Assembly (NCBI GenBank): GCA_019695305.1
Contig: JAIBAG010000003.1
Coordinates: 1 to 64,000 of the forward strand
Direction of reading: 5' to 3'
Length of the DNA stretch: 64,000 nucleotides
Source of the DNA: a bacterium
GTDB taxonomy: Bacteria > UBA10199 > JAIBAG01
The notes under the pieces were generated by a model. That model made no database searches. It saw only the letters and a list, made by a program, of their open reading frames with translations, and was not told the origin of the DNA. Both the position numbers and the translations under genes were made by a program. Shown in pieces: positions 1 to 64,000 of the stretch. Numbering within the stretch: the first letter of the stretch is position 1; each line of letters begins with the position of its first letter.

Positions 1-68
1 CCCCTAGCCTTTAAAATCGCGATCGTTTCTCGTTCAATTAAAGTAAATTGATAGTAGTTTTTACCCAT
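1..68 (-). CDS. IS30-family transposase, N-terminal fragment cut by window edge
   Basis: Reading leftward from an ATG at 66-68, the frame stays open to base 1 and gives 22 complete residues. These contain a YYQFTL-IERETIAILKARG pattern. This is the classic start of IS30-family transposases, where the first helix-turn-helix region begins with a Y-Q-L-T-x-E-E-R-x-x-I motif. The enzyme would carry out cut-and-paste or circle-mediated transposition of its own element using a DDE catalytic domain, which lies outside the window. The repeats at 125-174 upstream probably belong to the end of the same element. Whether the gene is intact cannot be judged. The family call rests on a short but characteristic stretch. 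Confidence 0.62.
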   Translation of the reverse strand, partial: MGKNYYQFTLIERETIAILKAR

Positions 69-124
69 ATCCACTCAGAATACTCATCTATTCTAAGTGG
101 TGCACTTGCTTATTGAACCCAGGG

Positions 125-174
125 AGTCTCATTTGATGTTTCAAAATGAGACTGCTGATACTAATTTTGAGACT
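125..174. repeat. Inverted repeat at probable IS30 element end
   Basis: AGTCTCATTT at 125-134 is matched by its exact reverse complement AAATGAGACT at 144-153, with a 9-nt loop. A further partial copy, TTTTGAGACT, lies at 165-174. The repeats sit 57-106 bp upstream of the transposase start, where an IS30 end would be expected. They are probably the terminal repeat or a subterminal transposase-binding site (inference). The exact element boundary and target duplication cannot be set because the other end is outside the window. The rest of 69-227 shows no gene. Confidence 0.5.
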
Positions 175-227
175 TTGCTTTTAAAGTGCCAGGTACATAA
201 GGGAGGGGAAGGGGAAATAGCGTGCGT

Positions 228-935
228 TTAATTCTTTTTATCGGCTGTATCTAAAATATAATCACCTCTTGATAAGCGTGACAGAATAATATTGGTGCGC
301 AAAGATACTGTTTTTGGCTTTTTCCCACTCCCATAAACTACCGGGTTTGGAATGATGGCGGCTAAATACGCGGCTTGTTCGCGGCTTAATTTAGAAGCAT
401 CAGTGTTAAAGTAATGGCGAGCAGCTTCTTGTACGCCGTATATCCCTTCACCCCATTCAATATAGTTTAAATATAATTCCAAAATTCGTTTTTTAGGCAA
501 GGTATGTTCCATTTGAATGGTTAGCATCCATTCATGTAATTTGCGCCAAATACTTTTTTTGCGTGAGAGATACAGATTTTTAACAAGTTGTTGTGAAATA
601 GTAGAGGCGCCACGCTTATATTTTTTGGCCTTTATGTTCTTTTTAAAAGCTTTTTCTATTTCAACCCAGTTAAAACCCTCGTGCTCAAAAAAAGTGTCGT
701 CTTCCCCAATTAATACAGCCGCCTTAATGGATGAGGCGATACTAGAATAGGGTATATAGGTTTGTTTGAGGGGAGGCAGTGCATTGTTTTTGTCTCGTTT
801 ATCTAAATATTCCCCCATAAAGGCTGTAGTTTTTGGATTTTTATAAAGAAGCAGTCCCATATTGGGCAAATCAAAAAACATAAGGCTTGCCGCAAAAAGA
901 ATGGCAAAAAAAGAAAATTTAAAAAATTTACCCAT
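228..935 (-). CDS. mtgA: Monofunctional peptidoglycan glycosyltransferase MtgA
   Basis: The 235-residue protein has one N-terminal membrane segment (about residues 5-27) followed by a GT51 domain. It polymerises lipid II into glycan strands in the periplasm and has no transpeptidase domain. Visible motifs are EDDTFFEHEG, with the catalytic Glu of the first conserved motif, then RGASTISQQLVKNLYLS, then the segment KKRILELYLNYIEWGEGIYG that carries the second Glu, then a Y-F-N-T-D-A-S-x-L-S region. Length is normal for monofunctional enzymes of this family. It is transcribed divergently from the kinase gene at 993, with 57 bp between them, and points toward the IS30 fragment. Confidence 0.93.
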   Translation of the reverse strand: MGKFFKFSFFAILFAASLMFFDLPNMGLLLYKNPKTTAFMGEYLDKRDKNNALPPLKQTYIPYSSIASSIKAAVLIGEDDTFFEHEGFNWVEIEKAFKKNIKAKKYKRGASTISQQLVKNLYLSRKKSIWRKLHEWMLTIQMEHTLPKKRILELYLNYIEWGEGIYGVQEAARHYFNTDASKLSREQAAYLAAIIPNPVVYGSGKKPKTVSLRTNIILSRLSRGDYILDTADKKN

Positions 936-992
936 GGCTTGTTAAACAAATATCCTTTTTAAAAACACTTTGTTTTGACAGCTTAACCCAGT

Positions 993-2816
993 ATGATGGC
1001 CCTTTCTATGGCCGAGCAAGAACTCAAGCTGGGGGATTATCTTATCCTCGAAAAAATAGCCCACGGTGGCATGGCCCAAATTTATAAGGCCAAAACTTCC
1101 GATCCGGGTGGTATTGAGCGTTTGGTTGTTATCAAACGCATCCTTCCCCACATTTCTTCCCAACCCGAATATGTGGATATGCTGATTGACGAGGCTAAAA
1201 TTGCCGTTCATTTCAATCATGGCAATATTGCACAAGTTTACGACCTGGGTAAAGCCGGAAAAGACTATTTTATAGTGATGGAATATGTGGATGGTAAAAC
1301 CCTGGGGCAAATTTTACGGCATTTTAAGGAGCGTGGAGAAGAAATACCTATCGATATTTTGGTGTATTGTATGATTGAAGCCTGCAAGGGCCTCGATTAT
1401 ATCCATAATAAAACAGATGCTTCTGGAAAGCCTCTTGGAGTGGTGCATCGCGATATTTCTCCCCAAAACATCATTGTATCGTATTCGGGTACGGTTAAAA
1501 TTATAGATTTTGGCGTGGCCAAATCTCTTGATAAACTCAATCAAACCGAATCGGGTGTTTTAAAGGGAAAGTTTGCCTACATGTCTCCCGAACAGACGCA
1601 TGGCGAAAAAATTGATAGGCGTTCCGATATTTTTTCGTCGGGTATTTTATTGTGGGAACTACTGACCCAAAACCGGCTCTTTAAAAAGAAAACCAACCAA
1701 GATACTATCAAGGCCGTTAGGCGGGCCGCGTTTGTTTCGCCTCTTGAGTTTAGAGAGGATATCCCCCCTGATTTGGTAAAAATACTTAAAAAGGCCCTGC
1801 GTCGTTTTCGTTTTTTACGTTATTCCACAGCCTCCCAAATGGCGTCTGAGCTTAATCGTTTTTTACTCAAACACTATCCCGATTTTAAACCCCTACGTGT
1901 AGCCCAGTTTTTATACACCTATTTTGGACCCGAAGCCGATGAAAAGGATTTGCCCCAGGAAGTTCCCAATCTTAAAAATGAGCTTAAAGCAACTCCTAAT
2001 AAAAAGGTTGAGATTACAGCTAAAACTTTTAGCAAACAGGTTGGAGTATTAAGGCTTAAAAATGCTTTAAAGTGGGGTGGTGCAGGTGCGGTTGCTCTTG
2101 CCACACTTGTTTTTTTAGCGTGGAGTGCGGGAGCTTTTATAGCCTATTTAAACCGTGCCCATTTGGTTCTTAATGTTAGTCCTTTAGAGGCGCGTGTAAA
2201 ACTAAATGGTAAAACAATAAAGGGGGAAGCAGGTGTTTATACCATTGAATATGAGAGTGGTGAAAAGTTTCATGTAGAGGCGTCTCTTGATAATTATGTG
2301 GAGGAAGATAGGGAGTATGTGCTGGAAAAAAAGGAAACCCGGGAGGAAGAAATTAAGCTTACCAAAAAAATTCCTCAATTTGGCAGTGTGTTTGTAGAGA
2401 GTGATCCTGTTGGCGCCAAGGTTTATATCAATAATATGGATTGGGGGCAGTTAACCCCGGCCGAAATTTCTCAATTACCTAACGATAAAGACGTAGATGT
2501 AGGATTTTTTATGGAAGGGTATATTTTTAGCTCTCAAAAAGTACATATTAGGGGAGGGGAAACCCTTAAGGTTTTTGGCCGTCTTGAAAAAAATTATGCC
2601 GCTCTAGAAATTGATTCGCAACCCCCGGGTGCGCGTGTTATAGTCAATGGACAGGAAACGGGGGTAACGCCGTATGTGGATAAAAAGATTGTGCCTTTAA
2701 CCACAGTTAATATTACCCTTGTGATGGAGGGGTATGAGGCTTTAAATCAGAGTTTGGTTTTAAGCCCGGGCGAAAATAAAGAACTTGCCCTTACTTTAAA
2801 AGCAATAACACCATGA
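993..2816 (+). CDS. Membrane Ser/Thr protein kinase with three PEGA domains
   Basis: The cytoplasmic kinase domain spans about residues 12-290. It has a glycine loop (AHGGMAQIYKA), a catalytic loop with HRD and N (VVHRDISPQN), a DFG metal motif (IIDFGVAKS) and an SPEQ segment in place of APE. One membrane helix follows near residues 364-388. The outer part holds three PEGA-type repeats, starting near 392, 460 and 535, each with the pattern of a short strand, P-x-G/E-A-x-V-x-(I/L)-N-G. PEGA domains are thought to bind the envelope or sense it. The start could also be the ATG at 1008, which gives MAEQELKLGDY; neither start has a clear ribosome binding site. Its stop overlaps the start of the FHA-GGDEF gene, so the two are probably translated together. 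Confidence 0.9.
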   Translation: MMALSMAEQELKLGDYLILEKIAHGGMAQIYKAKTSDPGGIERLVVIKRILPHISSQPEYVDMLIDEAKIAVHFNHGNIAQVYDLGKAGKDYFIVMEYVDGKTLGQILRHFKERGEEIPIDILVYCMIEACKGLDYIHNKTDASGKPLGVVHRDISPQNIIVSYSGTVKIIDFGVAKSLDKLNQTESGVLKGKFAYMSPEQTHGEKIDRRSDIFSSGILLWELLTQNRLFKKKTNQDTIKAVRRAAFVSPLEFREDIPPDLVKILKKALRRFRFLRYSTASQMASELNRFLLKHYPDFKPLRVAQFLYTYFGPEADEKDLPQEVPNLKNELKATPNKKVEITAKTFSKQVGVLRLKNALKWGGAGAVALATLVFLAWSAGAFIAYLNRAHLVLNVSPLEARVKLNGKTIKGEAGVYTIEYESGEKFHVEASLDNYVEEDREYVLEKKETREEEIKLTKKIPQFGSVFVESDPVGAKVYINNMDWGQLTPAEISQLPNDKDVDVGFFMEGYIFSSQKVHIRGGETLKVFGRLEKNYAALEIDSQPPGARVIVNGQETGVTPYVDKKIVPLTTVNITLVMEGYEALNQSLVLSPGENKELALTLKAITP

Positions 2817-3706
2817 GCACCGAAAAAACAGTAGATGAAACTGTAGTGACCACCATTGGCCGTTTGGATGATGGTGATAAAAAGCCCTATTTTACTATAG
2901 TAAAAGGCTCTCGCTTGGGTCAAATTTATGCACTTGATAAAGCGGAGATGGTGGTAGGCCGCTCGCAAGAGGCCGATTTGCGTATTGAAGACATTGCTAT
3001 TTCGCGCAAGCATTTTAAAATTTACGTCAATAATAATCAGGTAACAGTGGAAGATTTAGCTTCTACTAATGGGACGCATGTGAACGGTTCCAAAGTAACC
3101 CGTCAGGCTTTGGCAGATGGCGACAAAATTCAAATTTCTCGCAACACCATTTTTGAACTTAGTTATTTGGATGAATCGCAAAGTTTATCCGAGAAAAAAC
3201 GCTACGAGATGGGTGTTATGGATCCGGTGTGCGAAATTCATAACAAACGTTATTTTTTGGAGCGTTTAAACGAAGAATTTAACTTTTCCAAACGCAAAAA
3301 GCGGGTGTTATCGCTTATCATGTTTGATATTGATCATTTTAAAAAGCTAAACGATACCTATGGCCATATTGCGGGAGATGCTGTTCTTAAAAAGGTAAGC
3401 CAGCTTATTACCAAAATAATCCGTACCGACGATATTTTTGCGCGCTATGGAGGAGAAGAATTTGTTCTTATTTTACGTGATACCGACGAAAAAAACGCGG
3501 CTAATTTGGCCGAACGTATTCGTGTGATGATTTCTCGTCATCCTTTTTTATTTGATGGTAAAGAAGTGAACGTTACCATTTCACTGGGTGTTACCGAACT
3601 TCATGAATCGATGCCCGATGCTACAGCATTTATTGAAAAAGCGGATAAATTTTTATACGAGTCTAAGGCTAACGGTAGAAACAAGGTTACTTCAGGAATT
3701 GCTTAA
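2813..3706 (+). CDS. FHA-GGDEF diguanylate cyclase
   Basis: This 297-residue soluble protein has an FHA domain at about residues 20-105, with GRSQEADLRI, SRKHF and STNGTHVNG. FHA domains bind phosphothreonine. A GGDEF domain follows at about 130-295, with the active-site motif GGEEF, so it should make cyclic di-GMP from two GTP. An RTDD sequence just upstream of the GGEEF motif matches an RxxD product-inhibition site. The gene overlaps the PEGA kinase by the ATGA arrangement, so the kinase is the obvious candidate to phosphorylate a partner or this protein itself and thereby control cyclase activity (inference from context). The 3' end overlaps the convergent gene by 4 bp. Confidence 0.92.
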   Translation: MSTEKTVDETVVTTIGRLDDGDKKPYFTIVKGSRLGQIYALDKAEMVVGRSQEADLRIEDIAISRKHFKIYVNNNQVTVEDLASTNGTHVNGSKVTRQALADGDKIQISRNTIFELSYLDESQSLSEKKRYEMGVMDPVCEIHNKRYFLERLNEEFNFSKRKKRVLSLIMFDIDHFKKLNDTYGHIAGDAVLKKVSQLITKIIRTDDIFARYGGEEFVLILRDTDEKNAANLAERIRVMISRHPFLFDGKEVNVTISLGVTELHESMPDATAFIEKADKFLYESKANGRNKVTSGIA

Positions 3707-4281
3707 TCAAATAAAAAGTTTTTAAGCGTACTTTTTAGTTTTTCAACTTCCTTTTCAATATTTCTAATTTGTTTTTGAGTAGCGGGCTGATTGTAGAGGG
3801 CCTGTGCGGGACGGTTTACCGTATCAACCAAGTTTCTAAAGTTTTTGGTAATGCGTTCCAAAGTTCCAAGCCTAGACATGGTGCTTTGTTTCTGTTTGTG
3901 TTTTTTACTTTTTTTATAGGCGTTGTCCAAAATATGAGGGAGTTTATCCATCGTATCTTGCGTTTTGTAGTGATAATCTTCCACCGCATATTTAAGGGTG
4001 TCGATGGTAAGCTTGTCATTTTTATAATGCGTGATAATAAGCAAAGGCTGATGATGTCCCTGTTTACGGATATCGCTAATCCAGTCGTGAGAATTGTTGG
4101 TGGTAAAAAAGTTTTCGGCTAAAATAAGATGGTAATTTTTCTTTTCTAAAAAATCCATCCCCTCCGAAAGCTTGGAGCAAAAATCAAAACTGTATTTGGA
4201 ATTGTCTTGAGCCAATTTTTGATACAGATGGTGGTGAACTAAATTGGGATCAATGACCAAAATTTTAAGTTTTTTACTCAC
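3703..4281 (-). CDS. Degenerate receiver-domain protein
   Basis: This 192-residue protein starts with a GTG. Residues 1-120 look like a CheY-type receiver fold, with strand 1 KILVIDPN, strand 3 YHLILAEN, a strand 4 Thr in LLIITHYK, and a Lys in DYHYKTQ. The second acid of the usual acidic pair is missing (IDPN rather than DD), and the phosphoacceptor Asp appears replaced by Glu (LILAEN). It may therefore be a phosphorylation-independent receiver. The C-terminal part, about 125-192, is basic and then helical, ending in a probable coiled coil; no known output domain is recognised. It is convergent with the FHA-GGDEF gene. A signalling adaptor role is inferred only. Confidence 0.62.
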   Translation of the reverse strand: MSKKLKILVIDPNLVHHHLYQKLAQDNSKYSFDFCSKLSEGMDFLEKKNYHLILAENFFTTNNSHDWISDIRKQGHHQPLLIITHYKNDKLTIDTLKYAVEDYHYKTQDTMDKLPHILDNAYKKSKKHKQKQSTMSRLGTLERITKNFRNLVDTVNRPAQALYNQPATQKQIRNIEKEVEKLKSTLKNFLFD

Positions 4282-4329
4282 TTTAAATTCATGGTCAATT
4301 ATTGCTAAAGTGTCAAAGAAAAAAAGATA

Positions 4330-4342
4330 ACGCGGGGTGTTA
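4330..4342. repeat. 13-bp intergenic repeat, copy 1
   Basis: ACGCGGGGTGTTA occurs here, in the gap upstream of tilS, and again exactly at 36409-36421 in the upstream region of the 988-aa orphan gene. At this copy, AACGC (4329-4333) can pair with GCGTT (4353-4357). The function is unknown. Confidence 0.45.
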
Positions 4343-4380
4343 AAGCCTTTAGGCGTTCAATATGCTTAAAAGAGGAATTG

Positions 4381-5709
4381 GTGCAACAGTCTCTCATACA
4401 TTTTTTAAAAAAATACAAATTTGAGCATGGCAAACCTTTTGTAGTGGGCGTTTCGGGTGGGGCCGACTCCATGGTATTGTGGCATTTGCTGCATCAGCTA
4501 AAACCAGTTTTGAAGCTCAATTACGAAATTATCCATTTCAACTTTCATTTAAGAGGAGACGAATCAAATCGTGACGAAGCCCATGTTCGAAATATGGCGG
4601 ATTTTTTTAAGGATAAACTCACAGTAGTAGATAGCCCTCTTAAAAAGGGATCTTCGGTGCAAGAAAGAGCGCGCGAGGTCCGTCTGGCATATTTTTCAAA
4701 GAAATTTTCTCAACAGAAAGACGGGGCTGTTTTTTTAGCGCATCATCAGGATGACCAGCTAGAAACCTATACCATACGACAACAGCGTGGCGCCGGCGAA
4801 CGGGGGCTTGCTTGTATGTGGCCTGTCACTTTTTATAATCATTTTAGCATCTATAGGCCGCTCCTAAATTTTTCCCGTAAAAAAATTCGTACTTACGGAA
4901 GTGCTCACCATGTATTATTTGTTGAAGACTCCTCCAATGCTACAGCGGCTTATTTGCGTAATCGTGTGCGGCATCAGGTGGTGGGTTCCATGAGTTCTAT
5001 TGAGAAGAAGAAAATTTTACATGCTATTAAAACAGCTCAAAAAAACGAACAGACTATCCGTAAAAAAACGGACCAGTTTTTAAAAAATAAAAACATTATT
5101 TCTAAAATCAATTTTTTTAGACAGAACCAAGCTGTTCGTTTTTCTATCATTCGCCGCTTGATAGCTAATATGAACGAAAAGCGGGAGTTGTCTCAAAAAA
5201 ATTACCTGCAAATTGAGAAAGTTTTAAAGGCCTCACGCAGTGTGGCTATGCCGTTTGGATCATTGCTACTGCTCAGTGAGGGGAAAACTTTTTACTTTGT
5301 AACACAAAAATCTTTTTGCAAAAAAGGGCCAGAACCAGCCGTATTACCGGGGCTTGGGTGTTATGAAAATATAGAATTATTTGAAAAGAAGGTTGTGCGC
5401 TTGTCTCCACACTCTCTTTATTTAGACGCTCAAAAAGTTTCATTTCCACTTATCCTTAAGCCTTGGCAGCCAGGAGAACGTTTTATTCCCTATGGCAGGC
5501 GTAACCCACAGAAAATAAAGGACTATTTGGCAAAAAAAGGATTTTCAGCCTTTCAAAAACAAAAAGTATTGGCACTTTATGGGGCCGATTCCAAGCTGCT
5601 TGCTTTAGTGGGGGTAGAAATTGATGCCCGCTATGCCTTGCCCAAACTACCTGGGAAGGCTCTCATTGTAAAAAAAAATGAGTGTAGCCCTAGACAAAGG
5701 GGTAATTAA
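4381..5709 (+). CDS. tilS: tRNA(Ile)-lysidine synthetase TilS
   Basis: The enzyme attaches lysine to C34 of the tRNA-Ile anticodon CAU, using ATP, so that it reads AUA. The N-terminal PP-loop motif VSGGADSMV lies near residue 25, followed by IHFNFHLRGDESNRDE and by HHQDDQLET, the region that binds tRNA and ATP. A central region and a C-terminal TilS-type domain (LKPWQPGERFIPYG) complete the long form at about 442 residues. Possible starts are TTG at 4378 and GTG at 4381. An AGAGGA at 4371-4376 supports this site and its spacing favours GTG. ftsH follows closely downstream, as in many bacteria. Confidence 0.93.
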   Translation: MQQSLIHFLKKYKFEHGKPFVVGVSGGADSMVLWHLLHQLKPVLKLNYEIIHFNFHLRGDESNRDEAHVRNMADFFKDKLTVVDSPLKKGSSVQERAREVRLAYFSKKFSQQKDGAVFLAHHQDDQLETYTIRQQRGAGERGLACMWPVTFYNHFSIYRPLLNFSRKKIRTYGSAHHVLFVEDSSNATAAYLRNRVRHQVVGSMSSIEKKKILHAIKTAQKNEQTIRKKTDQFLKNKNIISKINFFRQNQAVRFSIIRRLIANMNEKRELSQKNYLQIEKVLKASRSVAMPFGSLLLLSEGKTFYFVTQKSFCKKGPEPAVLPGLGCYENIELFEKKVVRLSPHSLYLDAQKVSFPLILKPWQPGERFIPYGRRNPQKIKDYLAKKGFSAFQKQKVLALYGADSKLLALVGVEIDARYALPKLPGKALIVKKNECSPRQRGN

Positions 5710-5806
5710 GGCATAGGGTAATTTATTGATAAATGGCTAAAAGATATTGAAAAAAGCCTTTAATTCCGCTATTTTTAATCCAGTTTTTAATATTAAGGAG
5801 TCTGTC

Positions 5807-7723
5807 TTGAAACAAACACAAAAATCATTGGCCCTCTGGGTTGTTTTACTGTTGCTTTCCCTCTATGCTGTTCATTTTTACAGTTCCAAAACGCCCACTA
5901 GCAAAGAAGTTAGTTTTAGCGAATTTACTCAAGCCGTTCAAAATGACGAGGTGGAAGAAGTAACCATTGAAGGCTCTCAATATTTAGGCAAATACAAAAA
6001 CCAATTTAATTCTGGTGGTTACTTTACTACTTTAGGGCCGCTTAATAGTGAAAAGGTTTTAGAGTTGCTTGGGCAAAAAAACGTTAGAGTTGAATTTAAA
6101 AAACAGGAAGAAAATTCTTTTTGGCAACAACTTCTTTTTTCGTGGCTCCCCATTTTGTTTTTATTTGCGTTCTTTTTCTTTTTTATGCGCCAAATTCAGG
6201 TGGGTGGTGGAAAGGCTTTATCGTTTGGCAAGTCGAAGGCTCGCTTATTAAATGAAACTCAGCGCAAAGTTACCTTTAAAGATGTAGCTGGTATTGAAGA
6301 AGCTAAGGAAGAACTGCACGAGATTATCGAATTTTTAAAAGAACCCCATAAATTTACCAAGCTGGGAGGGCGTATTCCCAAAGGTGTATTGCTTATGGGG
6401 CCTCCGGGAACTGGTAAAACCTTGCTGGCGCGTGCTATTGCTGGTGAAGCCGGCGTTCCATTTTTCAGTATTTCGGGTAGTGATTTTGTTGAAATGTTTG
6501 TGGGAGTTGGCGCTTCGCGTGTACGTGATTTATTTGAACAGGGTAAAAAGCATGCACCCTGTATTATTTTTATAGACGAAATTGATGCTGTAGGCCGTCA
6601 TCGTGGTGCTGGTTTGGGTGGTGGGCATGACGAGCGTGAGCAAACCTTAAATCAATTGCTAGTTGAAATGGATGGTTTTGAAAGTAACGAAGGTGTGATC
6701 ATGATTGCCGCCACAAACCGTCCGGATGTTTTAGATCCTGCTTTGTTGCGTCCTGGTCGTTTTGACCGTCGTGTGGTGGTGCCGCGTCCCGATTTAAAAG
6801 GTCGCGAGCAGATTTTACGTATTCATGTACGCAAAGTGCCGCTCGATTCGGATGTAGATTTAATGCACATAGCCCGTGGTACACCGGGTTTTTGTGGGGC
6901 CGATTTGGAAAATTTGGTGAACGAAGCGGCACTGTATGCAGCAAGAAAAAACAAAAAGTCGGTAAACCAGTTTGATATGGAAATGGCCAAAGACAAGGTT
7001 ATTATGGGTGCCGAGCGACGCAGTATGATAATTAGCGATGAAGAAAAGAAAATTACCGCCTATCACGAAGCTGGCCATACTTTGGTGGCTAAAATGATTC
7101 CTGGAACCGATCCTGTGCATAAGGTTACCATTATACCTCGTGGTATGGCCTTGGGCGTCACTCAGCAGTTGCCCGAAAAAGATAAATACACTCAATCTAA
7201 AAAATATTCAGAAGATCTCATTTCTATTTTAATGGGTGGACGTATTGCCGAAGAACTCATTTTTAATGAAATTACTTCTGGTGCCGGTAATGATATTGAA
7301 CGTGCTACCGACATGGCTCGCCGTATGGTGTGTGAGTGGGGTATGAGCGAAATATTGGGGCCTATGTCTTTTGGCAAGAAAGAAGAACAAATATTTTTGG
7401 GACGTGAAATTGGGCAACACCAGGATTATTCCGAATCTACTTCCGTGGTTATTGACAACGAAGTAAAAAAGATTGTGATGACCAATTACAATCGTTCTAA
7501 AAAGATTCTTTCCGATAATATTCAAAACCTCCATGCGTTGGCATTGGCTTTATTAGAATACGAGAGCCTTGATGGCGATCAAATTGATCGTGTGATTAGG
7601 GGTGAAAAATTGCCTCCTGTTCCTAAATCGGTGCCGCTCGATCAAAACATGCCCACGGATGTTAAAAGAGAAAGCAAGGTTCATACACCGCTTCCTATTA
7701 ATCCCGAACCTACAAAGGCCTAG
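5807..7723 (+). CDS. ftsH: ATP-dependent zinc metalloprotease FtsH
   Basis: This is a membrane-anchored AAA+ protease that degrades unassembled or damaged membrane proteins and some soluble regulators. Two membrane helices flank a short periplasmic domain (about residues 10-27 and 107-130). The Walker A motif GPPGTGKT lies near residue 198, Walker B is IIFIDEID, the second region of homology includes [18 protein letters not shown], and the zinc site HEAGH is near 419. The start is a TTG at 5807, preceded by AAGGAG at 5795-5800, giving 638 residues, the usual FtsH length. The frame is open further upstream to a TTG at 5747, but that extension has no ribosome binding site and would precede the normal first helix. 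Confidence 0.97.
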
Positions 7724-7729
7724 CACTTC

Positions 7730-8542
7730 ATGAGCATCTATGCCCCTCAGATTATGGGCATTATCAATACGACTCCCGATTCCTTTTATAAAGGGAGCCG
7801 TGTGAGTGCTGCAGACGAGTGTGTGAAGCAGGCTTTATTCATGAAAAATAGTGGTGCTTCCTGGATTGATATTGGTGGAGAGTCTACTCGCCCGGGGGCA
7901 GTTGCTATAAGTTCAGATGAAGAAATGAGTCGTGTTTTACCTGCACTTGAAGCCATTTGTAAAAATGTTGATATAAAGATTAGTGTAGATACCCGTAGAA
8001 GTGCTGTAGCCCGTGAAGCCGTAAGCTTGGGCGCTAGCATGATTAACGATGTGAGTGGCTTTGAGTTTGATGATGCCATGGCCTCTGTGGTGGCTAAAAC
8101 TGGTGTTTTGGGTGTTGTTATGCATTCACGGGGCACTCCCGATACCATGCAGCACCAGATAGCTTATGATAATTTTATAGACGACACCATAAAAGAACTT
8201 GAAACAAGAATTGCAAAGGCAGCCTCTAAAGGTGTAAAAAAGGAGCAGATTATTGTGGATCCTGGTTTTGGTTTTGCTAAAGCTTATGAACATAATCTTT
8301 TGCTGGTAAAAAATTTAAATCAATTCAATGCTATGGGTTTTCCGCTTATGATAGGGGTGTCTCGCAAAAACTTTATTGGACGTTTAATGGGTGAGGAAAA
8401 TCCTGAGAATCGTTTGAATGGAAGTTTAGCTGTTACCGCGTATATGTTACGTGATAAACCGATGTATATTCGTACGCACGATGTTAAAGAAACTGCGGCT
8501 CTATGTAAGATTTATGCTACCTTAGAGGGGGAATTATTATGA
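7730..8542 (+). CDS. folP: Dihydropteroate synthase FolP
   Basis: The enzyme condenses p-aminobenzoate with dihydropterin pyrophosphate in folate synthesis. The 270-residue protein has the family start IMGIINTTPDSFY, the pterin-site segment DIGGESTRPGA, a central INDVSGF strand, DPGFGFAKA, and the ending SRKNFIGR and RTHDV. It begins 7 bp after the ftsH stop. Its own stop lies inside the glmM start (ATGA overlap), so ftsH-folP-glmM are likely co-transcribed, an order found in many bacteria including Escherichia coli. Confidence 0.96.
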   Translation: MSIYAPQIMGIINTTPDSFYKGSRVSAADECVKQALFMKNSGASWIDIGGESTRPGAVAISSDEEMSRVLPALEAICKNVDIKISVDTRRSAVAREAVSLGASMINDVSGFEFDDAMASVVAKTGVLGVVMHSRGTPDTMQHQIAYDNFIDDTIKELETRIAKAASKGVKKEQIIVDPGFGFAKAYEHNLLLVKNLNQFNAMGFPLMIGVSRKNFIGRLMGEENPENRLNGSLAVTAYMLRDKPMYIRTHDVKETAALCKIYATLEGELL

Positions 8543-9885
8543 ATAAATTGTTTGGAACCGATGGTGTAAGGGGGATTGCCAATAAATACCCCATGACTCC
8601 CGACGTGGCCTTACGTTTGGGGCAAGCGATAGCTTTTTATTTTGCCCGTAAAAAGGGAGGGGGCCGTATTGTGATTGGTAAGGATACGCGGCGCTCAAGT
8701 TACATGTTTGAGTATGCCTTATCGGCGGGTATTAGTTCGATGGGGTCTCAAGCTATTTTAACAGGGCCGCTTCCTACACCGGGTATTGCATTTTTAATTA
8801 ATGCCATGCGCGCTGATGCTGGTATTGTAATTTCGGCTTCACACAATAATTTTCAGGATAATGGGATTAAGTTTTTTGACAACAAGGGTTTTAAATTGCC
8901 AGACGATATTGAAAAGCAAATGGAAGATTTTGTAGCGTCAAAACATGACGAATCTTTAAATCCTACCGGAAGCAACATTGGCCGAGCAATTCGTGTGGAA
9001 GATGCTACTGGTCGTTATGCCGAATTTTTAAAATCTACTTTCCCCAAAAATCTCGATTTAAGAGGGCTTAAAGTGGTAATCGATTGTGCCAACGGGGCTG
9101 CTTATAAAATTGGTCCTCTTGTGTTTCAGGAAATGGATGCCGAGGTTATTTCTTTGGGTGTAAAGCCAAATGGTGTAAATATTAACGATAAATGTGGCGC
9201 TCTTCATCCTGAGAACTTGTCTAACATAGTTAAACAAGAGGGGGCTCATATTGGAATTGCTTTAGATGGTGATGCCGACCGTGTTATTTTGTGCGACGAG
9301 AAAGGACAAATAGTGGATGGTGATCGTATTTTGGCGCTCTGCGCTTTAGAGAAAGCCTCCATGGGAACTTTAAGTCAAAACACGGTAGTAGGAACCGTGA
9401 TGAGCAATATGGGGTTGGAAGTTTTTTTGCGTAAAAATAATATGAAGTTTATTCGCACGGCCGTTGGTGACCGTTTTATCATGGAAGTAATGCGTAAGTC
9501 TGGTTATTCCTTGGGTGGTGAGCCTTCGGGTCATCTTATTTTTGCCGACGTATCTACCACGGGTGATGGGATGATTGGTGCGCTTCAAGTGTTGGCCAGT
9601 ATGATAAGGCAGGGTAAACCACTATCGGAGCTAGCCCATCAAATGCCTGTGTTTCCTCAACTTATCCAAAATATAGAAGTTAAAAATAGAAAAGATTTAG
9701 ATAGCATTGCTCCTGTTAAAAAGGTGCTGGCCGAAGTGGAAAAAAACCTAAATGGTACGGGGCGTGTGGTGCTGAGGTATTCGGGCACAGAGCCTTTATT
9801 GCGCGTGATGATTGAAGGGGAAAATGAGGATAAAGTAAAAGCTAATCTTGAGCGTTTATCAAGCTGCATAAAAGAGCATGTATGA
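8539..9885 (+). CDS. glmM: Phosphoglucosamine mutase GlmM
   Basis: It converts glucosamine-6-phosphate to glucosamine-1-phosphate for UDP-GlcNAc, and so for peptidoglycan and lipopolysaccharide. At 448 residues it is of normal length. Motifs are LFGTDGVRG at the start, the phosphoserine loop ISASHN, the metal loop DGDADR, the sugar-binding loop GGEPSGH and the phosphate-binding RYSGTEPLLRVM near the end. The gene overlaps folP upstream and pdxJ downstream by 4 bp each, indicating translational coupling through the run. Confidence 0.97.
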   Translation: MNKLFGTDGVRGIANKYPMTPDVALRLGQAIAFYFARKKGGGRIVIGKDTRRSSYMFEYALSAGISSMGSQAILTGPLPTPGIAFLINAMRADAGIVISASHNNFQDNGIKFFDNKGFKLPDDIEKQMEDFVASKHDESLNPTGSNIGRAIRVEDATGRYAEFLKSTFPKNLDLRGLKVVIDCANGAAYKIGPLVFQEMDAEVISLGVKPNGVNINDKCGALHPENLSNIVKQEGAHIGIALDGDADRVILCDEKGQIVDGDRILALCALEKASMGTLSQNTVVGTVMSNMGLEVFLRKNNMKFIRTAVGDRFIMEVMRKSGYSLGGEPSGHLIFADVSTTGDGMIGALQVLASMIRQGKPLSELAHQMPVFPQLIQNIEVKNRKDLDSIAPVKKVLAEVEKNLNGTGRVVLRYSGTEPLLRVMIEGENEDKVKANLERLSSCIKEHV

Positions 9886-10619
9886 AAAAGAAGAGAATTC
9901 CCCGCTTAGGTGTTAACATCGATCATATCGCCACTCTACGTGAGGCGCGTAAGGGTTTTTTCCCTCATCCTGCCCAAGCTCTAACAACACTAAAAAAATG
10001 TAAAGTGTCTCAAGTGACCATCCATTTGCGTGAAGACCGGCGCCATATTTTGGATAGCGATTTGGCCGAAATTACGCGCAAAAAAATACTTCCGGTTAAT
10101 CTTGAAATGGCGGCTACACCCGAAATGGTGCGTATAGCGCTAAAGCATAAGCCCCATACGGTAACCTTGGTCCCAGAAAAACGTCAGGAAATTACTACCG
10201 AGGGTGGCCTTGATTTAAGAAAAAAAACAAAAGTGATTGCCTCTCTTATTAAAAAATTAAATAAGGCTAAAATACGGACCAGTTTGTTTATTGATCCAAA
10301 TGCCAAACAAGTGCTTCTTGCTTATAAAGTAAGAGCCAGGGCTATTGAGTTTCACACAGGGACCTATGCGCATGCTTTTTTAAAGAGAAAATGGAAAAAG
10401 AAATGGGATGATTTAAAACAGGCTTCGCTTTTGGCCGAGAGTTTAGGTCTTGAAGTATTTGCAGGTCATGGGCTTGATACGCACAATTTAGGAGCGCTTA
10501 CAAAAATTACTCAAATAGAAGAATATAATATTGGCCATAGCATTGTAGGGCGCGCAGTTTTTGTGGGGCTAGAAAAAGCCATTAATGAAATTCAAAAGAT
10601 ACTCCGCAAACTATCATGA
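9882..10619 (+). CDS. pdxJ: Pyridoxine 5'-phosphate synthase PdxJ
   Basis: PdxJ joins 1-deoxyxylulose-5-phosphate and 3-amino-2-oxopropyl phosphate in the DXP-dependent vitamin B6 pathway. The 245-residue TIM-barrel protein begins with LGVNIDHIATLREARKG. It contains HLREDRRHI, an NLEMA strand, LVPEKRQEITTEGGL, FIDPN, the EFHTG segment and a C-terminal AGHGLD and NIGHSIVGRA, all typical of the family. It overlaps glmM and nnr by 4 bp on either side. Confidence 0.96.
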   Translation: MKKKRIPRLGVNIDHIATLREARKGFFPHPAQALTTLKKCKVSQVTIHLREDRRHILDSDLAEITRKKILPVNLEMAATPEMVRIALKHKPHTVTLVPEKRQEITTEGGLDLRKKTKVIASLIKKLNKAKIRTSLFIDPNAKQVLLAYKVRARAIEFHTGTYAHAFLKRKWKKKWDDLKQASLLAESLGLEVFAGHGLDTHNLGALTKITQIEEYNIGHSIVGRAVFVGLEKAINEIQKILRKLS

Positions 10620-12058
10620 TTCCTCTCTTAAATAGAGACCAAATGCGGAGCCTTGATGCCGCTACCCTCAAAAACACACCCGTGAAAGTGCTGATGAAAC
10701 GAGCTGGAAAGGCTGTTTTTGAAGCTCTTCTTCCTATCATTCGTAGCCAATCTATTCATAAAGTGATTGTGTTGTGTGGGCCCGGAAACAATGGGGGAGA
10801 TGGGCGTATTGTGGCGCAGCTTTTAGCTAACAAAAAAATACCTGTTTTGGTTCAATCCTTAAATTCAAATATCTCATTTAAAAGTGACAAGCATACCTTG
10901 GTGTTGGATGCACTTTTTGGCACAGGCTTGTCGCGCCCGCTTAAGGGTGACGCGGCTCGCCTGGTAAGGTATATCAATAAATGCCCCGGTTATAAGGTGG
11001 CTCTGGATATCCCGTCGGGGCTAGATGCTACAACGGGTAAAGTTTTGGGAGTGGCCTTTAAGGCCAATACCACTATTACGCTTGAATATCCCAAAACCGG
11101 ATTTTATTTTTTAAAAGCGCACGAGTATGTGGGTGACTTGGTTTTAAAAAAGATAGGGCTTATAAATGTTAAGAAAACAAATATTCCAATTAAAGAATAT
11201 TTGATGGAGCATTCTGATTTTTCTGATTTTACTCAAAAAAGAAAGAGGGATGTCCATAAAGGAACTATGGGTCATTTGTTTGTGGTGGCAGGTTCACCCT
11301 TTAAGATGGGGGCTGGCTCAATGACATCTTTGGCGGGGCTTGCGGCTGGTAGTGGCTTGTCTACATTGGTTTTGCCCAAAAAAGCTTTTGCAAAAATTGA
11401 TCCCAAGGCCCTTGAGATTATGTATGCTCCGGTTCCCGATAAGAATGGTTTTTTTGGTTTGGTTTCGCTCAAGCCTGTGCTGCAAATTGTAAAAAATGCC
11501 AAAATGGTAATATTAGGCCTTGGCATGGGTACAGTTTCGCTCTCTTTTGTTCGATCCTTTTTAAAGTCTTACCCAGGCCCTCTTTTAATTGATGCGGATG
11601 GTTTAAATTCTTTGGCGTCTTGTGTTTTTGTGCTTCAAAGAAGAAAAGGGATTACTGTTCTTACACCGCATCCGGCCGAAATGGCGCGCTTGGCGGGTAA
11701 AAGCACAGCTTATGTGCAAAATAACAGGCTTGCTGTGGCTCGCAAATTTGCAGTGGAAAAGGGTGTGATTGTTTTGTTAAAAGGTTTTCGTACGCTTATT
11801 GCCTTTCCAGATGGGAAGGTTTTTGTAAACCCCACAGGCAGCCCGGCCATGGCTACAGCGGGTCAGGGGGATGTGTTATCGGGTTTAATAGGTGGTATTT
11901 TGTGTGAACATGGTTTAAACCCTCTAGGGGTAGCGGCGGCGGTTTATTATCACGGGCTGGCCGGCGAAACCTTCAACAGCCGTGTGGCCTTAGCGACCGA
12001 TATGATTAAAGCGTTTCAGAAAGTTTATTATGGAATTAAAAGAAACAAGCTCTTCTGA
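10616..12058 (+). CDS. nnr: Bifunctional NAD(P)H-hydrate epimerase and dehydratase
   Basis: It repairs the damaged cofactors NADHX and NADPHX. The N-terminal half (about residues 1-210) is a YjeF_N epimerase, with VLCGPGNNGGDG and ALFGTGLSRP. The C-terminal half (about 225-480) is a ribokinase-like dehydratase, with KGTMGHLFVVAGS, LIDADGLN, LTPHPAEMARL and the C-terminal NPTGSPAMATAGQGDVLSG catalytic loop. The 480-residue length fits the fused form. It overlaps pdxJ by 4 bp and tsaE by 29 bp. Several bacteria have nnr next to tsaE, as here. Confidence 0.94.
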   Translation: MIPLLNRDQMRSLDAATLKNTPVKVLMKRAGKAVFEALLPIIRSQSIHKVIVLCGPGNNGGDGRIVAQLLANKKIPVLVQSLNSNISFKSDKHTLVLDALFGTGLSRPLKGDAARLVRYINKCPGYKVALDIPSGLDATTGKVLGVAFKANTTITLEYPKTGFYFLKAHEYVGDLVLKKIGLINVKKTNIPIKEYLMEHSDFSDFTQKRKRDVHKGTMGHLFVVAGSPFKMGAGSMTSLAGLAAGSGLSTLVLPKKAFAKIDPKALEIMYAPVPDKNGFFGLVSLKPVLQIVKNAKMVILGLGMGTVSLSFVRSFLKSYPGPLLIDADGLNSLASCVFVLQRRKGITVLTPHPAEMARLAGKSTAYVQNNRLAVARKFAVEKGVIVLLKGFRTLIAFPDGKVFVNPTGSPAMATAGQGDVLSGLIGGILCEHGLNPLGVAAAVYYHGLAGETFNSRVALATDMIKAFQKVYYGIKRNKLF

Positions 12059-12464
12059 TGAAGAAACCGAGGCTTTGGCCGCGCGTTGGGCATTAAATCT
12101 AAAACCAGGCGATGTGGTGGGTTTAGTGGGTGATTTGGGTGCCGGTAAAACTACCTTTACACGCGGTTTATATCAAGGTTTAGGCGGGGATCCGGATGTA
12201 CTTGTTACGTCTCCTACTTTTACCCTGCTTCAAGAGTATCCCTTGCCCCAACAAAAAAAACTCCTTCATTTTGATTTGTATCGTCTTAATAGTGCTCGGG
12301 AATTTGAACAATGCGACTTTTTAGATATGTTTAATGAGAATAATATAGCTGTTATAGAATGGGGTGATAAGATAGAAGAATTAAAGTATTACTTTAATAT
12401 TATAATTACACTTCATATTATAGACGATCAAACCCGTTCTTTTTCTTTTAAACGATTAAAATAA
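12030..12464 (+). CDS. tsaE: tRNA threonylcarbamoyladenosine ATPase TsaE
   Basis: TsaE is the ATPase partner of TsaB and TsaD in making the t6A modification at position 37 of ANN-decoding tRNAs. The Walker A motif is GDLGAGKTTF, followed by SPTFTLLQEY, the HFDLYRL segment and VIEWGDK, all family hallmarks. Length is 144 residues. The start ATG at 12030 lies 29 bp inside nnr. The pathway's first enzyme, TsaC, is encoded separately at 40128-40721; tsaB and tsaD are not in the window. Confidence 0.94.
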   Translation: MELKETSSSDEETEALAARWALNLKPGDVVGLVGDLGAGKTTFTRGLYQGLGGDPDVLVTSPTFTLLQEYPLPQQKKLLHFDLYRLNSAREFEQCDFLDMFNENNIAVIEWGDKIEELKYYFNIIITLHIIDDQTRSFSFKRLK

Positions 12465-12485
12465 GATCCTCCCTAAAAATAATCC

Positions 12486-12513
12486 TCAAGTTTTCCTCAA
12501 GCCATGCCGTAAT
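12486..12513 (+). promoter_or_regulatory. Possible sigma-28-type promoter
   Basis: TCAAGTTT at 12486-12493 matches the FliA -35 consensus TAAAGTTT at seven of eight bases. After 12 nt comes GCCGTAAT at 12506-12513, like GCCGATAA with one base missing. Transcription from here would begin just before the AGAGGG at 12522 and the ATG at 12536. It resembles the stronger pair at 33252 and 36342. The defect in the -10 keeps confidence low. Confidence 0.38.
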
Positions 12514-12535
12514 AAGTTACTAGAGGGCAGTGTCT

Positions 12536-13747
12536 ATGGATGGTATTGAGTTTAAACCGGGGTTTAGCCCCAAGGCTGTGTTAGCCAATCAAAAGATCAA
12601 AAGATCAACGGATAATTCTTCCCTCAAGCTCAAAGGAACGGATTTTCTTAAATCTTCTTTAGGGCGTGCTACCGGTTTACCACCTCAAAATTTAGCGTTA
12701 GATAAAAGCCGCGTATATTCGGAGCAGGATAAAAATAAGTTTGTGAGTGAAAATAAGGATTTATTGTATGTTATTAGCCAATCGGATGAGGCCACTAAGC
12801 TGCTTGGTAAAAAGGACATCAGTTCGCGAAAAGATTTAAGCGATATAGTGGCGGAAACGGCTTTTAATACACTCAATAGCGATGCTAAAAAATCTATTAC
12901 TATTGAAAAATTAAAAAGTTCCTCAGTATTATCATCTTTAATATCACTCAATACGGGTGGTATTCGCGATATTGTCAATGAAGACGAAAATAATGCGGCT
13001 ATTTTGGTGTCCAGTGCCACCGAAACAGCAAACGATTTACTGGACAGTGTGGCCCAAAAAACGGCAGCACTATTTGAGGAAGACTCGCCTCTAAATGACG
13101 CTGCCTTTTTAAAAGATCATCATGAGGTTGCTATTTATCTTTATAATAATCCTGATGTGGTAAACACTTACAACACTCACACTAACCGAACTGATTTGGC
13201 GGAGGCTTTTAAAAACACGGTAGATCATGTTGCTAGTCAAGAAGCCTTTAACAGTTATATTGCGCAACGAGCCGATGAGTTGGTGGGTTCAGGGAGTTAT
13301 GATCAGAGTTTCTTTGAAGACAATCAGGATTTGGCCAACTTAGTAGTGGCTTCATCGGCGGATACCAATATCCGTTCGGTTGCCCGATTTTTAACCGATC
13401 ATCCCGAATATAATTTATCTAATCCGTCAACCGCCGATGCTTTTAACAGTGATCAATTTTTAGCCGATGTATTAGCCGACCAAACTAAAAATGCCCTGGG
13501 TTCTGCAAGTCCCATTACCGAAGATTTTTTAAGAAGTAATCCTGGTTTTTCCCGTTTGGCACTTCAAAAATCCGATTTTTTTAAAGGAATTTCCTCGGCA
13601 GCCTCTCAAAAAGATTTAAAGATTGTATTTGGAAATACAGGTTCACAAGATGTGAAAGACGAAGTTAAAAAACTGGGGCAGAGCATTGCTTCTCAATTCC
13701 GCTCCAGCTATCAAGACCCCCGTCGGGCATATTCTGTTTTAGCTTAA
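12536..13747 (+). CDS. Orphan protein with about 70-residue internal repeats
   Basis: No known family is recognised. The start ATG at 12536 is set by AGAGGG at 12522-12527; a GTG at 12530 is too close to that site. The roughly 403-residue protein has no signal peptide, no membrane segment and almost no Cys. It contains a recurring helical motif of the form F-(L/F/V)-x-x-(N/H)-x-x-(L/V/F). Copies lie near residues 69, 191, 260, 285 and 331. Three of these (191, 260, 331) head units about 70 residues apart that also share a preceding A-x-x-x-A/L and acidic stretch. It stands alone between tsaE and a convergent gene, with a possible sigma-28-type promoter. It could be a structural or exported repeat protein; no function can be assigned. 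Confidence 0.72.
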   Translation: MDGIEFKPGFSPKAVLANQKIKRSTDNSSLKLKGTDFLKSSLGRATGLPPQNLALDKSRVYSEQDKNKFVSENKDLLYVISQSDEATKLLGKKDISSRKDLSDIVAETAFNTLNSDAKKSITIEKLKSSSVLSSLISLNTGGIRDIVNEDENNAAILVSSATETANDLLDSVAQKTAALFEEDSPLNDAAFLKDHHEVAIYLYNNPDVVNTYNTHTNRTDLAEAFKNTVDHVASQEAFNSYIAQRADELVGSGSYDQSFFEDNQDLANLVVASSADTNIRSVARFLTDHPEYNLSNPSTADAFNSDQFLADVLADQTKNALGSASPITEDFLRSNPGFSRLALQKSDFFKGISSAASQKDLKIVFGNTGSQDVKDEVKKLGQSIASQFRSSYQDPRRAYSVLA

Positions 13748-14286
13748 TTTTCCGCCCAATACTGTTTTACACCCACATCTACATGTACAAAGGCGTTACT
13801 TTTGTAATACCCAACACCGCCTCGGTTTAAGGCGCGTGCATAATCTCGAATGGCTTCGGGAGAAACTCCCGGGATCCGGATATCCATGGCTTGGCCATAC
13901 ATGTGCGGAGAATCTTTAGAAACATGATGCCCTGACTTCCATAAGCTTAAATTAAATTCGGGGCTACGGTATCCCGATACCACATAAACATCCTGAGACC
14001 CAAAGTGGTCGGCTATTTCATCCACCAATTCTATCAGCTGTGGTCTCATCTTATGGGCTTCGTTGGTTTTACGGCACCGCAGGACACTAGCAATTTGTTT
14101 TAAAGCGTTTCTGTCGTAACCAAAAAAGTTGCGGTAATTAACAGCCACCGTTTCATTTAAATGAACGTTATGAATAATTAGAATGCCATCACCTAATTTA
14201 CGCTTTGAAGCATGGGCCGGTGATGAAAAGCTGCTAACAAGTAAGAGGGCCAAAAGAATTGCGGCAAGTTTGTGTTTTGTTGTCAT
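13744..14286 (-). CDS. Secreted YcbK-type (DUF882, peptidase M15-like) protein
   Basis: The 180-residue protein has a signal peptide (about residues 1-26, ending AHA). The remainder matches the DUF882/M15 family of D-Ala-D-Ala peptidase-like proteins. It has a Y-R segment (VVSGYRSPEFN), a zinc-site SPHMYGQAMDIR with His and Asp, and a final FVHVDVG with the third ligand. Family members such as E. coli MepK (YcbK) cut peptidoglycan cross-links in the periplasm, and this is the likely role. It lies 3 bp after the 14290-14931 gene on the same strand and overlaps the convergent repeat-protein gene by 4 bp. Confidence 0.86.
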   Translation of the reverse strand: MTTKHKLAAILLALLLVSSFSSPAHASKRKLGDGILIIHNVHLNETVAVNYRNFFGYDRNALKQIASVLRCRKTNEAHKMRPQLIELVDEIADHFGSQDVYVVSGYRSPEFNLSLWKSGHHVSKDSPHMYGQAMDIRIPGVSPEAIRDYARALNRGGVGYYKSNAFVHVDVGVKQYWAEN

Positions 14287-14289
14287 GTA

Positions 14290-14931
14290 TTATGCTCCTT
14301 TTGGATAATGCCGTGCTTTAGCTACTTTGCCTAAGCCAATATCCACCTTTTCGCTGCCGTGCTTTTTTATAATAGAAATGCTCACTGGTTTTTTTGCTTT
14401 GGGGAAATATAAAAAACCGCCCAGAGTCATGCCGGGAGGAATTTTATCAACTGTGTTTAACGAATTGCCCTCAAAGGTAATAAGTTTGTTGTTTTTAGCC
14501 GATGCTTCCAGAGTTTTAGAAATAACAAAAACACCCCCCATGCCCAAGGCGGCTATGAGCAATCCACGCGATACATCGCTATTAGAAGAGCCCACGGCAA
14601 TACCGCTAATACCTAATACGGTGCCTAATATAAGAGGAGCTGCCGAAAAATTACCATGCTTTTCGGAAAGACTTTGAACGTCATCTTTTTTAAGAAGGGC
14701 CAACGAGTATTTGCCTTCGTCGTTTAAATAAATTTCTTGAGCATTAAGCGGTACGTACTTATCGGAAGTATTGGTAAAACCAATTTCTACAGCGGTAAAG
14801 CCGGCTTCCTTTTTATAACTATATACAGTGACCTCTAAATTTGAATCGAGCAATACAGGGTCGGTAGCCATTGCTAGGTAAGGAGATAATATAAGAGAGC
14901 ACGTTATAATAAACGCTAAAATTTGTTTCAT
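14290..14931 (-). CDS. Hypothetical exported protein
   Basis: No family is recognised. The 213-residue protein begins with a clear signal peptide (about residues 1-22, ending AMA). Residues 25-90 look like a beta-rich domain, with VEIGFTNTSDKYVPLNAQEI resembling a domain that binds or stabilises surface proteins. Two hydrophobic glycine-rich segments near 100-115 and 122-140 could form a helical hairpin in a membrane. The C-terminal part is beta-rich and basic. The next gene, a YcbK-like peptidase, begins 3 bp after the stop, so a shared cell-envelope role is plausible but not shown. Confidence 0.7.
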   Translation of the reverse strand: MKQILAFIITCSLILSPYLAMATDPVLLDSNLEVTVYSYKKEAGFTAVEIGFTNTSDKYVPLNAQEIYLNDEGKYSLALLKKDDVQSLSEKHGNFSAAPLILGTVLGISGIAVGSSNSDVSRGLLIAALGMGGVFVISKTLEASAKNNKLITFEGNSLNTVDKIPPGMTLGGFLYFPKAKKPVSISIIKKHGSEKVDIGLGKVAKARHYPKGA

Positions 14932-14981
14932 GCAAACCTTGGATGTATATGTAAAATAAGTAAAAACGGACGAACGCCCTC

Positions 14982-15011
14982 AAGGTAGCAGAGTGTAGGT
15001 GATAAAGTCAA
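14982..15011 (-). promoter_or_regulatory. Sigma-70-type promoter for the exported-protein/YcbK pair
   Basis: On the minus strand TTGACT (15006-15011) is followed after 18 nt by TACCTT (14982-14987), with a TG just upstream in extended -10 position. It lies between the stop of the FHA gene and the start at 14931, leaving a leader of about 45 nt. Confidence 0.45.
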
Positions 15012-15026
15012 TACCTCAAGTAGTGC

Positions 15027-16316
15027 TTAAGATTTTTTAAAGATCATTTTAAAGCCACCCACCGTGATTTCATCGCCTTCGTTTAAGGTGTGCTCGTCCA
15101 CTTTGCGGCCATTAACAAAGATCCCATTTGAGCTTTTAAGGTCAATAATCACGTATTGGTCTTTGTATTTATTAATAGCGGCGTGCTGGCGCGACACTTT
15201 GGGGGCATTAAGAACTAAATCGTTAGAAGGAGAGCGTCCAATAGATACATTGTCCTTCATGGGAAACTCCGAAATGTCCAAGTCGCCATCGGCTTCAATA
15301 AATACAAGCTTAAAGTTTGAAGCTGGCAATGTGGAGTTTTCGCTTGTTTGCTCGCGTGGAGGGAGGGGCGTATTTTCGGCCTCTACTTTTGACACCGTTT
15401 CCGATACTTCATCGGCAGACATAGGCATGTCTTCTAATACATCAAAAATATTTTCAGGTTCTTTTTGAGGTGCAGCAGGTTTGGCGGGAAGATCGCTAGT
15501 AAAATAATCATCGCTTTTGTTGTGCAAATCTTCCGGTAAAATTTTTTGTGCAATGGAGTCGTCACGTTCTACGTTTTTAGAGGGAATAGGCGTTTTATCT
15601 AAATAATCATCAGAAACATTTTCGCGAATAACAGTACGTGTGTGATTAGTATTTTGTTTCGCTAACGGCGCTTGCACCGGTGCTTGAGGAACGGTTTTAG
15701 TGGGTTCTGGCGTTAGTTCGGGCAATTGGGGTTCTTCCGTTTTACTGGGATATTTTAATTCTTGCGCATCAAAAAGCTCCTCGTGAATACGCATAAAACT
15801 TTGAATTTGTGCTAAATCGGCTTGGTAGCGTTCAATTTCTTTGGTTTCAAAACTTTCTACTTCTTTGTATTGCTCTTCTGAAAATTCTTCTAAAAAATGA
15901 CGGAAGCGGGCTTCTTCCAAAATTTCCTTATGACGATTGGCTTCCAGTACACATTTTTCGCGTAAAACATAAAGCGATTCAAGCTCGCGAGCCAACACTT
16001 CCTTTTTTTCGTGCAATAGTTTTGTGATACCATCAAGCTGTAAGCGATAGTCGCGATATACTTTTTCAAAAACTGTTTTTGAGACGCGGCTTTTAGCCTG
16101 GTTCATTTTGTCGAGGCGTTTTGTGATAAGGTCGCGCTGGTTTTTAATGCGGCTGGTTTCTTGTAGTAATTCTTCGTTAGGCTTAAACTTAAGTTGCGAA
16201 CCCATATTTTTGGCGGCATCGTCACCGTGTTCTTCGGCTAAATTGCTGACGGCTTTTAAATCTACTAATTTACGTTTGGTGACTGCTTTTTTTATTGAAT
16301 CATCGCTGTTATCCAT
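15027..16316 (-). CDS. FHA-domain protein with long coiled coil
   Basis: This 429-residue protein has no signal peptide. Residues 45-190 are charged and helical, probably a coiled coil. Residues 190-330 are Pro/Glu/Ser-rich and likely disordered. A C-terminal FHA domain (about 335-427) carries the phosphothreonine-binding pattern IGRSPSNDLVL, SRQHA and SSNGIFVNG. It should act as an adaptor that binds Thr-phosphorylated partners, perhaps targets of a PEGA-type kinase such as that at 993. GGAG upstream of the ATG at 16314-16316 supports the start. The 258-bp gap to the divergent lipoprotein gene is very AT-rich, and I see no certain promoter in it. Confidence 0.84.
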   Translation of the reverse strand: MDNSDDSIKKAVTKRKLVDLKAVSNLAEEHGDDAAKNMGSQLKFKPNEELLQETSRIKNQRDLITKRLDKMNQAKSRVSKTVFEKVYRDYRLQLDGITKLLHEKKEVLARELESLYVLREKCVLEANRHKEILEEARFRHFLEEFSEEQYKEVESFETKEIERYQADLAQIQSFMRIHEELFDAQELKYPSKTEEPQLPELTPEPTKTVPQAPVQAPLAKQNTNHTRTVIRENVSDDYLDKTPIPSKNVERDDSIAQKILPEDLHNKSDDYFTSDLPAKPAAPQKEPENIFDVLEDMPMSADEVSETVSKVEAENTPLPPREQTSENSTLPASNFKLVFIEADGDLDISEFPMKDNVSIGRSPSNDLVLNAPKVSRQHAAINKYKDQYVIIDLKSSNGIFVNGRKVDEHTLNEGDEITVGGFKMIFKKS

Positions 16317-16574
16317 ATGGGGCTCCTGTAGCTTTTCCTTTCTTTCCCGGTAAAAAGAAAATTAAAACGCATCCTTACTAAAATAGTTTTCAAAAACAAG
16401 TATAAAGTCGCTAAAGTTTTGTGAACTTTTTTGTTTATATGTATTCGTTTTTTAATTTGTATATATTTAAATTTAACATTCCCGCTGTGTTCTATTTTAC
16501 CCACCTGTAACTACTTGATTTTAATTGGTTAATTTATTGCCTTGTTGGCATTGGCCTTGCTTTTTAGTGAGCTT

Positions 16575-18170
16575 ATGAAAACGAGCATCACCATCAAGCA
16601 AAATTTAAAAAGCGGGTTAGTCATCCTTATAATGGGTCTATTTTCGGCATGCGGAGGGGCTGCCGGAAGTGGGGATGGCGAGGAGAGAGGGGCAACGGCT
16701 CAGTCGGAAATTGGTGGAGTGATCACTGAGCTTGATCTTGACGGGTCTAGAGCCGTTGCCCATTTTAACGAAGTGGATGCTACTGAAAATTACACGATAG
16801 CGCTTTTTTCATACGATTTTGAAGAGGCTTCTACCTACGGTTTTGAAATGGGTGCTTCCTTAAGCGGCCAAGCTTTAACGCGTGCCCAAAATCAAAACGA
16901 CGTGAGCGAAGATATTCACGAAACCTTGCGTGCCTTAGAAGAAGGTTTTGAAAATGAAGAAACAATGTCAACTCAGGCTCATACACGTAGTGTATCGCGC
17001 GAGTCGGAAGTAGGAGATGAAGAAAATTTTAAAGTACTTAGTTCGATTTCGGGCTCTAGCACCGTTACGGTAACCGCTACCCTGCGTTACGTGACTAATA
17101 ATTTTTATGTGTATGTAGATAACCGCAATGCAGCAAGTTTAAGCGATGATGAAATTGAACAGATTTACGGCAGATTTGATGACCATGTGGCCGACGAAAG
17201 AAATTTATTTGGTGAAGAATCGGATGTGAATAACGACGGTCATTTTGTAATTTTACTCACGCAGGCTGTAAACGAATTGGGTTATAGCGGTGGTGGGATG
17301 CTTACCGGTTACTTTTATGCCGCCGATTTGTATTCTCATAGTGTGAACCCCGCAAGTAACGAAATGGAAATTGTATACTCTATGGTGCCCGATCCCAGTG
17401 GCAGTTTTGGTGTGCGCATTACTACCAGTTTTGCCAAGGCTAACTTGCTAGGGTCGGTTGCTCCTCACGAATTTCAACACATGATTAATTATAACCAACA
17501 TGTTCTTGAACATTCGGGAGCCTCGGAACGGTCCTATCTTAATGAGGGGCTTTCGCATTTAGCCGAAGATATTTACAGTATGGATAGTGATCATTTTATG
17601 GCCGAAACTGGTATTGAAAACCCTTCACGCGTGGCACAGTATTTAGATGCTACCGATAGTACCTGCTTTACCTGTGGTTCCAGTTTGGTGCAACGCGGAG
17701 GTTCTTATCTGTTTATTCGTTATTTATACGAGCAAGCCGAGCTGGGAAATTTAAGCGGTGCTCAAAACGGTGCCGAACTTATTGGCAGTTTGTTAGCCAC
17801 CAACAAAGTTGGCATGAGTAACATTGTAGATGCCGCTTTAGGTTCAAGCGATACAAGCTTATTTAAAGACCTCATGGGTAATTTTTCGCTCGCTCTTCTT
17901 TTATCCGATACAGGCGCATCTCCCGATAATCGCTTTCAGTTTTTAGGCCTTAATTTGCGTAGTGCTCAAAACGATAATAGAGGTACTCGTTTAGATGGTC
18001 CTTTAGCCACTCAAAGCGATAGTATCAGTTCTACATTAGCTTCTTCTGGAATTAGTTACATGGTGGTGTCGGGACAAAGCATCATTAATGCCGATTCTAC
18101 ACTCTCAATAACCGTAGATTCCGCTATGAATGGCGGGGGCTATGTTATCCACAATACCCTTGACTTTTAA
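16575..18170 (+). CDS. Lipoprotein zinc peptidase, M30-like
   Basis: The protein of about 531 residues starts with a lipoprotein signal ending LFSAC, with Cys near residue 26, so it is probably anchored to the outer membrane. A zinc-peptidase motif HEFQH lies near residues 297-301, followed about 25 residues later by LNEGLSHLAED, which can supply the third ligand. This combination resembles hyicolysin-type M30 peptidases. The first 150 residues hold no known domain. The frame is also open from a TTG at 16542, but only the ATG at 16575 gives a normal signal peptide. The substrate is unknown. The next gene, ffh, starts after 41 bp and is probably unrelated. Confidence 0.82.
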   Translation: MKTSITIKQNLKSGLVILIMGLFSACGGAAGSGDGEERGATAQSEIGGVITELDLDGSRAVAHFNEVDATENYTIALFSYDFEEASTYGFEMGASLSGQALTRAQNQNDVSEDIHETLRALEEGFENEETMSTQAHTRSVSRESEVGDEENFKVLSSISGSSTVTVTATLRYVTNNFYVYVDNRNAASLSDDEIEQIYGRFDDHVADERNLFGEESDVNNDGHFVILLTQAVNELGYSGGGMLTGYFYAADLYSHSVNPASNEMEIVYSMVPDPSGSFGVRITTSFAKANLLGSVAPHEFQHMINYNQHVLEHSGASERSYLNEGLSHLAEDIYSMDSDHFMAETGIENPSRVAQYLDATDSTCFTCGSSLVQRGGSYLFIRYLYEQAELGNLSGAQNGAELIGSLLATNKVGMSNIVDAALGSSDTSLFKDLMGNFSLALLLSDTGASPDNRFQFLGLNLRSAQNDNRGTRLDGPLATQSDSISSTLASSGISYMVVSGQSIINADSTLSITVDSAMNGGGYVIHNTLDF

Positions 18171-18187
18171 GGGAAAAATCTCATAAA

Positions 18188-18211
18188 GTGCGCCCTCTTT
18201 TGGTGCGCCCT
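18188..18211. repeat. Two 9-bp direct repeats before ffh
   Basis: GTGCGCCCT occurs at 18188-18196 and 18203-18211. The second copy ends at the base before the ffh ATG, so the ribosome binding region lies within the repeat. No Shine-Dalgarno sequence is seen. Confidence 0.6.
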
Positions 18212-19543
18212 ATGCTGGACTCGTTAACTGAGAAATTTACTAATGTTTTTAATAAGTTACGGGGCCAAGGGCGGTTGACCGAAAGTAACATAGAAGTAGC
18301 ATTGCGCGATGTACGTTTGGCTCTTTTAGAGGCCGATGTGCATGTGGGCGTAGTGAAAGCGTTCCTTGAAAAAGTAAAAGCCAAGGCCTTGGGCCAGGAA
18401 GTGTTGGGTAGCTTAACGCCGGCGCAAGAATTTTTGCGTATTGTGCACGAAGAGCTGGCTGGACTCCTCAAAGAAAAAGCTAAACCTTTTATTTTAGAAG
18501 GTAAAAGCCCGCATATCATTCTTATGGTTGGTTTGCAGGGGAGTGGCAAAACAACCACCACCGGAAAACTGGCCGGTTTGTTAAAAAAGAAAGGCATGAG
18601 GCCTTATTTAGTGCCGGCCGATATTCAGCGTCCGGCCGCCATTGAGCAGCTCCAAAAATTGGGCGGCCAATTAGGTGTTCCTGTTTACCCCACAACGGCT
18701 CAAGATGATCCGGTAAAAGTAGCTAAAAGGGGAGTAGAGGAAGCAGAAAGAAGTTTATGTGATGTAGTTTTGGTAGATACGGCGGGACGTTTGCATGTGG
18801 ATGATACGCTGATGGACGAACTTAAACGTCTCCACAAAAAACTGCCGCATCCGCCCAAAGTTTTGTTTGTTGTCGACGCGATGATAGGACAGGAAGCTGT
18901 TCGCGTAACCAAGGCTTTTGATGATCTTTTAAAAATTGATGGTGTGGTGTTAACCAAACTTGATGGCGATGCCAAAGGTGGTGCTGTGTTATCTATCCAG
19001 CATGTTACTCAATGCCCCGTATATTTTATGGGGATGGGTGAAAAGCTTGATGAGATTGAAGCCTTTGACCCCGATAGATTGGTAAACCGTTTGCTAGACC
19101 GTGGCGATTTATTAAGCTTGGTTGAGAAAGCTCAAGAAATTGTTAACGTGGAAGAAGCCCAGGAATTAGCGGGCAAAATAAAAAAGAATAAGTTTGATTT
19201 AGACGATTTTAGAACGCAGTTAAAGCAAATGAAAAAGCTGGGCTCGGTAAAAAACCTGATGGGTTATTTACCTGGCATGAAGGCCATGGCCGGTAAAATG
19301 GACATGGACCGCGCCGAAGCTGAATTAAAAGTAAAAGAGGCCATCCTTAATTCGATGACGATGGCCGAAAGAAAGCGCCCCGAAATTTTAAACGGCAACC
19401 GCCGTTTACGCATTGCTAAAGGAAGCGGAACACAAGTATCCGATGTAAACCGCCTGGTAAAAGAATTTGGTGAGATGCAGAAGATGATGAAGATGTTCAC
19501 CAAAGGCGGGATGGGGGCTTTGAAAGGTTTGTTAGGAAAGTAG
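18212..19543 (+). CDS. ffh: Signal recognition particle GTPase Ffh
   Basis: Ffh binds signal sequences and 4.5S RNA and delivers nascent membrane proteins to FtsY. The N domain (LRDVRLALLEADV) is followed by a G domain with GLQGSGKTTTTGKLA, the DTAGR switch and TKLDGDAKGG. A methionine-rich M domain lies from about residue 300, with the RNA-binding SGTQVSDVNRLVKEF and a closing KMMKM segment. The start at ATG 18212 gives MLDSLTEKF, matching the family; an upstream GTG at 18188 would add eight residues. It opens the block ffh-rpsP-khpA-rimM-trmD-rplS. Confidence 0.97.
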   Translation: MLDSLTEKFTNVFNKLRGQGRLTESNIEVALRDVRLALLEADVHVGVVKAFLEKVKAKALGQEVLGSLTPAQEFLRIVHEELAGLLKEKAKPFILEGKSPHIILMVGLQGSGKTTTTGKLAGLLKKKGMRPYLVPADIQRPAAIEQLQKLGGQLGVPVYPTTAQDDPVKVAKRGVEEAERSLCDVVLVDTAGRLHVDDTLMDELKRLHKKLPHPPKVLFVVDAMIGQEAVRVTKAFDDLLKIDGVVLTKLDGDAKGGAVLSIQHVTQCPVYFMGMGEKLDEIEAFDPDRLVNRLLDRGDLLSLVEKAQEIVNVEEAQELAGKIKKNKFDLDDFRTQLKQMKKLGSVKNLMGYLPGMKAMAGKMDMDRAEAELKVKEAILNSMTMAERKRPEILNGNRRLRIAKGSGTQVSDVNRLVKEFGEMQKMMKMFTKGGMGALKGLLGK

Positions 19544-19562
19544 AGGGATTAAATCCCTTTTT
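19544..19562 (+). terminator. Weak hairpin terminator after ffh
   Basis: AGGGA (19544-19548) can pair with TCCCT (19554-19558), with loop TTAAA, followed by a run of five T. The short stem suggests only partial termination before rpsP. Confidence 0.4.
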
Positions 19563-19631
19563 GATTTAATATAAATTGGCTGTAGAGAGTGACTGATCAC
19601 GTTTAGAGCCAATAGAAATATAGAGTGACAT

Positions 19632-19865
19632 ATGGCAGTTGTACTTCGTTTATCCCGTCATGGGACCAAGAAAAAACCGTTTTACCGCTTAGTGGCCGCC
19701 GATAAGGAATATCCCCGTGATGGCCGCTATCTTGAAATTTTGGGAACCTATAACCCCAAGCAACCGGATGCTAAAGGCGATTTCAAAAAAGATCGTATTG
19801 AGCATTGGGTAAAGCAGGGTGCTGTTCCTTCTCAAACCGTAAAACAAATTTTAGCCCGCTCGTAA
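19632..19865 (+). CDS. rpsP: 30S ribosomal protein S16
   Basis: S16 is a small ribosomal protein needed for 30S assembly. The 77-residue protein begins MAVVLRLSRHGTKKKPFYRLV and has RDGRYLEILGTYNP and the DRIEHWVKQGAVPS segment, all typical. It is the second gene of the conserved block and is followed by khpA after about 97 bp. Confidence 0.98.
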   Translation: MAVVLRLSRHGTKKKPFYRLVAADKEYPRDGRYLEILGTYNPKQPDAKGDFKKDRIEHWVKQGAVPSQTVKQILARS

Positions 19866-19962
19866 AAACGCGTTTTTGGCCTTTTTGTAAGGCTTTGCGT
19901 TTTTTAGGAGGCGGTGGTATAAAAATTTGTTTTTTGTTCATTCTCATTACATTGGAGGCACT

Positions 19963-20193
19963 ATGAAAGAACTTGTTGAAATGATGGCCAAAGCTTTGGT
20001 GGACAAACCTGAAGAGGTAGAAGTGACTGAAGTGGAAGGCGAACAGACTACAGTTGTGGAATTAAAAGTTGCAAAGGACGATTTAGGTAAGGTGATTGGA
20101 AAACAAGGCCGTACCGCTCGTGCCTTGCGCACCATTTTGGGTGCTGCTAGCACAAAAATTCGTAAACGTTCCGTATTGGAAATTATTGAATAA
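19963..20193 (+). CDS. khpA: KH-domain RNA-binding protein KhpA
   Basis: This 76-residue protein is a single KH domain with the signature [14 protein letters not shown], where the GxxG loop contacts RNA. KhpA (YlqC) pairs with KhpB and affects cell envelope growth and small-RNA binding in several bacteria. The start at ATG 19963 is favoured by GGAGG at 19954-19958; a longer frame from 19927 is open but lacks such a site. The gene sits between rpsP and rimM, the usual place. Confidence 0.94.
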
Positions 20194-20221
20194 CCATATG
20201 GAAAAAGCTTAAGTAGTAAAA

Positions 20222-20253
20222 AATACCCCCGGCACTCGGGGGTATTTTTTTTT
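20222..20253 (+). terminator. Intrinsic terminator after khpA
   Basis: AATACCCCCG (20222-20231) pairs with CGGGGGTATT (20237-20246) around loop GCACT, with nine T residues at 20245-20253. An A-run precedes the stem, so it may act in both directions. It separates khpA from rimM. Confidence 0.85.
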
Positions 20254-20275
20254 AAGATGTGATTTTCTCTTCATT

Positions 20276-20298
20276 CCCTCCCCCCTTTGGGGGGAGGG
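20276..20298. repeat. GC-rich palindrome upstream of rimM
   Basis: CCCTCCCCCC (20276-20285) and GGGGGGAGGG (20289-20298) form a perfect 10-bp stem with loop TTT, followed by GTTAGGGAGAGGGG. This is the pattern of REP-like dispersed palindromes common between bacterial genes, and it resembles the pair of palindromes at 43662-43740. Confidence 0.7.
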
Positions 20299-20330
20299 TT
20301 AGGGAGAGGGGTGAAGGCAGAAGAAAAAAG

Positions 20331-20825
20331 ATGGCCCTTATACCTTTAGGAAAAATATACCGCGAACACGGTTTAAAAGGAGAACTCAAGATACTTCTTT
20401 ATAATCCCCAAAGCGAAAATTTGGTGAAAGGAAAAAAGTATCAGCTGGAGTTAGAAGGAAATACAAAAGAAGTAACGCTCAAAACCTTTAAAATGATGTC
20501 TCCTCATGTGCTGGTTCAATTTGTAGAAATTAACTCGATGACCGAATCTGAAAAGTGGCGTCAGGCTAAATTATTGGTAGATGAGAAATTACTCAAACCA
20601 TTAAAATCAGGTGAATATTATCTGCAGGATTTGTTTGGAAAAAAAGTGAAAGACGAAAATGGTTTAGACCGAGGCGTGTTAAAAGGATTAGAAGGGGATG
20701 GAAAAAATATGTTTTTGAGCGTTCAAAAAGAAACAGGAGATTTTTTAATTCCCTATGTAGCCGACTGGATTAGAAAAGTAGAGGGTGACATCGTCATTTT
20801 GCATATTCCGGAGGGCCTAGAATGA
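20331..20825 (+). CDS. rimM: Ribosome maturation factor RimM
   Basis: RimM binds S19 and helps assemble the 30S head. The 164-residue protein starts at ATG 20331 ([19 protein letters not shown]), with the conserved G-K-I-x-R-x-H-G-L-K-G-E. A RimM N-terminal barrel is followed by a PRC-barrel with [11 protein letters not shown] and a closing [10 protein letters not shown] longer open frame from 20259 runs through the GC-rich palindrome and is not believable as coding. It overlaps trmD by 4 bp. Confidence 0.94.
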
Positions 20826-21508
20826 ACTTTCATGTGCTCACCGTGCTCCCTGAGCTTGTAGAGGGATATTTTAAAGGCAGTATTTTAGGACGCGCTGCCG
20901 AAAAAGGCATTATTAACATTACCACGCATGCCTTGCGGGCTTATGCTACCGATAAGCACAAAAGCGTAGACGATCGTGTGTATGGTGGTGGTGCCGGGAT
21001 GGTGTTTAAAGCCGATGTTGTAGTAAACGCCGTACGAGATATTAAAAATAAATTTTCTATTGATCGTGTGATTTTTTTATCGCCGCGCGGGCGAGTTTTT
21101 AAACAGGCGGTGGCGGGGGAACTTAAAGAGAAGTATCACAATATTTTGTTTATTTGTGGACGCTACGAAGGTTTGGATGAACGGGCTATCACACTGACCG
21201 TGGATGAAGAAATTTCGATTGGTGATTATGTGGTAACCGGTGGCGAACTTGCGGCTATGGTGGTGGTGGATGCCGTGAGTCGTTTAATACCCGGTGTGAT
21301 TGGCGATGAAGAAGGGCCTGTGAACGAAAGCCATATGAATGGACTTTTGGAGCATCCGCATTATACACGTCCCGAAGATTTTGAAGGGCACAAGGTTCCC
21401 TCTGTACTGCTTTCGGGGAACCATGCGCAAATTGAAGCGTGGCGGAAAGAGGAGTCGCTGAGGGTGACCCGCGAAAAACGCCCGGATTTACTGAATAAAA
21501 AGGCCTAA
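20822..21508 (+). CDS. trmD: tRNA (guanine-37-N1)-methyltransferase TrmD
   Basis: TrmD methylates G37 of tRNAs reading CNN and CGG codons, preventing frameshifts. The 228-residue SPOUT-fold protein has the family motifs [25 protein letters not shown] and [14 protein letters not shown]. These form the knot that binds S-adenosylmethionine. It overlaps rimM by the ATGA arrangement and is followed after 5 bp by a second SPOUT-type methyltransferase gene. Confidence 0.97.
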
Positions 21509-21513
21509 ACTTT

Positions 21514-22065
21514 ATGTACTACATTGGACTTGTTCATTACCCGGTTCTTAATAAACACGGCGAAATTGTGACCACTTCGGTTACCAATTTTGACCTCCAC
21601 GACTTGGCAAGAACCTCAAAAACATATGGAATATCAGGGTGTTATATTATTACGCCCAATCAGGCTCAGCAGAACATGTCGCTTTACATTCAAAACTACT
21701 GGCAGGAGGGTAAGGGGGCGGCTTTTAACCCCGACCGTAAGGATGCCTTTGATACGCTGTTTATTAGCCCCAGTATTGAGGAAACTTGTTTGACAATACA
21801 AAAGCGCCATGATACCAAGCTGCCTCCTTTAAAGGTGGCCACATCGGCCAGGCGGTTATCAAAAACCATATCTTTCAAGGATTTAAAACAACGGCTCCCG
21901 GAGCGTCCAACTCTCTTTTTGTTTGGGACGGGCTGGGGCTTGGCCCCGCAAGTGATTGAGGGGGTAGACCATGTGTTGGAACCTATCAACGGACCAACGG
22001 AGTACAACCATCTGCCGGTACGTTCGGCGGTGGCCATTATTTTAGACAGACTTTTTGGACTTTAG
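21514..22065 (+). CDS. Predicted SPOUT RNA methyltransferase (PF09936 type)
   Basis: The 183-residue protein matches the family of predicted RNA methyltransferases related to Thermotoga TM1570. It has an N-terminal YIGLVHYPVLNKHG, then TNFDLHDLARTSKTYG, a central TSARRLS and a C-terminal knot-forming segment FLFGTGWGLAPQV and YNHLPVRSAVAIILDRL. Members of the family lie next to, or are fused with, TrmD in several lineages. The RNA target is unknown. It is followed by a structured leader and rplS. Confidence 0.82.
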   Translation: MYYIGLVHYPVLNKHGEIVTTSVTNFDLHDLARTSKTYGISGCYIITPNQAQQNMSLYIQNYWQEGKGAAFNPDRKDAFDTLFISPSIEETCLTIQKRHDTKLPPLKVATSARRLSKTISFKDLKQRLPERPTLFLFGTGWGLAPQVIEGVDHVLEPINGPTEYNHLPVRSAVAIILDRLFGL

Positions 22066-22078
22066 ATTTATGAAAATA

Positions 22079-22151
22079 ATCCCCTAAGCTTACGCTTCGG
22101 GGATAAGTGCCTGTAACGCCACCGAGCATTTCATGCTCGCTGACTAACAGG
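22079..22151 (+). ncRNA. Structured leader of rplS
   Basis: A hairpin ATCCCC-t-AAGC (22079-22089), loop TTAC, GCTT-c-GGGGAT (22094-22104) is followed by a second one: CGAGCAT (22123-22129), loop TTC, ATGCTCG (22133-22139). An outer stem CCTGT (22110-22114)/ACAGG (22147-22151) encloses the second hairpin. The ribosome binding site AGGAGA at 22155-22160 follows directly. This may be a binding site for L19 or another ribosomal protein that controls rplS (inference); no covariation test was possible. Confidence 0.5.
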
Positions 22152-22167
22152 TCTAGGAGATACACTA

Positions 22168-22563
22168 ATGCAAGCACTCGAATTTATTGAAAAGAAATAC
22201 AACGGCGTTAAACAATTCCCCCAGTTTAAATCGGGTGATACTGTAAAAATTCACGTAAAAATTAAAGAAGGCGATAAAGAACGCGTGCAAATTTTTCAGG
22301 GTGCCGTGATTCGCATCCATCGCGCTCAGGCCCGTACCACTTTTACTGTGCGTAAGGTTTCTTACGGTGTGGGTGTAGAACGTGTGTTTCCTTTATACTC
22401 GCCTGTTATTCAAAAAATTGAAGTCGTGATGAGCGGCCGTGTACGTCGTTCGCGCTTGTATTACCTGAGAGATTTACAAGGTAAAAAAGCCCGCATTTTT
22501 GCCGAAGAACGTGGCATTGTAAGCGGTACTGCTGATACTACAACCGAGCCGGTTCCTGCATAA
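22168..22563 (+). CDS. rplS: 50S ribosomal protein L19
   Basis: L19 sits at the 30S-50S interface. The 131-residue protein has the typical [40 protein letters not shown] and [16 protein letters not shown] segments and the [11 protein letters not shown] end. The C-terminal tail after RGIVSG is longer than usual by about 10 residues. A good ribosome binding site lies 8 bp ahead. The upstream region can fold into hairpins, and rnhB follows. Confidence 0.98.
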
Positions 22564-22594
22564 GAAGAAGTAAATAGTGAATTGTAGAGAGTGG

Positions 22595-23230
22595 ATGGTG
22601 AAGATGGTGTTGCCACAATTATCATCTGATAAACTCACTTACGAAAAAAAATTATGGGATGCTGGAATTACGCTTGTGGCTGGCGTTGATGAGGCGGGTC
22701 GCGGTGCATGGGCGGGGCCTGTGTGTGCGGCGGCGGTGGTATTAAAGCCTTACGAAGTTATTCCTCAAATTAACGATTCTAAAAAATTATCTCCCAAAAA
22801 ACGCGAAGAGCTTTTTGATGTAATTATCTCCAAGGCGCTGTGTTATGGCATTAGCTTAATTGACGCCCAAATTATAGACAGTATTAATATTTTACAAGCT
22901 TCTTTGTTAGCGATGAAAAATGCGTTGGAACAAATGACGCCCAAGCCGCAACATGTATTGGTAGACGGGAATATGGCTCCCAATATTGATATGGCCCATA
23001 CCACCATTATAGATGGCGATGCTTTATCGCAAACTATTGGTGCTGCTTCCATTTTAGCTAAGGTAACCCGCGATAGATTGATGCGTGAACTGCACGGACA
23101 ATTTCCTCAGTACCAGTTTGATTCTCATAAGGGCTATGGCACTAAAGCCCATCAAAAAGCTTTAGCAGAACACGGAGTAACTATTTTGCACCGGAAGAGT
23201 TTTGAACCTATTCGAGTGTTGCTCAAATAA
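22595..23230 (+). CDS. rnhB: Ribonuclease HII
   Basis: RnhB removes ribonucleotides and RNA primers from RNA-DNA hybrids. The catalytic acids are visible in GVDEAGRGAWAGPV (Asp, Glu), LVDGNM (Asp) and the GAASILAKVTRD region (Asp). A C-terminal YQFDSHKGYGTKAH is typical. ATG 22595 and ATG 22604 are both possible starts; a GTG at 22577 is also in frame but less likely. The usual rplS-rnhB adjacency is kept. Transcription ends at the strong hairpin just downstream. Confidence 0.95.
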   Translation: MVKMVLPQLSSDKLTYEKKLWDAGITLVAGVDEAGRGAWAGPVCAAAVVLKPYEVIPQINDSKKLSPKKREELFDVIISKALCYGISLIDAQIIDSINILQASLLAMKNALEQMTPKPQHVLVDGNMAPNIDMAHTTIIDGDALSQTIGAASILAKVTRDRLMRELHGQFPQYQFDSHKGYGTKAHQKALAEHGVTILHRKSFEPIRVLLK

Positions 23231-23264
23231 AAAAGGCGTCTGCTTTGCGGCAGACGCCTTTTTT
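23231..23264. terminator. Bidirectional terminator between rnhB and lipoprotein operon
   Basis: AAAAGGCGTCTGC (23231-23243) pairs with GCAGACGCCTTTT (23250-23262), loop TTTGCG. The stem is flanked by A- and T-runs, so it can end transcription of rnhB on the plus strand and of the 1260-aa lipoprotein gene on the minus strand. Confidence 0.92.
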
Positions 23265-23285
23265 ACCACTCCGAGCTAAAAGTTT

Positions 23286-26200
23286 TTACATGCCATCCCC
23301 GCAGGCAGCCTTGTAAAAGGTGGGAGCACCAAAGTCTTGATGCTTGGGATAATCGTAATAGTTAGTGAAACGTTGGCGATCTTGTTCAAAAATAATGTAG
23401 TCAATACAAGCTGCCGATTGTTTGCATTCATCAATATTGCTTTCATCTACAACACCTGTTTTTACTTCATCTAAAATACCTGCTTCTACATACTTTTGTT
23501 GCGCTTCTTCATCATCCCAATGCCAATCGTAACAACCGGTTCTTTCGTCAATACCCGTATTGTCTGGGTCGGCTACCAAGCAACCGTGTGTGCTAAAGGT
23601 TAAACCCACACCATCTCCACTGGAGCTTTCGCGGGCAAATACGGGGGCTAACTGATTTTTACCATGGAAAGCGGTTACACCGGCAATCATGGCACGGTTA
23701 CGATTTAAAAAGTCAATGGGTTCACCGGCCACTACCATTTTTTGGGAGGGCGTGAATATAAAGTTACCTTTACATGAAGAAAGAGCCGGCATTTCATCGC
23801 ATGGTTGGTCGTCATTATCACCGGTATTTAAATTGGAGTTAATGGGATTTTCGGTAAAATAACCTTTGGTGCCACTATCATTTTTATTAAGCATCACTTT
23901 ATCTTGGCTAAAATCATCGCGTACGTTAACGGCAATCAAGTCTTTTGAAAACTTGGTAGGGTTATCTTCGTCTAAGCCAATAGCTTTGCTGGTAAAGGTT
24001 AAGTACAGCGATAAATTAGCCAGTTTAGTATTGTTATCAAAAAAGTTATTAAGCGAGCTTGATAAAATGGAGAGCTCCAAACGGATATTACGCATGGTTA
24101 AATCCCAACGAGTATCGTCTTCTTCGTAGCTTACGTTTCCTTTGTCATCTACAGTGTATTTTCTGTGCGGTTCATATTCGCCAAAGCTGGTCCATGTGTC
24201 GGGTTTGCTCCATTTAATATTTGAATCGGTGCAACGGCTTAATCCATCGTAATCGGGACCAACAGGAGCATCTTGAGGAACACAACCTTCATCCAAGGTA
24301 AAATAGAAGTAAGCGCATTCTTCCACCATGCCGCCCACACGGGTTAAGCCCGGATCTTCATCGCTTTTCCAATCTTGGCCTTTAAACGATTCCCAACAGG
24401 TTTTAATTTTATCGGCATCGGTTAAGGTTTCGTTGGCATTGGCCTTACAACCGTTTTTATCGTAAGCCTTTTTAAAGGTAATGTAAGATCCGTTTTGGTA
24501 TGTTTTCATTTCGGCCTGATATTGCTCGGCCGTACCGCTGTCGCCCACTTTGCTGGCTACGCGGTCGTATGCCTGTTGGGCTGTTTCATTGTGAGCCAGA
24601 TAAAAAGTGGCAATTTTTCCTTCAAATTCCACTTCGCAGCTGTCAGGATTAAATTTTACAAATTCATGATAAAACACATCGTCAGAATTAGGGTCGGCAG
24701 CATCCAGTTTTTGCGAGTTATTGTTGAACATGCATATTTCACTGCCGTCAATATGAATATTTTCGCTGTCGTTATCGTATTTGCAACGGCCTTTATCGCT
24801 CATCCAGCTTCCCGGTTCGTACTCGGCCTTATAAGGATTGGTACCCAAAGGAAAACAGCTGGCGCCGCTCGCTACACTGGTAATTTGGTGATTGTAAGCG
24901 CGGAACAGTTTTACTGAGGGAATAGTTTTGGTATCGGCACGAGGATCGTATTTAATACCTTTTAAACGGGCCCAGCGGCCTGTTGAATCCAGTTCTACAG
25001 GTATCTGGCTGCGGTAGGCAGTATGATCGCGCAGAGGTTCCGATACGCCACCCAGGTTAAGGGTTAAGCGATCTACTACATACCAGGCATTACCGGTAAC
25101 AGGAGTGCCGTCACCGCCGGTACATTGTGTAGCCTTAGAGCTAACAAGCTTAAAATATAAACTGTATTGAGCCGGAGAAACTCCAAATTGGCGTTCTGTG
25201 GCTTGGTCAAAATGGTTGGTTACATCCAGTTTTCCGTAAATATCCACGTTTTCTTTCACTCCCGTTTTTACATCAACATTAATAGAGAATGTAGATTCGC
25301 TTTGAGGATCGGTTACCAGATGAGTTTGATCGAGTGTGATTGCAACATTTTTGATGGCTCTTCCGTTTTTATCGCCCATGCTCGATAAGCGGATGTCGGA
25401 AGTAAGGGGATAATTTTTGGAATAGTTTTTAATGGTAAAGCTTTTGGTTGTAACGGTGCCAATAGTGGCAATACACAAACTTTTAGGGGAGTCTACAGGG
25501 TAGGGAGGGTTGATTGCATCGTAGGGTTTTATTTTAAGGATGCCCCCTTGAGAAAGTTCAACGGAGTTTTGCGATTTTTCCTGGCCCAATAAGGTAACCA
25601 AATTGGTAGGACCATTGGTGCCGTTTTGATGAATTTTTAATTGGCCCAAATCGTAATACGGACTTACCACCTCGGGAGTGGGGGCGTAAATTAAACTGAC
25701 TGTTTTTGATTGTCCCGGTTGTAATAAAATTGGAAAGTTAACAGCCGGGTTTTGTTCTTCAAAGGTAAAATAGCCGGTGGTAATTTCATCTAACCATACC
25801 TTAAGAGGTGTTGTGCCTGTTCCTGTATTTTTTAATGTTAAATTAACATGATTAGCATCTTCAATAATCCAGTCTTTGTAAATGTCGGCTATGCCAAAAT
25901 TAATGGCTGAATAATCGGAACGTAAATCTAAAATATTGTCGGTATCAAAAGTGGATCCTTCAAATGTATAGCTGGCCGTAAGTTCCGGTTCGCGTCCGCC
26001 TGATGAACCTAAAACATTAAAGCTTTCTACGCCAAGGCTGGTGGAAACTTCCAGTGTAGTGGCATAGTTAACAGGTAAAAATAGTGAGCCCTCTGGAGGT
26101 TGTGTGGTGATAGAAGGGGCAAAGGTAATATCTAGCAGCATGTAATTACCGGCCGGAATAACCAAATTTTTAGGCAGGCGTCCGGTAGAGTTTTCTTTGA

Positions 26201-27068
26201 TGGTAAAGGCACCCACGGCATCAGGTGCGGGGCCTGTGTAAGTAACAAAAGTGGGCTCTTCAAAACTTTCTGTTACGTCAGGATTATAGTAATCAAAAAA
26301 AACTGTGTTTAATTCTTCTTCCACTTCCCATACAAAGTCTTTTTCAAAATCAACATCCACACTTTCGGATTCGGCACCCGTTTTATTGGGTTTAAGAGCA
26401 GCATCATTTAAAATAATGTCCTGTCCACCGGTGTTACAAATTTTAACACCCTTGGTTACCGTTTTACCCGAAAGCACTTTCATAAAATCGAGTGTTGAAA
26501 GAGTAGGAGCGGTTTCGCTACTACACAAATAATCGGAGGTAATAATTTTATAATCGGCAGCACCCGATACGCGGCCTTTTAAAGGAAGAATAATGTGACC
26601 GGCAATGCCCTGGGCTTCAATTTGTACATAGGCTGTTTTAGAACCCATGGTTAAGGCATCAAAAGCAACGCTGTATTCTTTAGATTCACCGCGCTTGATG
26701 GCTTCGGCCGAAAGCATGCCCACTAAAGTTTTATCGGTTTGAAAAAAGTGATACCCTCCGGCATTACCCATAATAATAAGGGAAAAAGTTACATCGCGGC
26801 CTGAGCCATTGGTAAGAGTAAACTTTTTAACAATAGATTTCTTTTGGGTGGTTACACCCATGTCAATAGATTCGGGATTAACCGTAATGCCGTTTTGTAA
26901 TGTGTTTTCGGGTTCTACAGAAAAATCGCCACCGGTGGTAAGAGTAGGGTCAATTGTCTTAGAACCACCGCCACCGCCGCAGGCTATGGTTAAGAAAAAG
27001 AGAAAAGTACATACAAATCCCAAGATTCTTTTTGCAAACAGGCCAATTGTGGTTTTATAAAGCGTCAT
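23286..27068 (-). CDS. Giant lipoprotein, 1260 aa, last gene of trio
   Basis: No named family covers the protein. Its lipoprotein signal ends FLTIACGG, with Cys near residue 30 and a glycine-rich tether. The N-terminal third has repeated Ig-like or HYDIN/ASPM-type beta-sandwich units. Marker phrases are SIDMGVTTQKKSIVKKFTL near residue 70, and NLTLKNTGTGTTPLKVW and LLQPGQSKTVSLIYAP further on. The last half has many acidic and Cys residues (for instance CSLPD-like pairs and CYDWHWDDEEA) and ends in a Cys-rich tail, CGDGM. It is presumably displayed on the cell surface. It follows the 403-aa lipoprotein gene by 6 bp and is the end of a three-gene operon. The role is unknown. Confidence 0.78.
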   Translation of the reverse strand: MTLYKTTIGLFAKRILGFVCTFLFFLTIACGGGGGSKTIDPTLTTGGDFSVEPENTLQNGITVNPESIDMGVTTQKKSIVKKFTLTNGSGRDVTFSLIIMGNAGGYHFFQTDKTLVGMLSAEAIKRGESKEYSVAFDALTMGSKTAYVQIEAQGIAGHIILPLKGRVSGAADYKIITSDYLCSSETAPTLSTLDFMKVLSGKTVTKGVKICNTGGQDIILNDAALKPNKTGAESESVDVDFEKDFVWEVEEELNTVFFDYYNPDVTESFEEPTFVTYTGPAPDAVGAFTIKENSTGRLPKNLVIPAGNYMLLDITFAPSITTQPPEGSLFLPVNYATTLEVSTSLGVESFNVLGSSGGREPELTASYTFEGSTFDTDNILDLRSDYSAINFGIADIYKDWIIEDANHVNLTLKNTGTGTTPLKVWLDEITTGYFTFEEQNPAVNFPILLQPGQSKTVSLIYAPTPEVVSPYYDLGQLKIHQNGTNGPTNLVTLLGQEKSQNSVELSQGGILKIKPYDAINPPYPVDSPKSLCIATIGTVTTKSFTIKNYSKNYPLTSDIRLSSMGDKNGRAIKNVAITLDQTHLVTDPQSESTFSINVDVKTGVKENVDIYGKLDVTNHFDQATERQFGVSPAQYSLYFKLVSSKATQCTGGDGTPVTGNAWYVVDRLTLNLGGVSEPLRDHTAYRSQIPVELDSTGRWARLKGIKYDPRADTKTIPSVKLFRAYNHQITSVASGASCFPLGTNPYKAEYEPGSWMSDKGRCKYDNDSENIHIDGSEICMFNNNSQKLDAADPNSDDVFYHEFVKFNPDSCEVEFEGKIATFYLAHNETAQQAYDRVASKVGDSGTAEQYQAEMKTYQNGSYITFKKAYDKNGCKANANETLTDADKIKTCWESFKGQDWKSDEDPGLTRVGGMVEECAYFYFTLDEGCVPQDAPVGPDYDGLSRCTDSNIKWSKPDTWTSFGEYEPHRKYTVDDKGNVSYEEDDTRWDLTMRNIRLELSILSSSLNNFFDNNTKLANLSLYLTFTSKAIGLDEDNPTKFSKDLIAVNVRDDFSQDKVMLNKNDSGTKGYFTENPINSNLNTGDNDDQPCDEMPALSSCKGNFIFTPSQKMVVAGEPIDFLNRNRAMIAGVTAFHGKNQLAPVFARESSSGDGVGLTFSTHGCLVADPDNTGIDERTGCYDWHWDDEEAQQKYVEAGILDEVKTGVVDESNIDECKQSAACIDYIIFEQDRQRFTNYYDYPKHQDFGAPTFYKAACGDGM

Positions 27069-27074
27069 ATCGTG

Positions 27075-28286
27075 TTAATTAAGTTTTTTGGTAAACGTTA
27101 CTTCGAGCTGAATATAAATATAGGGTGTATTGGCAAATAAGATACCCACAATACCATCTTTAGCTAAAAAGTTTTCGTCGTTAATGAGCTCGCCACGGGT
27201 TACAAAAGTCATGTGCCCGTCTTTTAAAGAATCACCTTCCAGATTATATTTGTTGTTACGATTTCCATCTTTAAGATTCATAACAGAAATACTATGGCTG
27301 CCTAAAATAGTACCTAATAAGGTATCTTCTTCTGTCACGGTTGATGTTAAGTCGGCTTCTAAATCGACCTGAAAAGATCCAGCATCGGTGGCTACTAAGG
27401 AACCATCTAAATCATTGGCTCGGAGCTTGGCTTTAAAGTCGTTAATTTGAGTGTCACCTTTTTCGTCAAATACACCTTCAAAATCGGTAAAGGTGGTAAT
27501 GTAGGCTGGTTCGTACAATAAAATAGAGGGATCACCGGGTACAAAAAAGTCTTCGCATTTGGTAATGCGATGGAAGGTAAAATTACCATTGGCATCATCA
27601 ACAGTTAATTTGAGATAAGTAGGAATATATTCTACCTTAGGATTGGGATCGCTGGTAGAAACCACAGCGGCTAGCGAACTAGTGCCGGGATAAATGTAAC
27701 CCACCATTTTATCGATACGCAGGTAATATTCGCCGGCGGGAGGACGTCCGGTAAAATTTTGATCTTCGTATTCAAATGAGCGGGGATCTTCGGTACATAT
27801 AATATATTCTTCGCCGCTATCTTGTGTGGGCTGAATAGTTACCGATTGACGGTAGGTTTTGTTGTTATCGGTATAGTATACATACATTTTGGTAGAATAA
27901 CCGGCTAACTCTTTAGGACAATTAAGAGGCGTGTAGCGTATATTAACAAACGCATTATCGCCGTTAGAAATAGTGGCAGAAATATTTTCAGGGTTGTTTA
28001 CAATAACATTTCCATATTGTGTGATGGTGTAAAACGAAAGGTCGCCGCATACATTGTTTTCAAACATCACATTGGTGATTGTAATTTCTTTGCCGGTGTT
28101 ATTGGTAAAGGGGATAGCGCGGTAAGCAGCACCTCCCAAAGGAGCCCTAATAATCACTACGTCGCTTTCTTCACCTAAGCTAGGAGTGCCGGTAGAACTA
28201 TTTTGAGAGCCACCGCCAAAGGTAGAGCAGGAAGCCAGTATTCCCAAGCTTAAAGCAAAAAACAGATTGTAAAATACTTTTTTCAT
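27075..28286 (-). CDS. Lipoprotein of 403 aa, middle gene of trio
   Basis: The signal peptide ends in the good lipobox LASC, with Cys at residue 20, followed by a Gly/Ser-rich linker. Residues 45-150 form a beta-rich unit, with FTNNTGKEITITNVMFENN resembling a choice-of-anchor or DUF1573-like fold, and the rest is beta-rich without recognised domains. The protein lies 1 bp after the 1650-aa gene and 6 bp before the 1260-aa gene, so the three are almost certainly made together. It may be an accessory subunit of a surface complex with its neighbours (inference). Confidence 0.78.
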   Translation of the reverse strand: MKKVFYNLFFALSLGILASCSTFGGGSQNSSTGTPSLGEESDVVIIRAPLGGAAYRAIPFTNNTGKEITITNVMFENNVCGDLSFYTITQYGNVIVNNPENISATISNGDNAFVNIRYTPLNCPKELAGYSTKMYVYYTDNNKTYRQSVTIQPTQDSGEEYIICTEDPRSFEYEDQNFTGRPPAGEYYLRIDKMVGYIYPGTSSLAAVVSTSDPNPKVEYIPTYLKLTVDDANGNFTFHRITKCEDFFVPGDPSILLYEPAYITTFTDFEGVFDEKGDTQINDFKAKLRANDLDGSLVATDAGSFQVDLEADLTSTVTEEDTLLGTILGSHSISVMNLKDGNRNNKYNLEGDSLKDGHMTFVTRGELINDENFLAKDGIVGILFANTPYIYIQLEVTFTKKLN

Positions 28287-28287
28287 T

Positions 28288-31200
28288 TTAATTCATGTGA
28301 ATCTGCAGGTCGTTTATCGTTTTAAACAAATTAGGATTAAAAGGAGCTTGTTTCATTTCCCATTGCGTGCTTTTATCATCTGCTAGCCCCGAAGGATCCA
28401 ATTCGTCGTATAGCCATTCATATAATTCCAGGTGCATTCCTGTTCCAAAGTGGATGTAACCATTTTGGTGGTCAAAATTAAGCTTAAAGTTATTAAGACT
28501 TACATCCGAAATCCCGGTTTCGCACACGCTTTCTCTTAAAGTATCTCCCAAAGTTAAGTTGTCGGCCTCTTCTTTAGCATCGTTTTCATCAGCTAACAGA
28601 TCGCATGTTTCTTCTGCAGCCGTGTTTTCATCGGAGTTATAAGGAATAAATTCCATAGGAGTAAAATCGAAACGGGGGATAAGTGGCTTGCTTTCGGGAG
28701 TAGTGCTGCCACCTTTTGCATCCACAGCATCTTGCATCATGGCAAAAATATCTATGAGCCACTGCTTAATAGCTTCGCCCAGTTCACCACCAATGGTAAT
28801 GGTAGGAGGAGGAGGAGGAGGAGGAACGCCATATTCAGGAGCAGGGCCATGGGCGTTTTCACCTTCGGTGTTACAATTACCAATATTGGTTTGTGTAATA
28901 TGGCTTGCCACGTTAAGGCCACTTAGTTTGTTGTTAACAATTTCCACGCCAAAGCTGGGTAAACTTTCTGGATCTTCGGGTTTAAAAGGTTTGGCTAATC
29001 CACCAAAGAGATTGGGTAAAATAAGAGAGTATAAGGATCGGGTGATACCCTGATCGTTAATTGTTAAACCGCGGTCGATAGCGCTAAAATAAAACACTTG
29101 TTGGTCTTGAGGTAAAATATAAATTTCAACTGTTTGACCGTTGGTGCCATTATCTATTACCCGAACCGCCAAGCGTAACAATACATCGCCACGTACGGTA
29201 ACTACTTTGTTGCCAACGGTATAGGTTTCAAGCTCATCTTCGGAAGCGGCAGGAATAGTGAGTAAGCTTTTTACAGCAATTTCCAAATTGGGAATCCCTA
29301 TTTGAAGGAGGGCGGTATTTTCATCGCCACCTTCCATGGGTAAAATGGCAATAGTAGGAGCCGATTTAACCGATATATCCAAATGTGAAATATCATTTTC
29401 AAAAAAGTCTTTAATCCCTTCAAAAACAATAGAAGGAGAAAGATCGGTATTGGCTAGCGACAAGGGCCCGCACATATCAAAACGTCCCAAAATAACTTTG
29501 TCTACACCAATGGTCCAGTTATCAAAGTTGTAGCCTTTAGGCCCTTGTAAATCTTCATCCACATCGGCCAGCTTAAGAACATCCCAAAGGCCTTTTTCAA
29601 TTAAGGTATAGAGGGCGCCGTTTAACACTTGTTCGGCGTTAAGAGAGAGAGAAAGATAAGGATTTACTTGCCCATTGTTTACTTCTTCTTGTCCATAGGG
29701 ATAGGTGGCGGAATCTAGATTGACAGGATCGCGATAAATGTAGCCGCGAGAGCGTGTGGTGTCATCCCCACGGTTATAAAAAGTTTCACTGACGTCATCG
29801 GCACCGATTTTTTCTATGCCTAACTTGGCTAAAATTCCATTGTCATTAATATTAAGATCGGCATCTTTAATGTCGGGTTTTACGGTAAAAGCAATGGAAG
29901 TACCGTCTTCTTTTTCTAAATCCTTTTTAAAACCAAAAGCAACATCACCATTTTTATCAGTACCTACACCAAATTCGAGAGGTTTGCGTTCCTTTTGAGG
30001 TACCCAGCTTGCATAGCGAAATGCTTCGGAATCTATCATTGGATTGACCATAGAATCAGGTAGGCACCCAAGTATATTACGGAAAGTCGCGTCTAAAACA
30101 TTATGGATAAGAAGGTTAAGGGTGTCATACTCGCCATTATGAGCAGAGCGTAAGAGAAGATCTCCCTGTACTGAGTTCGTATCTACTGTAAAAGGATAAT
30201 ATTCTTTTGTTTCATCATTGCACCCCAGTGGAACTGTGGCATTGGGCCAGCGCTTTTTAAAATAAGAGCTACATTCTTTGTATGGATCGAATTGAAGATC
30301 CATATATTCTGATTCAAGTCTTCTATAAGGATAGATGTACAGCATGTTTGTACAGTTACTATTGTCACATACAGCGGGCTCGCTTTCTTCTACACAAGTA
30401 TCAACGCCAGCAGAGCAGCTATCAACATATTTTTTCTTTTTTAAATCATAAAATTTACCGGTACCCTGCATGACTATATGGCCATCTTCATCCTTTTTAG
30501 CTTTTACAATACGCAGTATGTCTTTTAGGTTGATGGTCATTTTCCCCACATTAAAAAAGAGAGGAATAATAGGATCGGCAAGGCCAAAGTCTTTTAATGT
30601 AAGAGCGCCAGTAGTACCTTCATCAATAAGGTTATATGCATTAAAGTGTCCAGCAAGTGCAGGGCCTACGTCTCCATTTTCATCTACTTTTCCATTTAAA
30701 GATAGTTTTGCATCCACAAAGCCATCGTTTTTTAAATTGACATCCACATCCCAAACGCCCTGCTCAAAAGTATTACAATTCAAAACGTTTTTATCACCTT
30801 TGTTTTTCTTTTCATCGGCACATATGGCAGTTGGCCATTCTTTTAAGCCATAATCAGGATCAGTAAAGAAGCTAGGTGTTACTTTACCCCATAAAGCATA
30901 CATGTATTGATACATGTCGGGTGATACAATGGCTGTGGTTATCGGATTGCCACATTGATCGCTGGCAATATCGCTGGGGAAGTATTTTTCGGTACTTCCT
31001 TGCGCACTTTGATAATTCCAAATAGCCATGACTTGTTCTGGAGCGCTGCGATGTAATAAACGAATAATTTCATTTTTATCATTGGTATCAGACCAATCAG
31101 GGTCAAAAACACCAAAAGGCTTTTCTTTAATTTCATCTGTAGGGAAGCCCATGGCTAAATCAGCAAAATTAAGATTGTCATTTAATAATTTACGGATAAC

Positions 31201-33240
31201 ATTTTTTATTTCTTGTTTTTGAAGAGTGCCTTCGCCAAGGTAAAGCATGATAGGAGCATTTTGAATATGATCTCCACCATTATAACTGCCCATAGGGCCT
31301 GTGGATAGCTCGCCAATACCGGCGCCGGTGGAATTAAAATTGGCCTTTTTGTTTTTACCACGTTGAAAGCTAACGGCCTTGTAGGCGTAGTGGCCGCTGG
31401 CGTTGTGGGTTTCAATAAACATTAAATTGGTAAACTGGGTTAAGCCAAAGAAAGTAGTGCTAGTATTGGTGGCAGTATCGGTAATGGTTTTTTTCAAGTT
31501 GTCTAAATACATTTCATATACTGCACGCCGGATGTTGCCCGTGTTACCGTTGCTGGTGCTACCGTCTTCAGAAGCAATAATTTTTAAAGTAAATTTGTCG
31601 GTAGTATTGTTGTCGCACAAGGGAATAAACGTGCCTACATTCTGGCCGTCTTTCCAATTGGCGGCATTAAGCCACAATTTTACGGCACAACTTTTGGTTT
31701 CTACTTCTTTACCATCATCATCGGTTGTTTTGGTAACATCGTACATTACAAAGTTATCAATAGTAATGGTGCCTTTAATTTTTTCGCTATTATCTTTAGG
31801 TTCGTCTATTAACGGATAAACGTGATCTTCAAGAGGAGCTTGTATGGTAATGTTGGGGATGTCGTTATCAACCACAATACTGGTGGTTTCTACCGTGCAG
31901 CTTCCACTAAAAGTGGTGTAGTCGTTACAAAGAGTGGTTTCAATAATGCTGGTGCCTTTTTGCAGACTTGCTGTGGGCGGCATTACAATACAATAAGTAG
32001 ACGTGGGGCTATTAAATTTAGAACTGCAGTGACCATTAACACCTTCTTCGGCATTAGGATCTTCTTCTTCACTTTTTTGAAGGCCTACATACATGTCAAA
32101 AGTACTTACTTCATCGGGATCGCCGGTCCATTCTTTATCGTTGGCGTTGTAGCTCATATAAACCTGGTCGTTGTGTTTAATAACAGTTTTAATATGAACC
32201 GGTTTAGTTTTAGAAGGGCCCGAAACATCTAAGTTACTTACGTTAATACCCAATGTAAGAATGGTAGAATCAGTTTGCCCGGGAGTATCGGTAACGGCCG
32301 CATTAACAATACCGCCAGACGCATCGCGAATTTCCATTTTAGACGTAGGGCTGGTGTATCTAATTAAATGACGTACCATTTCCAAATCACCTTTTTGAGA
32401 AGGGATGGAAATAGTGATGGGATAAACTTTTTTAGGATCAAAAGGCAGCTTAAATTCGCCTTCAAAGCTGTTGTTTCCTGCCGGTAAAGTAACAGTGCTC
32501 ATGCCGCCTTTTACCGTTACGTCGGTACCGGTAATAACAGACGATAAATTAGTATTGACTGTGCCTTTTACAGCAATGGTAAAAGTACCGGCTGCAGCAT
32601 CATAGGTACTTACGCCGTCTTGTTCCCAAACAAGCATGCCTTCGGTGGGGCTATCTAAATCAAAAACATAATCGGCGGTACTGCCTTTAACGGGAATAAC
32701 TGTGGCATAGGCCATGGAGCCGCTATCAATTACCACATTTACGCGTGCGCTATGATCGCCAATAACAGTGCGTTTGTAGCAAAGATCAATGCCTTCCGAA
32801 ACACCGGCTTGGCGGCCCGAAAGTTCATTGCCGGCAGCATCAAAAAAACCAAATTGCTGATCATCATCGGAAGTTCCATCAGGATATACAATTTCGGCGT
32901 TAAAACCCACGCAACCGTTTACTTGGATGTGCTCACATTCTTTATCTTCAAGTTGTCTTAAGCCAAAATCGATAGTGTTAGGTGAAATGGATAAGGTTTC
33001 AAAGGTTTCACAATCAGGTTCTTTGCCCGGATTAACAGGGGTAGTGCCATCGGTGGGGTCTAAGTCGGCGCCGGGTTGTAAACCGATGTCTTCGTTGCCA
33101 CCGCTAGTGGCTAGCTCAACACGGCTATTAGTTTCTACCCCGCAGGCTACAGAAAAAAGCGTGATAAAACAAAAGGCTAACGCCAGGAAAGTATTGGAAA
33201 ATAAGGAAGAGAGCGGGTTGGAAGGTCTTTTATGGGTCAT
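28288..33240 (-). CDS. Giant lipoprotein, 1650 aa, first gene of trio
   Basis: This is among the largest proteins of the window. The signal peptide ends FSVACG, with Cys near residue 33. Early residues (about 85-190) resemble an Ig-like or HYDIN-type unit, with ISPNTIDFGLRQL, as in the 1260-aa partner. Further beta-rich domains follow, then a long mixed region. A run of seven prolines lies near residue 1475, just before a predicted helix. The C-terminal part is acidic. No enzyme motif was found. The start ATG at 33238-33240 is only a few bases after the expected transcription start of the sigma-28-type promoter, so the message would be nearly leaderless. It is a likely surface or adhesin-like lipoprotein of unknown role. 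Confidence 0.8.
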   Translation of the reverse strand: MTHKRPSNPLSSLFSNTFLALAFCFITLFSVACGVETNSRVELATSGGNEDIGLQPGADLDPTDGTTPVNPGKEPDCETFETLSISPNTIDFGLRQLEDKECEHIQVNGCVGFNAEIVYPDGTSDDDQQFGFFDAAGNELSGRQAGVSEGIDLCYKRTVIGDHSARVNVVIDSGSMAYATVIPVKGSTADYVFDLDSPTEGMLVWEQDGVSTYDAAAGTFTIAVKGTVNTNLSSVITGTDVTVKGGMSTVTLPAGNNSFEGEFKLPFDPKKVYPITISIPSQKGDLEMVRHLIRYTSPTSKMEIRDASGGIVNAAVTDTPGQTDSTILTLGINVSNLDVSGPSKTKPVHIKTVIKHNDQVYMSYNANDKEWTGDPDEVSTFDMYVGLQKSEEEDPNAEEGVNGHCSSKFNSPTSTYCIVMPPTASLQKGTSIIETTLCNDYTTFSGSCTVETTSIVVDNDIPNITIQAPLEDHVYPLIDEPKDNSEKIKGTITIDNFVMYDVTKTTDDDGKEVETKSCAVKLWLNAANWKDGQNVGTFIPLCDNNTTDKFTLKIIASEDGSTSNGNTGNIRRAVYEMYLDNLKKTITDTATNTSTTFFGLTQFTNLMFIETHNASGHYAYKAVSFQRGKNKKANFNSTGAGIGELSTGPMGSYNGGDHIQNAPIMLYLGEGTLQKQEIKNVIRKLLNDNLNFADLAMGFPTDEIKEKPFGVFDPDWSDTNDKNEIIRLLHRSAPEQVMAIWNYQSAQGSTEKYFPSDIASDQCGNPITTAIVSPDMYQYMYALWGKVTPSFFTDPDYGLKEWPTAICADEKKNKGDKNVLNCNTFEQGVWDVDVNLKNDGFVDAKLSLNGKVDENGDVGPALAGHFNAYNLIDEGTTGALTLKDFGLADPIIPLFFNVGKMTINLKDILRIVKAKKDEDGHIVMQGTGKFYDLKKKKYVDSCSAGVDTCVEESEPAVCDNSNCTNMLYIYPYRRLESEYMDLQFDPYKECSSYFKKRWPNATVPLGCNDETKEYYPFTVDTNSVQGDLLLRSAHNGEYDTLNLLIHNVLDATFRNILGCLPDSMVNPMIDSEAFRYASWVPQKERKPLEFGVGTDKNGDVAFGFKKDLEKEDGTSIAFTVKPDIKDADLNINDNGILAKLGIEKIGADDVSETFYNRGDDTTRSRGYIYRDPVNLDSATYPYGQEEVNNGQVNPYLSLSLNAEQVLNGALYTLIEKGLWDVLKLADVDEDLQGPKGYNFDNWTIGVDKVILGRFDMCGPLSLANTDLSPSIVFEGIKDFFENDISHLDISVKSAPTIAILPMEGGDENTALLQIGIPNLEIAVKSLLTIPAASEDELETYTVGNKVVTVRGDVLLRLAVRVIDNGTNGQTVEIYILPQDQQVFYFSAIDRGLTINDQGITRSLYSLILPNLFGGLAKPFKPEDPESLPSFGVEIVNNKLSGLNVASHITQTNIGNCNTEGENAHGPAPEYGVPPPPPPPTITIGGELGEAIKQWLIDIFAMMQDAVDAKGGSTTPESKPLIPRFDFTPMEFIPYNSDENTAAEETCDLLADENDAKEEADNLTLGDTLRESVCETGISDVSLNNFKLNFDHQNGYIHFGTGMHLELYEWLYDELDPSGLADDKSTQWEMKQAPFNPNLFKTINDLQIHMN

Positions 33241-33251
33241 ACCTATAATAG

Positions 33252-33278
33252 TTATCGGCTAATTGTCAGAAATGTTGC
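33252..33278 (-). promoter_or_regulatory. Sigma-28-type promoter of the lipoprotein trio
   Basis: On the minus strand the sequence reads GCAACATT (33271-33278), 11 nt, GCCGATAA (33252-33259). The -10 is a perfect match to the FliA consensus and the spacing is the consensus 11 nt. The -35 fits only partly. The same layout, with ACGCAAC and GCCGATAAC at identical distance, precedes the gene at 33330-36296. Expected initiation lies about 4 nt before the ATG. Confidence 0.62.
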
Positions 33279-33301
33279 GTAAAAAGAAGAAAAAAAATGA
33301 G

Positions 33302-33323
33302 TTTTTTTAACTAGTTATAACGC
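33302..33323. repeat. Upstream promoter block, copy A
   Basis: This 22-bp AT-rich stretch matches 36391-36412 at 19 of 22 positions. Both lie at almost the same distance upstream of the two sigma-28-type promoters (43 versus 42 bp between the GCGT and ACGCAAC landmarks). It could be an UP element or an activator site. Confidence 0.6.
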
Positions 33324-33333
33324 TATGCGTTAT
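33317..33333. other. Perfect palindrome overlapping the 988-aa gene stop
   Basis: ATAACGC (33317-33323) and GCGTTAT (33327-33333) form a 7-bp inverted repeat with a 3-nt centre. It overlaps the stop codon of the minus-strand gene and the upstream promoter block. No T-tract follows on the minus strand, so it looks more like a protein-binding site than a terminator. Confidence 0.4.
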
Positions 33334-36296
33334 TTATTTTTTCCCCAACGAAATGTGAGTTGGCTTGAGGCGCCAAAATTGTTGCCGTTTAAAGGATCCG
33401 CTTGAAGAACTGGGTTAACATCTAAGCCCCAGCTTATTTCCTTAGTGCCTAAGCGAAAATTGCCTCCAAACACCGAGCCCGGCGATACATCGGGATTAAA
33501 CACCACATGATCTCCAAAAATCGGGATATTTTTAGGTAAAATAGTGGGAAGAGCCCATCCTAAACCATAAGCTAATGTCTCAGCTGCTTCATTAACATAG
33601 ATACTGGTTGCATCATCGGGATTATCGTGAGCAGCTTTACCCGCTGCTATCCACCCTTCGGCTAGTTCTGCTAACTTAAGGCCATAAATAATGGCTACCT
33701 GTGCTTTATCCCAAGGAGTAGAAGCGTTGCCTTTAGCAAGTACTTTATCAAACAACATTCTATCCATAACACCAGTTTGTAATTGCTGCAGATCGTTTGC
33801 AGCGGCATCAATAATAAGAGGTATATAAACAACCGAAGATCCCTCTTTAGCGCTAATAAGCCCAGCTTGTGTAAGTGTGCGGGCATATTCGCTTAAGATT
33901 CCGGTTTGTTTTGCCAAACGATAATGAATGAAAGGATCAGTTCTACCCCCTTTGTCCCAATCAACAGCAATAATGGCAAAAGCAACACCGCTTAATCGGG
34001 CACCGGCACCTTCTAGAATAGTATCTACACGGGTTTGGCGTTCTATAGTTTCGGTAGTGGAGTGAGCTATGGCTTCATCATAAGCCCGGGCTTTATCACT
34101 AACATTAATAGCCCAGCCTTTTCCTGGTATAAACGACATAATAACAGGAGCGCCAGCTGCTGTTAAAGCACCAATAGTAATACCTATTCCTGGGCCAAAT
34201 TCACGAATAAGATCTGTTGTTAAATTCTGGCTGCCTGTAGACATTGCTTCCTCTAATGCAGCTATTTGAGCTCTTACGGGAAACTCCAAATCAAAAACGA
34301 CAAAGGCTCCGTTAGAAGAAACGTTACCGGCATTTTGTTCTTCCATCCATGCCTTGGCTTCGTCCATGTAGATATCACATCTATCTTTTGGATGTGCGCT
34401 GTTAGCACAAATGTCAATTTGTTCCTTGGTTGGATCTAGCCCCATAGCAACTTCGTAATCGTCAAGAGTAAAAGCTGCTTGATACCCATTCATGTGACCC
34501 TTTGCGGCATCAAATACAGCACGTTGTTCTATAAGGCCTTCTAGCAAACTTTCATCGGCAACAAACATGGATGCATAATTAAGCGCGCGAACTCCTTTGC
34601 CAATGAGAGAGGGTTCAAATTGGCCGGCAAAGCGTGCATATTCGCGACGATTATGGCGAATGCCTGATGTATGCAGCGCATCGCTCAGTAGCGGAAAAAT
34701 AAGTTCGATGTTACCTTCGTCGAGTAGTTCATTTAAATTGATATGTGTAGCACCCAGCCATTGAAGACGAGGTAGATTACGTATGATACCAGTTATACCA
34801 TTGGCTACATCCAAATGCCGTAACATGGGATCGGGAACCGCATTAATGTCGGTAAAGGGAGATACAATCATGCGAGGTCTAAAAAGTTCACCTGGTGAAG
34901 TAAGCACATCGGGAAGTCCGGCAAAGCTTGTAAGGGCGCCCATGGTATCAATAAGCTCGTGCCCTGGAATTGCGAGTTTTAGTTTTGGAGTAAGACCCAC
35001 TCTAAATTCACGAAATTGTGCGGCCAAAAGTTTTTGACGGGCATATTCGGTTTGGTAAAAACGTTGTAAATCAACTTGCCCAATAGAGTCTAAATGACTG
35101 GCTACCAATGCCACTTGTGCATCTAACAAGGCTTTATCGCTATCGGCATGGTTAACTGTACGGGTAGGGTTAAGTAAAAATGCCCGGATAAGATAATAAA
35201 CATTACCTTGCGCCATACCTAAGGGTGTGTAGGCTTGTATTGCAGCATCGCGGTCGTGAGTAATTTGCGCCTGATCTACAATATAGCCAATGGCAATGGC
35301 TTCTTGTGGATTGCTTTGTTTTAAAGCATCAATGCCGGCTTGATTAGTTACAGTGCCTTTAGCATCAATAAAACCTTCTAGCTTAGTTTTTGTATCACTA
35401 GAAATACCGGTAAATTGTTGTAAATATTGTCCAGAAACTGCCGATGAAGCATAAGCAAAAGCATATCTAACAGCATCAGCCCCACTTAACTTATTGTCTA
35501 AAGCAATTTGATATCCATTAAAGGCCGCATCTATTACTAAAGAATAAGGTTTGCCCGCTGTGTAAACACTTTTATCGGTTCCAGCTATAAGCGCGGCTTC
35601 CAAATCTGATGCTTCTTCGCTTGTAAGTAAACGAGGGAGGTTAGTGCTGGTGGGTACAGTTGTTGTTCGGGGGCGTGAAGCTGGAATACCGTAGTCATTT
35701 ATTCTATCAGTAATAATTCTCTTTTTCACAGGGCCAAACTCGGCTAATTCACCCGTAGTGTCTACTTCGCCAGCAATAAATACTTCTTCACTTAATATAT
35801 TTTGTACATATGTAATAAATTCTTTAACATCTTGTTTTACTGTAGGGTCGTTTTTCCATCCTTCAAGCTTGGTGATAATCCCAGCTCCGTTCATTTCATT
35901 AATAATATAGATAATGGAACTGCGAGCCTCATCAATAGTTAATGTTGTTTGGGTACTGGTAGCTGATTTTGGCTCTAGTGGTTTGTCAAGATGGCAAGCC
36001 GCAACACGGCCCTCTAAAACATCTATAATGGCGGTAATGTTATTATCGTTAGAAAAATAAGATCTTTCTTCTTTTGTATCAATTTTACCTTTAAGACCAG
36101 CGCTAATAAAAGTATCTCTAATATAACGCGCAGCGGTGCCTACATCGCCGCTTTGGCTAACCCATTTGTCGAGTTCTTTAAATGGATTTTTACCCTTAAG
36201 ATTTTTGTCTCCACCCTTATAATTATCAACGCTACCCAGCCACGTAAAGTAATTACGAATAGCTTCAAGTGGTGAATTTGATACGGGTGTTGGCAT
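33330..36296 (-). CDS. Large orphan protein, 988 aa
   Basis: No family is recognised. The 988-residue protein has no signal peptide; the N-terminus is PTPVSNSPLEAIRNYFTWLG. Most of the protein (to about 900) is predicted helical from its composition and contains scattered hydrophobic segments, for instance GIGITIGALTAAGAPVIMSF near residue 700. The last 60 residues look beta-rich, with FGGNFRLGTKEISWGLDV and a closing QLTFRWG. GAGGAACACATG gives a good start. The upstream region closely resembles that of the lipoprotein trio, so the two units are probably switched on together. It could be exported by a non-Sec route, or act inside the cell as partner of the trio; nothing in the sequence decides this. 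Confidence 0.75.
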   Translation of the reverse strand: MPTPVSNSPLEAIRNYFTWLGSVDNYKGGDKNLKGKNPFKELDKWVSQSGDVGTAARYIRDTFISAGLKGKIDTKEERSYFSNDNNITAIIDVLEGRVAACHLDKPLEPKSATSTQTTLTIDEARSSIIYIINEMNGAGIITKLEGWKNDPTVKQDVKEFITYVQNILSEEVFIAGEVDTTGELAEFGPVKKRIITDRINDYGIPASRPRTTTVPTSTNLPRLLTSEEASDLEAALIAGTDKSVYTAGKPYSLVIDAAFNGYQIALDNKLSGADAVRYAFAYASSAVSGQYLQQFTGISSDTKTKLEGFIDAKGTVTNQAGIDALKQSNPQEAIAIGYIVDQAQITHDRDAAIQAYTPLGMAQGNVYYLIRAFLLNPTRTVNHADSDKALLDAQVALVASHLDSIGQVDLQRFYQTEYARQKLLAAQFREFRVGLTPKLKLAIPGHELIDTMGALTSFAGLPDVLTSPGELFRPRMIVSPFTDINAVPDPMLRHLDVANGITGIIRNLPRLQWLGATHINLNELLDEGNIELIFPLLSDALHTSGIRHNRREYARFAGQFEPSLIGKGVRALNYASMFVADESLLEGLIEQRAVFDAAKGHMNGYQAAFTLDDYEVAMGLDPTKEQIDICANSAHPKDRCDIYMDEAKAWMEEQNAGNVSSNGAFVVFDLEFPVRAQIAALEEAMSTGSQNLTTDLIREFGPGIGITIGALTAAGAPVIMSFIPGKGWAINVSDKARAYDEAIAHSTTETIERQTRVDTILEGAGARLSGVAFAIIAVDWDKGGRTDPFIHYRLAKQTGILSEYARTLTQAGLISAKEGSSVVYIPLIIDAAANDLQQLQTGVMDRMLFDKVLAKGNASTPWDKAQVAIIYGLKLAELAEGWIAAGKAAHDNPDDATSIYVNEAAETLAYGLGWALPTILPKNIPIFGDHVVFNPDVSPGSVFGGNFRLGTKEISWGLDVNPVLQADPLNGNNFGASSQLTFRWGKNK

Positions 36297-36341
36297 GTGT
36301 TCCTCTATCTATAAAAATGGATTTATCCTACCTCAGTAAAG

Positions 36342-36368
36342 TTATCGGCATTTATCTGTAAAAGTTGC
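36342..36368 (-). promoter_or_regulatory. Sigma-28-type promoter of the 988-aa gene
   Basis: On the minus strand GCAACTTT (36361-36368), then 11 nt, then GCCGATAA (36342-36349). The -10 is perfect and the -35 shares CAAC-T-T with the trio promoter at 33252. A leader of about 40 nt with GAGGAAC precedes the ATG. Confidence 0.62.
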
Positions 36369-36390
36369 GTAGAAAAATAAGTTTTTTCAG

Positions 36391-36421
36391 ATTTTTTAAA
36401 TAGTTATGACGCGGGGTGTTA
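36391..36421. repeat. Upstream promoter block, copy B, with 13-bp repeat
   Basis: Bases 36391-36412 match the block at 33302-33323 at 19 of 22 positions. Bases 36409-36421 (ACGCGGGGTGTTA) are identical to 4330-4342. The remaining gap to the toxin gene (36422-36508) shows nothing clear. Confidence 0.55.
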
Positions 36422-36508
36422 GTGTTGAAAAGAATATTTTTATGCAAAATAAAAAAAGTTCGTATCATTAATATTAGGTTTGAGGATAGAGAATGGGGGA
36501 GTAGGGCG

Positions 36509-36859
36509 TTATTCCCAATCAAAAATATCTTTTAAAGCCTCTATCAGTTCATTTTGTTTATTTTTAGGAAGCAGACCTACCTTTTTTGTGATGCGGGTAA
36601 TATCCCATGAAAGAATCTGATCTACTAAAATTACGGAATCTTTGGATAAGCCTGAATCGCTTTGTGAAAGAAAGATGCGCAACGGATAAGCATCGCGTTG
36701 AGAGGTTTGGCTTGAAAGAGGAAGAACAATAACCGATGGATGTTCGGTTTTGTTAAGCGTGTTACCTTGAATAGCTACAACAGGTCTTATTTTTCCGGGT
36801 TTAGTTCCAATGCGTGGGTTAAGATTGGCAATATAAATGCCGTATTGATCGATTACCAT
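36509..36859 (-). CDS. PemK/MazF-family toxin
   Basis: The 116-residue protein is a type II toxin of the MazF/PemK fold, normally an mRNA-cutting endoribonuclease. Family features are the N-terminal YGIYIANLNP, the RNA-contact loop KIRPVVAIQGN, VIVLPLSSQ, and the catalytic-region ILVDQILSWD. The sequence specificity cannot be read from the sequence. The start overlaps the end of the antitoxin gene by 7 bp, so the two are translated in step. The pair is closely flanked by unrelated genes, with no other mobile signature. Confidence 0.91.
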   Translation of the reverse strand: MVIDQYGIYIANLNPRIGTKPGKIRPVVAIQGNTLNKTEHPSVIVLPLSSQTSQRDAYPLRIFLSQSDSGLSKDSVILVDQILSWDITRITKKVGLLPKNKQNELIEALKDIFDWE

Positions 36860-37101
36860 GTTTCTTTACGGAGAGAAGCAGTTGTAAATCGGGACATTTC
36901 CTTGTTTATTTTCATGGATTCTTTGCGTACCGCCAAGGAGGCCTTTTGCATTTGAAGGGCTTTTAATTCTTTTTTGCGCAATTTATAGAGGGCTTGTACG
37001 CCAGCCAAAACTACTTCTTTTTTACTGGAAAACCCAAAGTCTTTTTTTGCCTTTGCAATAAATTTGTCTTCATTGCCGTTAATTTGTATCGTATTTAACA
37101 T
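36853..37101 (-). CDS. Antitoxin of the PemK/MazF pair
   Basis: This 82-residue protein lies directly upstream of the toxin gene and overlaps it by 7 bp. Its N-terminal part (about residues 1-45), with a strand IQING and helices ending KKEVVLAGVQALYKL, resembles a ribbon-helix-helix type DNA-binding dimer. The basic, Lys- and Met-rich C-terminal part would wrap around the toxin. Such antitoxins usually repress their own promoter. A strong sigma-70 promoter with two direct repeats lies directly upstream. The antitoxin family call is from position and general features. Confidence 0.8.
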   Translation of the reverse strand: MLNTIQINGNEDKFIAKAKKDFGFSSKKEVVLAGVQALYKLRKKELKALQMQKASLAVRKESMKINKEMSRFTTASLRKETW

Positions 37102-37107
37102 GACTTT

Positions 37108-37136
37108 ATTATAACAATTAAATACACCATTGGCAA
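37108..37136 (-). promoter_or_regulatory. Sigma-70 promoter of the toxin-antitoxin operon
   Basis: On the minus strand TTGCCA (37131-37136) is followed after exactly 17 nt by TATAAT (37108-37113). The ATG of the antitoxin at 37099-37101 lies 7 nt after the -10, where transcription should start, so the mRNA is probably leaderless. Confidence 0.78.
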
Positions 37137-37144
37137 TACCATTG
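37126..37144. promoter_or_regulatory. Direct-repeat operator candidate
   Basis: ACCATTG occurs at 37126-37132 and 37138-37144, 12 bp apart, and covers the -35 region of the toxin-antitoxin promoter. This spacing suits binding of a ribbon-helix-helix antitoxin to one face of the DNA. Confidence 0.45.
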
Positions 37145-37145
37145 T

Positions 37146-38732
37146 TTACACCAACTTCAAATAAACCCTCTTATCAATAATAGCGGCAGTAAGTAACCCC
37201 GCAAACAAAGCACCAATCACACCCACTGTTGTGGTATCTACTCCTGTTAAATAAAAATTCTTCACCGGGGTTTTCATGCGTAACTTGCGGCATGCAAAAC
37301 GTTTGGGGGTGGATTCTAAACCGTAAATAGCCCCCTCGGTAGCGTGAGTAAAAAAGGTGGAGGAGAGCGGGGTTGCTAGCTCGTAGTAGTCGAGCATGGC
37401 CATTAAATCGGGAACCTGTTTTTTTAGTTCTGCCAGCATGCGGTCTTCAATTTGTTTTTTAAAGTCTCTATATTCCGGTGGGCGGCCTCCGCGACGAGAG
37501 GTTTGCCATTTCTCAAAGGGTTCCCAATCTACAAAGGTAATGCATTCACCCACGTGCCGCATTTCGGGCCCCGGGTTATAGCTGGGGTCTTTTAACGATT
37601 GAAACGACATGTAAAAAGTAGGGGCGCTAGAATTGGGATTTGAGACATCCCACTTGCACACCTTGTGTTCCCAACTGGGATAAAACCACATGCTGCCACT
37701 TGTGGCGCCGGCTTCTTTGATGTTGCCTTTAAAACCCATGTTTAAACATAAGTAAGGAGGTGAATGTGGAAGATTTAAAATTTCCTTGGCCCAGTTAGTT
37801 TGTAAAATGGAAGTAGGAAGTAATTTGTTGATGGAATTTTTAGCGCCTATAGCACTAATAATTTTTTTGGCGTAAAATTCACTGCCGTCTTTTAAACGCA
37901 CACCTACAGCTTTGTTATTTTCTACAATCACATTTGTTACTTCGGCTTTTACCAAAGTGTTGCCACCACTTTTTTGTACCGTGCTTAATAAATGTTTGGC
38001 AAAAACTTCGGAGCCGCCCTTGGGATAACTGGCGCCATTCCAAAAAGCGCGCACCATCATGGCATGCAAACCAAAGCTGGCATCCTGCGGTAAATTACCG
38101 TAGTAACCCCATTGAGAAGTCAGTGCTGCTATCAATTTTTCGTTATTGGTAACTGTTTTAATGGCATCGTAAACGGTTACCAGCCACCAGTCTTTGTGGA
38201 AGAACCCTAAAATTTTATCGGCAATTTTGTGAACGCCTTCGGGCAAGCTTTGCAGGGCAAAATAGGCTTCCGATTCTTTTCCTACTTTATCTACCAAGTT
38301 TGCATAGGCATCAATGGCCTCTGCATCGTTTGGAAAAGTTTCTTTTAAACTCTTTTTAAAATCTTCTTTGCTGTTCATGTAGCGCACGCAAACATCGCCC
38401 GGGTAATAAAACCTGTCGTACGGTGGGCCAAAGGTAACAAATTCTACCGCATCGCCAAAAAGCCATTTTTTTACCTTGTCGGGTTTAATTTCGCCCAAGG
38501 CATGTACACCAATATCCCAGGTGTATCCCTTACGCGCGTAATTTTGAGTATAGCCACCGGGAATAAAGTGCTGTTCTAATACCAAAACTTTTTTTCCTTG
38601 TAAGGCCAAAGCGCCGGCACAAGACATACCGCCCATGCCGCTACCAATGATAATGAGATCGTAATGTTTTGAAAGAATGCTTTTATCTTTTGTGAAGTAA
38701 GTGGCGTTTTTATAGGGGATATGTTGTTCCAT
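37146..38732 (-). CDS. FAD-dependent oxidoreductase, RetSat/CrtI-like
   Basis: The 528-residue protein belongs to the phytoene-desaturase/retinol-saturase family. It has an N-terminal FAD-binding dinucleotide motif IIIGSGMGGMSCAGALALQG, then LEQHFIPGGYT and DIGVHALGEI, and a C-terminal FAD loop GVDTTTVGVIGALFAG. Such enzymes saturate or desaturate polyisoprenoids such as carotenoids and retinol. No carotenoid genes lie nearby, so the substrate is unknown. It is transcribed divergently from purD, with a 121-bp gap. Confidence 0.87.
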   Translation of the reverse strand: MEQHIPYKNATYFTKDKSILSKHYDLIIIGSGMGGMSCAGALALQGKKVLVLEQHFIPGGYTQNYARKGYTWDIGVHALGEIKPDKVKKWLFGDAVEFVTFGPPYDRFYYPGDVCVRYMNSKEDFKKSLKETFPNDAEAIDAYANLVDKVGKESEAYFALQSLPEGVHKIADKILGFFHKDWWLVTVYDAIKTVTNNEKLIAALTSQWGYYGNLPQDASFGLHAMMVRAFWNGASYPKGGSEVFAKHLLSTVQKSGGNTLVKAEVTNVIVENNKAVGVRLKDGSEFYAKKIISAIGAKNSINKLLPTSILQTNWAKEILNLPHSPPYLCLNMGFKGNIKEAGATSGSMWFYPSWEHKVCKWDVSNPNSSAPTFYMSFQSLKDPSYNPGPEMRHVGECITFVDWEPFEKWQTSRRGGRPPEYRDFKKQIEDRMLAELKKQVPDLMAMLDYYELATPLSSTFFTHATEGAIYGLESTPKRFACRKLRMKTPVKNFYLTGVDTTTVGVIGALFAGLLTAAIIDKRVYLKLV

Positions 38733-38796
38733 TGCGCTTAGTGTTGGCTGATTTTTTACAAAAGATCAAGCGCAGAGGGTTAAAAATGATAACAGT

Positions 38797-38825
38797 TTGT
38801 TACCCATTAAAATTCTTGTTATTTT
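38797..38825 (+). promoter_or_regulatory. Candidate purD promoter
   Basis: TTGTTA at 38797-38802 and TATTTT at 38820-38825 are 17 nt apart and lie 28 bp before the purD ATG. Each matches the sigma-70 consensus at four of six bases. Confidence 0.38.
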
Positions 38826-38853
38826 GCCTTTTATCCACTATTTCAAACGTCCT

Positions 38854-40122
38854 ATGAAAATTCTTCTCATTGGTTCGGGTGGTAGGGAACATGCTATTGC
38901 CTGGAAATTGTCGCAAAATCCTAAAATTACTAAAATTTTTTGCGCGCCCGGAAACGACGGATTAAATGATGTGGCCCAGAGTGTGGCTATTTCGGCTGTT
39001 GATGTGCCCGGGCTTTTAAACTTTGCCCAAAAAGAAAAAATTGATCTCACTCTTGTGGGTACCGAAATGCCTTTATCGCATGGTTTGGTAGATGAATTTG
39101 AAAAAGCCGGCCTGAGAGTGTTTGGTCCCAAAAAAAATGCGGCAGCGCTTGAATACTCCAAATGTTTTACCAAAGAATTTGCCACCCGGCACCGCTTACC
39201 CACCGCCGATTACGAAATTTTTCAATCTTCTGAGGAAGCACGTGCGTATCTTAAAAAGAAAAATTCTTACCCTATTGTTTTAAAGGCCGATGGTTTGGCT
39301 TTTGGTAAGGGTGTCATTATTGCTCAAAATTATGATGAAGCAGCAAATGCTGTAGAGCAAATGATGATTTACGAATCGTTTGGTACAGCTGGTCGCAAAA
39401 TTGTGATTGAAGATTTTATGCCCGGTGAAGAAGCCACCTACATGGTTGCTACCGATGGAACCGATTATGTGGTGTTAGAATCGTGCCAAGATCATAAACG
39501 CATTTTTGATGGCGACAAAGGCCCCAACACCGGCGGTATGGGGGCTTATAGCCCTGCACCTGTAGTGAGCGATGATATTGACCGCAAGGTAAAGGCAAAA
39601 ATTATTGAACCACTGTTAAAAGGAATGCGTGACGAAGGCCGAACGTACAAGGGTATATTGTATGCAGGTCTTATGATTTCCGACAACGAACCACGTTTGG
39701 TAGAATTTAACTGCCGCTTTGGTGATCCGGAATGTCAGGCTATTTTATTTAGAATGGAATCCGATTTGTTAGAATTAGTAGAAGCTGTAGTAGATGAGAA
39801 CCTCTCCCGTTACAAAATTAAATTTTCGTCCGATGCCGCTGTGTGTGTGGTGTTGGCTGCTAAAGGTTATCCTGGAGAATATGCCAAAGGGGACACTATT
39901 AGTGGTCTTAACAAGGTTTCTAAAATGAAAGATGTATTTGTGTTTCATGCAGGAACTAAAAAAGAAAACAGCCATTTTGAAACAAACGGTGGCCGCGTGT
40001 TAGGAGTTACGGCGCGTGGTGCTACCCTAAAAGAAGCGGTTCATCGTGCTTACGAAGCGGTGGGTAAAATTGAATTTAACGGCATGCAGTACCGCAAAGA
40101 TATTGGCGCAAAGGCGCTTTAA
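38854..40122 (+). CDS. purD: Phosphoribosylamine-glycine ligase PurD
   Basis: PurD makes glycinamide ribonucleotide in purine synthesis. The start at ATG 38854 gives MKILLIGSGGREHAIAWKL, the usual N-terminus, for a 422-residue ATP-grasp enzyme. Further motifs are KADGLAFGKGV, GEEATYMVATDG, GPNTGGMGAYSPAP and LVEFNCRFGDPECQ. A longer frame from 38797 contains no conserved sequence. It is followed by tsaC after 5 bp. Confidence 0.97.
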   Translation: MKILLIGSGGREHAIAWKLSQNPKITKIFCAPGNDGLNDVAQSVAISAVDVPGLLNFAQKEKIDLTLVGTEMPLSHGLVDEFEKAGLRVFGPKKNAAALEYSKCFTKEFATRHRLPTADYEIFQSSEEARAYLKKKNSYPIVLKADGLAFGKGVIIAQNYDEAANAVEQMMIYESFGTAGRKIVIEDFMPGEEATYMVATDGTDYVVLESCQDHKRIFDGDKGPNTGGMGAYSPAPVVSDDIDRKVKAKIIEPLLKGMRDEGRTYKGILYAGLMISDNEPRLVEFNCRFGDPECQAILFRMESDLLELVEAVVDENLSRYKIKFSSDAAVCVVLAAKGYPGEYAKGDTISGLNKVSKMKDVFVFHAGTKKENSHFETNGGRVLGVTARGATLKEAVHRAYEAVGKIEFNGMQYRKDIGAKAL

Positions 40123-40127
40123 AATTT

Positions 40128-40721
40128 GTGAAAACTCTTACTGTGTCTCAAGCCTTAACCGTTCTTAACAGCGGTGGCATTATTGCTTATCCTACCGAAA
40201 CTTTTTACGGCCTGGGTGGAAATCCCTTAAACGAAAACGTCCTTGAAAAAATATTTTCTATTAAAGAACGCGACCGTGGCAAGCCCGTATCAATTCTTAT
40301 TAAAAATAACGAGGAGCTTTTAAACTGGGCCCAAGATATTTCGCCCCTAGCAAAAAAACTCATCCAACACTTTTGGCCTGGTCCGTTAACTCTTGTTTTT
40401 AAGGCAAAAAAATCAGTTTCACCTATTCTCACTGCCGGAAGCGGTACTATTGCTATTCGTGTTTCATCGCATCCTGTTGCTACAATGTTATGCGAAGCCT
40501 TTGGCAGCATTACCACTACAAGTGCCAACGTATCGGGAGCAGGTTCTATTTCTAGTGCTAAAGAAGTTGACGAACAGATTGGGGAGAGGATAGAAGGGGT
40601 AGTCACAAATGAGACATTGCCGGCAAGCCTAGGGTCGAGCTTTGTAGATGTGACAGGCACTACTCCTAAACTACTGCGTGCTGGTGATATAACCTGGGAA
40701 TCCATTCAAAAATATTTATGA
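40128..40721 (+). CDS. tsaC: Threonylcarbamoyl-AMP synthase (TsaC/Sua5 family)
   Basis: The enzyme makes threonylcarbamoyl-AMP from threonine, bicarbonate and ATP, the first step of tRNA t6A37 formation. The 197-residue protein has the YrdC fold, with IIAYPTETFYGLGG, KERDRGKPVSILI, WPGPLTLVFKA, IAIRVSSHPVA and the TTTSANVSG loop. The start is GTG at 40128. It lacks the C-terminal Sua5 domain. tsaE lies at 12030 in the same window. It overlaps no neighbour and precedes the DUF1015 gene by 7 bp. Confidence 0.92.
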   Translation: MKTLTVSQALTVLNSGGIIAYPTETFYGLGGNPLNENVLEKIFSIKERDRGKPVSILIKNNEELLNWAQDISPLAKKLIQHFWPGPLTLVFKAKKSVSPILTAGSGTIAIRVSSHPVATMLCEAFGSITTTSANVSGAGSISSAKEVDEQIGERIEGVVTNETLPASLGSSFVDVTGTTPKLLRAGDITWESIQKYL

Positions 40722-40728
40722 GGCTCTT

Positions 40729-42036
40729 ATGACAAAAGAAAAAGTAAAACCCTTTACCGGAATTTTTTATAACCCAGAAAAAATTAAAGATTTATCTAAA
40801 GTGGTAACACCGCCTTACGATGTGATTAGCGCCGATTATCAAAACGCATTGTACGCGCGTGATCCTTATAATTTTGTTCAAATTGATTATTCGCGCGAAC
40901 CCGATAACATCAAATATGTGTTAGCCGGCGATTTATACCACAAATGGCTTGCCGAAAACGTGTTGTTAAAAGACGATAAGCCTTCTTATTATTTTCATCA
41001 TCATACTTTTACCTTACCTAACGGCCAAACAGTGGTGCGTAAGGGATTTTTTGGTTTGCGCCGTGTAGAAGATTTTTCGGAAGGGGGTATTAAGCCGCAC
41101 GAAAAAACCCTGGATGGCCCCAAAGCCGATCGATTGATGCTGATGCGTTCTACAAAATCTAATTTATCGCCTATTTTTTCGCTGTATTCTGATCCTGAAA
41201 AAAACATTGATAGTTTGGTGGCTAAATTAAAACTCAAACCTCCTGTTTTTGATTTTAAAACCGAAGATGGGTATCGGCATCAATTGTGGAGAGAGTCTGA
41301 CCCTACCGTTTGTAAATTTATTAGCGATAAAATTGCCGGACAAGCCGTGTTTATTGCCGATGGGCATCATCGTTACGAAACTGCTATTAATTACCGTAAC
41401 GAATGTCGCCGCCAACACCCTCCGGGAGACGGCAACGAGGCTTTTAATTATGTGATGATGTATTTTTCCAACATGAACGATGAAGGCTTGGTAATTTTAC
41501 CCATTCATCGTGCTCTTCATAGTTTGAGAAACTTTTCGGTAGAAAGTTTTGTAGAAAAACTTTCAAGCCAAATGAAGGTATTACCTTTAGGTGAAAAGTC
41601 CGATCAGGAGTTGCTGCAAATTTTGGCCGATGCCGGTAAAGAAGATCATGCCTATGCCATGATTACACCCGATAAAAAGCAATCGTTTTTGGTAAGCATT
41701 AAGCGCAGGGTATGGAAAACATCGCCGGTGGCTATTAATATTTCGCCCTCTCTTTTAGATTTGGATGTGACAGTATTACATCGTTTGGTGTTTGAAGAAA
41801 TTTTACGCATGTCGCCCGAGTCGCAGGCGAATCAGGAAAATTTGATTTACTGGAAGGAAACCGAAAAGGCTATTAAAGAAACCCGTAATGGGGCTTGCCA
41901 ACTTACGTTTTTACTGAACCCCACTAAAATTGAAGATATGGAAAAAGTGGCTTTGGCCGGTGAAAAAATGCCGCAAAAGTCTACGTTTTTTTATCCTAAA
42001 ATTGTGTCGGGCTTGATGATTAATCCTTTGGAATAA
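40729..42036 (+). CDS. DUF1015-family protein
   Basis: The 435-residue protein matches DUF1015 along its length, with an N-terminal VTPPYDVISADYQ, then the SREPDN region, FGLRRVEDFSEGGIKPHEKTL, ADGHHRYETAINYR and a final YPKIVSGLMINPL. Some members act as a free-serine kinase, but this cannot be assigned here. GHHRYETA contains likely metal or phosphate ligands. It sits between tsaC and an alcohol dehydrogenase, and the three appear to be co-transcribed. Confidence 0.88.
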   Translation: MTKEKVKPFTGIFYNPEKIKDLSKVVTPPYDVISADYQNALYARDPYNFVQIDYSREPDNIKYVLAGDLYHKWLAENVLLKDDKPSYYFHHHTFTLPNGQTVVRKGFFGLRRVEDFSEGGIKPHEKTLDGPKADRLMLMRSTKSNLSPIFSLYSDPEKNIDSLVAKLKLKPPVFDFKTEDGYRHQLWRESDPTVCKFISDKIAGQAVFIADGHHRYETAINYRNECRRQHPPGDGNEAFNYVMMYFSNMNDEGLVILPIHRALHSLRNFSVESFVEKLSSQMKVLPLGEKSDQELLQILADAGKEDHAYAMITPDKKQSFLVSIKRRVWKTSPVAINISPSLLDLDVTVLHRLVFEEILRMSPESQANQENLIYWKETEKAIKETRNGACQLTFLLNPTKIEDMEKVALAGEKMPQKSTFFYPKIVSGLMINPLE

Positions 42037-42080
42037 AATTTCGGACAAGTCCAACGCGTCTGACAAGAGGGGAGAAGAAG

Positions 42081-43250
42081 ATGGATTTTTTCCAATTTAA
42101 TGTTCCCACCAAAATTGTTTATGGCGAAAATCTTTCGGCCGATTTTGCCGCCGAACTCGATTTAATTCCTATTTCCAAATATTTTATTGTTACCGACAAA
42201 ATTATCCGCGACTTGGGTTTAATTACGGGTATTGAAGAGGGCATTAAAAATGCGGGGCGTGAAGTTACCGGAATTTTTAGCGAAGTACCTTCCGATTCGG
42301 GAGTAAGTGTTATTGAAAAATGCGCGGCTCTCATTAAAGAATCGGGGGCCGAAGGAATTATTGCCGTGGGCGGGGGCAGTGTTTTGGATACGGCCAAGGG
42401 AGCCAATATTCTTTTTTCACTCGGTGGCAATCTTGTTGACGATTACTCTGGCGCGCAAACCATCACGCAAGATTTATCGCCTCTGATTGCTATTCCCACA
42501 ACGGCCGGTACCGGTAGCGAAGTAACCGAGGCTATCGTGGTAAAAGACGATCATTCGGCCACTAAACTTTCATTTGTTGATAAACATCTTTTACCCACAC
42601 TCGCTATTCTTGATCCCGCACTTACAACGGGACTTCCACCCGTGATTACAGCAGCCACAGCGCTGGACGCTTTAACCCATGCTATTGAATCAATGATGAG
42701 TGTGCAAAAGGGGCCGGTGTCGGATGCATTAGCGCTTCAGGCTATTAGCCTGGTGCGCGACAATTTAATTCCTACTTTATCCGATCCTCAAAATTTTGAT
42801 TTGCGCGGTAAACTTTTGGTGGCTTCTACTTTAGCGGGCATTGCCTTTAACCACGCCATGGTAGGGGTTGTGCATGCCGTTGCCCATACTATTGGGGCGC
42901 TCTTTCATGTACATCATGGAACCGCCAATGGCATTTTTTTACCCTTTGGGATGGAATATAATTTAGACGAACGTACCGAAGCCATTGCATCTATGGCAGC
43001 GGCTCTCCAGGTTAAAAACCCGGATGCTGATTTGAAAAAGAGAGCACTTCAGGTGATTGAGGCGGTTAAAAGTTTTAGGGAAGAGGTTAAAAAGGTGTGC
43101 GGACTTAAAACAACATTATCGGAAGTGGGAGTTACAAAAGCCGATCTTGCAACGCTCGCCGAAAAATCTCCGGATGACGGTGCCAGCTTTTATAACCCCC
43201 GTGAAGTCAATGCTTCCGATTTACTGCCTTACTTGGAAAAAGCTTTTTAG
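42081..43250 (+). CDS. Iron-containing alcohol dehydrogenase
   Basis: The 389-residue protein is a class III (Fe-ADH) dehydrogenase. It has the NAD-binding GGGSVLDTAKG, the AIPTTAGTGSE motif, a first metal His in DALTHAIESM, and further His ligands in HAVAHTIGALFHVHHG. It probably reduces an aldehyde with NAD(P)H. The substrate is not clear. A strong ribosome binding site (GGGGAGAAG) lies upstream. It is convergent with the thioredoxin gene, 7 bp away. Confidence 0.92.
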   Translation: MDFFQFNVPTKIVYGENLSADFAAELDLIPISKYFIVTDKIIRDLGLITGIEEGIKNAGREVTGIFSEVPSDSGVSVIEKCAALIKESGAEGIIAVGGGSVLDTAKGANILFSLGGNLVDDYSGAQTITQDLSPLIAIPTTAGTGSEVTEAIVVKDDHSATKLSFVDKHLLPTLAILDPALTTGLPPVITAATALDALTHAIESMMSVQKGPVSDALALQAISLVRDNLIPTLSDPQNFDLRGKLLVASTLAGIAFNHAMVGVVHAVAHTIGALFHVHHGTANGIFLPFGMEYNLDERTEAIASMAAALQVKNPDADLKKRALQVIEAVKSFREEVKKVCGLKTTLSEVGVTKADLATLAEKSPDDGASFYNPREVNASDLLPYLEKAF

Positions 43251-43257
43251 AAAGCTT

Positions 43258-43587
43258 TTATGCCAGGCCGTTAATCATATTTTGCAAGTTGGCTTTAGCA
43301 CTAACACCAACCGATTGCTGAGCTACTTTTCCATCCTTAAAAAACAGAACGGTAGGAATACCACGTATACCAAATTGGGCGGCAACGTTTGGATTATCAT
43401 CCACATTTAATTTAAAAACATTTATTTTGCCCACGTTTTCATCGGCTAATTCATCGATGATGGGGGCTAATGCGCGGCAAGGTCCGCACCAAACGGCCCA
43501 AAAATCTACCAGGCTGGGCTTTCCGGAATTTAAAACTTCGGTTGCAAAGTTATCGTCGGTTGCGGTTTTTACATTGGCTGAACTCAT
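43258..43587 (-). CDS. trxA: Thioredoxin
   Basis: The 109-residue protein has the active-site motif WCGPC in DFWAVWCGPCRALAP, a cis-proline loop RGIPTVLFF and typical length. It passes reducing power to ribonucleotide reductase and other disulfide enzymes. The start at ATG 43585-43587 is supported by AGGAAC nine bases upstream; a longer frame to 43638 exists but is not needed. A perfect TTGACA -35 lies 46 bp upstream of the start. Confidence 0.96.
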   Translation of the reverse strand: MSSANVKTATDDNFATEVLNSGKPSLVDFWAVWCGPCRALAPIIDELADENVGKINVFKLNVDDNPNVAAQFGIRGIPTVLFFKDGKVAQQSVGVSAKANLQNMINGLA

Positions 43588-43610
43588 TGTGTGTTCCTTT
43601 CTGTATGTCT

Positions 43611-43638
43611 TATTTATGCCGGAGATGAAAAATGTCAA
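43611..43638 (-). promoter_or_regulatory. Candidate trxA promoter
   Basis: A perfect TTGACA (43633-43638, minus strand) is followed after 16 nt by TAAATA (43611-43616), a weak -10. An alternative -10, CATAAA, lies two bases closer. Confidence 0.45.
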
Positions 43639-43646
43639 GGGTTTCA

Positions 43647-43755
43647 GTAACCCACCTTTGTCTCCTCCCTTAATCTAAGGGAGGAGAACTTGATCACAAA
43701 GTTTGGGAGGATATCCCTCCCCCTTAGATTAAGGGGGAGGCCAGGAGGGGGTTAC
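43647..43755. repeat. 109-bp palindromic intergenic element
   Basis: The element begins GTAACCC (43647) and ends GGGTTAC (43755), an exact 7-bp terminal inverted repeat. Inside are two perfect 11-bp hairpins: CTCCTCCCTTA (43662-43672)/TAAGGGAGGAG (43676-43686) and CCTCCCCCTTA (43716-43726)/TAAGGGGGAGG (43730-43740). It lies between trxA and the HemX-like gene. This looks like a small non-autonomous (MITE- or REP-like) repeat; a simpler relative occurs at 20276. Confidence 0.72.
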
Positions 43756-43805
43756 TCAGAAATTACCTTGAATCTTCCCTCTGGGCGTATTACACAAGAG
43801 AACTC

Positions 43806-44615
43806 ATGCCAAACTATACGTTTTCAAATGGTTTTTTTATTGTCTTGGGGCTTTATTTGGTAAGTTTTTTGGCCTTTTGTTTTCGCTTCATTTTTAAACG
43901 AAAAGTCTACGCTCTTTTAGCACTGCGTTTTACCATGGTAGGGCTTTTGGTGCATGGAATTGTTTTTATCACCCATCTGTTAAAACAGGGATATCCTTAC
44001 TTTAATACCAGTTTCGAATCACTCCAGCTTACAAGTCTTATTATTGTGTTATTTTTTGTGATCTTTAGTTTTTTTTATCACTATTTGGCAGCCGGTCTTA
44101 TTTTTATGTTTTTAGGCTTGTTCTTTTATATTTTAAGCATCACACGCTTGGTGGCCTACGCAGCTCCTCAGCATTTTTTACAAAATCCCTGGGCCTTTAT
44201 TCATCTTGTTTTTATTTTTATGGGTGTGGGCGTGTTTATGGTGAGTTTTGTAACCGGGCTTATTTATCTCATCAAAGAATATCGTCTTAAGCACAAACAA
44301 CTAGGTGGTTTTTTTGATAAAGTGCCGGCTTTGGATGAGCTGGATGCTATTCATTATCGCTCGCTGTATACCGGTTTTGTATTATTTACGCTGGGTATTA
44401 TTACCGGTGCCGGTTGGTCTAAAAGTACTTTGGGTTATTATGTAACTAACGATCTCAAGTCACTTTTATCGATTGGGATTTGGATTTTTTTTGCACTTCT
44501 TCTTAATTTGCGCGTGTCGCAGGGCTTGCAGGGGCGTAAAGGAATTCTTTTATCTACCATGGGCTTTGTACTTTTTCTTTATCTTCTATTTAGGGTGCAA
44601 GGGGGAGGAGCCTAA
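43806..44615 (+). CDS. HemX/CcsA-family membrane protein
   Basis: The 269-residue protein has about eight membrane helices. It matches the HemX-type (CcsA/CcmC-related) family found directly upstream of hemA in many bacteria. HemX lowers GluTR levels in Bacillus subtilis, and CcsA relatives handle haem for cytochrome c. The tryptophan-rich WWD haem motif is not well kept here: GWSKSTLGYYVTND replaces the usual WG-x-W-x-W pattern. Its stop overlaps the hemA start, so the two are coupled. Confidence 0.85.
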   Translation: MPNYTFSNGFFIVLGLYLVSFLAFCFRFIFKRKVYALLALRFTMVGLLVHGIVFITHLLKQGYPYFNTSFESLQLTSLIIVLFFVIFSFFYHYLAAGLIFMFLGLFFYILSITRLVAYAAPQHFLQNPWAFIHLVFIFMGVGVFMVSFVTGLIYLIKEYRLKHKQLGGFFDKVPALDELDAIHYRSLYTGFVLFTLGIITGAGWSKSTLGYYVTNDLKSLLSIGIWIFFALLLNLRVSQGLQGRKGILLSTMGFVLFLYLLFRVQGGGA

Positions 44616-45904
44616 TGGATTATTTAGTGGTGGGTTTAAGCCACAAAACAGCCCCTATTAGCCTGCGTGAAAAATTATCGGTATCGGCCCAGGAATGCCC
44701 GCATGTACTGCACGATTTGACGGGTAAAATTCCCTCGCTTAAAGAAACTTTTTTTCTATCTACCTGTAACAGGATGGAAGTATATGCGGCTAGTAGCAAT
44801 GCGCAAGATTCTATTCGTGATTTGGAAAGTTTTTTTTCTCATAAGGGGCAGTGTCCACTTGATACTATCCGTTCACATCTTTATACATATAAAAATTCGG
44901 AAGCCGTAACCCATGGGTTTAAAGTGATTAGTAGTCTTGATTCTTTGGTGGTTGGTGAAAATCAAATTGTGGGACAGTTTAGAGATGCTTTTGAAATTGC
45001 TTTTAAAGAGCATGTAACGGGAACCTATCTTAACCAATTTGTAAATCGTGCTTTTTATGTATCTAAAAAGGTGCGCGAAAATACGGCTGTGTCACTTGGG
45101 GCAGTATCGGTAGGGTCGGTGGCAGTACTGCTAACGCGGCAAATTTATGGAACGCTAGAAAATAAATCTATAGGCATTGTAGGCGCTGGCGAGATAGCAG
45201 AATTGGTTGTTCGCCATTTAAGCGAGCACAACATTGGCTCACTTCATTGTTTTAACCGTACTCAGGCTAAGGCGCAAGAATTGGCCTTTCGCTTAAACGG
45301 ACAGGCTCATTCATTGGATAATTTGGAAAATATATTGGAGCAGGGGCTTGATATTGTGGTTACTGCTATTGAAAGCGATAAAGCTCTTTTGTTGGCCGAT
45401 CAATTGCAAACATTAATGCATAAACGCAAAAACCGTTCTTTGATTTTAATTGATTTGGGCGTGCCACGCAACATTAATGCCGACTGTAATAATGTTGATA
45501 ATGTGTTTTTATATAATATTGACGATTTAAAACAGGTGATTGAACATAACTCGAAAGAGCGTCAAAAAGAGGCCGAAAAAGCCTTTCTTATTGTTGAAAA
45601 AGAAGCTTCGAGATTCATGGATTTTATGGTAGCAAGAGATCCTACGTTGGTGCAGCTTGGAGCCAAGTGGGACGGTATTCGTAAAAAAGAGTTGGAAAGA
45701 ACTATGAAAAAACTTTCCCACTTAAATAAAAACGATTTAGAAGCTGTAGAAAAAATGACCGAGGCTATTTTAAACCGAATTCTATTTGATCCGGTTTTAA
45801 GCCTTAAAAATGAGGCCGGTGATGAACGTAGTTGGCAGGCCAAAGATTTAATTCGCAAAATGTTCCGGTTAGATGAATCGGATTACGAAGGAAAGGACAA
45901 TTAA
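44615..45904 (+). CDS. hemA: Glutamyl-tRNA reductase HemA
   Basis: It reduces Glu-tRNA to glutamate-1-semialdehyde, the first committed step of haem synthesis by the C5 route. The 429-residue protein has the catalytic Cys in FFLSTCNRMEVYA, GLSHKTAPISLREKL at the start, GENQIVGQF, the NADPH-binding segment GIVGAGEIAELV and a helical C-terminal dimerisation region. Later haem genes are not in the window. Confidence 0.96.
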   Translation: MDYLVVGLSHKTAPISLREKLSVSAQECPHVLHDLTGKIPSLKETFFLSTCNRMEVYAASSNAQDSIRDLESFFSHKGQCPLDTIRSHLYTYKNSEAVTHGFKVISSLDSLVVGENQIVGQFRDAFEIAFKEHVTGTYLNQFVNRAFYVSKKVRENTAVSLGAVSVGSVAVLLTRQIYGTLENKSIGIVGAGEIAELVVRHLSEHNIGSLHCFNRTQAKAQELAFRLNGQAHSLDNLENILEQGLDIVVTAIESDKALLLADQLQTLMHKRKNRSLILIDLGVPRNINADCNNVDNVFLYNIDDLKQVIEHNSKERQKEAEKAFLIVEKEASRFMDFMVARDPTLVQLGAKWDGIRKKELERTMKKLSHLNKNDLEAVEKMTEAILNRILFDPVLSLKNEAGDERSWQAKDLIRKMFRLDESDYEGKDN

Positions 45905-45907
45905 TTC

Positions 45908-46567
45908 ATGTCACGTTACAAAAGACTTCCATTTGAAAATAAAAAGAAAAAACAGGATGAATTTATTTCTGCTGTAGATACCATTTTTTCCAAATTAGCT
46001 CCCTTTGCCTCCCTTATTTTTGTTTTAGTGATTGTTGGTTTTATAGGTGGCTTTGTTTATCTTTTTTTAAGCCACAAAAAAGACAGCGATCTTACTCAAA
46101 TGAATGCTCAGGTTTTTGAGGTTTTAGAATCTACCGATGCGGAAGCTGGGTTACAAAAACTTGCCGATGAAAAAAAATATGCCTATTTGCCCACGCTTGA
46201 ATTGCTTCATCGCTATGCAACGGCTGGTAATAACGAAAAATTAGATGCCGAGTTTAAAACTTTACTGGAGGAAGCGCCGGCCATTGTTAAAAATTACTAT
46301 GTACTTCATTACGCCCATTATTTGGTTCAAAATCAAAAATGGGATGAAGCCACCCAGGCTCTTGGTTTGTTAACAAACAATAAAACTCAAGCCAACACAG
46401 AATTTGCCTCTTATTTAAAAGCCTTAATTGCATTAGGTAAAGGTAATAGTGAAGAGGGTTTAAAAACTTTAAAAGAGTTGTCTTCTACTGCAACGAGCTC
46501 TGTTAAGGAAAAGGCCGTGCAAACGTACCTTGTAGAACAAACTAAAGGAAATCATGAAAAATCTTAA
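45908..46567 (+). CDS. YfgM-like membrane-anchored TPR protein
   Basis: The 219-residue protein has a basic N-terminus, one membrane helix (about residues 33-54) and a periplasmic helical domain that looks TPR-like. It overlaps the BamB-like gene by 14 bp. In E. coli, YfgM has the same topology and lies next to bamB. It then acts at the Sec translocon with PpiD, helping secreted proteins fold. This role is inferred from topology and gene order. Confidence 0.72.
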   Translation: MSRYKRLPFENKKKKQDEFISAVDTIFSKLAPFASLIFVLVIVGFIGGFVYLFLSHKKDSDLTQMNAQVFEVLESTDAEAGLQKLADEKKYAYLPTLELLHRYATAGNNEKLDAEFKTLLEEAPAIVKNYYVLHYAHYLVQNQKWDEATQALGLLTNNKTQANTEFASYLKALIALGKGNSEEGLKTLKELSSTATSSVKEKAVQTYLVEQTKGNHEKS

Positions 46568-47681
46568 ATTTTTTATTCCTCTACTAGTTGTTTTGTTTAT
46601 GTGTTCGGCGCTTTGGGCCAAAGACGAAAAACATAATCCTCCAAAAACACTTCATAAAAAAGTGGTAAAAACCTTATGGAGCCGAGGGCTTAAAAGCGGG
46701 GGATCTAAAAAAAGATTTTTTCCAGAAGCGTCATCCCCCACAACAGCTGATGGCAGAGTTTTTGTAGGAACTCATTCGGGTAATTTTTATGCAGTGAATG
46801 CGGCCTCTGGTAAAATATTGTGGACACTCCCCACCGAAGGCCCCATTGCTTCGCAGGCTTTAGCTGTTTCTCAAAATGTTTACTTTGGAAATAACAAGGG
46901 ATGGTTTTATTCGGTAAACGCCGAGACGGGTACCAGAAACTGGAGTGTTTATCTTGAAAATGAAATTTTGGGTACGCCTGCTTTTGGACAAGGGAAAGTG
47001 TATGCTGTCACTACAGCGCGTCAGGTTTTTGCTATAGATGCCGACAATGGGCGAGTGGTGTGGAGTACGCCTGTATCAGGCTTTGATGCCAAAATGACAA
47101 TGCGCGGTACCTCGGGTGTGGTGATACAGGGCGATCGCTTGTATATAGGTTTTGCCGATGGTCAATTGGTGGCCTTGTCGGCGGGTAATGGTTCGGTGGT
47201 GTGGTCGCGCATGTTGGCATTTAACCGCATTGGCTTTAGAGATTTAGATGCCGATATTACTATTGATGGTGATGCTCTTTATGTTTCTGGTTATTTTGGC
47301 AATATTTACAAATTATCGCGCTCGGGTGGTGATGTGTTGTGGAAAAAAGATATCAAGAGCGGCGTAAAATTGGAGGCAGGGAGCGATTCTTTATATGTAT
47401 CTACAGCCGACGGGCATGTGATGAGCCTTTCAAAATCTAATGGTACTCGGATGTGGGATACAGGTCTTTATTCGGGAGCTCAATCGCCACCGGTTGTAGT
47501 AGGCAATACTGTGATTGTGGGTACCGAGGAAAACGGGGCTTATGTGTTGGATGCGGCTAACGGGCGTGTGCTTCAAACATTAGCCTTATCGGGTGGGTCT
47601 TTAAATCAAATTGCCGTGGATAGTAACCGTTTGTTTGTGTTATCCTCTTCGTCCGTTTTGTACGGGTTGATAGTTCCATAA
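46554..47681 (+). CDS. bamB: BamB-like PQQ beta-propeller protein
   Basis: The 375-residue protein has a cleavable signal peptide (about residues 1-23, ending LWA) and then repeated PQQ-type blades such as YAVNAASGKILWTL, YSVNAETGTRNW and FAIDADNGRVVW. This is the pattern of BamB, which scaffolds the BAM complex for outer-membrane protein insertion. A conserved lipobox is not evident. A Cys lies at position 17, but the sequence CSALWA suggests signal peptidase I. The YfgM-like gene lies immediately upstream, as expected for bamB. Confidence 0.8.
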   Translation: MKNLKFFIPLLVVLFMCSALWAKDEKHNPPKTLHKKVVKTLWSRGLKSGGSKKRFFPEASSPTTADGRVFVGTHSGNFYAVNAASGKILWTLPTEGPIASQALAVSQNVYFGNNKGWFYSVNAETGTRNWSVYLENEILGTPAFGQGKVYAVTTARQVFAIDADNGRVVWSTPVSGFDAKMTMRGTSGVVIQGDRLYIGFADGQLVALSAGNGSVVWSRMLAFNRIGFRDLDADITIDGDALYVSGYFGNIYKLSRSGGDVLWKKDIKSGVKLEAGSDSLYVSTADGHVMSLSKSNGTRMWDTGLYSGAQSPPVVVGNTVIVGTEENGAYVLDAANGRVLQTLALSGGSLNQIAVDSNRLFVLSSSSVLYGLIVP

Positions 47682-47684
47682 ACT

Positions 47685-49589
47685 ATGTCCTTTTTTGAAC
47701 GTAATTTAGCTGTTCTTAAAAAACGTTACCCCGAACTGGCACGCCAGATGGAGTTGTTAAAACCCGTTCCTGCCTTTTCTAGCTCTACTATTGAGGGCGA
47801 ACCCGAAGTTATTCTAAAAACCAGCGATGGCAAAGAGTTTCCTTACCATGGTGGGGAATCCCCCAAAAAATACGCAAAAGAATTTGTTAAAAAGCTCGAA
47901 TTTAAAAACCCGCGTGTGATTATTTTTGCGGGTATTGGTTTGGGGCATCATTTGTTGGAATATGCCAAAAATCCTCAGCCTACAAATAGAACAGTATTGG
48001 TTTTGGAGCCTTTTCCGTATTTGTTTCGCGAAGCCTTGGAGCAAACTGATTTAACGCCTCTTTTTTTGGCGTCTAATTTTGGTTGGTTTATTGGGCAAGA
48101 TACGGCCAAACTCACTCAATTTTTTTCTTCATTCTTTTCCGAGTACCTTAATCTGTCTATGGCTCGCGCTATTGAATACGTTATTTATCCGCCGGCTTAT
48201 AAGCTATCGGCGCCTTTTATAGATGAGGCACAAAAAAAGATTTTACCTGCTGTTATCACGCATCAGTTTAGCCGTTATTTTTGTGACCCGTACGATGCCC
48301 ACATAGGCTATCAAAATACCTTGGATAATTTGAATTTGTTAAACGGTATGGCCGATTTTTCTAAAGCTAAAAATGCTTTTGAGGGAAAACCGGGTATTGT
48401 GGTGGCGTCGGGACCATCTCTTAACGAGAGCCTTCCTTATTTAAAAGAGGTGCAAAATAAAGCTGTTATAGCGGCCTGTCCTTCGGCATTAAAAGTGCTT
48501 GTTGATGCGGGTATTCATCCTCATCTATGGCTTAATGTGGAACGTGCCGAAATGCAGGGAAAATATTTTGAAGATCTTAAAGATAAGCCCCCCCATGTAT
48601 TTGTGGGAAACATTTTAGTGCACCCGCGTTGTTACACGGGTAACCACGTTAACGGTAATGGGAGTTTAAATAGTTATATTTTGGGTGAAAGCGGATTGGC
48701 ACGGTGGGTGCCTTTTTCTGGACCACGCTACGATCATGGCCATTCTTCGGCTCATACCGCATTTTTGTTACTGAAGGAATTGGGTTGTAAATCTATTTAT
48801 TTAGTAGGCCAAGATTTATCCTATTTAGGTAAAGAAAGTCATGGTGAAGGCGTGTGGGATGAATCGGCCGTTGCCATGGCACAGCTTCAAGGTGATGAAA
48901 AAGCGGTAATACAGTTGCCCGGTAACAGCGGGAGCACAGTGACGGTGAATGCCTACTGGTATTTGTTTTTACAAACTTTTGTGAGTCAGTTGGTGCCTCA
49001 GTACGCCGGAAAAGTATACAATGTGATTCCTTCCACCATGGGAGTTAAAATTAACGGTACCGAGCGGCTTGATCCTCAAACCTTGCCACAACAATTAACC
49101 GAAAGTTTTGATGTGTTAGGTATTTTAGAAGCCAAACTTAGCCCGCCTAGTCCGGGCGAACAAAAGGAAACACGCGAAAAAATAAATGCAAAACTCCGTG
49201 TTACTCAAGAAGCGTTAAAGCGTCTTAAAACTTACGCCTCCGATTTTGCTTTAGCCTGTAAACAGTTTCAGTTTAGCGATGCTGTTTTGATAAAGGATTG
49301 GAACAAGGCTAAACCTGTTTTTGAGGCTTTCAAAAAAGCATCAGCTGCTTTTTCCGCACAGGCCGGGCCTGATGGCAGTGATAGTGAAGCTAAAGAGGTT
49401 TTTAAAGAGTTTGTTCATCCTCTTATACAGGGTATTTTTTTAAGAGGACAAATTGATTACTTTGGTGGCTCTGGCGAAGAGGAAGGTAATTTTTCTGAGT
49501 TACAGCGTAAGGCCGAACTTTTGTACCATTTGGCCAAAGACGAAGGTTTTTGGATTGACCGTCTTTTTCGTTTAATAAGCTCTCATTAA
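47685..49589 (+). CDS. MAF/MptE-like (PF01973) glycosyltransferase-type protein
   Basis: The 634-residue protein matches the MAF (motility accessory factor) family, with GIVVASGPSLNESLPYLK, IAACPSALKVLVDAGIHPH, an HSSAHTAFLLLKELGCKSIYLVGQDLSY core and further C-terminal helices. Family members attach sialic-acid-like sugars to flagellin; archaeal relatives are 6-hydroxymethylpterin pyrophosphokinases. No flagellin or sugar biosynthesis genes are near, so the target is open. It follows the bamB-like gene by 3 bp, and its stop is 139 bp from guaB. Confidence 0.85.
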   Translation: MSFFERNLAVLKKRYPELARQMELLKPVPAFSSSTIEGEPEVILKTSDGKEFPYHGGESPKKYAKEFVKKLEFKNPRVIIFAGIGLGHHLLEYAKNPQPTNRTVLVLEPFPYLFREALEQTDLTPLFLASNFGWFIGQDTAKLTQFFSSFFSEYLNLSMARAIEYVIYPPAYKLSAPFIDEAQKKILPAVITHQFSRYFCDPYDAHIGYQNTLDNLNLLNGMADFSKAKNAFEGKPGIVVASGPSLNESLPYLKEVQNKAVIAACPSALKVLVDAGIHPHLWLNVERAEMQGKYFEDLKDKPPHVFVGNILVHPRCYTGNHVNGNGSLNSYILGESGLARWVPFSGPRYDHGHSSAHTAFLLLKELGCKSIYLVGQDLSYLGKESHGEGVWDESAVAMAQLQGDEKAVIQLPGNSGSTVTVNAYWYLFLQTFVSQLVPQYAGKVYNVIPSTMGVKINGTERLDPQTLPQQLTESFDVLGILEAKLSPPSPGEQKETREKINAKLRVTQEALKRLKTYASDFALACKQFQFSDAVLIKDWNKAKPVFEAFKKASAAFSAQAGPDGSDSEAKEVFKEFVHPLIQGIFLRGQIDYFGGSGEEEGNFSELQRKAELLYHLAKDEGFWIDRLFRLISSH

Positions 49590-49625
49590 CTCCATTTTAG
49601 CGAAAGTTATGAAAAAGCACAGGTA

Positions 49626-49653
49626 TTGCGTGGTCTAGTTCCTACTGTATAGC
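49626..49653 (+). promoter_or_regulatory. Candidate guaB promoter
   Basis: TTGCGT at 49626-49631 and TATAGC at 49648-49653, preceded by TG, are 16 nt apart, about 75 bp before the guaB start. No known riboswitch shape was noticed in the leader. Confidence 0.33.
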
Positions 49654-49722
49654 TTTGGCCCGCACTTCATAATTTATAAAAAATGCTTGATTCAATCGGT
49701 GTTTTATCCTAAAGCCTCATAG

Positions 49723-51189
<1,467 letters not shown>

Positions 51190-51192
51190 GCT

Positions 51193-51234
51193 GTATTTCG
51201 TTCGTGTTTCAACGAAGGACGTATGGCGAAATAC
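51193..51234 (+). other. Hairpin between guaB and guaA
   Basis: GTATTTCG (51193-51200) pairs exactly with CGAAATAC (51227-51234). Inside, TTCGT (51201-51205) pairs with ACGAA (51212-51216) around loop GTTTCA. The 3' arm ends 1 base before the guaA ATG, so it may affect translation. It has no T-tract and is not a terminator. Confidence 0.45.
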
Positions 51235-51235
51235 T

Positions 51236-52771
51236 ATGGATAAAGTCTTAGTTCTTGATTTTGGTTCTCAATACACCCAACTGATAGCCCGCCGTATCCG
51301 TGAACAAAAAGTTTACTGCGAAATCCTTAATTGCCGCACCAGTCTTTCTAAAATTAAAGAATTTAATCCCAGCGCTATTGTTCTGTCGGGCGGTCCCGAT
51401 AGTGTTCTTAATAAAAAATCGCCTAAAATTGACCCTCAAATTTTTAACCTGGGGCTCCCTATTTTGGGGATTTGTTACGGCCTTCAATTAATGGCTCATC
51501 ATTTAGGGGGTAAGGTTACGCATTCTGAAAAAAGAGAGTATGGTAGGGCCGAAATTGACGTGGTGGCTCGTGATAACGAGTTACTTGCCGGTGTGCCGCA
51601 GGGCTCGGTGATTTGGATGAGCCATGGGGATTCTATCGACCAAATTCCTACCGGTTTTCAAACCCTGGCGCGCTCTCATAATGGCATTATCACCGCCTTT
51701 GGTGATAAAAACCGGCGCTTGTATGGGCTTCAGTTTCATCCCGAAGTTGTTCATTCCGAATCGGGCACTCAGGTGATCCGTAATTTTCTGCTTACTGTTG
51801 CCGGTCTCAAGGCCGATTGGACGATGGATTCTTTTATCGAGAAAGAAGTTGAAAGAATACGTTCTATTGTATTGAAAGATAATGTTATTTTAGGTTTATC
51901 GGGTGGGGTGGATTCGTCGGTTGCTGCTGTTCTTATTCAAAAAGCCATTGGTAAACAGCTGACCTGCATTTTTATCAATAATGGGGTGTTGCGCTATAAA
52001 GAGGCACAGGATGTTCAAACCATGTTCCGCAAAAATTTTAAGTTAAAACTAAAATATGTGGATGCCTCGGCGGTGTTTTTAAAGGCTTTAAAAGGGGTGA
52101 GTGACCCTGAGAAAAAACGCAAGATTATTGGCCGTGTATTTGTAGAGGTTTTTGAAAAAGAATCTAAGAAAATCAAGAATGTAAAGTTTTTAGCTCAAGG
52201 AACACTTTATCCTGATGTCATCGAAAGTGTATCTCACAAGGGGCCTTCGGCCGTGATTAAAAGTCATCACAATGTAGGGGGCTTACCCGAGAAAATGGGC
52301 TTTAAACTTTTGGAGCCATTCCGCGAATTGTTTAAAGATGAAGTGCGCGAAATTGGAGCTAAGCTCAATATGCCGGCCGAAGTTTTGGGACGTCACCCTT
52401 TTCCCGGGCCAGGGCTTGCTATTCGCATTATCGATTCTATTACCGCTGATAAAGTAGAACTTTTACAAAAGGCCGATAAGATTGTGATTGAAGAGCTAAA
52501 AAAAGAGGGATGGTACAACTCGGTATGGCAGGCTTTTGCTGTTTTGTTGCCCGTAAAATCGGTGGGGGTAATGGGGGATGAGCGCACCTATGAAAACGTT
52601 TGTGCTGTGCGTGTGGTAGCAAGCGTTGACGGCATGACTGCCGACTGGGTATACTTGCCACAAAAACTTCTGGCTAATATTTCAAACAGGATTATCAATG
52701 AAGTACGGGGGATTAATCGTGTTGTCTACGATATATCCTCAAAACCTCCCGCCACTATCGAGTGGGAATAG
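51236..52771 (+). CDS. guaA: GMP synthase (glutamine-hydrolysing) GuaA
   Basis: It amidates XMP to GMP. The N-terminal class I glutamine amidotransferase has the nucleophile Cys in [12 protein letters not shown] and the His and Glu in [11 protein letters not shown]. The ATP-pyrophosphatase domain has the P-loop [10 protein letters not shown]. The C-terminal dimerisation domain ends PPATIEWE. At 511 residues it is normal. It follows guaB and precedes dnaE. Confidence 0.97.
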
Positions 52772-52803
52772 GGCAGGCTCGCTTTTGATAGGGCTCAAAA
52801 ATC

Positions 52804-55800
52804 ATGTCCTTTAGTCATCTTAACAATCATTCTGAATACAGCCTCTTGAATGGTGCCTTGCGTGTGGGAGATATGGTGGCCAAAGCTAAAGAGTTTGGCC
52901 AAACGTCTGTTGCTCTTACCGATTATGGCAATATTTTTGGGGCCGTAGATCTCTTTACAACGGCCAAAGGAAAAGGGGTAAAGCCCATTATTGGCTGTAC
53001 CGTTTTTCACCCCTCTTTCGACGATCATAAAAATAAAATCCATCGCCGTGGGATGGATCATCTTTTTCAGTTGGTATTGCTCATTCAAAATAAAGAGGGC
53101 TATCTCAACTTATGCAAGCTGATCACACAAAGCTATCTTGATGGTTTTTATTATAAGCCTCGTATTGATTCTGCTTTGCTTAATGAATATTCTGAAGGTC
53201 TTATTGCTCTTTCTGGTGGTTGGGACAGTGCTCTTAACCACTATGCCTACGAAGGTCAGCACGACAAGGCTATGGAATGGATGGAAAAGTACGCCACTAT
53301 TTTTAAAGACCGCTACTATATAGAACTGCAAGACAATGGTATTGAAGCTCAAAAGCAAATGAACGCAGCTTTAAAAGATATGGCCCATAAAAAAGGCTTG
53401 CCTCTTGTTGCTACCAACAATTGTCATTATTTAAAGCAGGAAGAAGCCGAAGCGTTTGAAACACTCATGTGTATTCAAACGGGAGCTACCATGCATGGTG
53501 CCCATGGTAATTTAAAATTTTCTACCGACGGCTATTATTTTAAAAGCACTCAAGAGATGGAAGAGGCTTTTAAAGATTGTCCAGAGGCCATTGCTAATAC
53601 TGAGGTTGTTGAAAATTTATGTAATTTTGAGTTTGACTTAAAAACATATTACTTTCCAAAATTTGAACCGCCACAAGGTTTAACGCTGGATGATTATTTG
53701 GATAAAGAGGCCCACCTGGGCCTAGATCAACGCTGGCCGCAGATTATTCATAACCGTAAACTTTTGTATCCTGATGTGCCGCTTGATGAAGTGAAACTCC
53801 GCGAAACCTACCAGGCTCGTTTGGAATTAGAATTAAAGCTGATTAAGCAGATGGGTTTTGCCGGTTACTTTTTAATTGTGTCTGATTTTATTTCGCATGC
53901 AAAAAACACTGGTGTGCCGGTAGGGCCCGGCCGTGGTTCGGCTGCAGGTTCTCTTGTTGCTTACTCGGTGCGTATTACCGACTTAGATCCTCTTCCGTAT
54001 AATCTTCTTTTTGAACGATTTTTAAATCCCGAACGTGTGAGCATGCCCGACGTGGATATCGATTTTTGCATGCATGGCCGTTCAAAAGTTTTGGAATATG
54101 TGGGAAAAAAATACGGCAATGTGTCACAAATTATCACCTTTGGAAAAATGAAAGCCAAAGCAGTGTTGCGCGATGTTGGGCGTGTGATGGAAATGCCGTA
54201 TGCCGATGTGGATAAAATAGCCAAACTCATTCCTAATGCTATCAATATTACGCTTGAAGAAGCTTTAAAAGAAGAGCCTCGTTTGCAGGAATTGGTGGAC
54301 AACGATTCGCAAGTGGCGCGCCTTATGCAAATTGCCAAAAATTTGGAAGGTTTAAACCGCCATGCCTCTACCCATGCCGCCGGCGTGGTGATGTCCGATA
54401 AGCCGCTTACCAATTATTTGCCTCTTTATAAAGGCAGTAATGGTGACGTGGTGACGCAGTTCGATATGAAGTTTGTGGAAAAGATTGGGCTTATCAAGTT
54501 TGACTTTTTGGGTTTAAAAACACTTACGGTAATTAACGATGCCATTAAAATTATTAAACGCACTCAAAATGTAGAGCTTGAAATTTTAGACATATCGTTA
54601 GCCGATAAAGCTGTGTACGAGCTTCTTGCCAAGGGCGATACGGCAGGAGTGTTCCAGCTAGAAAGTTCGGGGATGCGCGATTTGCTCATCCGCATGAAGC
54701 CCAATACTTTTGAAGATCTTATCGCTATTTTGGCTCTCTATCGTCCTGGCCCGTTAGGGAGCGGTATGGTGGATGATTTTATTAATCGTAAATTAGGACG
54801 CACACCCATTGTTTACGATTTACCTGAATTAAAACCTATTCTAGAAGATACTTATGGCGTTATTGTTTACCAAGAACAGGTGATGCAGATTTCATCGGCG
54901 TTAGCGGGGTATTCTCTTGGTGAAGCCGATTTATTGCGCCGGGCCATGGGTAAAAAGAAGGCCGAAGAAATGGCTGCGCAGCGGGTGCGCTTTTTGGAAG
55001 GTGCCAAAACAAAGAAGGTTCCTAGCGATAAAGCTGAAAAGATTTTTGATTTGATGGCCAAATTTGCCGAATACGGTTTTAATAAATCCCACTCGGCCGC
55101 CTATGCCTTGGTTTCGTATCAAACCGCCTATCTTAAAGCTCATTATCCCGTAGAATATTTAGCTGCTATCCTCTCTACCGAAATGCATGATACCGACCGT
55201 ATCCAGTTTTATAGTGATGACCTGAAACTACAAAAAATAACCATGCTGCCTCCGGATGTGAACGAAAGTTATTTTGGTTTTTCGGTAATGAGCAAAAATT
55301 CCATCCGTTATGGTTTGGGCGCAGTGAAGGGAATTGGTGAAGGTGCTATTGAGGCCATTGTTGAAGCTCGTAACGAAAAAGGACCTTTTAAATCTTTTTC
55401 CGATTTTTGCATGCGAGTGGATCATCACCGAATCAACAAACGGGTGCTGGAATCGCTCATTAAATGCGGGGCATTTGATCGTATTGAAAAAAACCGAGCT
55501 GTTATATTTGATAGTATTGAAGAACTTGTAGGGATGGCCATAAAAAATAAAAAGGAAAAGGGATTGGGCCAAGAGAGTATTTTTGGTCTTTTAAACGATA
55601 ATCCTGCAGATGCCATGGCCTTTACACACAAGTCTGGCCCCGATTGGCCCGATAATCAAAAATTGGCATTTGAAAAAGAAGCCCTGGGTTTTTATTTTTC
55701 GGATCATCCGCTTTCTGGCTACCGTGAAGAAATTGAGCGTGTTTCCAATGCCGATACTCTTAAAATAAAAACTCTTACCAGTGAAGCCGAAGTGAATATG

Positions 55801-56286
55801 GCGGGTATGATTAAGGGGATTAGGGTCATTACCACCAAAAAGGGAAGCCGAATGGCTTTTGTAAATTTTGAAGATTTAAAAGGGACGGTTGAGGTGATTG
55901 TGTTTCCTAATACTTTTCAAAAGTCGGCTGAAATTTTAAAAGAAGATCAAATTGTTATCTTAAAAGGTAAGGTAGACCGGACGGAAGAGGGTTCTAAAAT
56001 TTTGGCCGACGAATTTTTTCCGTTGCAGGAATTTTTGGGAAATAGAACGCGTAGTGTTCATTTTAAAATTCCATCTACGTTATTAACTGAAGATAAATTA
56101 AAAAATTTAAATTCTATTCTGCACGAATACAATGGATCGTGTAAAGGCTATTTGCATCTTATTGAATTGGGAGGGGTAGAAACTATTTTAGAACTCCCTC
56201 AGGGGTTAAGAATGGATGACCGCGATTCCCTGTCTGTTAAAGTAAATCACTTGTTTAATCAAAAAGTAGTGGAGTACGGATTATAG
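52804..56286 (+). CDS. dnaE: DNA polymerase III alpha subunit DnaE
   Basis: DnaE is the main replicative polymerase. The 1160-residue protein has an N-terminal PHP domain (residues 1-270), the polymerase core with VGPGRGSAAGSLVAYSV and MPDVDIDFC (catalytic Asp pair), a third acid region, a helix-hairpin-helix, and an OB fold near residue 1000 (VNMAGMIKG). In the PHP domain several metal ligands differ from active relatives: HLNNHSEYS for HxH, TDYGN for TDHGN, GCTVF for GCEVY and ATNNCHYL for ATNDVHYL. The PHP site is therefore probably inactive. It is convergent with cheR and overlaps it by 6 bp. Confidence 0.97.
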   Translation: MSFSHLNNHSEYSLLNGALRVGDMVAKAKEFGQTSVALTDYGNIFGAVDLFTTAKGKGVKPIIGCTVFHPSFDDHKNKIHRRGMDHLFQLVLLIQNKEGYLNLCKLITQSYLDGFYYKPRIDSALLNEYSEGLIALSGGWDSALNHYAYEGQHDKAMEWMEKYATIFKDRYYIELQDNGIEAQKQMNAALKDMAHKKGLPLVATNNCHYLKQEEAEAFETLMCIQTGATMHGAHGNLKFSTDGYYFKSTQEMEEAFKDCPEAIANTEVVENLCNFEFDLKTYYFPKFEPPQGLTLDDYLDKEAHLGLDQRWPQIIHNRKLLYPDVPLDEVKLRETYQARLELELKLIKQMGFAGYFLIVSDFISHAKNTGVPVGPGRGSAAGSLVAYSVRITDLDPLPYNLLFERFLNPERVSMPDVDIDFCMHGRSKVLEYVGKKYGNVSQIITFGKMKAKAVLRDVGRVMEMPYADVDKIAKLIPNAINITLEEALKEEPRLQELVDNDSQVARLMQIAKNLEGLNRHASTHAAGVVMSDKPLTNYLPLYKGSNGDVVTQFDMKFVEKIGLIKFDFLGLKTLTVINDAIKIIKRTQNVELEILDISLADKAVYELLAKGDTAGVFQLESSGMRDLLIRMKPNTFEDLIAILALYRPGPLGSGMVDDFINRKLGRTPIVYDLPELKPILEDTYGVIVYQEQVMQISSALAGYSLGEADLLRRAMGKKKAEEMAAQRVRFLEGAKTKKVPSDKAEKIFDLMAKFAEYGFNKSHSAAYALVSYQTAYLKAHYPVEYLAAILSTEMHDTDRIQFYSDDLKLQKITMLPPDVNESYFGFSVMSKNSIRYGLGAVKGIGEGAIEAIVEARNEKGPFKSFSDFCMRVDHHRINKRVLESLIKCGAFDRIEKNRAVIFDSIEELVGMAIKNKKEKGLGQESIFGLLNDNPADAMAFTHKSGPDWPDNQKLAFEKEALGFYFSDHPLSGYREEIERVSNADTLKIKTLTSEAEVNMAGMIKGIRVITTKKGSRMAFVNFEDLKGTVEVIVFPNTFQKSAEILKEDQIVILKGKVDRTEEGSKILADEFFPLQEFLGNRTRSVHFKIPSTLLTEDKLKNLNSILHEYNGSCKGYLHLIELGGVETILELPQGLRMDDRDSLSVKVNHLFNQKVVEYGL

Positions 56287-57099
56287 CGGATTTTTTTGAT
56301 ACAACGAGCACTGCAAGCCTTCCCATGTTTTAAAGACATTGGTAATTCCTAATGTTGTTTCGGGGCCTCCCAGTCCAAGACAGCCGTCGGTAGGCAGTAG
56401 TGAGTTGATATTTTCCAGTATTCTCTTTTTTATATCAGGTTCAAAATAAATCAGTACGTTTCTAATGAGAACAATATCAAACTCTCCCAAATGCTGAAAT
56501 GAGTTGAGCAGGTTCAGGTTTTCAAAGCGGGTCATTTTTTTTAGTTCATCTTTAATTTTCCATCCGGCATCGGCCCTTTCAAAAAAACGAGCCAATAAAT
56601 GGCAAGATAAGCCGCGTTGCACCTCATAGTGTGTGTATATGCCACTGTTTGCACGTTTAATAACATTTTTTGATATATCGGTACCCAGTATCTGGATATC
56701 CCAGCCACTAAAATCGCAGGGATGAGTTATTAAACTGATGGCAAGCGAGGTGGCTTCTTGGCCGTATGAACTGGCGGCCGACCAAATACGGAGTTTTTTT
56801 GTGCTTTCACGTGCTTTATAAAAATATGGAAATATAGCTTCGCTTAAGCTTTTAAAAAAAAGATCATCTCTAAAAAATAGTGATTCATGAGTGGTAGCTA
56901 GATCAATCACATCATCTAAAATATCGTTATTGGTAGATATGAGTTTTAAGAGTTCTGCAAGAGAATCAACTTTGTGTTGTTCAAGTAAAGTATGCAGTCT
57001 TACCGATAAAAAATTTGGATTCGCGTTATCAATTTTATTTCCACTTTTATCGTAGATAATTTGTTTTAAAGTGGCTATGGCTAAGTCTTCAGTCGACAT
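56281..57099 (-). CDS. cheR: Chemotaxis protein methyltransferase CheR
   Basis: CheR methylates glutamates on the chemoreceptor. The 272-residue protein has a helical N-terminal domain with the TTHESLFFRD motif and an S-adenosylmethionine site, with IWSAASSYGQEATSLAI corresponding to the usual S-x-G-E-E-P-Y-S. Later come LGTDIS and the RNVLIYF motif. The SAM loop is atypical (GQEAT in place of GEEPY), which is worth noting but need not abolish activity. It is the last gene of the chemosensory operon, 4 bp after cheB. Confidence 0.9.
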   Translation of the reverse strand: MSTEDLAIATLKQIIYDKSGNKIDNANPNFLSVRLHTLLEQHKVDSLAELLKLISTNNDILDDVIDLATTHESLFFRDDLFFKSLSEAIFPYFYKARESTKKLRIWSAASSYGQEATSLAISLITHPCDFSGWDIQILGTDISKNVIKRANSGIYTHYEVQRGLSCHLLARFFERADAGWKIKDELKKMTRFENLNLLNSFQHLGEFDIVLIRNVLIYFEPDIKKRILENINSLLPTDGCLGLGGPETTLGITNVFKTWEGLQCSLYQKNPL

Positions 57100-57103
57100 A
57101 AAT

Positions 57104-58129
57104 TTATTTAATCAGTGAGGCTAAACATTCCGGTGTTCCTATTGCTGATGCTAAATTTTCTTTTACAACAGCACCTGGCATGCCCCATACTGTGCTGCTG
57201 GCTTCATCTTGAGCAATAACAATCCCATGCTTTTTTACTATTTCTATGCTCCCGCGTTTCCCATCTTCACCCATTCCTGTAAGGACAACTCCCAGTAATT
57301 TATCTCGATAAACATTGGCAGCGCTTCTAAAAAGAGGATCGGCTGATGGCTTGCAATAATTTTCTTCCGGTCCATCGTAGAGTCTTATATGTGTAGTAAT
57401 CTGGTTGTACTCAAGCATCATGTGTGAATCACCGGGTGCTAAATAAACATTGCCATCAAAGATGGGATTTTTATCAATTGGTTGAATACAGGGGCGAGAA
57501 GTGGATTTTGTTATTCGTTCAGCGAGTGAGTCAATCATCATGCTGGGCATGTGCTGGACAATAAAAATAGGTTTTTCAAACTGAGGACGTAGAGCTTTTA
57601 AAAAGGAAATAAGAGCATTGGGGCCACCCGTGCTTGCAGCAATAACAATGGCGCTTGGCTTGATAGATGCCTGAGATTTATGAGAAATAGTTGTAGTAGG
57701 TATGTGCTCTTTTGTTTCTGATATAGCTCTAATTTTAGTTGTGAGAGTTGCAACAATTAGCTCAGGCTCTGTGCCAAGATCAGTAGTTGACGGCTTTGTT
57801 ACATAATCAGAGGCTCCCATCAGAAGTGCTTTTATGGTTTGAGATGAGCCTTGCTCTGTGTAGGCACTAACCATAAGTACCTTCGTTTTAGGGTATTGTT
57901 TTGTAATAAGAGGAAGAAGGGTAAGTCCATCCATTTCTGGCATTTCGATATCTAACAAAATAATATCAACAGGAGTATCTTTTAAAAATTCCAGTGCTTG
58001 GTTGCCATTATGGGTCACGCCAGCAACAAAAAAATCATTTTCCTTGGACAATTGCATTTTCCAAAACGAGCAGATCATTGTTGAGTCATCAACAATAAGT
58101 ATCCTGATTTTTTCAGATTTGTCTGTCAT
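57104..58129 (-). CDS. cheB: Chemoreceptor glutamate methylesterase CheB
   Basis: CheB removes methyl groups from the receptor and is activated by phosphorylation. The N-terminal receiver has LIVDDS and the phosphoacceptor Asp in IILLDIEMPEMDG. The C-terminal esterase has the catalytic Ser in VIAASTGGP, His in IVQHMP and Asp in LTGMGEDG. The start is ATG 58127-58129, giving 341 residues; a TTG at 58141 overlaps the upstream gene. It is the fifth gene in the operon order, before cheR. Confidence 0.95.
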   Translation of the reverse strand: MTDKSEKIRILIVDDSTMICSFWKMQLSKENDFFVAGVTHNGNQALEFLKDTPVDIILLDIEMPEMDGLTLLPLITKQYPKTKVLMVSAYTEQGSSQTIKALLMGASDYVTKPSTTDLGTEPELIVATLTTKIRAISETKEHIPTTTISHKSQASIKPSAIVIAASTGGPNALISFLKALRPQFEKPIFIVQHMPSMMIDSLAERITKSTSRPCIQPIDKNPIFDGNVYLAPGDSHMMLEYNQITTHIRLYDGPEENYCKPSADPLFRSAANVYRDKLLGVVLTGMGEDGKRGSIEIVKKHGIVIAQDEASSTVWGMPGAVVKENLASAIGTPECLASLIK

Positions 58130-58131
58130 AC

Positions 58132-58521
58132 TTATTTCCAAAGTAATGTAAACATCATGCCAAAACCCAAGCTTCTAAAAATAAAAGCCGTATAACCAAT
58201 TTTAATATGTATGGGGCGCCATTTTTGTATAAGCGCAGGTTTATTGCTAAAGTAAAGTATCAAGCCTAGAATAAGCGCCGGAAAATAGAGCAGGGTAGCA
58301 AGAGATGAAAATAAGATATGTGTTTGCTGTAATACGCTAAGAGTAAAAGAGAGGGCTGTTTTTATAGCGTCTCTTTGTATTTCCAGTATAAGTACGGTTA
58401 TTAGGTCGCTCACAATAGCCGCTATCATCAGGCGGGCATGCAGCGGCCTGTTTTTACGCAGGATCAACCCTAAAACAAGCAACAAGTAGGATAGGGTTGC
58501 TATCCACATGAAGGGATGCAT
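58132..58521 (-). CDS. Small four-helix membrane protein in the chemosensory operon
   Basis: The 129-residue protein has four hydrophobic helices (about residues 3-22, 30-48, 68-92 and 103-127). Short loops carry conserved-looking His-containing phrases: RPLHARLM, QTHILFSS and RPIHIKIGY. The pattern resembles YozB-type (DUF420) proteins, whose helical His residues might bind haem, but this is only a resemblance. The start ATG lies directly after the mcp stop, and cheB begins 2 bp after its stop, so it is part of the operon. A role in sensing or redox input to the pathway is a reasonable guess, not a finding. Confidence 0.68.
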   Translation of the reverse strand: MHPFMWIATLSYLLLVLGLILRKNRPLHARLMIAAIVSDLITVLILEIQRDAIKTALSFTLSVLQQTHILFSSLATLLYFPALILGLILYFSNKPALIQKWRPIHIKIGYTAFIFRSLGFGMMFTLLWK

Positions 58522-60120
58522 TTATAACCATCCTAAAGATTTCAAGAAATCGCGTATGGTAGCGGTTTGTCCTGTAACCTGGTTAAGAGTTTGCGAGCAT
58601 CGTTGTACCTGACTGGCACTTTTAGCAGCTTCCTGGGCCGCCTGTGATACGTGTAAAATACTCTTGTTAACTTCGGTAGTACCCTTAGAGGCTTCTGTAA
58701 CCGAACGAGAGATTTCGGCTGTAGCTGCACTTTGTTCTTTAACTGCCGCAGCAATAGCCATGGATGTTTCATTGAGCTGGTTAATAACTTCGGATATGGT
58801 TTGAATGGATACAACGGCTCCTTGAGTGTCTTTTTGCACGCTTGAAATTTTCTGATTAATTTCCTCGGTAGCTTTTGCGGTTTGACGAGCCAATTCTTTT
58901 ACTTCGTTAGCAACAACGGCAAAACCTTTGCCAGCTTCGCCCGCACGGGCTGCTTCGATGGTGGCATTAAGAGCGAGCAGGTTTGTTTGTTGGGCAATAG
59001 AAGCAATCACTTTCACAACCTGGCCAATTTCATCGCTCGATTTGGCTAAGACATTCATAATGTTTGTAGCAGTCACCGCATCCTTAGATGCTTTTTGTGC
59101 CACCTGAGCGCTTTGCTCTGTTCGATCCGAAATTTCACGGATAGATTTTGTCATTTCTTCGGTTGCAGCCGAAACAGCTTGTACGCTGGTAGACGCTTGC
59201 TCGGAGGCCGCTGCTACAGCTTGAGATTGCTTGGCGGTTTCTTCGGCTCCGGCAGCCATGCTTTGGCTGGCTACTTCTAATTCACCAGAGGCCTTGCCAA
59301 GAGATTTTTCAACGTTATCAACATCGGCCGCAATTTTAACTTTATCGGTAATTACCGACCAGCTGGCCATAGCGCCAATATAGGCATTATCTTTACTAAA
59401 AATAGGCGTCACCAAAAGGTCTAATGTATCCGTTCCTAATTTAATGCTGGCCTGGTGGGGTAAATTTTTAGGATCGGATAGCATCTTGCGTTGCATTTCC
59501 GGGTTTTTATGAAAGATATCAATTTTTTGCCCAATCATTTTTTCAACAGGAATAGGCAATAATTTTTCGATGCTCTTTAAGGTTTTTGTTGAGGCCGGGT
59601 TCATGTAGGTTAAAGTTAAGTCTCTATCAGCCAACATCACATTAATAGGCAGCGAATTCATCATGTTTACAAGCTTAGAAACTTCTTCTTCGCTTTTTAG
59701 TTTATCAATCATCTGCGCGGTAATGTCGCTCGCAAATTTAGTTACTTTATAAACATTTCCTTTTTCATCTTTAATAGGGGTGTAAGTGGCCTGGATGTAT
59801 ATAACCCGCCCACCTTTGGCAATACGTTTAAATTCGGCCTGTTTAAATTCGCCGCGTTTTAAAGCAGGCCAAAAGTCGGCATACTCGGCGCTTTTTTTAT
59901 AATTTTCTTCTACAAAGATGGAATGGTGTTTGCCCTTAACTTCTTCCAGGGTATAACCCATGGCACCTAAAAAGTTGGGGTTGGCGGTAATAATAGTGCC
60001 GTCGGTTTCAAAATCGATAGTCGCCTGCGTTTCGTTAACGGCGCGCATGATGGCGGCATTGTTTGAATTGACCGATACCCCTTGAGCCGATGATTTTTTT
60101 TGTGCTGTTTTTGCCGACAT
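58522..60120 (-). CDS. Cytoplasmic chemoreceptor with two PAS domains
   Basis: The 532-residue protein has no membrane segment. A PAS domain (about residues 25-135) is followed by a second PAS-like domain (about 150-265) and the methyl-accepting signalling region. The tip sequence is [40 protein letters not shown] domains often bind haem, FAD or small ligands, so it may sense internal energy or redox state. No CheR-docking pentapeptide is seen at the C-terminus. A GGGAGA ribosome binding site precedes the ATG. A terminator-like hairpin lies between this gene and cheW. Confidence 0.93.
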
Positions 60121-60132
60121 AAAGTCTCCCTT

Positions 60133-60170
60133 TTTATAAAAAAATAATAAACAATGGCTTAGCCATTGTT
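60133..60170 (-). terminator. Hairpin terminator or attenuator between cheW and mcp
   Basis: On the minus strand, AACAATGGC (60162-60170) pairs with GCCATTGTT (60150-60158) around TAA, which is the cheW stop codon. A T-rich tract follows, so part of the transcripts should stop before mcp. This can set receptor and CheB/CheR levels below those of CheA/CheW. Confidence 0.7.
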
Positions 60171-60728
60171 TTTAATGTTGTTGTTAATATCGAGTAACGC
60201 TTTTACATCCATCACCACCAGTAAACCTTTTTGCAGTTGATAAACCCCTTTGCAGGTATGGCGCCAGTGTGGAGCCAGTGTTGCTGGGGGGCTTTCAAAT
60301 TTATTTTTAGCTACAGGAATTACATCGCCAACAGAATCAACCAATAAACTAAACAGTTCTTCACCGTCGGCAACAATAATGCACATGCTTTCCTGAATAG
60401 AAGGGGCTGCATCAAGGCCTAATCTTTCGCGTAAATCAACGGCTGTTACAATTTGACCTCTTAAATTAAGGAGCCCGGCCAGTGCTTTTGTTGATTTGGG
60501 AATAGGGGTGATGGTTTGCATGGGTAACACTTCTTGAACTTCTAATACCGATAAACCTAAAAGTTGGTTGTCTAAATAAAACGATACGTATTCGATATTA
60601 TTTTCTTTGCGTCTGTCGGCATCACTCACACGTCGCTCTACTCCATTGGGAGGGCCTAAATCCTGCTGGCGTCTTTCGGTGCCAGAACGATCGACGGAGC
60701 TATCCTGTTTGTTCTCACTTAAGCTCAC
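60159..60728 (-). CDS. cheW: Chemotaxis adaptor CheW with basic N-terminal extension
   Basis: CheW couples the receptor to CheA. The 189-residue protein has a CheW domain from about residue 46 ([40 protein letters not shown] and DSVGDV). The first 45 residues form a charged, likely disordered extension with repeated ERR/DRR phrases ([20 protein letters not shown]). Such tails are uncommon in CheW proteins. The start is a GTG overlapping the cheA stop, with AGGAGG eight bases upstream. Confidence 0.93.
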
Positions 60729-63304
60729 GCTTGGCCTCCTGCATTATTTTGTTTGAGTGTTTTGCTAATGGCTTCCAGAACCATGTCTTGATCGAATTTG
60801 ATAAGATAATCGGTAAAACCAAGCTGCATCCCTTTTTCACGACTAGGAGGTGCCGCTAAAGTTGTCAGTGCCAATGCCGGCAAGTTCTTCAGATTGTCGT
60901 TAGAGCGTATATTGGAAATAAGGCCAAAGCCATCCATGTTGGGCATTTCAATATCGCTTAGTAATAAATCGAACCCGCTATCTTTTTTAAGTATTTTTAA
61001 AGCTTCGGCACCATCTTCGGCTGTGGTCACATCAAAACCGCGGCTTTCAAGAATGGGGCGCAGTAAATTACGAAAGAAGGCCGAGTCGTCTACAAACAGA
61101 ATGCGCGATTTCTCGTTTTTGGTTTCACTTTTCAGTTTAAACCAATCGGGGTAGGCAATTCTTAAAAAGTGGTAGACGTCAATAAGCTCGGTAGCGCGGC
61201 CCGCAATGATAGATCCACCTAAAAAGCCGGGTCGAATTCCGGATGTATCCAGTTTTAAATGTTCATCTACAATATCGACAATTTCTTCCACAAGGAGGCC
61301 CATGCCGCGTTCTCCGTCGGTAAAAATAATGGCGGTAATAGGGAGGTCGGTAAATTTTTCGATATTCAATTTGTCGGAAGCTTTAATTAAAGGGAGCAAG
61401 GAATTACGATATTGTACTACAAGTTGGTTGCCCACTTTTTCAATTTTGGATGTTTCAAATTCTTCAAGACGCGCAACAAGAGCAAGAGGCACGGCAAAAT
61501 GAGATTGGGAATCGCTCTTAAACACAAGTAACGATGTTTTATCGCTTGTGCCCATTTCCTTGGCTGTATCTAATCCTGCTTGAGCCGCATCACTTATAAC
61601 TTGCGGGAGAGCCTGAGCTGAAATACGGGCAATATCTAAAATAATAACAACACGACCATCGCCCAAGATGGTGCTTCCTGAAAATAAATTAACTTCTCTT
61701 AAAAGGCGCCCGACTGGTTTTACAACAATTTCCTGGGTATCGTAAATCTCGTCTACAATTAATCCAAACTGCATGTCAGCTACTTGAACAACTACTATAG
61801 ATAACAAATCATGTTCTACATTAATCTCATTTTCTTTCTTTAAGCCTAGTACTTCCGAAAGAGTGATAAGGGGCAACAATTTACCTCGTAAACGCAGAAC
61901 TTTTGCACCCTGAATGGTGTCTACAAAATGACGATTGGTTTCTGATATGTGAACGAGTTCTAAAACACCCACTTGCGGGATGGCAAAAATATTTCCTTTT
62001 CCATCGCCAGCGCGAACAATGAGTGCCGAGATAATGGCCAGCGTGAGAGGTATTTTAATTTTGATGCATGTACCCACTCCAACGGTACTCGAAATATCAA
62101 CCGAGCCCCCAATGCTTTCAATGTTACTGCGTACCACGTCCATGCCTACGCCGCGTCCTGAGACTTCGGTAACTTTGGCCGCTGTAGAAAAACCTGGTTC
62201 AAAAATATAACGTAATATTTGTGTGTCCGATAAATTATTGGCAATTTCTTTTGATACAAGTCCTTTTTCAATAGCTTTCGCTTTAATGATATCCGGATTA
62301 ATGCCGCCGCCATCATCTTCAATTGCAATAATGATGTGACCGCCCTCATGAAAAGCCTTTAATGTAATTTTACCAACGGGCGATTTTCCAGAGGTGGCAC
62401 GTTTGTCGGGCTTTTCAATGCCGTGATCGGCTGAATTACGCACACAATGTGTGAGAGGATCTTGTATGGCTTGCAAAATCTGGCGATCAATTTCGGTTTC
62501 CTGTCCAATCATCACCAGTTCCAGTTTTTTTCCCGTTGCCTGTTCTAAATCGCGCACAATACGGGGGAGTTTAGACCAGGCATTGCCAATGGGTTGCATG
62601 CGCGTTTTCATAACAGCTTCTTGTAAGCCCGAGGTAACACGGTTTAATTGCTGAATAGGGTTTAGATAGGGCGATTCATCTTCACCTCTTACTAATTGCA
62701 ATAATTGATTGCGATTTAATACAAGTTCACCCACTAAGTTCATGAGTTGATCTAATATACCAATGTTGACTCTTAGTGATTGATCACTTGCAGGAGCTTT
62801 AGTTTCCATTTTTGGCGTAGTTTCAGACTGTGCGATTGAAGCAACAGGTTTTGATTCTTGTTGAGGGGTATTCTGACTAGTTGTATCTGTTATGGCTGTT
62901 GTATTTTCTTCTCTCGATATAATATTGTCAGTATCGAGTACGGATTTTAAGTTTTGAATAGCGACCGAATCATCGCCAGTGGGTTCTTCGCCTGTTCTTT
63001 CAAGGCACTCGGCAATATGTTTGACGATATCAATAGCAACTAGTATGGCGCTTATAGCTTGAGCTGTAACGGGGATGGCTCCATCACGTAGTTTAGCCAA
63101 AACATCTTCGGCCACATGAGATATTTTTTCCATGCGGCCAAGGCCAAACATACCACATGTTCCTTTGATGGTGTGCATGGCCCTAAAAATAATTTTTAGA
63201 ACATCCAAGTTGTCCGGCTTTTTTTCTAATTCAACAAGTCCGTTTTCAAGGCGTTCTATGTTTTCAGAGCATTCAACTAAAAATTCATTAAGAATCTCAT
63301 CCAT
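60725..63304 (-). CDS. cheA: Hybrid chemotaxis kinase CheA with C-terminal receiver
   Basis: The 859-residue protein has an Hpt domain with the phosphorylated His in RAMHTIKGTCG (near residue 44), a linker without clear P2, a dimerisation domain (near 180-240) and an ATPase domain with HCVRNSADHGIE, DDGGGI and GRGVGMDVV. Two CheW-like modules follow (near 425-560 and 590-715), then a receiver near 735-859 with FVDDSAF and LLLSDIEMPNMDG. The built-in receiver may replace CheY or act as a phosphate sink. No cheY gene lies in the operon. The start is ATG 63302-63304; a TTG at 63313 is in frame. Confidence 0.94.
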   Translation of the reverse strand: MDEILNEFLVECSENIERLENGLVELEKKPDNLDVLKIIFRAMHTIKGTCGMFGLGRMEKISHVAEDVLAKLRDGAIPVTAQAISAILVAIDIVKHIAECLERTGEEPTGDDSVAIQNLKSVLDTDNIISREENTTAITDTTSQNTPQQESKPVASIAQSETTPKMETKAPASDQSLRVNIGILDQLMNLVGELVLNRNQLLQLVRGEDESPYLNPIQQLNRVTSGLQEAVMKTRMQPIGNAWSKLPRIVRDLEQATGKKLELVMIGQETEIDRQILQAIQDPLTHCVRNSADHGIEKPDKRATSGKSPVGKITLKAFHEGGHIIIAIEDDGGGINPDIIKAKAIEKGLVSKEIANNLSDTQILRYIFEPGFSTAAKVTEVSGRGVGMDVVRSNIESIGGSVDISSTVGVGTCIKIKIPLTLAIISALIVRAGDGKGNIFAIPQVGVLELVHISETNRHFVDTIQGAKVLRLRGKLLPLITLSEVLGLKKENEINVEHDLLSIVVVQVADMQFGLIVDEIYDTQEIVVKPVGRLLREVNLFSGSTILGDGRVVIILDIARISAQALPQVISDAAQAGLDTAKEMGTSDKTSLLVFKSDSQSHFAVPLALVARLEEFETSKIEKVGNQLVVQYRNSLLPLIKASDKLNIEKFTDLPITAIIFTDGERGMGLLVEEIVDIVDEHLKLDTSGIRPGFLGGSIIAGRATELIDVYHFLRIAYPDWFKLKSETKNEKSRILFVDDSAFFRNLLRPILESRGFDVTTAEDGAEALKILKKDSGFDLLLSDIEMPNMDGFGLISNIRSNDNLKNLPALALTTLAAPPSREKGMQLGFTDYLIKFDQDMVLEAISKTLKQNNAGGQA

Positions 63305-63383
63305 TTTGCCCAAGAATACATTTATTTTAAATTATGGAAATGATGAGAAAATGAGGACAAGTATTGACATGATTAGTGACAAG

Positions 63384-64000
63384 CTATTGAGTGTTTTGGG
63401 TAGTAAGGTGCCGTGTGAGATTAACTTTATGATTTTTTAGGCCCATTTTTTTTCTCATGCGATTTCTATATGTAGTTACAGTATGGGTAGAAATATGAAG
63501 GAGGTTCGCTATTTCTTTGGTGGAATGGCCAATTTTAATGAGGTTTGCTACTTCTTCTTCTTTTTGCGAAAGTGGGTTATCGTTGTTTAGTGCAAGTATA
63601 GAGGAGCTATTATCAACTAATCCTAATATATTCTTTTCTAGTCTTAACATTAGTTGTGGCTTAAATAGCTTATTGATTTTAATTTGGTTTATCACGGGCA
63701 ATACAAGCAAGCATATTTTATTTTTTAAATTTTCTTTGATCTCTGTTTTTTCACTCACAAACGTTTCAATAATTTCTTTGATTGTTGTTGTTTTTTTCTC
63801 CACTTGCAATTTAAGTGATAAATTTTGTTCCTCTAGCAATGCCTCCGAATTTATGTCTCTAATATGACCAATAGCTATTTTTTGATCGATCAATTTAATT
63901 CCCCGGTTTCGTACCCAGCGTATTTCTCCGTTTGCTTGTAAAATTCTGTACTGGATATCAAAATTTGTTTCTTGTGGTGGTATGAGTATTTTGTCTAGAG
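63384..64000 (-). CDS. PAS-LuxR regulator, N-terminus cut by window edge
   Basis: The frame is open from the window edge at 64000 to the stop at 63384. The first visible residues read as the end of a PAS domain, with YRILQANGEIRWVRNRG and IGHIRDINSEAL. The middle is helical and coiled. A LuxR-type helix-turn-helix ends the protein, with LSQKEEEVANLIKIGHSTKEIA and STHTVTTYRNRMRKKMGL. It is a probable transcription regulator. A shorter start at TTG 63893 is possible, but the upstream PAS homology argues that the gene continues beyond the window. It lies 79 bp ahead of cheA in the same direction and may regulate, or be co-transcribed with, the chemosensory genes. Confidence 0.85.
   Translation of the reverse strand, partial: LDKILIPPQETNFDIQYRILQANGEIRWVRNRGIKLIDQKIAIGHIRDINSEALLEEQNLSLKLQVEKKTTTIKEIIETFVSEKTEIKENLKNKICLLVLPVINQIKINKLFKPQLMLRLEKNILGLVDNSSSILALNNDNPLSQKEEEVANLIKIGHSTKEIANLLHISTHTVTTYRNRMRKKMGLKNHKVNLTRHLTTQNTQ

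What the first reader, a model, noticed from the sequence alone, without database searches (positions are those of the whole stretch)
33252..33280. Twin sigma-28-type promoters tie the giant lipoprotein trio to an unrelated orphan
Seen: on the minus strand, ACGCAAC-N14-GCCGATAAC occurs at 33251-33280 and again at 36341-36370, with identical spacing. The -10 is the perfect FliA consensus. Known: GCCGATAA with TAAAGTTT and an 11-nt gap is the flagellar/motility sigma signal. Inference: both units belong to one regulon, probably switched with motility, attachment or a developmental state.
Basis: partly seen in the sequence, partly recalled or inferred. Interest (0 to 1): 0.68.

Follow-up and report, generated by a model that had tools for sequence, protein, structure and literature searches.

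The report
Promoters of a secretion-linked sigma factor
The two matching switches are real, but they are two of dozens in this genome, and the evidence points to a sigma factor encoded inside a type III secretion operon, a relative of the flagellar one, switching on probable secreted and surface proteins rather than motility genes.

Summary
Both sites fit a wider motif, GCAACTTT-N12-CCGATAA. At up to one mismatch, its core AACTTTT-N10-GCCGATAA occurs 41 times in the whole genome (0 reversed controls) and 1,040 times in 40 genomes of the same class (14 controls).

Only 4 of the 40 genomes have a canonical FliA, yet all 40 have the promoters. In three flagellated members, this one included, flagellin genes carry a different signal, [AC]AAGTTT-N12/13-CCGTC. 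Nearly all members encode a second sigma28-family factor inside their type III secretion (T3SS) operon. It is the only class-wide sigma28 relative, keeps the residues typical for CCGATAA, and has an altered -35-reading helix. Genes behind the promoters mostly lack signal peptides, have T3SS-substrate-like N-termini and match no Pfam family; a minority are lipoproteins. The window's two units show both kinds, back to back.

Main gap: this assembly holds SctV but lacks the rest of the T3SS operon, sigma gene included. No transcript data exist. Inferred: the T3SS sigma reads both promoters.

The parts
33252..33278 (-). promoter P1: GCAACATT-N12-CCGATAA, 11 nt upstream of the start codon of the 1650-aa lipoprotein (a near-leaderless mRNA is implied)
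36342..36368 (-). promoter P2: GCAACTTT-N12-CCGATAA (no mismatch to consensus), 45 nt upstream of the start codon of the 988-aa protein
33305..33317 (-). upstream box TAACTAGTTAAAA, 39 nt before GCAAC of P1
   Evidence: 3 of 54 promoters; background 7 in 1.97 Mb
36394..36406 (-). upstream box TAACTATTTAAAA, 38 nt before GCAAC of P2
33330..36296 (-). 988-aa protein: no signal peptide found, no Pfam or PADLOC match and no significant PDB match; candidate T3SS substrate (inferred)
   Evidence: the fold was unusable
28288..33240 (-). 1650-aa predicted lipoprotein (FSVAC lipobox), first gene of the trio, no family match
27075..28286 (-). 403-aa predicted lipoprotein (ILASC lipobox), second gene, 1-nt gap
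23286..27068 (-). 1260-aa predicted lipoprotein (TIAC lipobox) with Cep192/HYDIN-like Ig domain, third gene, 6-nt gap

Best explanation
P1 and P2 are two of dozens of promoters of one sigma28-family regulon that is common to the whole class. The factor that reads them is most likely not flagellar FliA but a sigma28 paralog (here 'T3sig') encoded inside the class's type III secretion (injectisome-type) operon. T3sig recognises GCAACTTT-N12-CCGATAA and turns on genes for large proteins without signal peptides, probably secretion substrates, together with a minority of lipoproteins and exported surface proteins. In the window, P2 drives a candidate substrate (988 aa) and P1 drives an operon of three large lipoproteins. 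Shown: the sites, the regulon size, the sigma gene's place in the operon in relatives, and the separate flagellin promoter. Inferred: that T3sig binds these sites, that this organism still has T3sig, and that the proteins without signal peptides are secreted. By analogy with the flagellar FliA-FlgM checkpoint, expression may be coupled to completion of the secretion machine; that is a guess.
For: The core pattern is found in 40 of 40 class genomes, 1,040 sites against 14 reversed controls, and hardly at all in 12 genomes of other groups. A canonical FliA is found in 4 of 40 only. An intact T3sig is found in 35 of 40, a split copy in one more (G006) and an edge fragment in G036. It forms one clan, 100/100, apart from all FliA sequences. 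SctV is over its cut-off in 35 of 40 genomes, and T3sig sits between SctJ and SctI/SctL/SctN in the operons read at length. Flagellin promoters of G000, G010 and G028 are [AC]AAGTTT-N12/13-CCGTC; the background is about 4 distinct sites in 1.97 Mb. Sigma residues vary in step: T3sig keeps W[ILMV]PR in region 2.4 and has an altered helix, SKSWTSRLHARAL; those three FliA proteins have lost the W and keep ESRVSQIH. Of 50 genes called behind sites with up to 1 mismatch, 38 have no signal peptide, and their N-termini are poor in K/R (p=3e-6) and richer in STPNG (p=0.009) than background. In relatives, 15 of 18 lack a signal peptide. Of 20 proteins scanned, 15 had no Pfam match at E<=0.01.
Against: This assembly (95.6% complete) has SctV, but no SctN, no T3sig and no piece of the rest of the operon, even in the small contigs and contig ends that were read. 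G023 and G024 also lack T3sig, and the SctJ-to-SctT part was not found beside their SctD, yet both keep promoters. T3sig is therefore not shown in this organism. Some relatives have very few sites (G031, G038). The T3SS operon itself rarely carries the promoter. The secretion signal is statistical only, and signal peptides were called by a simple hydropathy rule. Homologs of the four window proteins were sought only in loci already fetched, apart from one capped scan with the 988-aa protein that found none.
Confidence: 0.7

Rival explanations
1. Flagellar FliA of this genome reads the promoters, as in Bdellovibrio, where FliA became a global regulator of the free-swimming attack phase.
For: A FliA over the family cut-off lies after flhF and flhG. 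CCGATA is the Bdellovibrio attack-phase signal (PMC3627812). T3sig is missing from this assembly. One site lies in the chemotaxis region of C7.
Against: This genome's flagellin gene carries CAAGTTT-N12-CCGTC. The same GCAAC/CCGATAA promoters exist in relatives without FliA. This FliA has a changed region 2.4 but a standard -35 helix, the reverse of what the promoter needs.
Confidence: 0.2
2. Another class-wide factor reads them, for example an unrecognised sigma or a modified housekeeping holoenzyme; T3sig only co-occurs.
For: G000, G023 and G024 keep promoters without a T3sig gene in the assembly.
Against: CCGATAA is a sigma28-family -10, and T3sig is the only sigma28-family factor found across the class.
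Confidence: 0.08
3. The sites are chance or repeat matches without function.
For: No expression data exist.
Against: 41 sites against 0 controls in this genome; sites with an intact GCAAC lie mostly upstream of genes, while hits inside genes usually lack the leading GC.
Confidence: 0.02

Closest known systems
FliA (sigma28) attack-phase regulon of Bdellovibrio bacteriovorus (PMC3627812, PMC5430801)
   Same: A large sigma28-type regulon (92 of 140 mapped attack-phase promoters there) driving surface proteins and many uncharacterised genes, with a CCGATA -10.
   Different: There the -35 is TTAAG-N16 and the sigma is FliA. Here the -35 is GCAACTTT, the likely sigma is encoded in the T3SS operon, and most carriers have no canonical FliA.
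Flagellar FliA-FlgM late-gene switch (own knowledge)
   Same: A sigma28-family factor linked to a type III export machine and to late, exported products.
   Different: The machine here is a non-flagellar T3SS. No FlgM was recognised by Pfam in four small ORFs next to the sigma gene.
T3SS regulons under other sigma factors: HrpL, an ECF sigma of Pseudomonas syringae (own knowledge); sigma54 in Chlamydia (PMC7482065, abstract only)
   Same: An alternative sigma switches on T3SS effectors.
   Different: A sigma28-family member inside the operon, with a sigma28-like promoter.
Early-branching Myxococcales NF-T3SS (Abby and Rocha 2012, PMC3459982)
   Same: A non-flagellar T3SS with flagellum-like features; no secretin was recognised in the clusters looked at here (not searched for systematically).
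   Different: This operon carries FliG-like, FliM-like and FliN-like proteins and its own sigma; that paper reports FliG absent in Myxo systems.

Membership tests
sigma28 (FliA)-type promoter | -10 GCCGATAA | tested here: met
sigma28 (FliA)-type promoter | -35 TAAAGTTT with 11-nt spacer | tested here: not met
   spacing fits, but the -35 is GCAAC[A/T]TT (4/8 and 5/8); genome consensus GCAACTTT
flagellar FliA regulon | flagellin genes carry the same promoter | tested here: not met
   flagellins of G000, G010 and G028 carry [AC]AAGTTT-N12/13-CCGTC
flagellar FliA regulon | FliA present where the promoter is present | tested here: not met
   canonical FliA in 4 of 40 genomes, promoter in 40 of 40
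T3sig regulon (proposed here) | sigma28-family gene in the T3SS operon across the class | tested here: met
   31 of 34 genomes; operon order
T3sig regulon (proposed here) | T3sig gene in this genome | tested here: not met
   absent from the assembly together with SctN and the rest of the operon; a gap or a loss cannot be told apart
T3sig regulon (proposed here) | T3sig binds and starts at P1/P2 | not testable with these tools
   needs in vitro transcription or a reporter
T3SS substrates | no Sec signal and a K/R-poor, S/T/P/N/G-rich N-terminus | tested here: met
   as a group, not per protein
T3SS substrates | export by the T3SS | not testable with these tools
   needs a secretion assay

The most novel reading that the evidence does not exclude
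An uncultured bacterial class carries an injectisome whose operon encodes its own sigma28, related to the flagellar kind, with a promoter code separate from that of FliA at both -35 and -10. This sigma commands a large repertoire of unknown effectors and surface lipoproteins, so a single DNA pattern lists the candidate effectors of a whole class.
Probability: 0.55. Interest if true: 0.85.

Novelty: new variant of a known kind. Interest (0 to 1): 0.7.

Why it matters
If right, a T3SS carries the sigma28 logic of the flagellum inside its own operon, which bears on how injectisomes evolved from flagella. It gives a simple sequence rule to list candidate effectors in a class with no cultured model known to me, and two parallel sigma28 factors with different promoters in one cell allow a clean test of sigma specificity. 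It also warns that a perfect 'FliA -10' need not mean motility.

Tried and rejected
The 988-aa protein found no relative in named genomes, and the FliA scan gave only distant phyla, so the organism stayed unnamed. I first suspected Bdellovibrionota; nothing supported it. The held phylum seems to consist of this one class; UBA10199 is a guess from memory. Rfam found no RNA family in the window. An AAGTTT-N12-CCGTC scan of ten genomes found too few sites to define a FliA regulon, so the FliA promoter rests on four flagellin-type genes (three flagellins, one flagellin- or flgL-like). G005's flagellin has CCGATTA instead and its FliA keeps the W, so it fits the residue rule but not the CCGTC signature. 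Four small ORFs beside T3sig are not FlgM by Pfam. Contig ends and small contigs of this genome hold no T3SS operon pieces. Literature searches for a sigma28 in a T3SS operon found nothing matching in the held library. AlphaFold of the 988-aa protein was useless (pLDDT 35).

Full report
Observation. P2 (36342-36368) is 45 nt upstream of a 988-aa gene (33330-36296). P1 (33252-33278) lies in the 89-bp gap between that gene and the first of three closely packed lipoprotein genes (1650, 403 and 1260 aa; gaps of 1 and 6 nt). All run in one direction, so the 'unrelated orphan' is the neighbour upstream. P1 leaves only 11 nt before the ATG, so its mRNA should be almost leaderless (inferred).

Genome-wide. 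AACTTTT-N10-GCCGATAA gives 41 sites at up to 1 mismatch against 0 reversed controls, and 107 against 19 at up to 2. In the stretches fetched the consensus is GCAACTTTT-N11-nCCGATAA, 53 sites at up to 1 mismatch (those stretches were chosen by pattern, so the unbiased figures are). Many hits inside genes lack the leading GC. In 40 genomes of the class there are 1,040 sites against 14 controls, with at least one in every genome. Twelve genomes of other groups have 3 one-mismatch hits in all, to the related pattern GCAACTTT-N12-CCGATAA.

Which sigma? The genome has a FliA after flhF and flhG. But only 4 of 40 genomes have a FliA over the cut-off. Instead 35 have an intact second sigma28-family protein, a 36th (G006) has it split, and G036 has a fragment at a contig edge; G000, G023 and G024 have none. 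SctV, the T3SS export gate, is over its cut-off in 35 of 40, this genome included (C18). The second sigma lies inside the T3SS operon: FHA-SctD, needle-like, SctJ, sigma, SctI-like, FliG-like, SctL, SctN, SctO, SctP, FliM-like, FliN-like, SctR, SctS, SctT. A tree puts all 32 T3sig sequences in one clan (100/100), apart from FliA of this class and of other phyla.

Flagellin genes give the control. In G000, G010 and G028 the sequence upstream of flagellin reads [AC]AAGTTT-N12/13-CCGTC, and a second, flagellin- or flgL-like gene of G000 has CAAGTTT-N12-CCGTA. The pattern is rare elsewhere in this genome (about 4 distinct sites in 1.97 Mb). So FliA here seems to have a standard -35 and a changed -10, and T3sig the reverse. 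The proteins agree: these FliA proteins lost a tryptophan in region 2.4 (DILPRS, DALPRS, DVLPRS) and keep the standard recognition helix, while T3sig keeps W[ILMV]PR and has a changed helix. G005, whose FliA keeps the tryptophan, has CCGATTA before a flagellin. That is a small sample and a correlation.

What is switched on. Of 50 genes called behind sites with up to 1 mismatch, 38 have no signal peptide, 6 score as lipoproteins and 6 as other exported proteins (simple rule; the split between the last two is rough, and the window's own lipoprotein was scored as 'other'). Proteins without a signal have N-termini poor in K/R (p=3e-6) and richer in STPNG (p=0.009) than others in this genome. Of 20 scanned, 15 had no Pfam match at E<=0.01; hits included MopE, DUF4215 and Chlamydia PMP repeats. 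In three relatives without canonical FliA, 15 of 18 genes behind the promoter lack a signal peptide. The window's two units are one of each kind.

Tie between the two. The twins also share TAACTA-n-TTAAAA 38-39 nt upstream of GCAAC, present at only one other of 54 promoters (C6:45023), against 7 in 1.97 Mb. This suggests a shared regulator or a duplicated upstream region; not tested further.

The gap. This assembly lacks SctN and T3sig, and no other operon gene was found in the contig ends and small contigs read. In order-mates SctD to SctT lie in one block, so one missing contig of about 20 kb would explain it, but loss is possible. G023 and G024 look similar, keeping SctV and SctD. Until closed, T3sig in this organism is inferred from its relatives.

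Verdict. Promoters: confirmed. One sigma28-type regulon: supported. Motility and FliA: not supported. Most likely a T3SS-encoded sigma28 paralog that runs a secretion and surface regulon, confidence 0.7.

Noticed in passing
own-genome loci L018, L043, L045, L048, L050, L134, L136, L137, L142, L169: TGGGCA occurs in the 110 nt downstream of 13 of 53 promoters, 0 of 53 upstream and 3% of random stretches; sometimes in what looks like a small hairpin loop, or as the start codon ATGGGC, giving MG[ND] N-termini. Not seen in relatives (0 of 27). Possibly an RNA-level element.
   Followed up: partly
L016:1500-1640 (G000:C6:45023): A perfect promoter of this type, with the twins' upstream box, drives no ORF but is followed by a strong hairpin (-32.9 kcal/mol, z -5.3): a candidate small RNA.
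   Followed up: partly
L209, L192, L197, L181, L207, L210: Small ORFs of about 95-128 aa with variable N-termini lie just upstream of T3sig; a candidate anti-sigma place, but no FlgM match in the four scanned.
   Followed up: partly
L220:2517-4838: A 773-aa MGN-start protein with a thioredoxin domain lies directly downstream of SctV in this genome.
   Followed up: no
window 36509-37101: A PemK/MazF-type toxin gene (36509-36859) with a likely antitoxin ORF before it, upstream of P2.
   Followed up: no
G001, G002, G003, G005, G006: Order-mates carry a second SctV-like gene (678-728 bits), perhaps a second T3SS.
   Followed up: no
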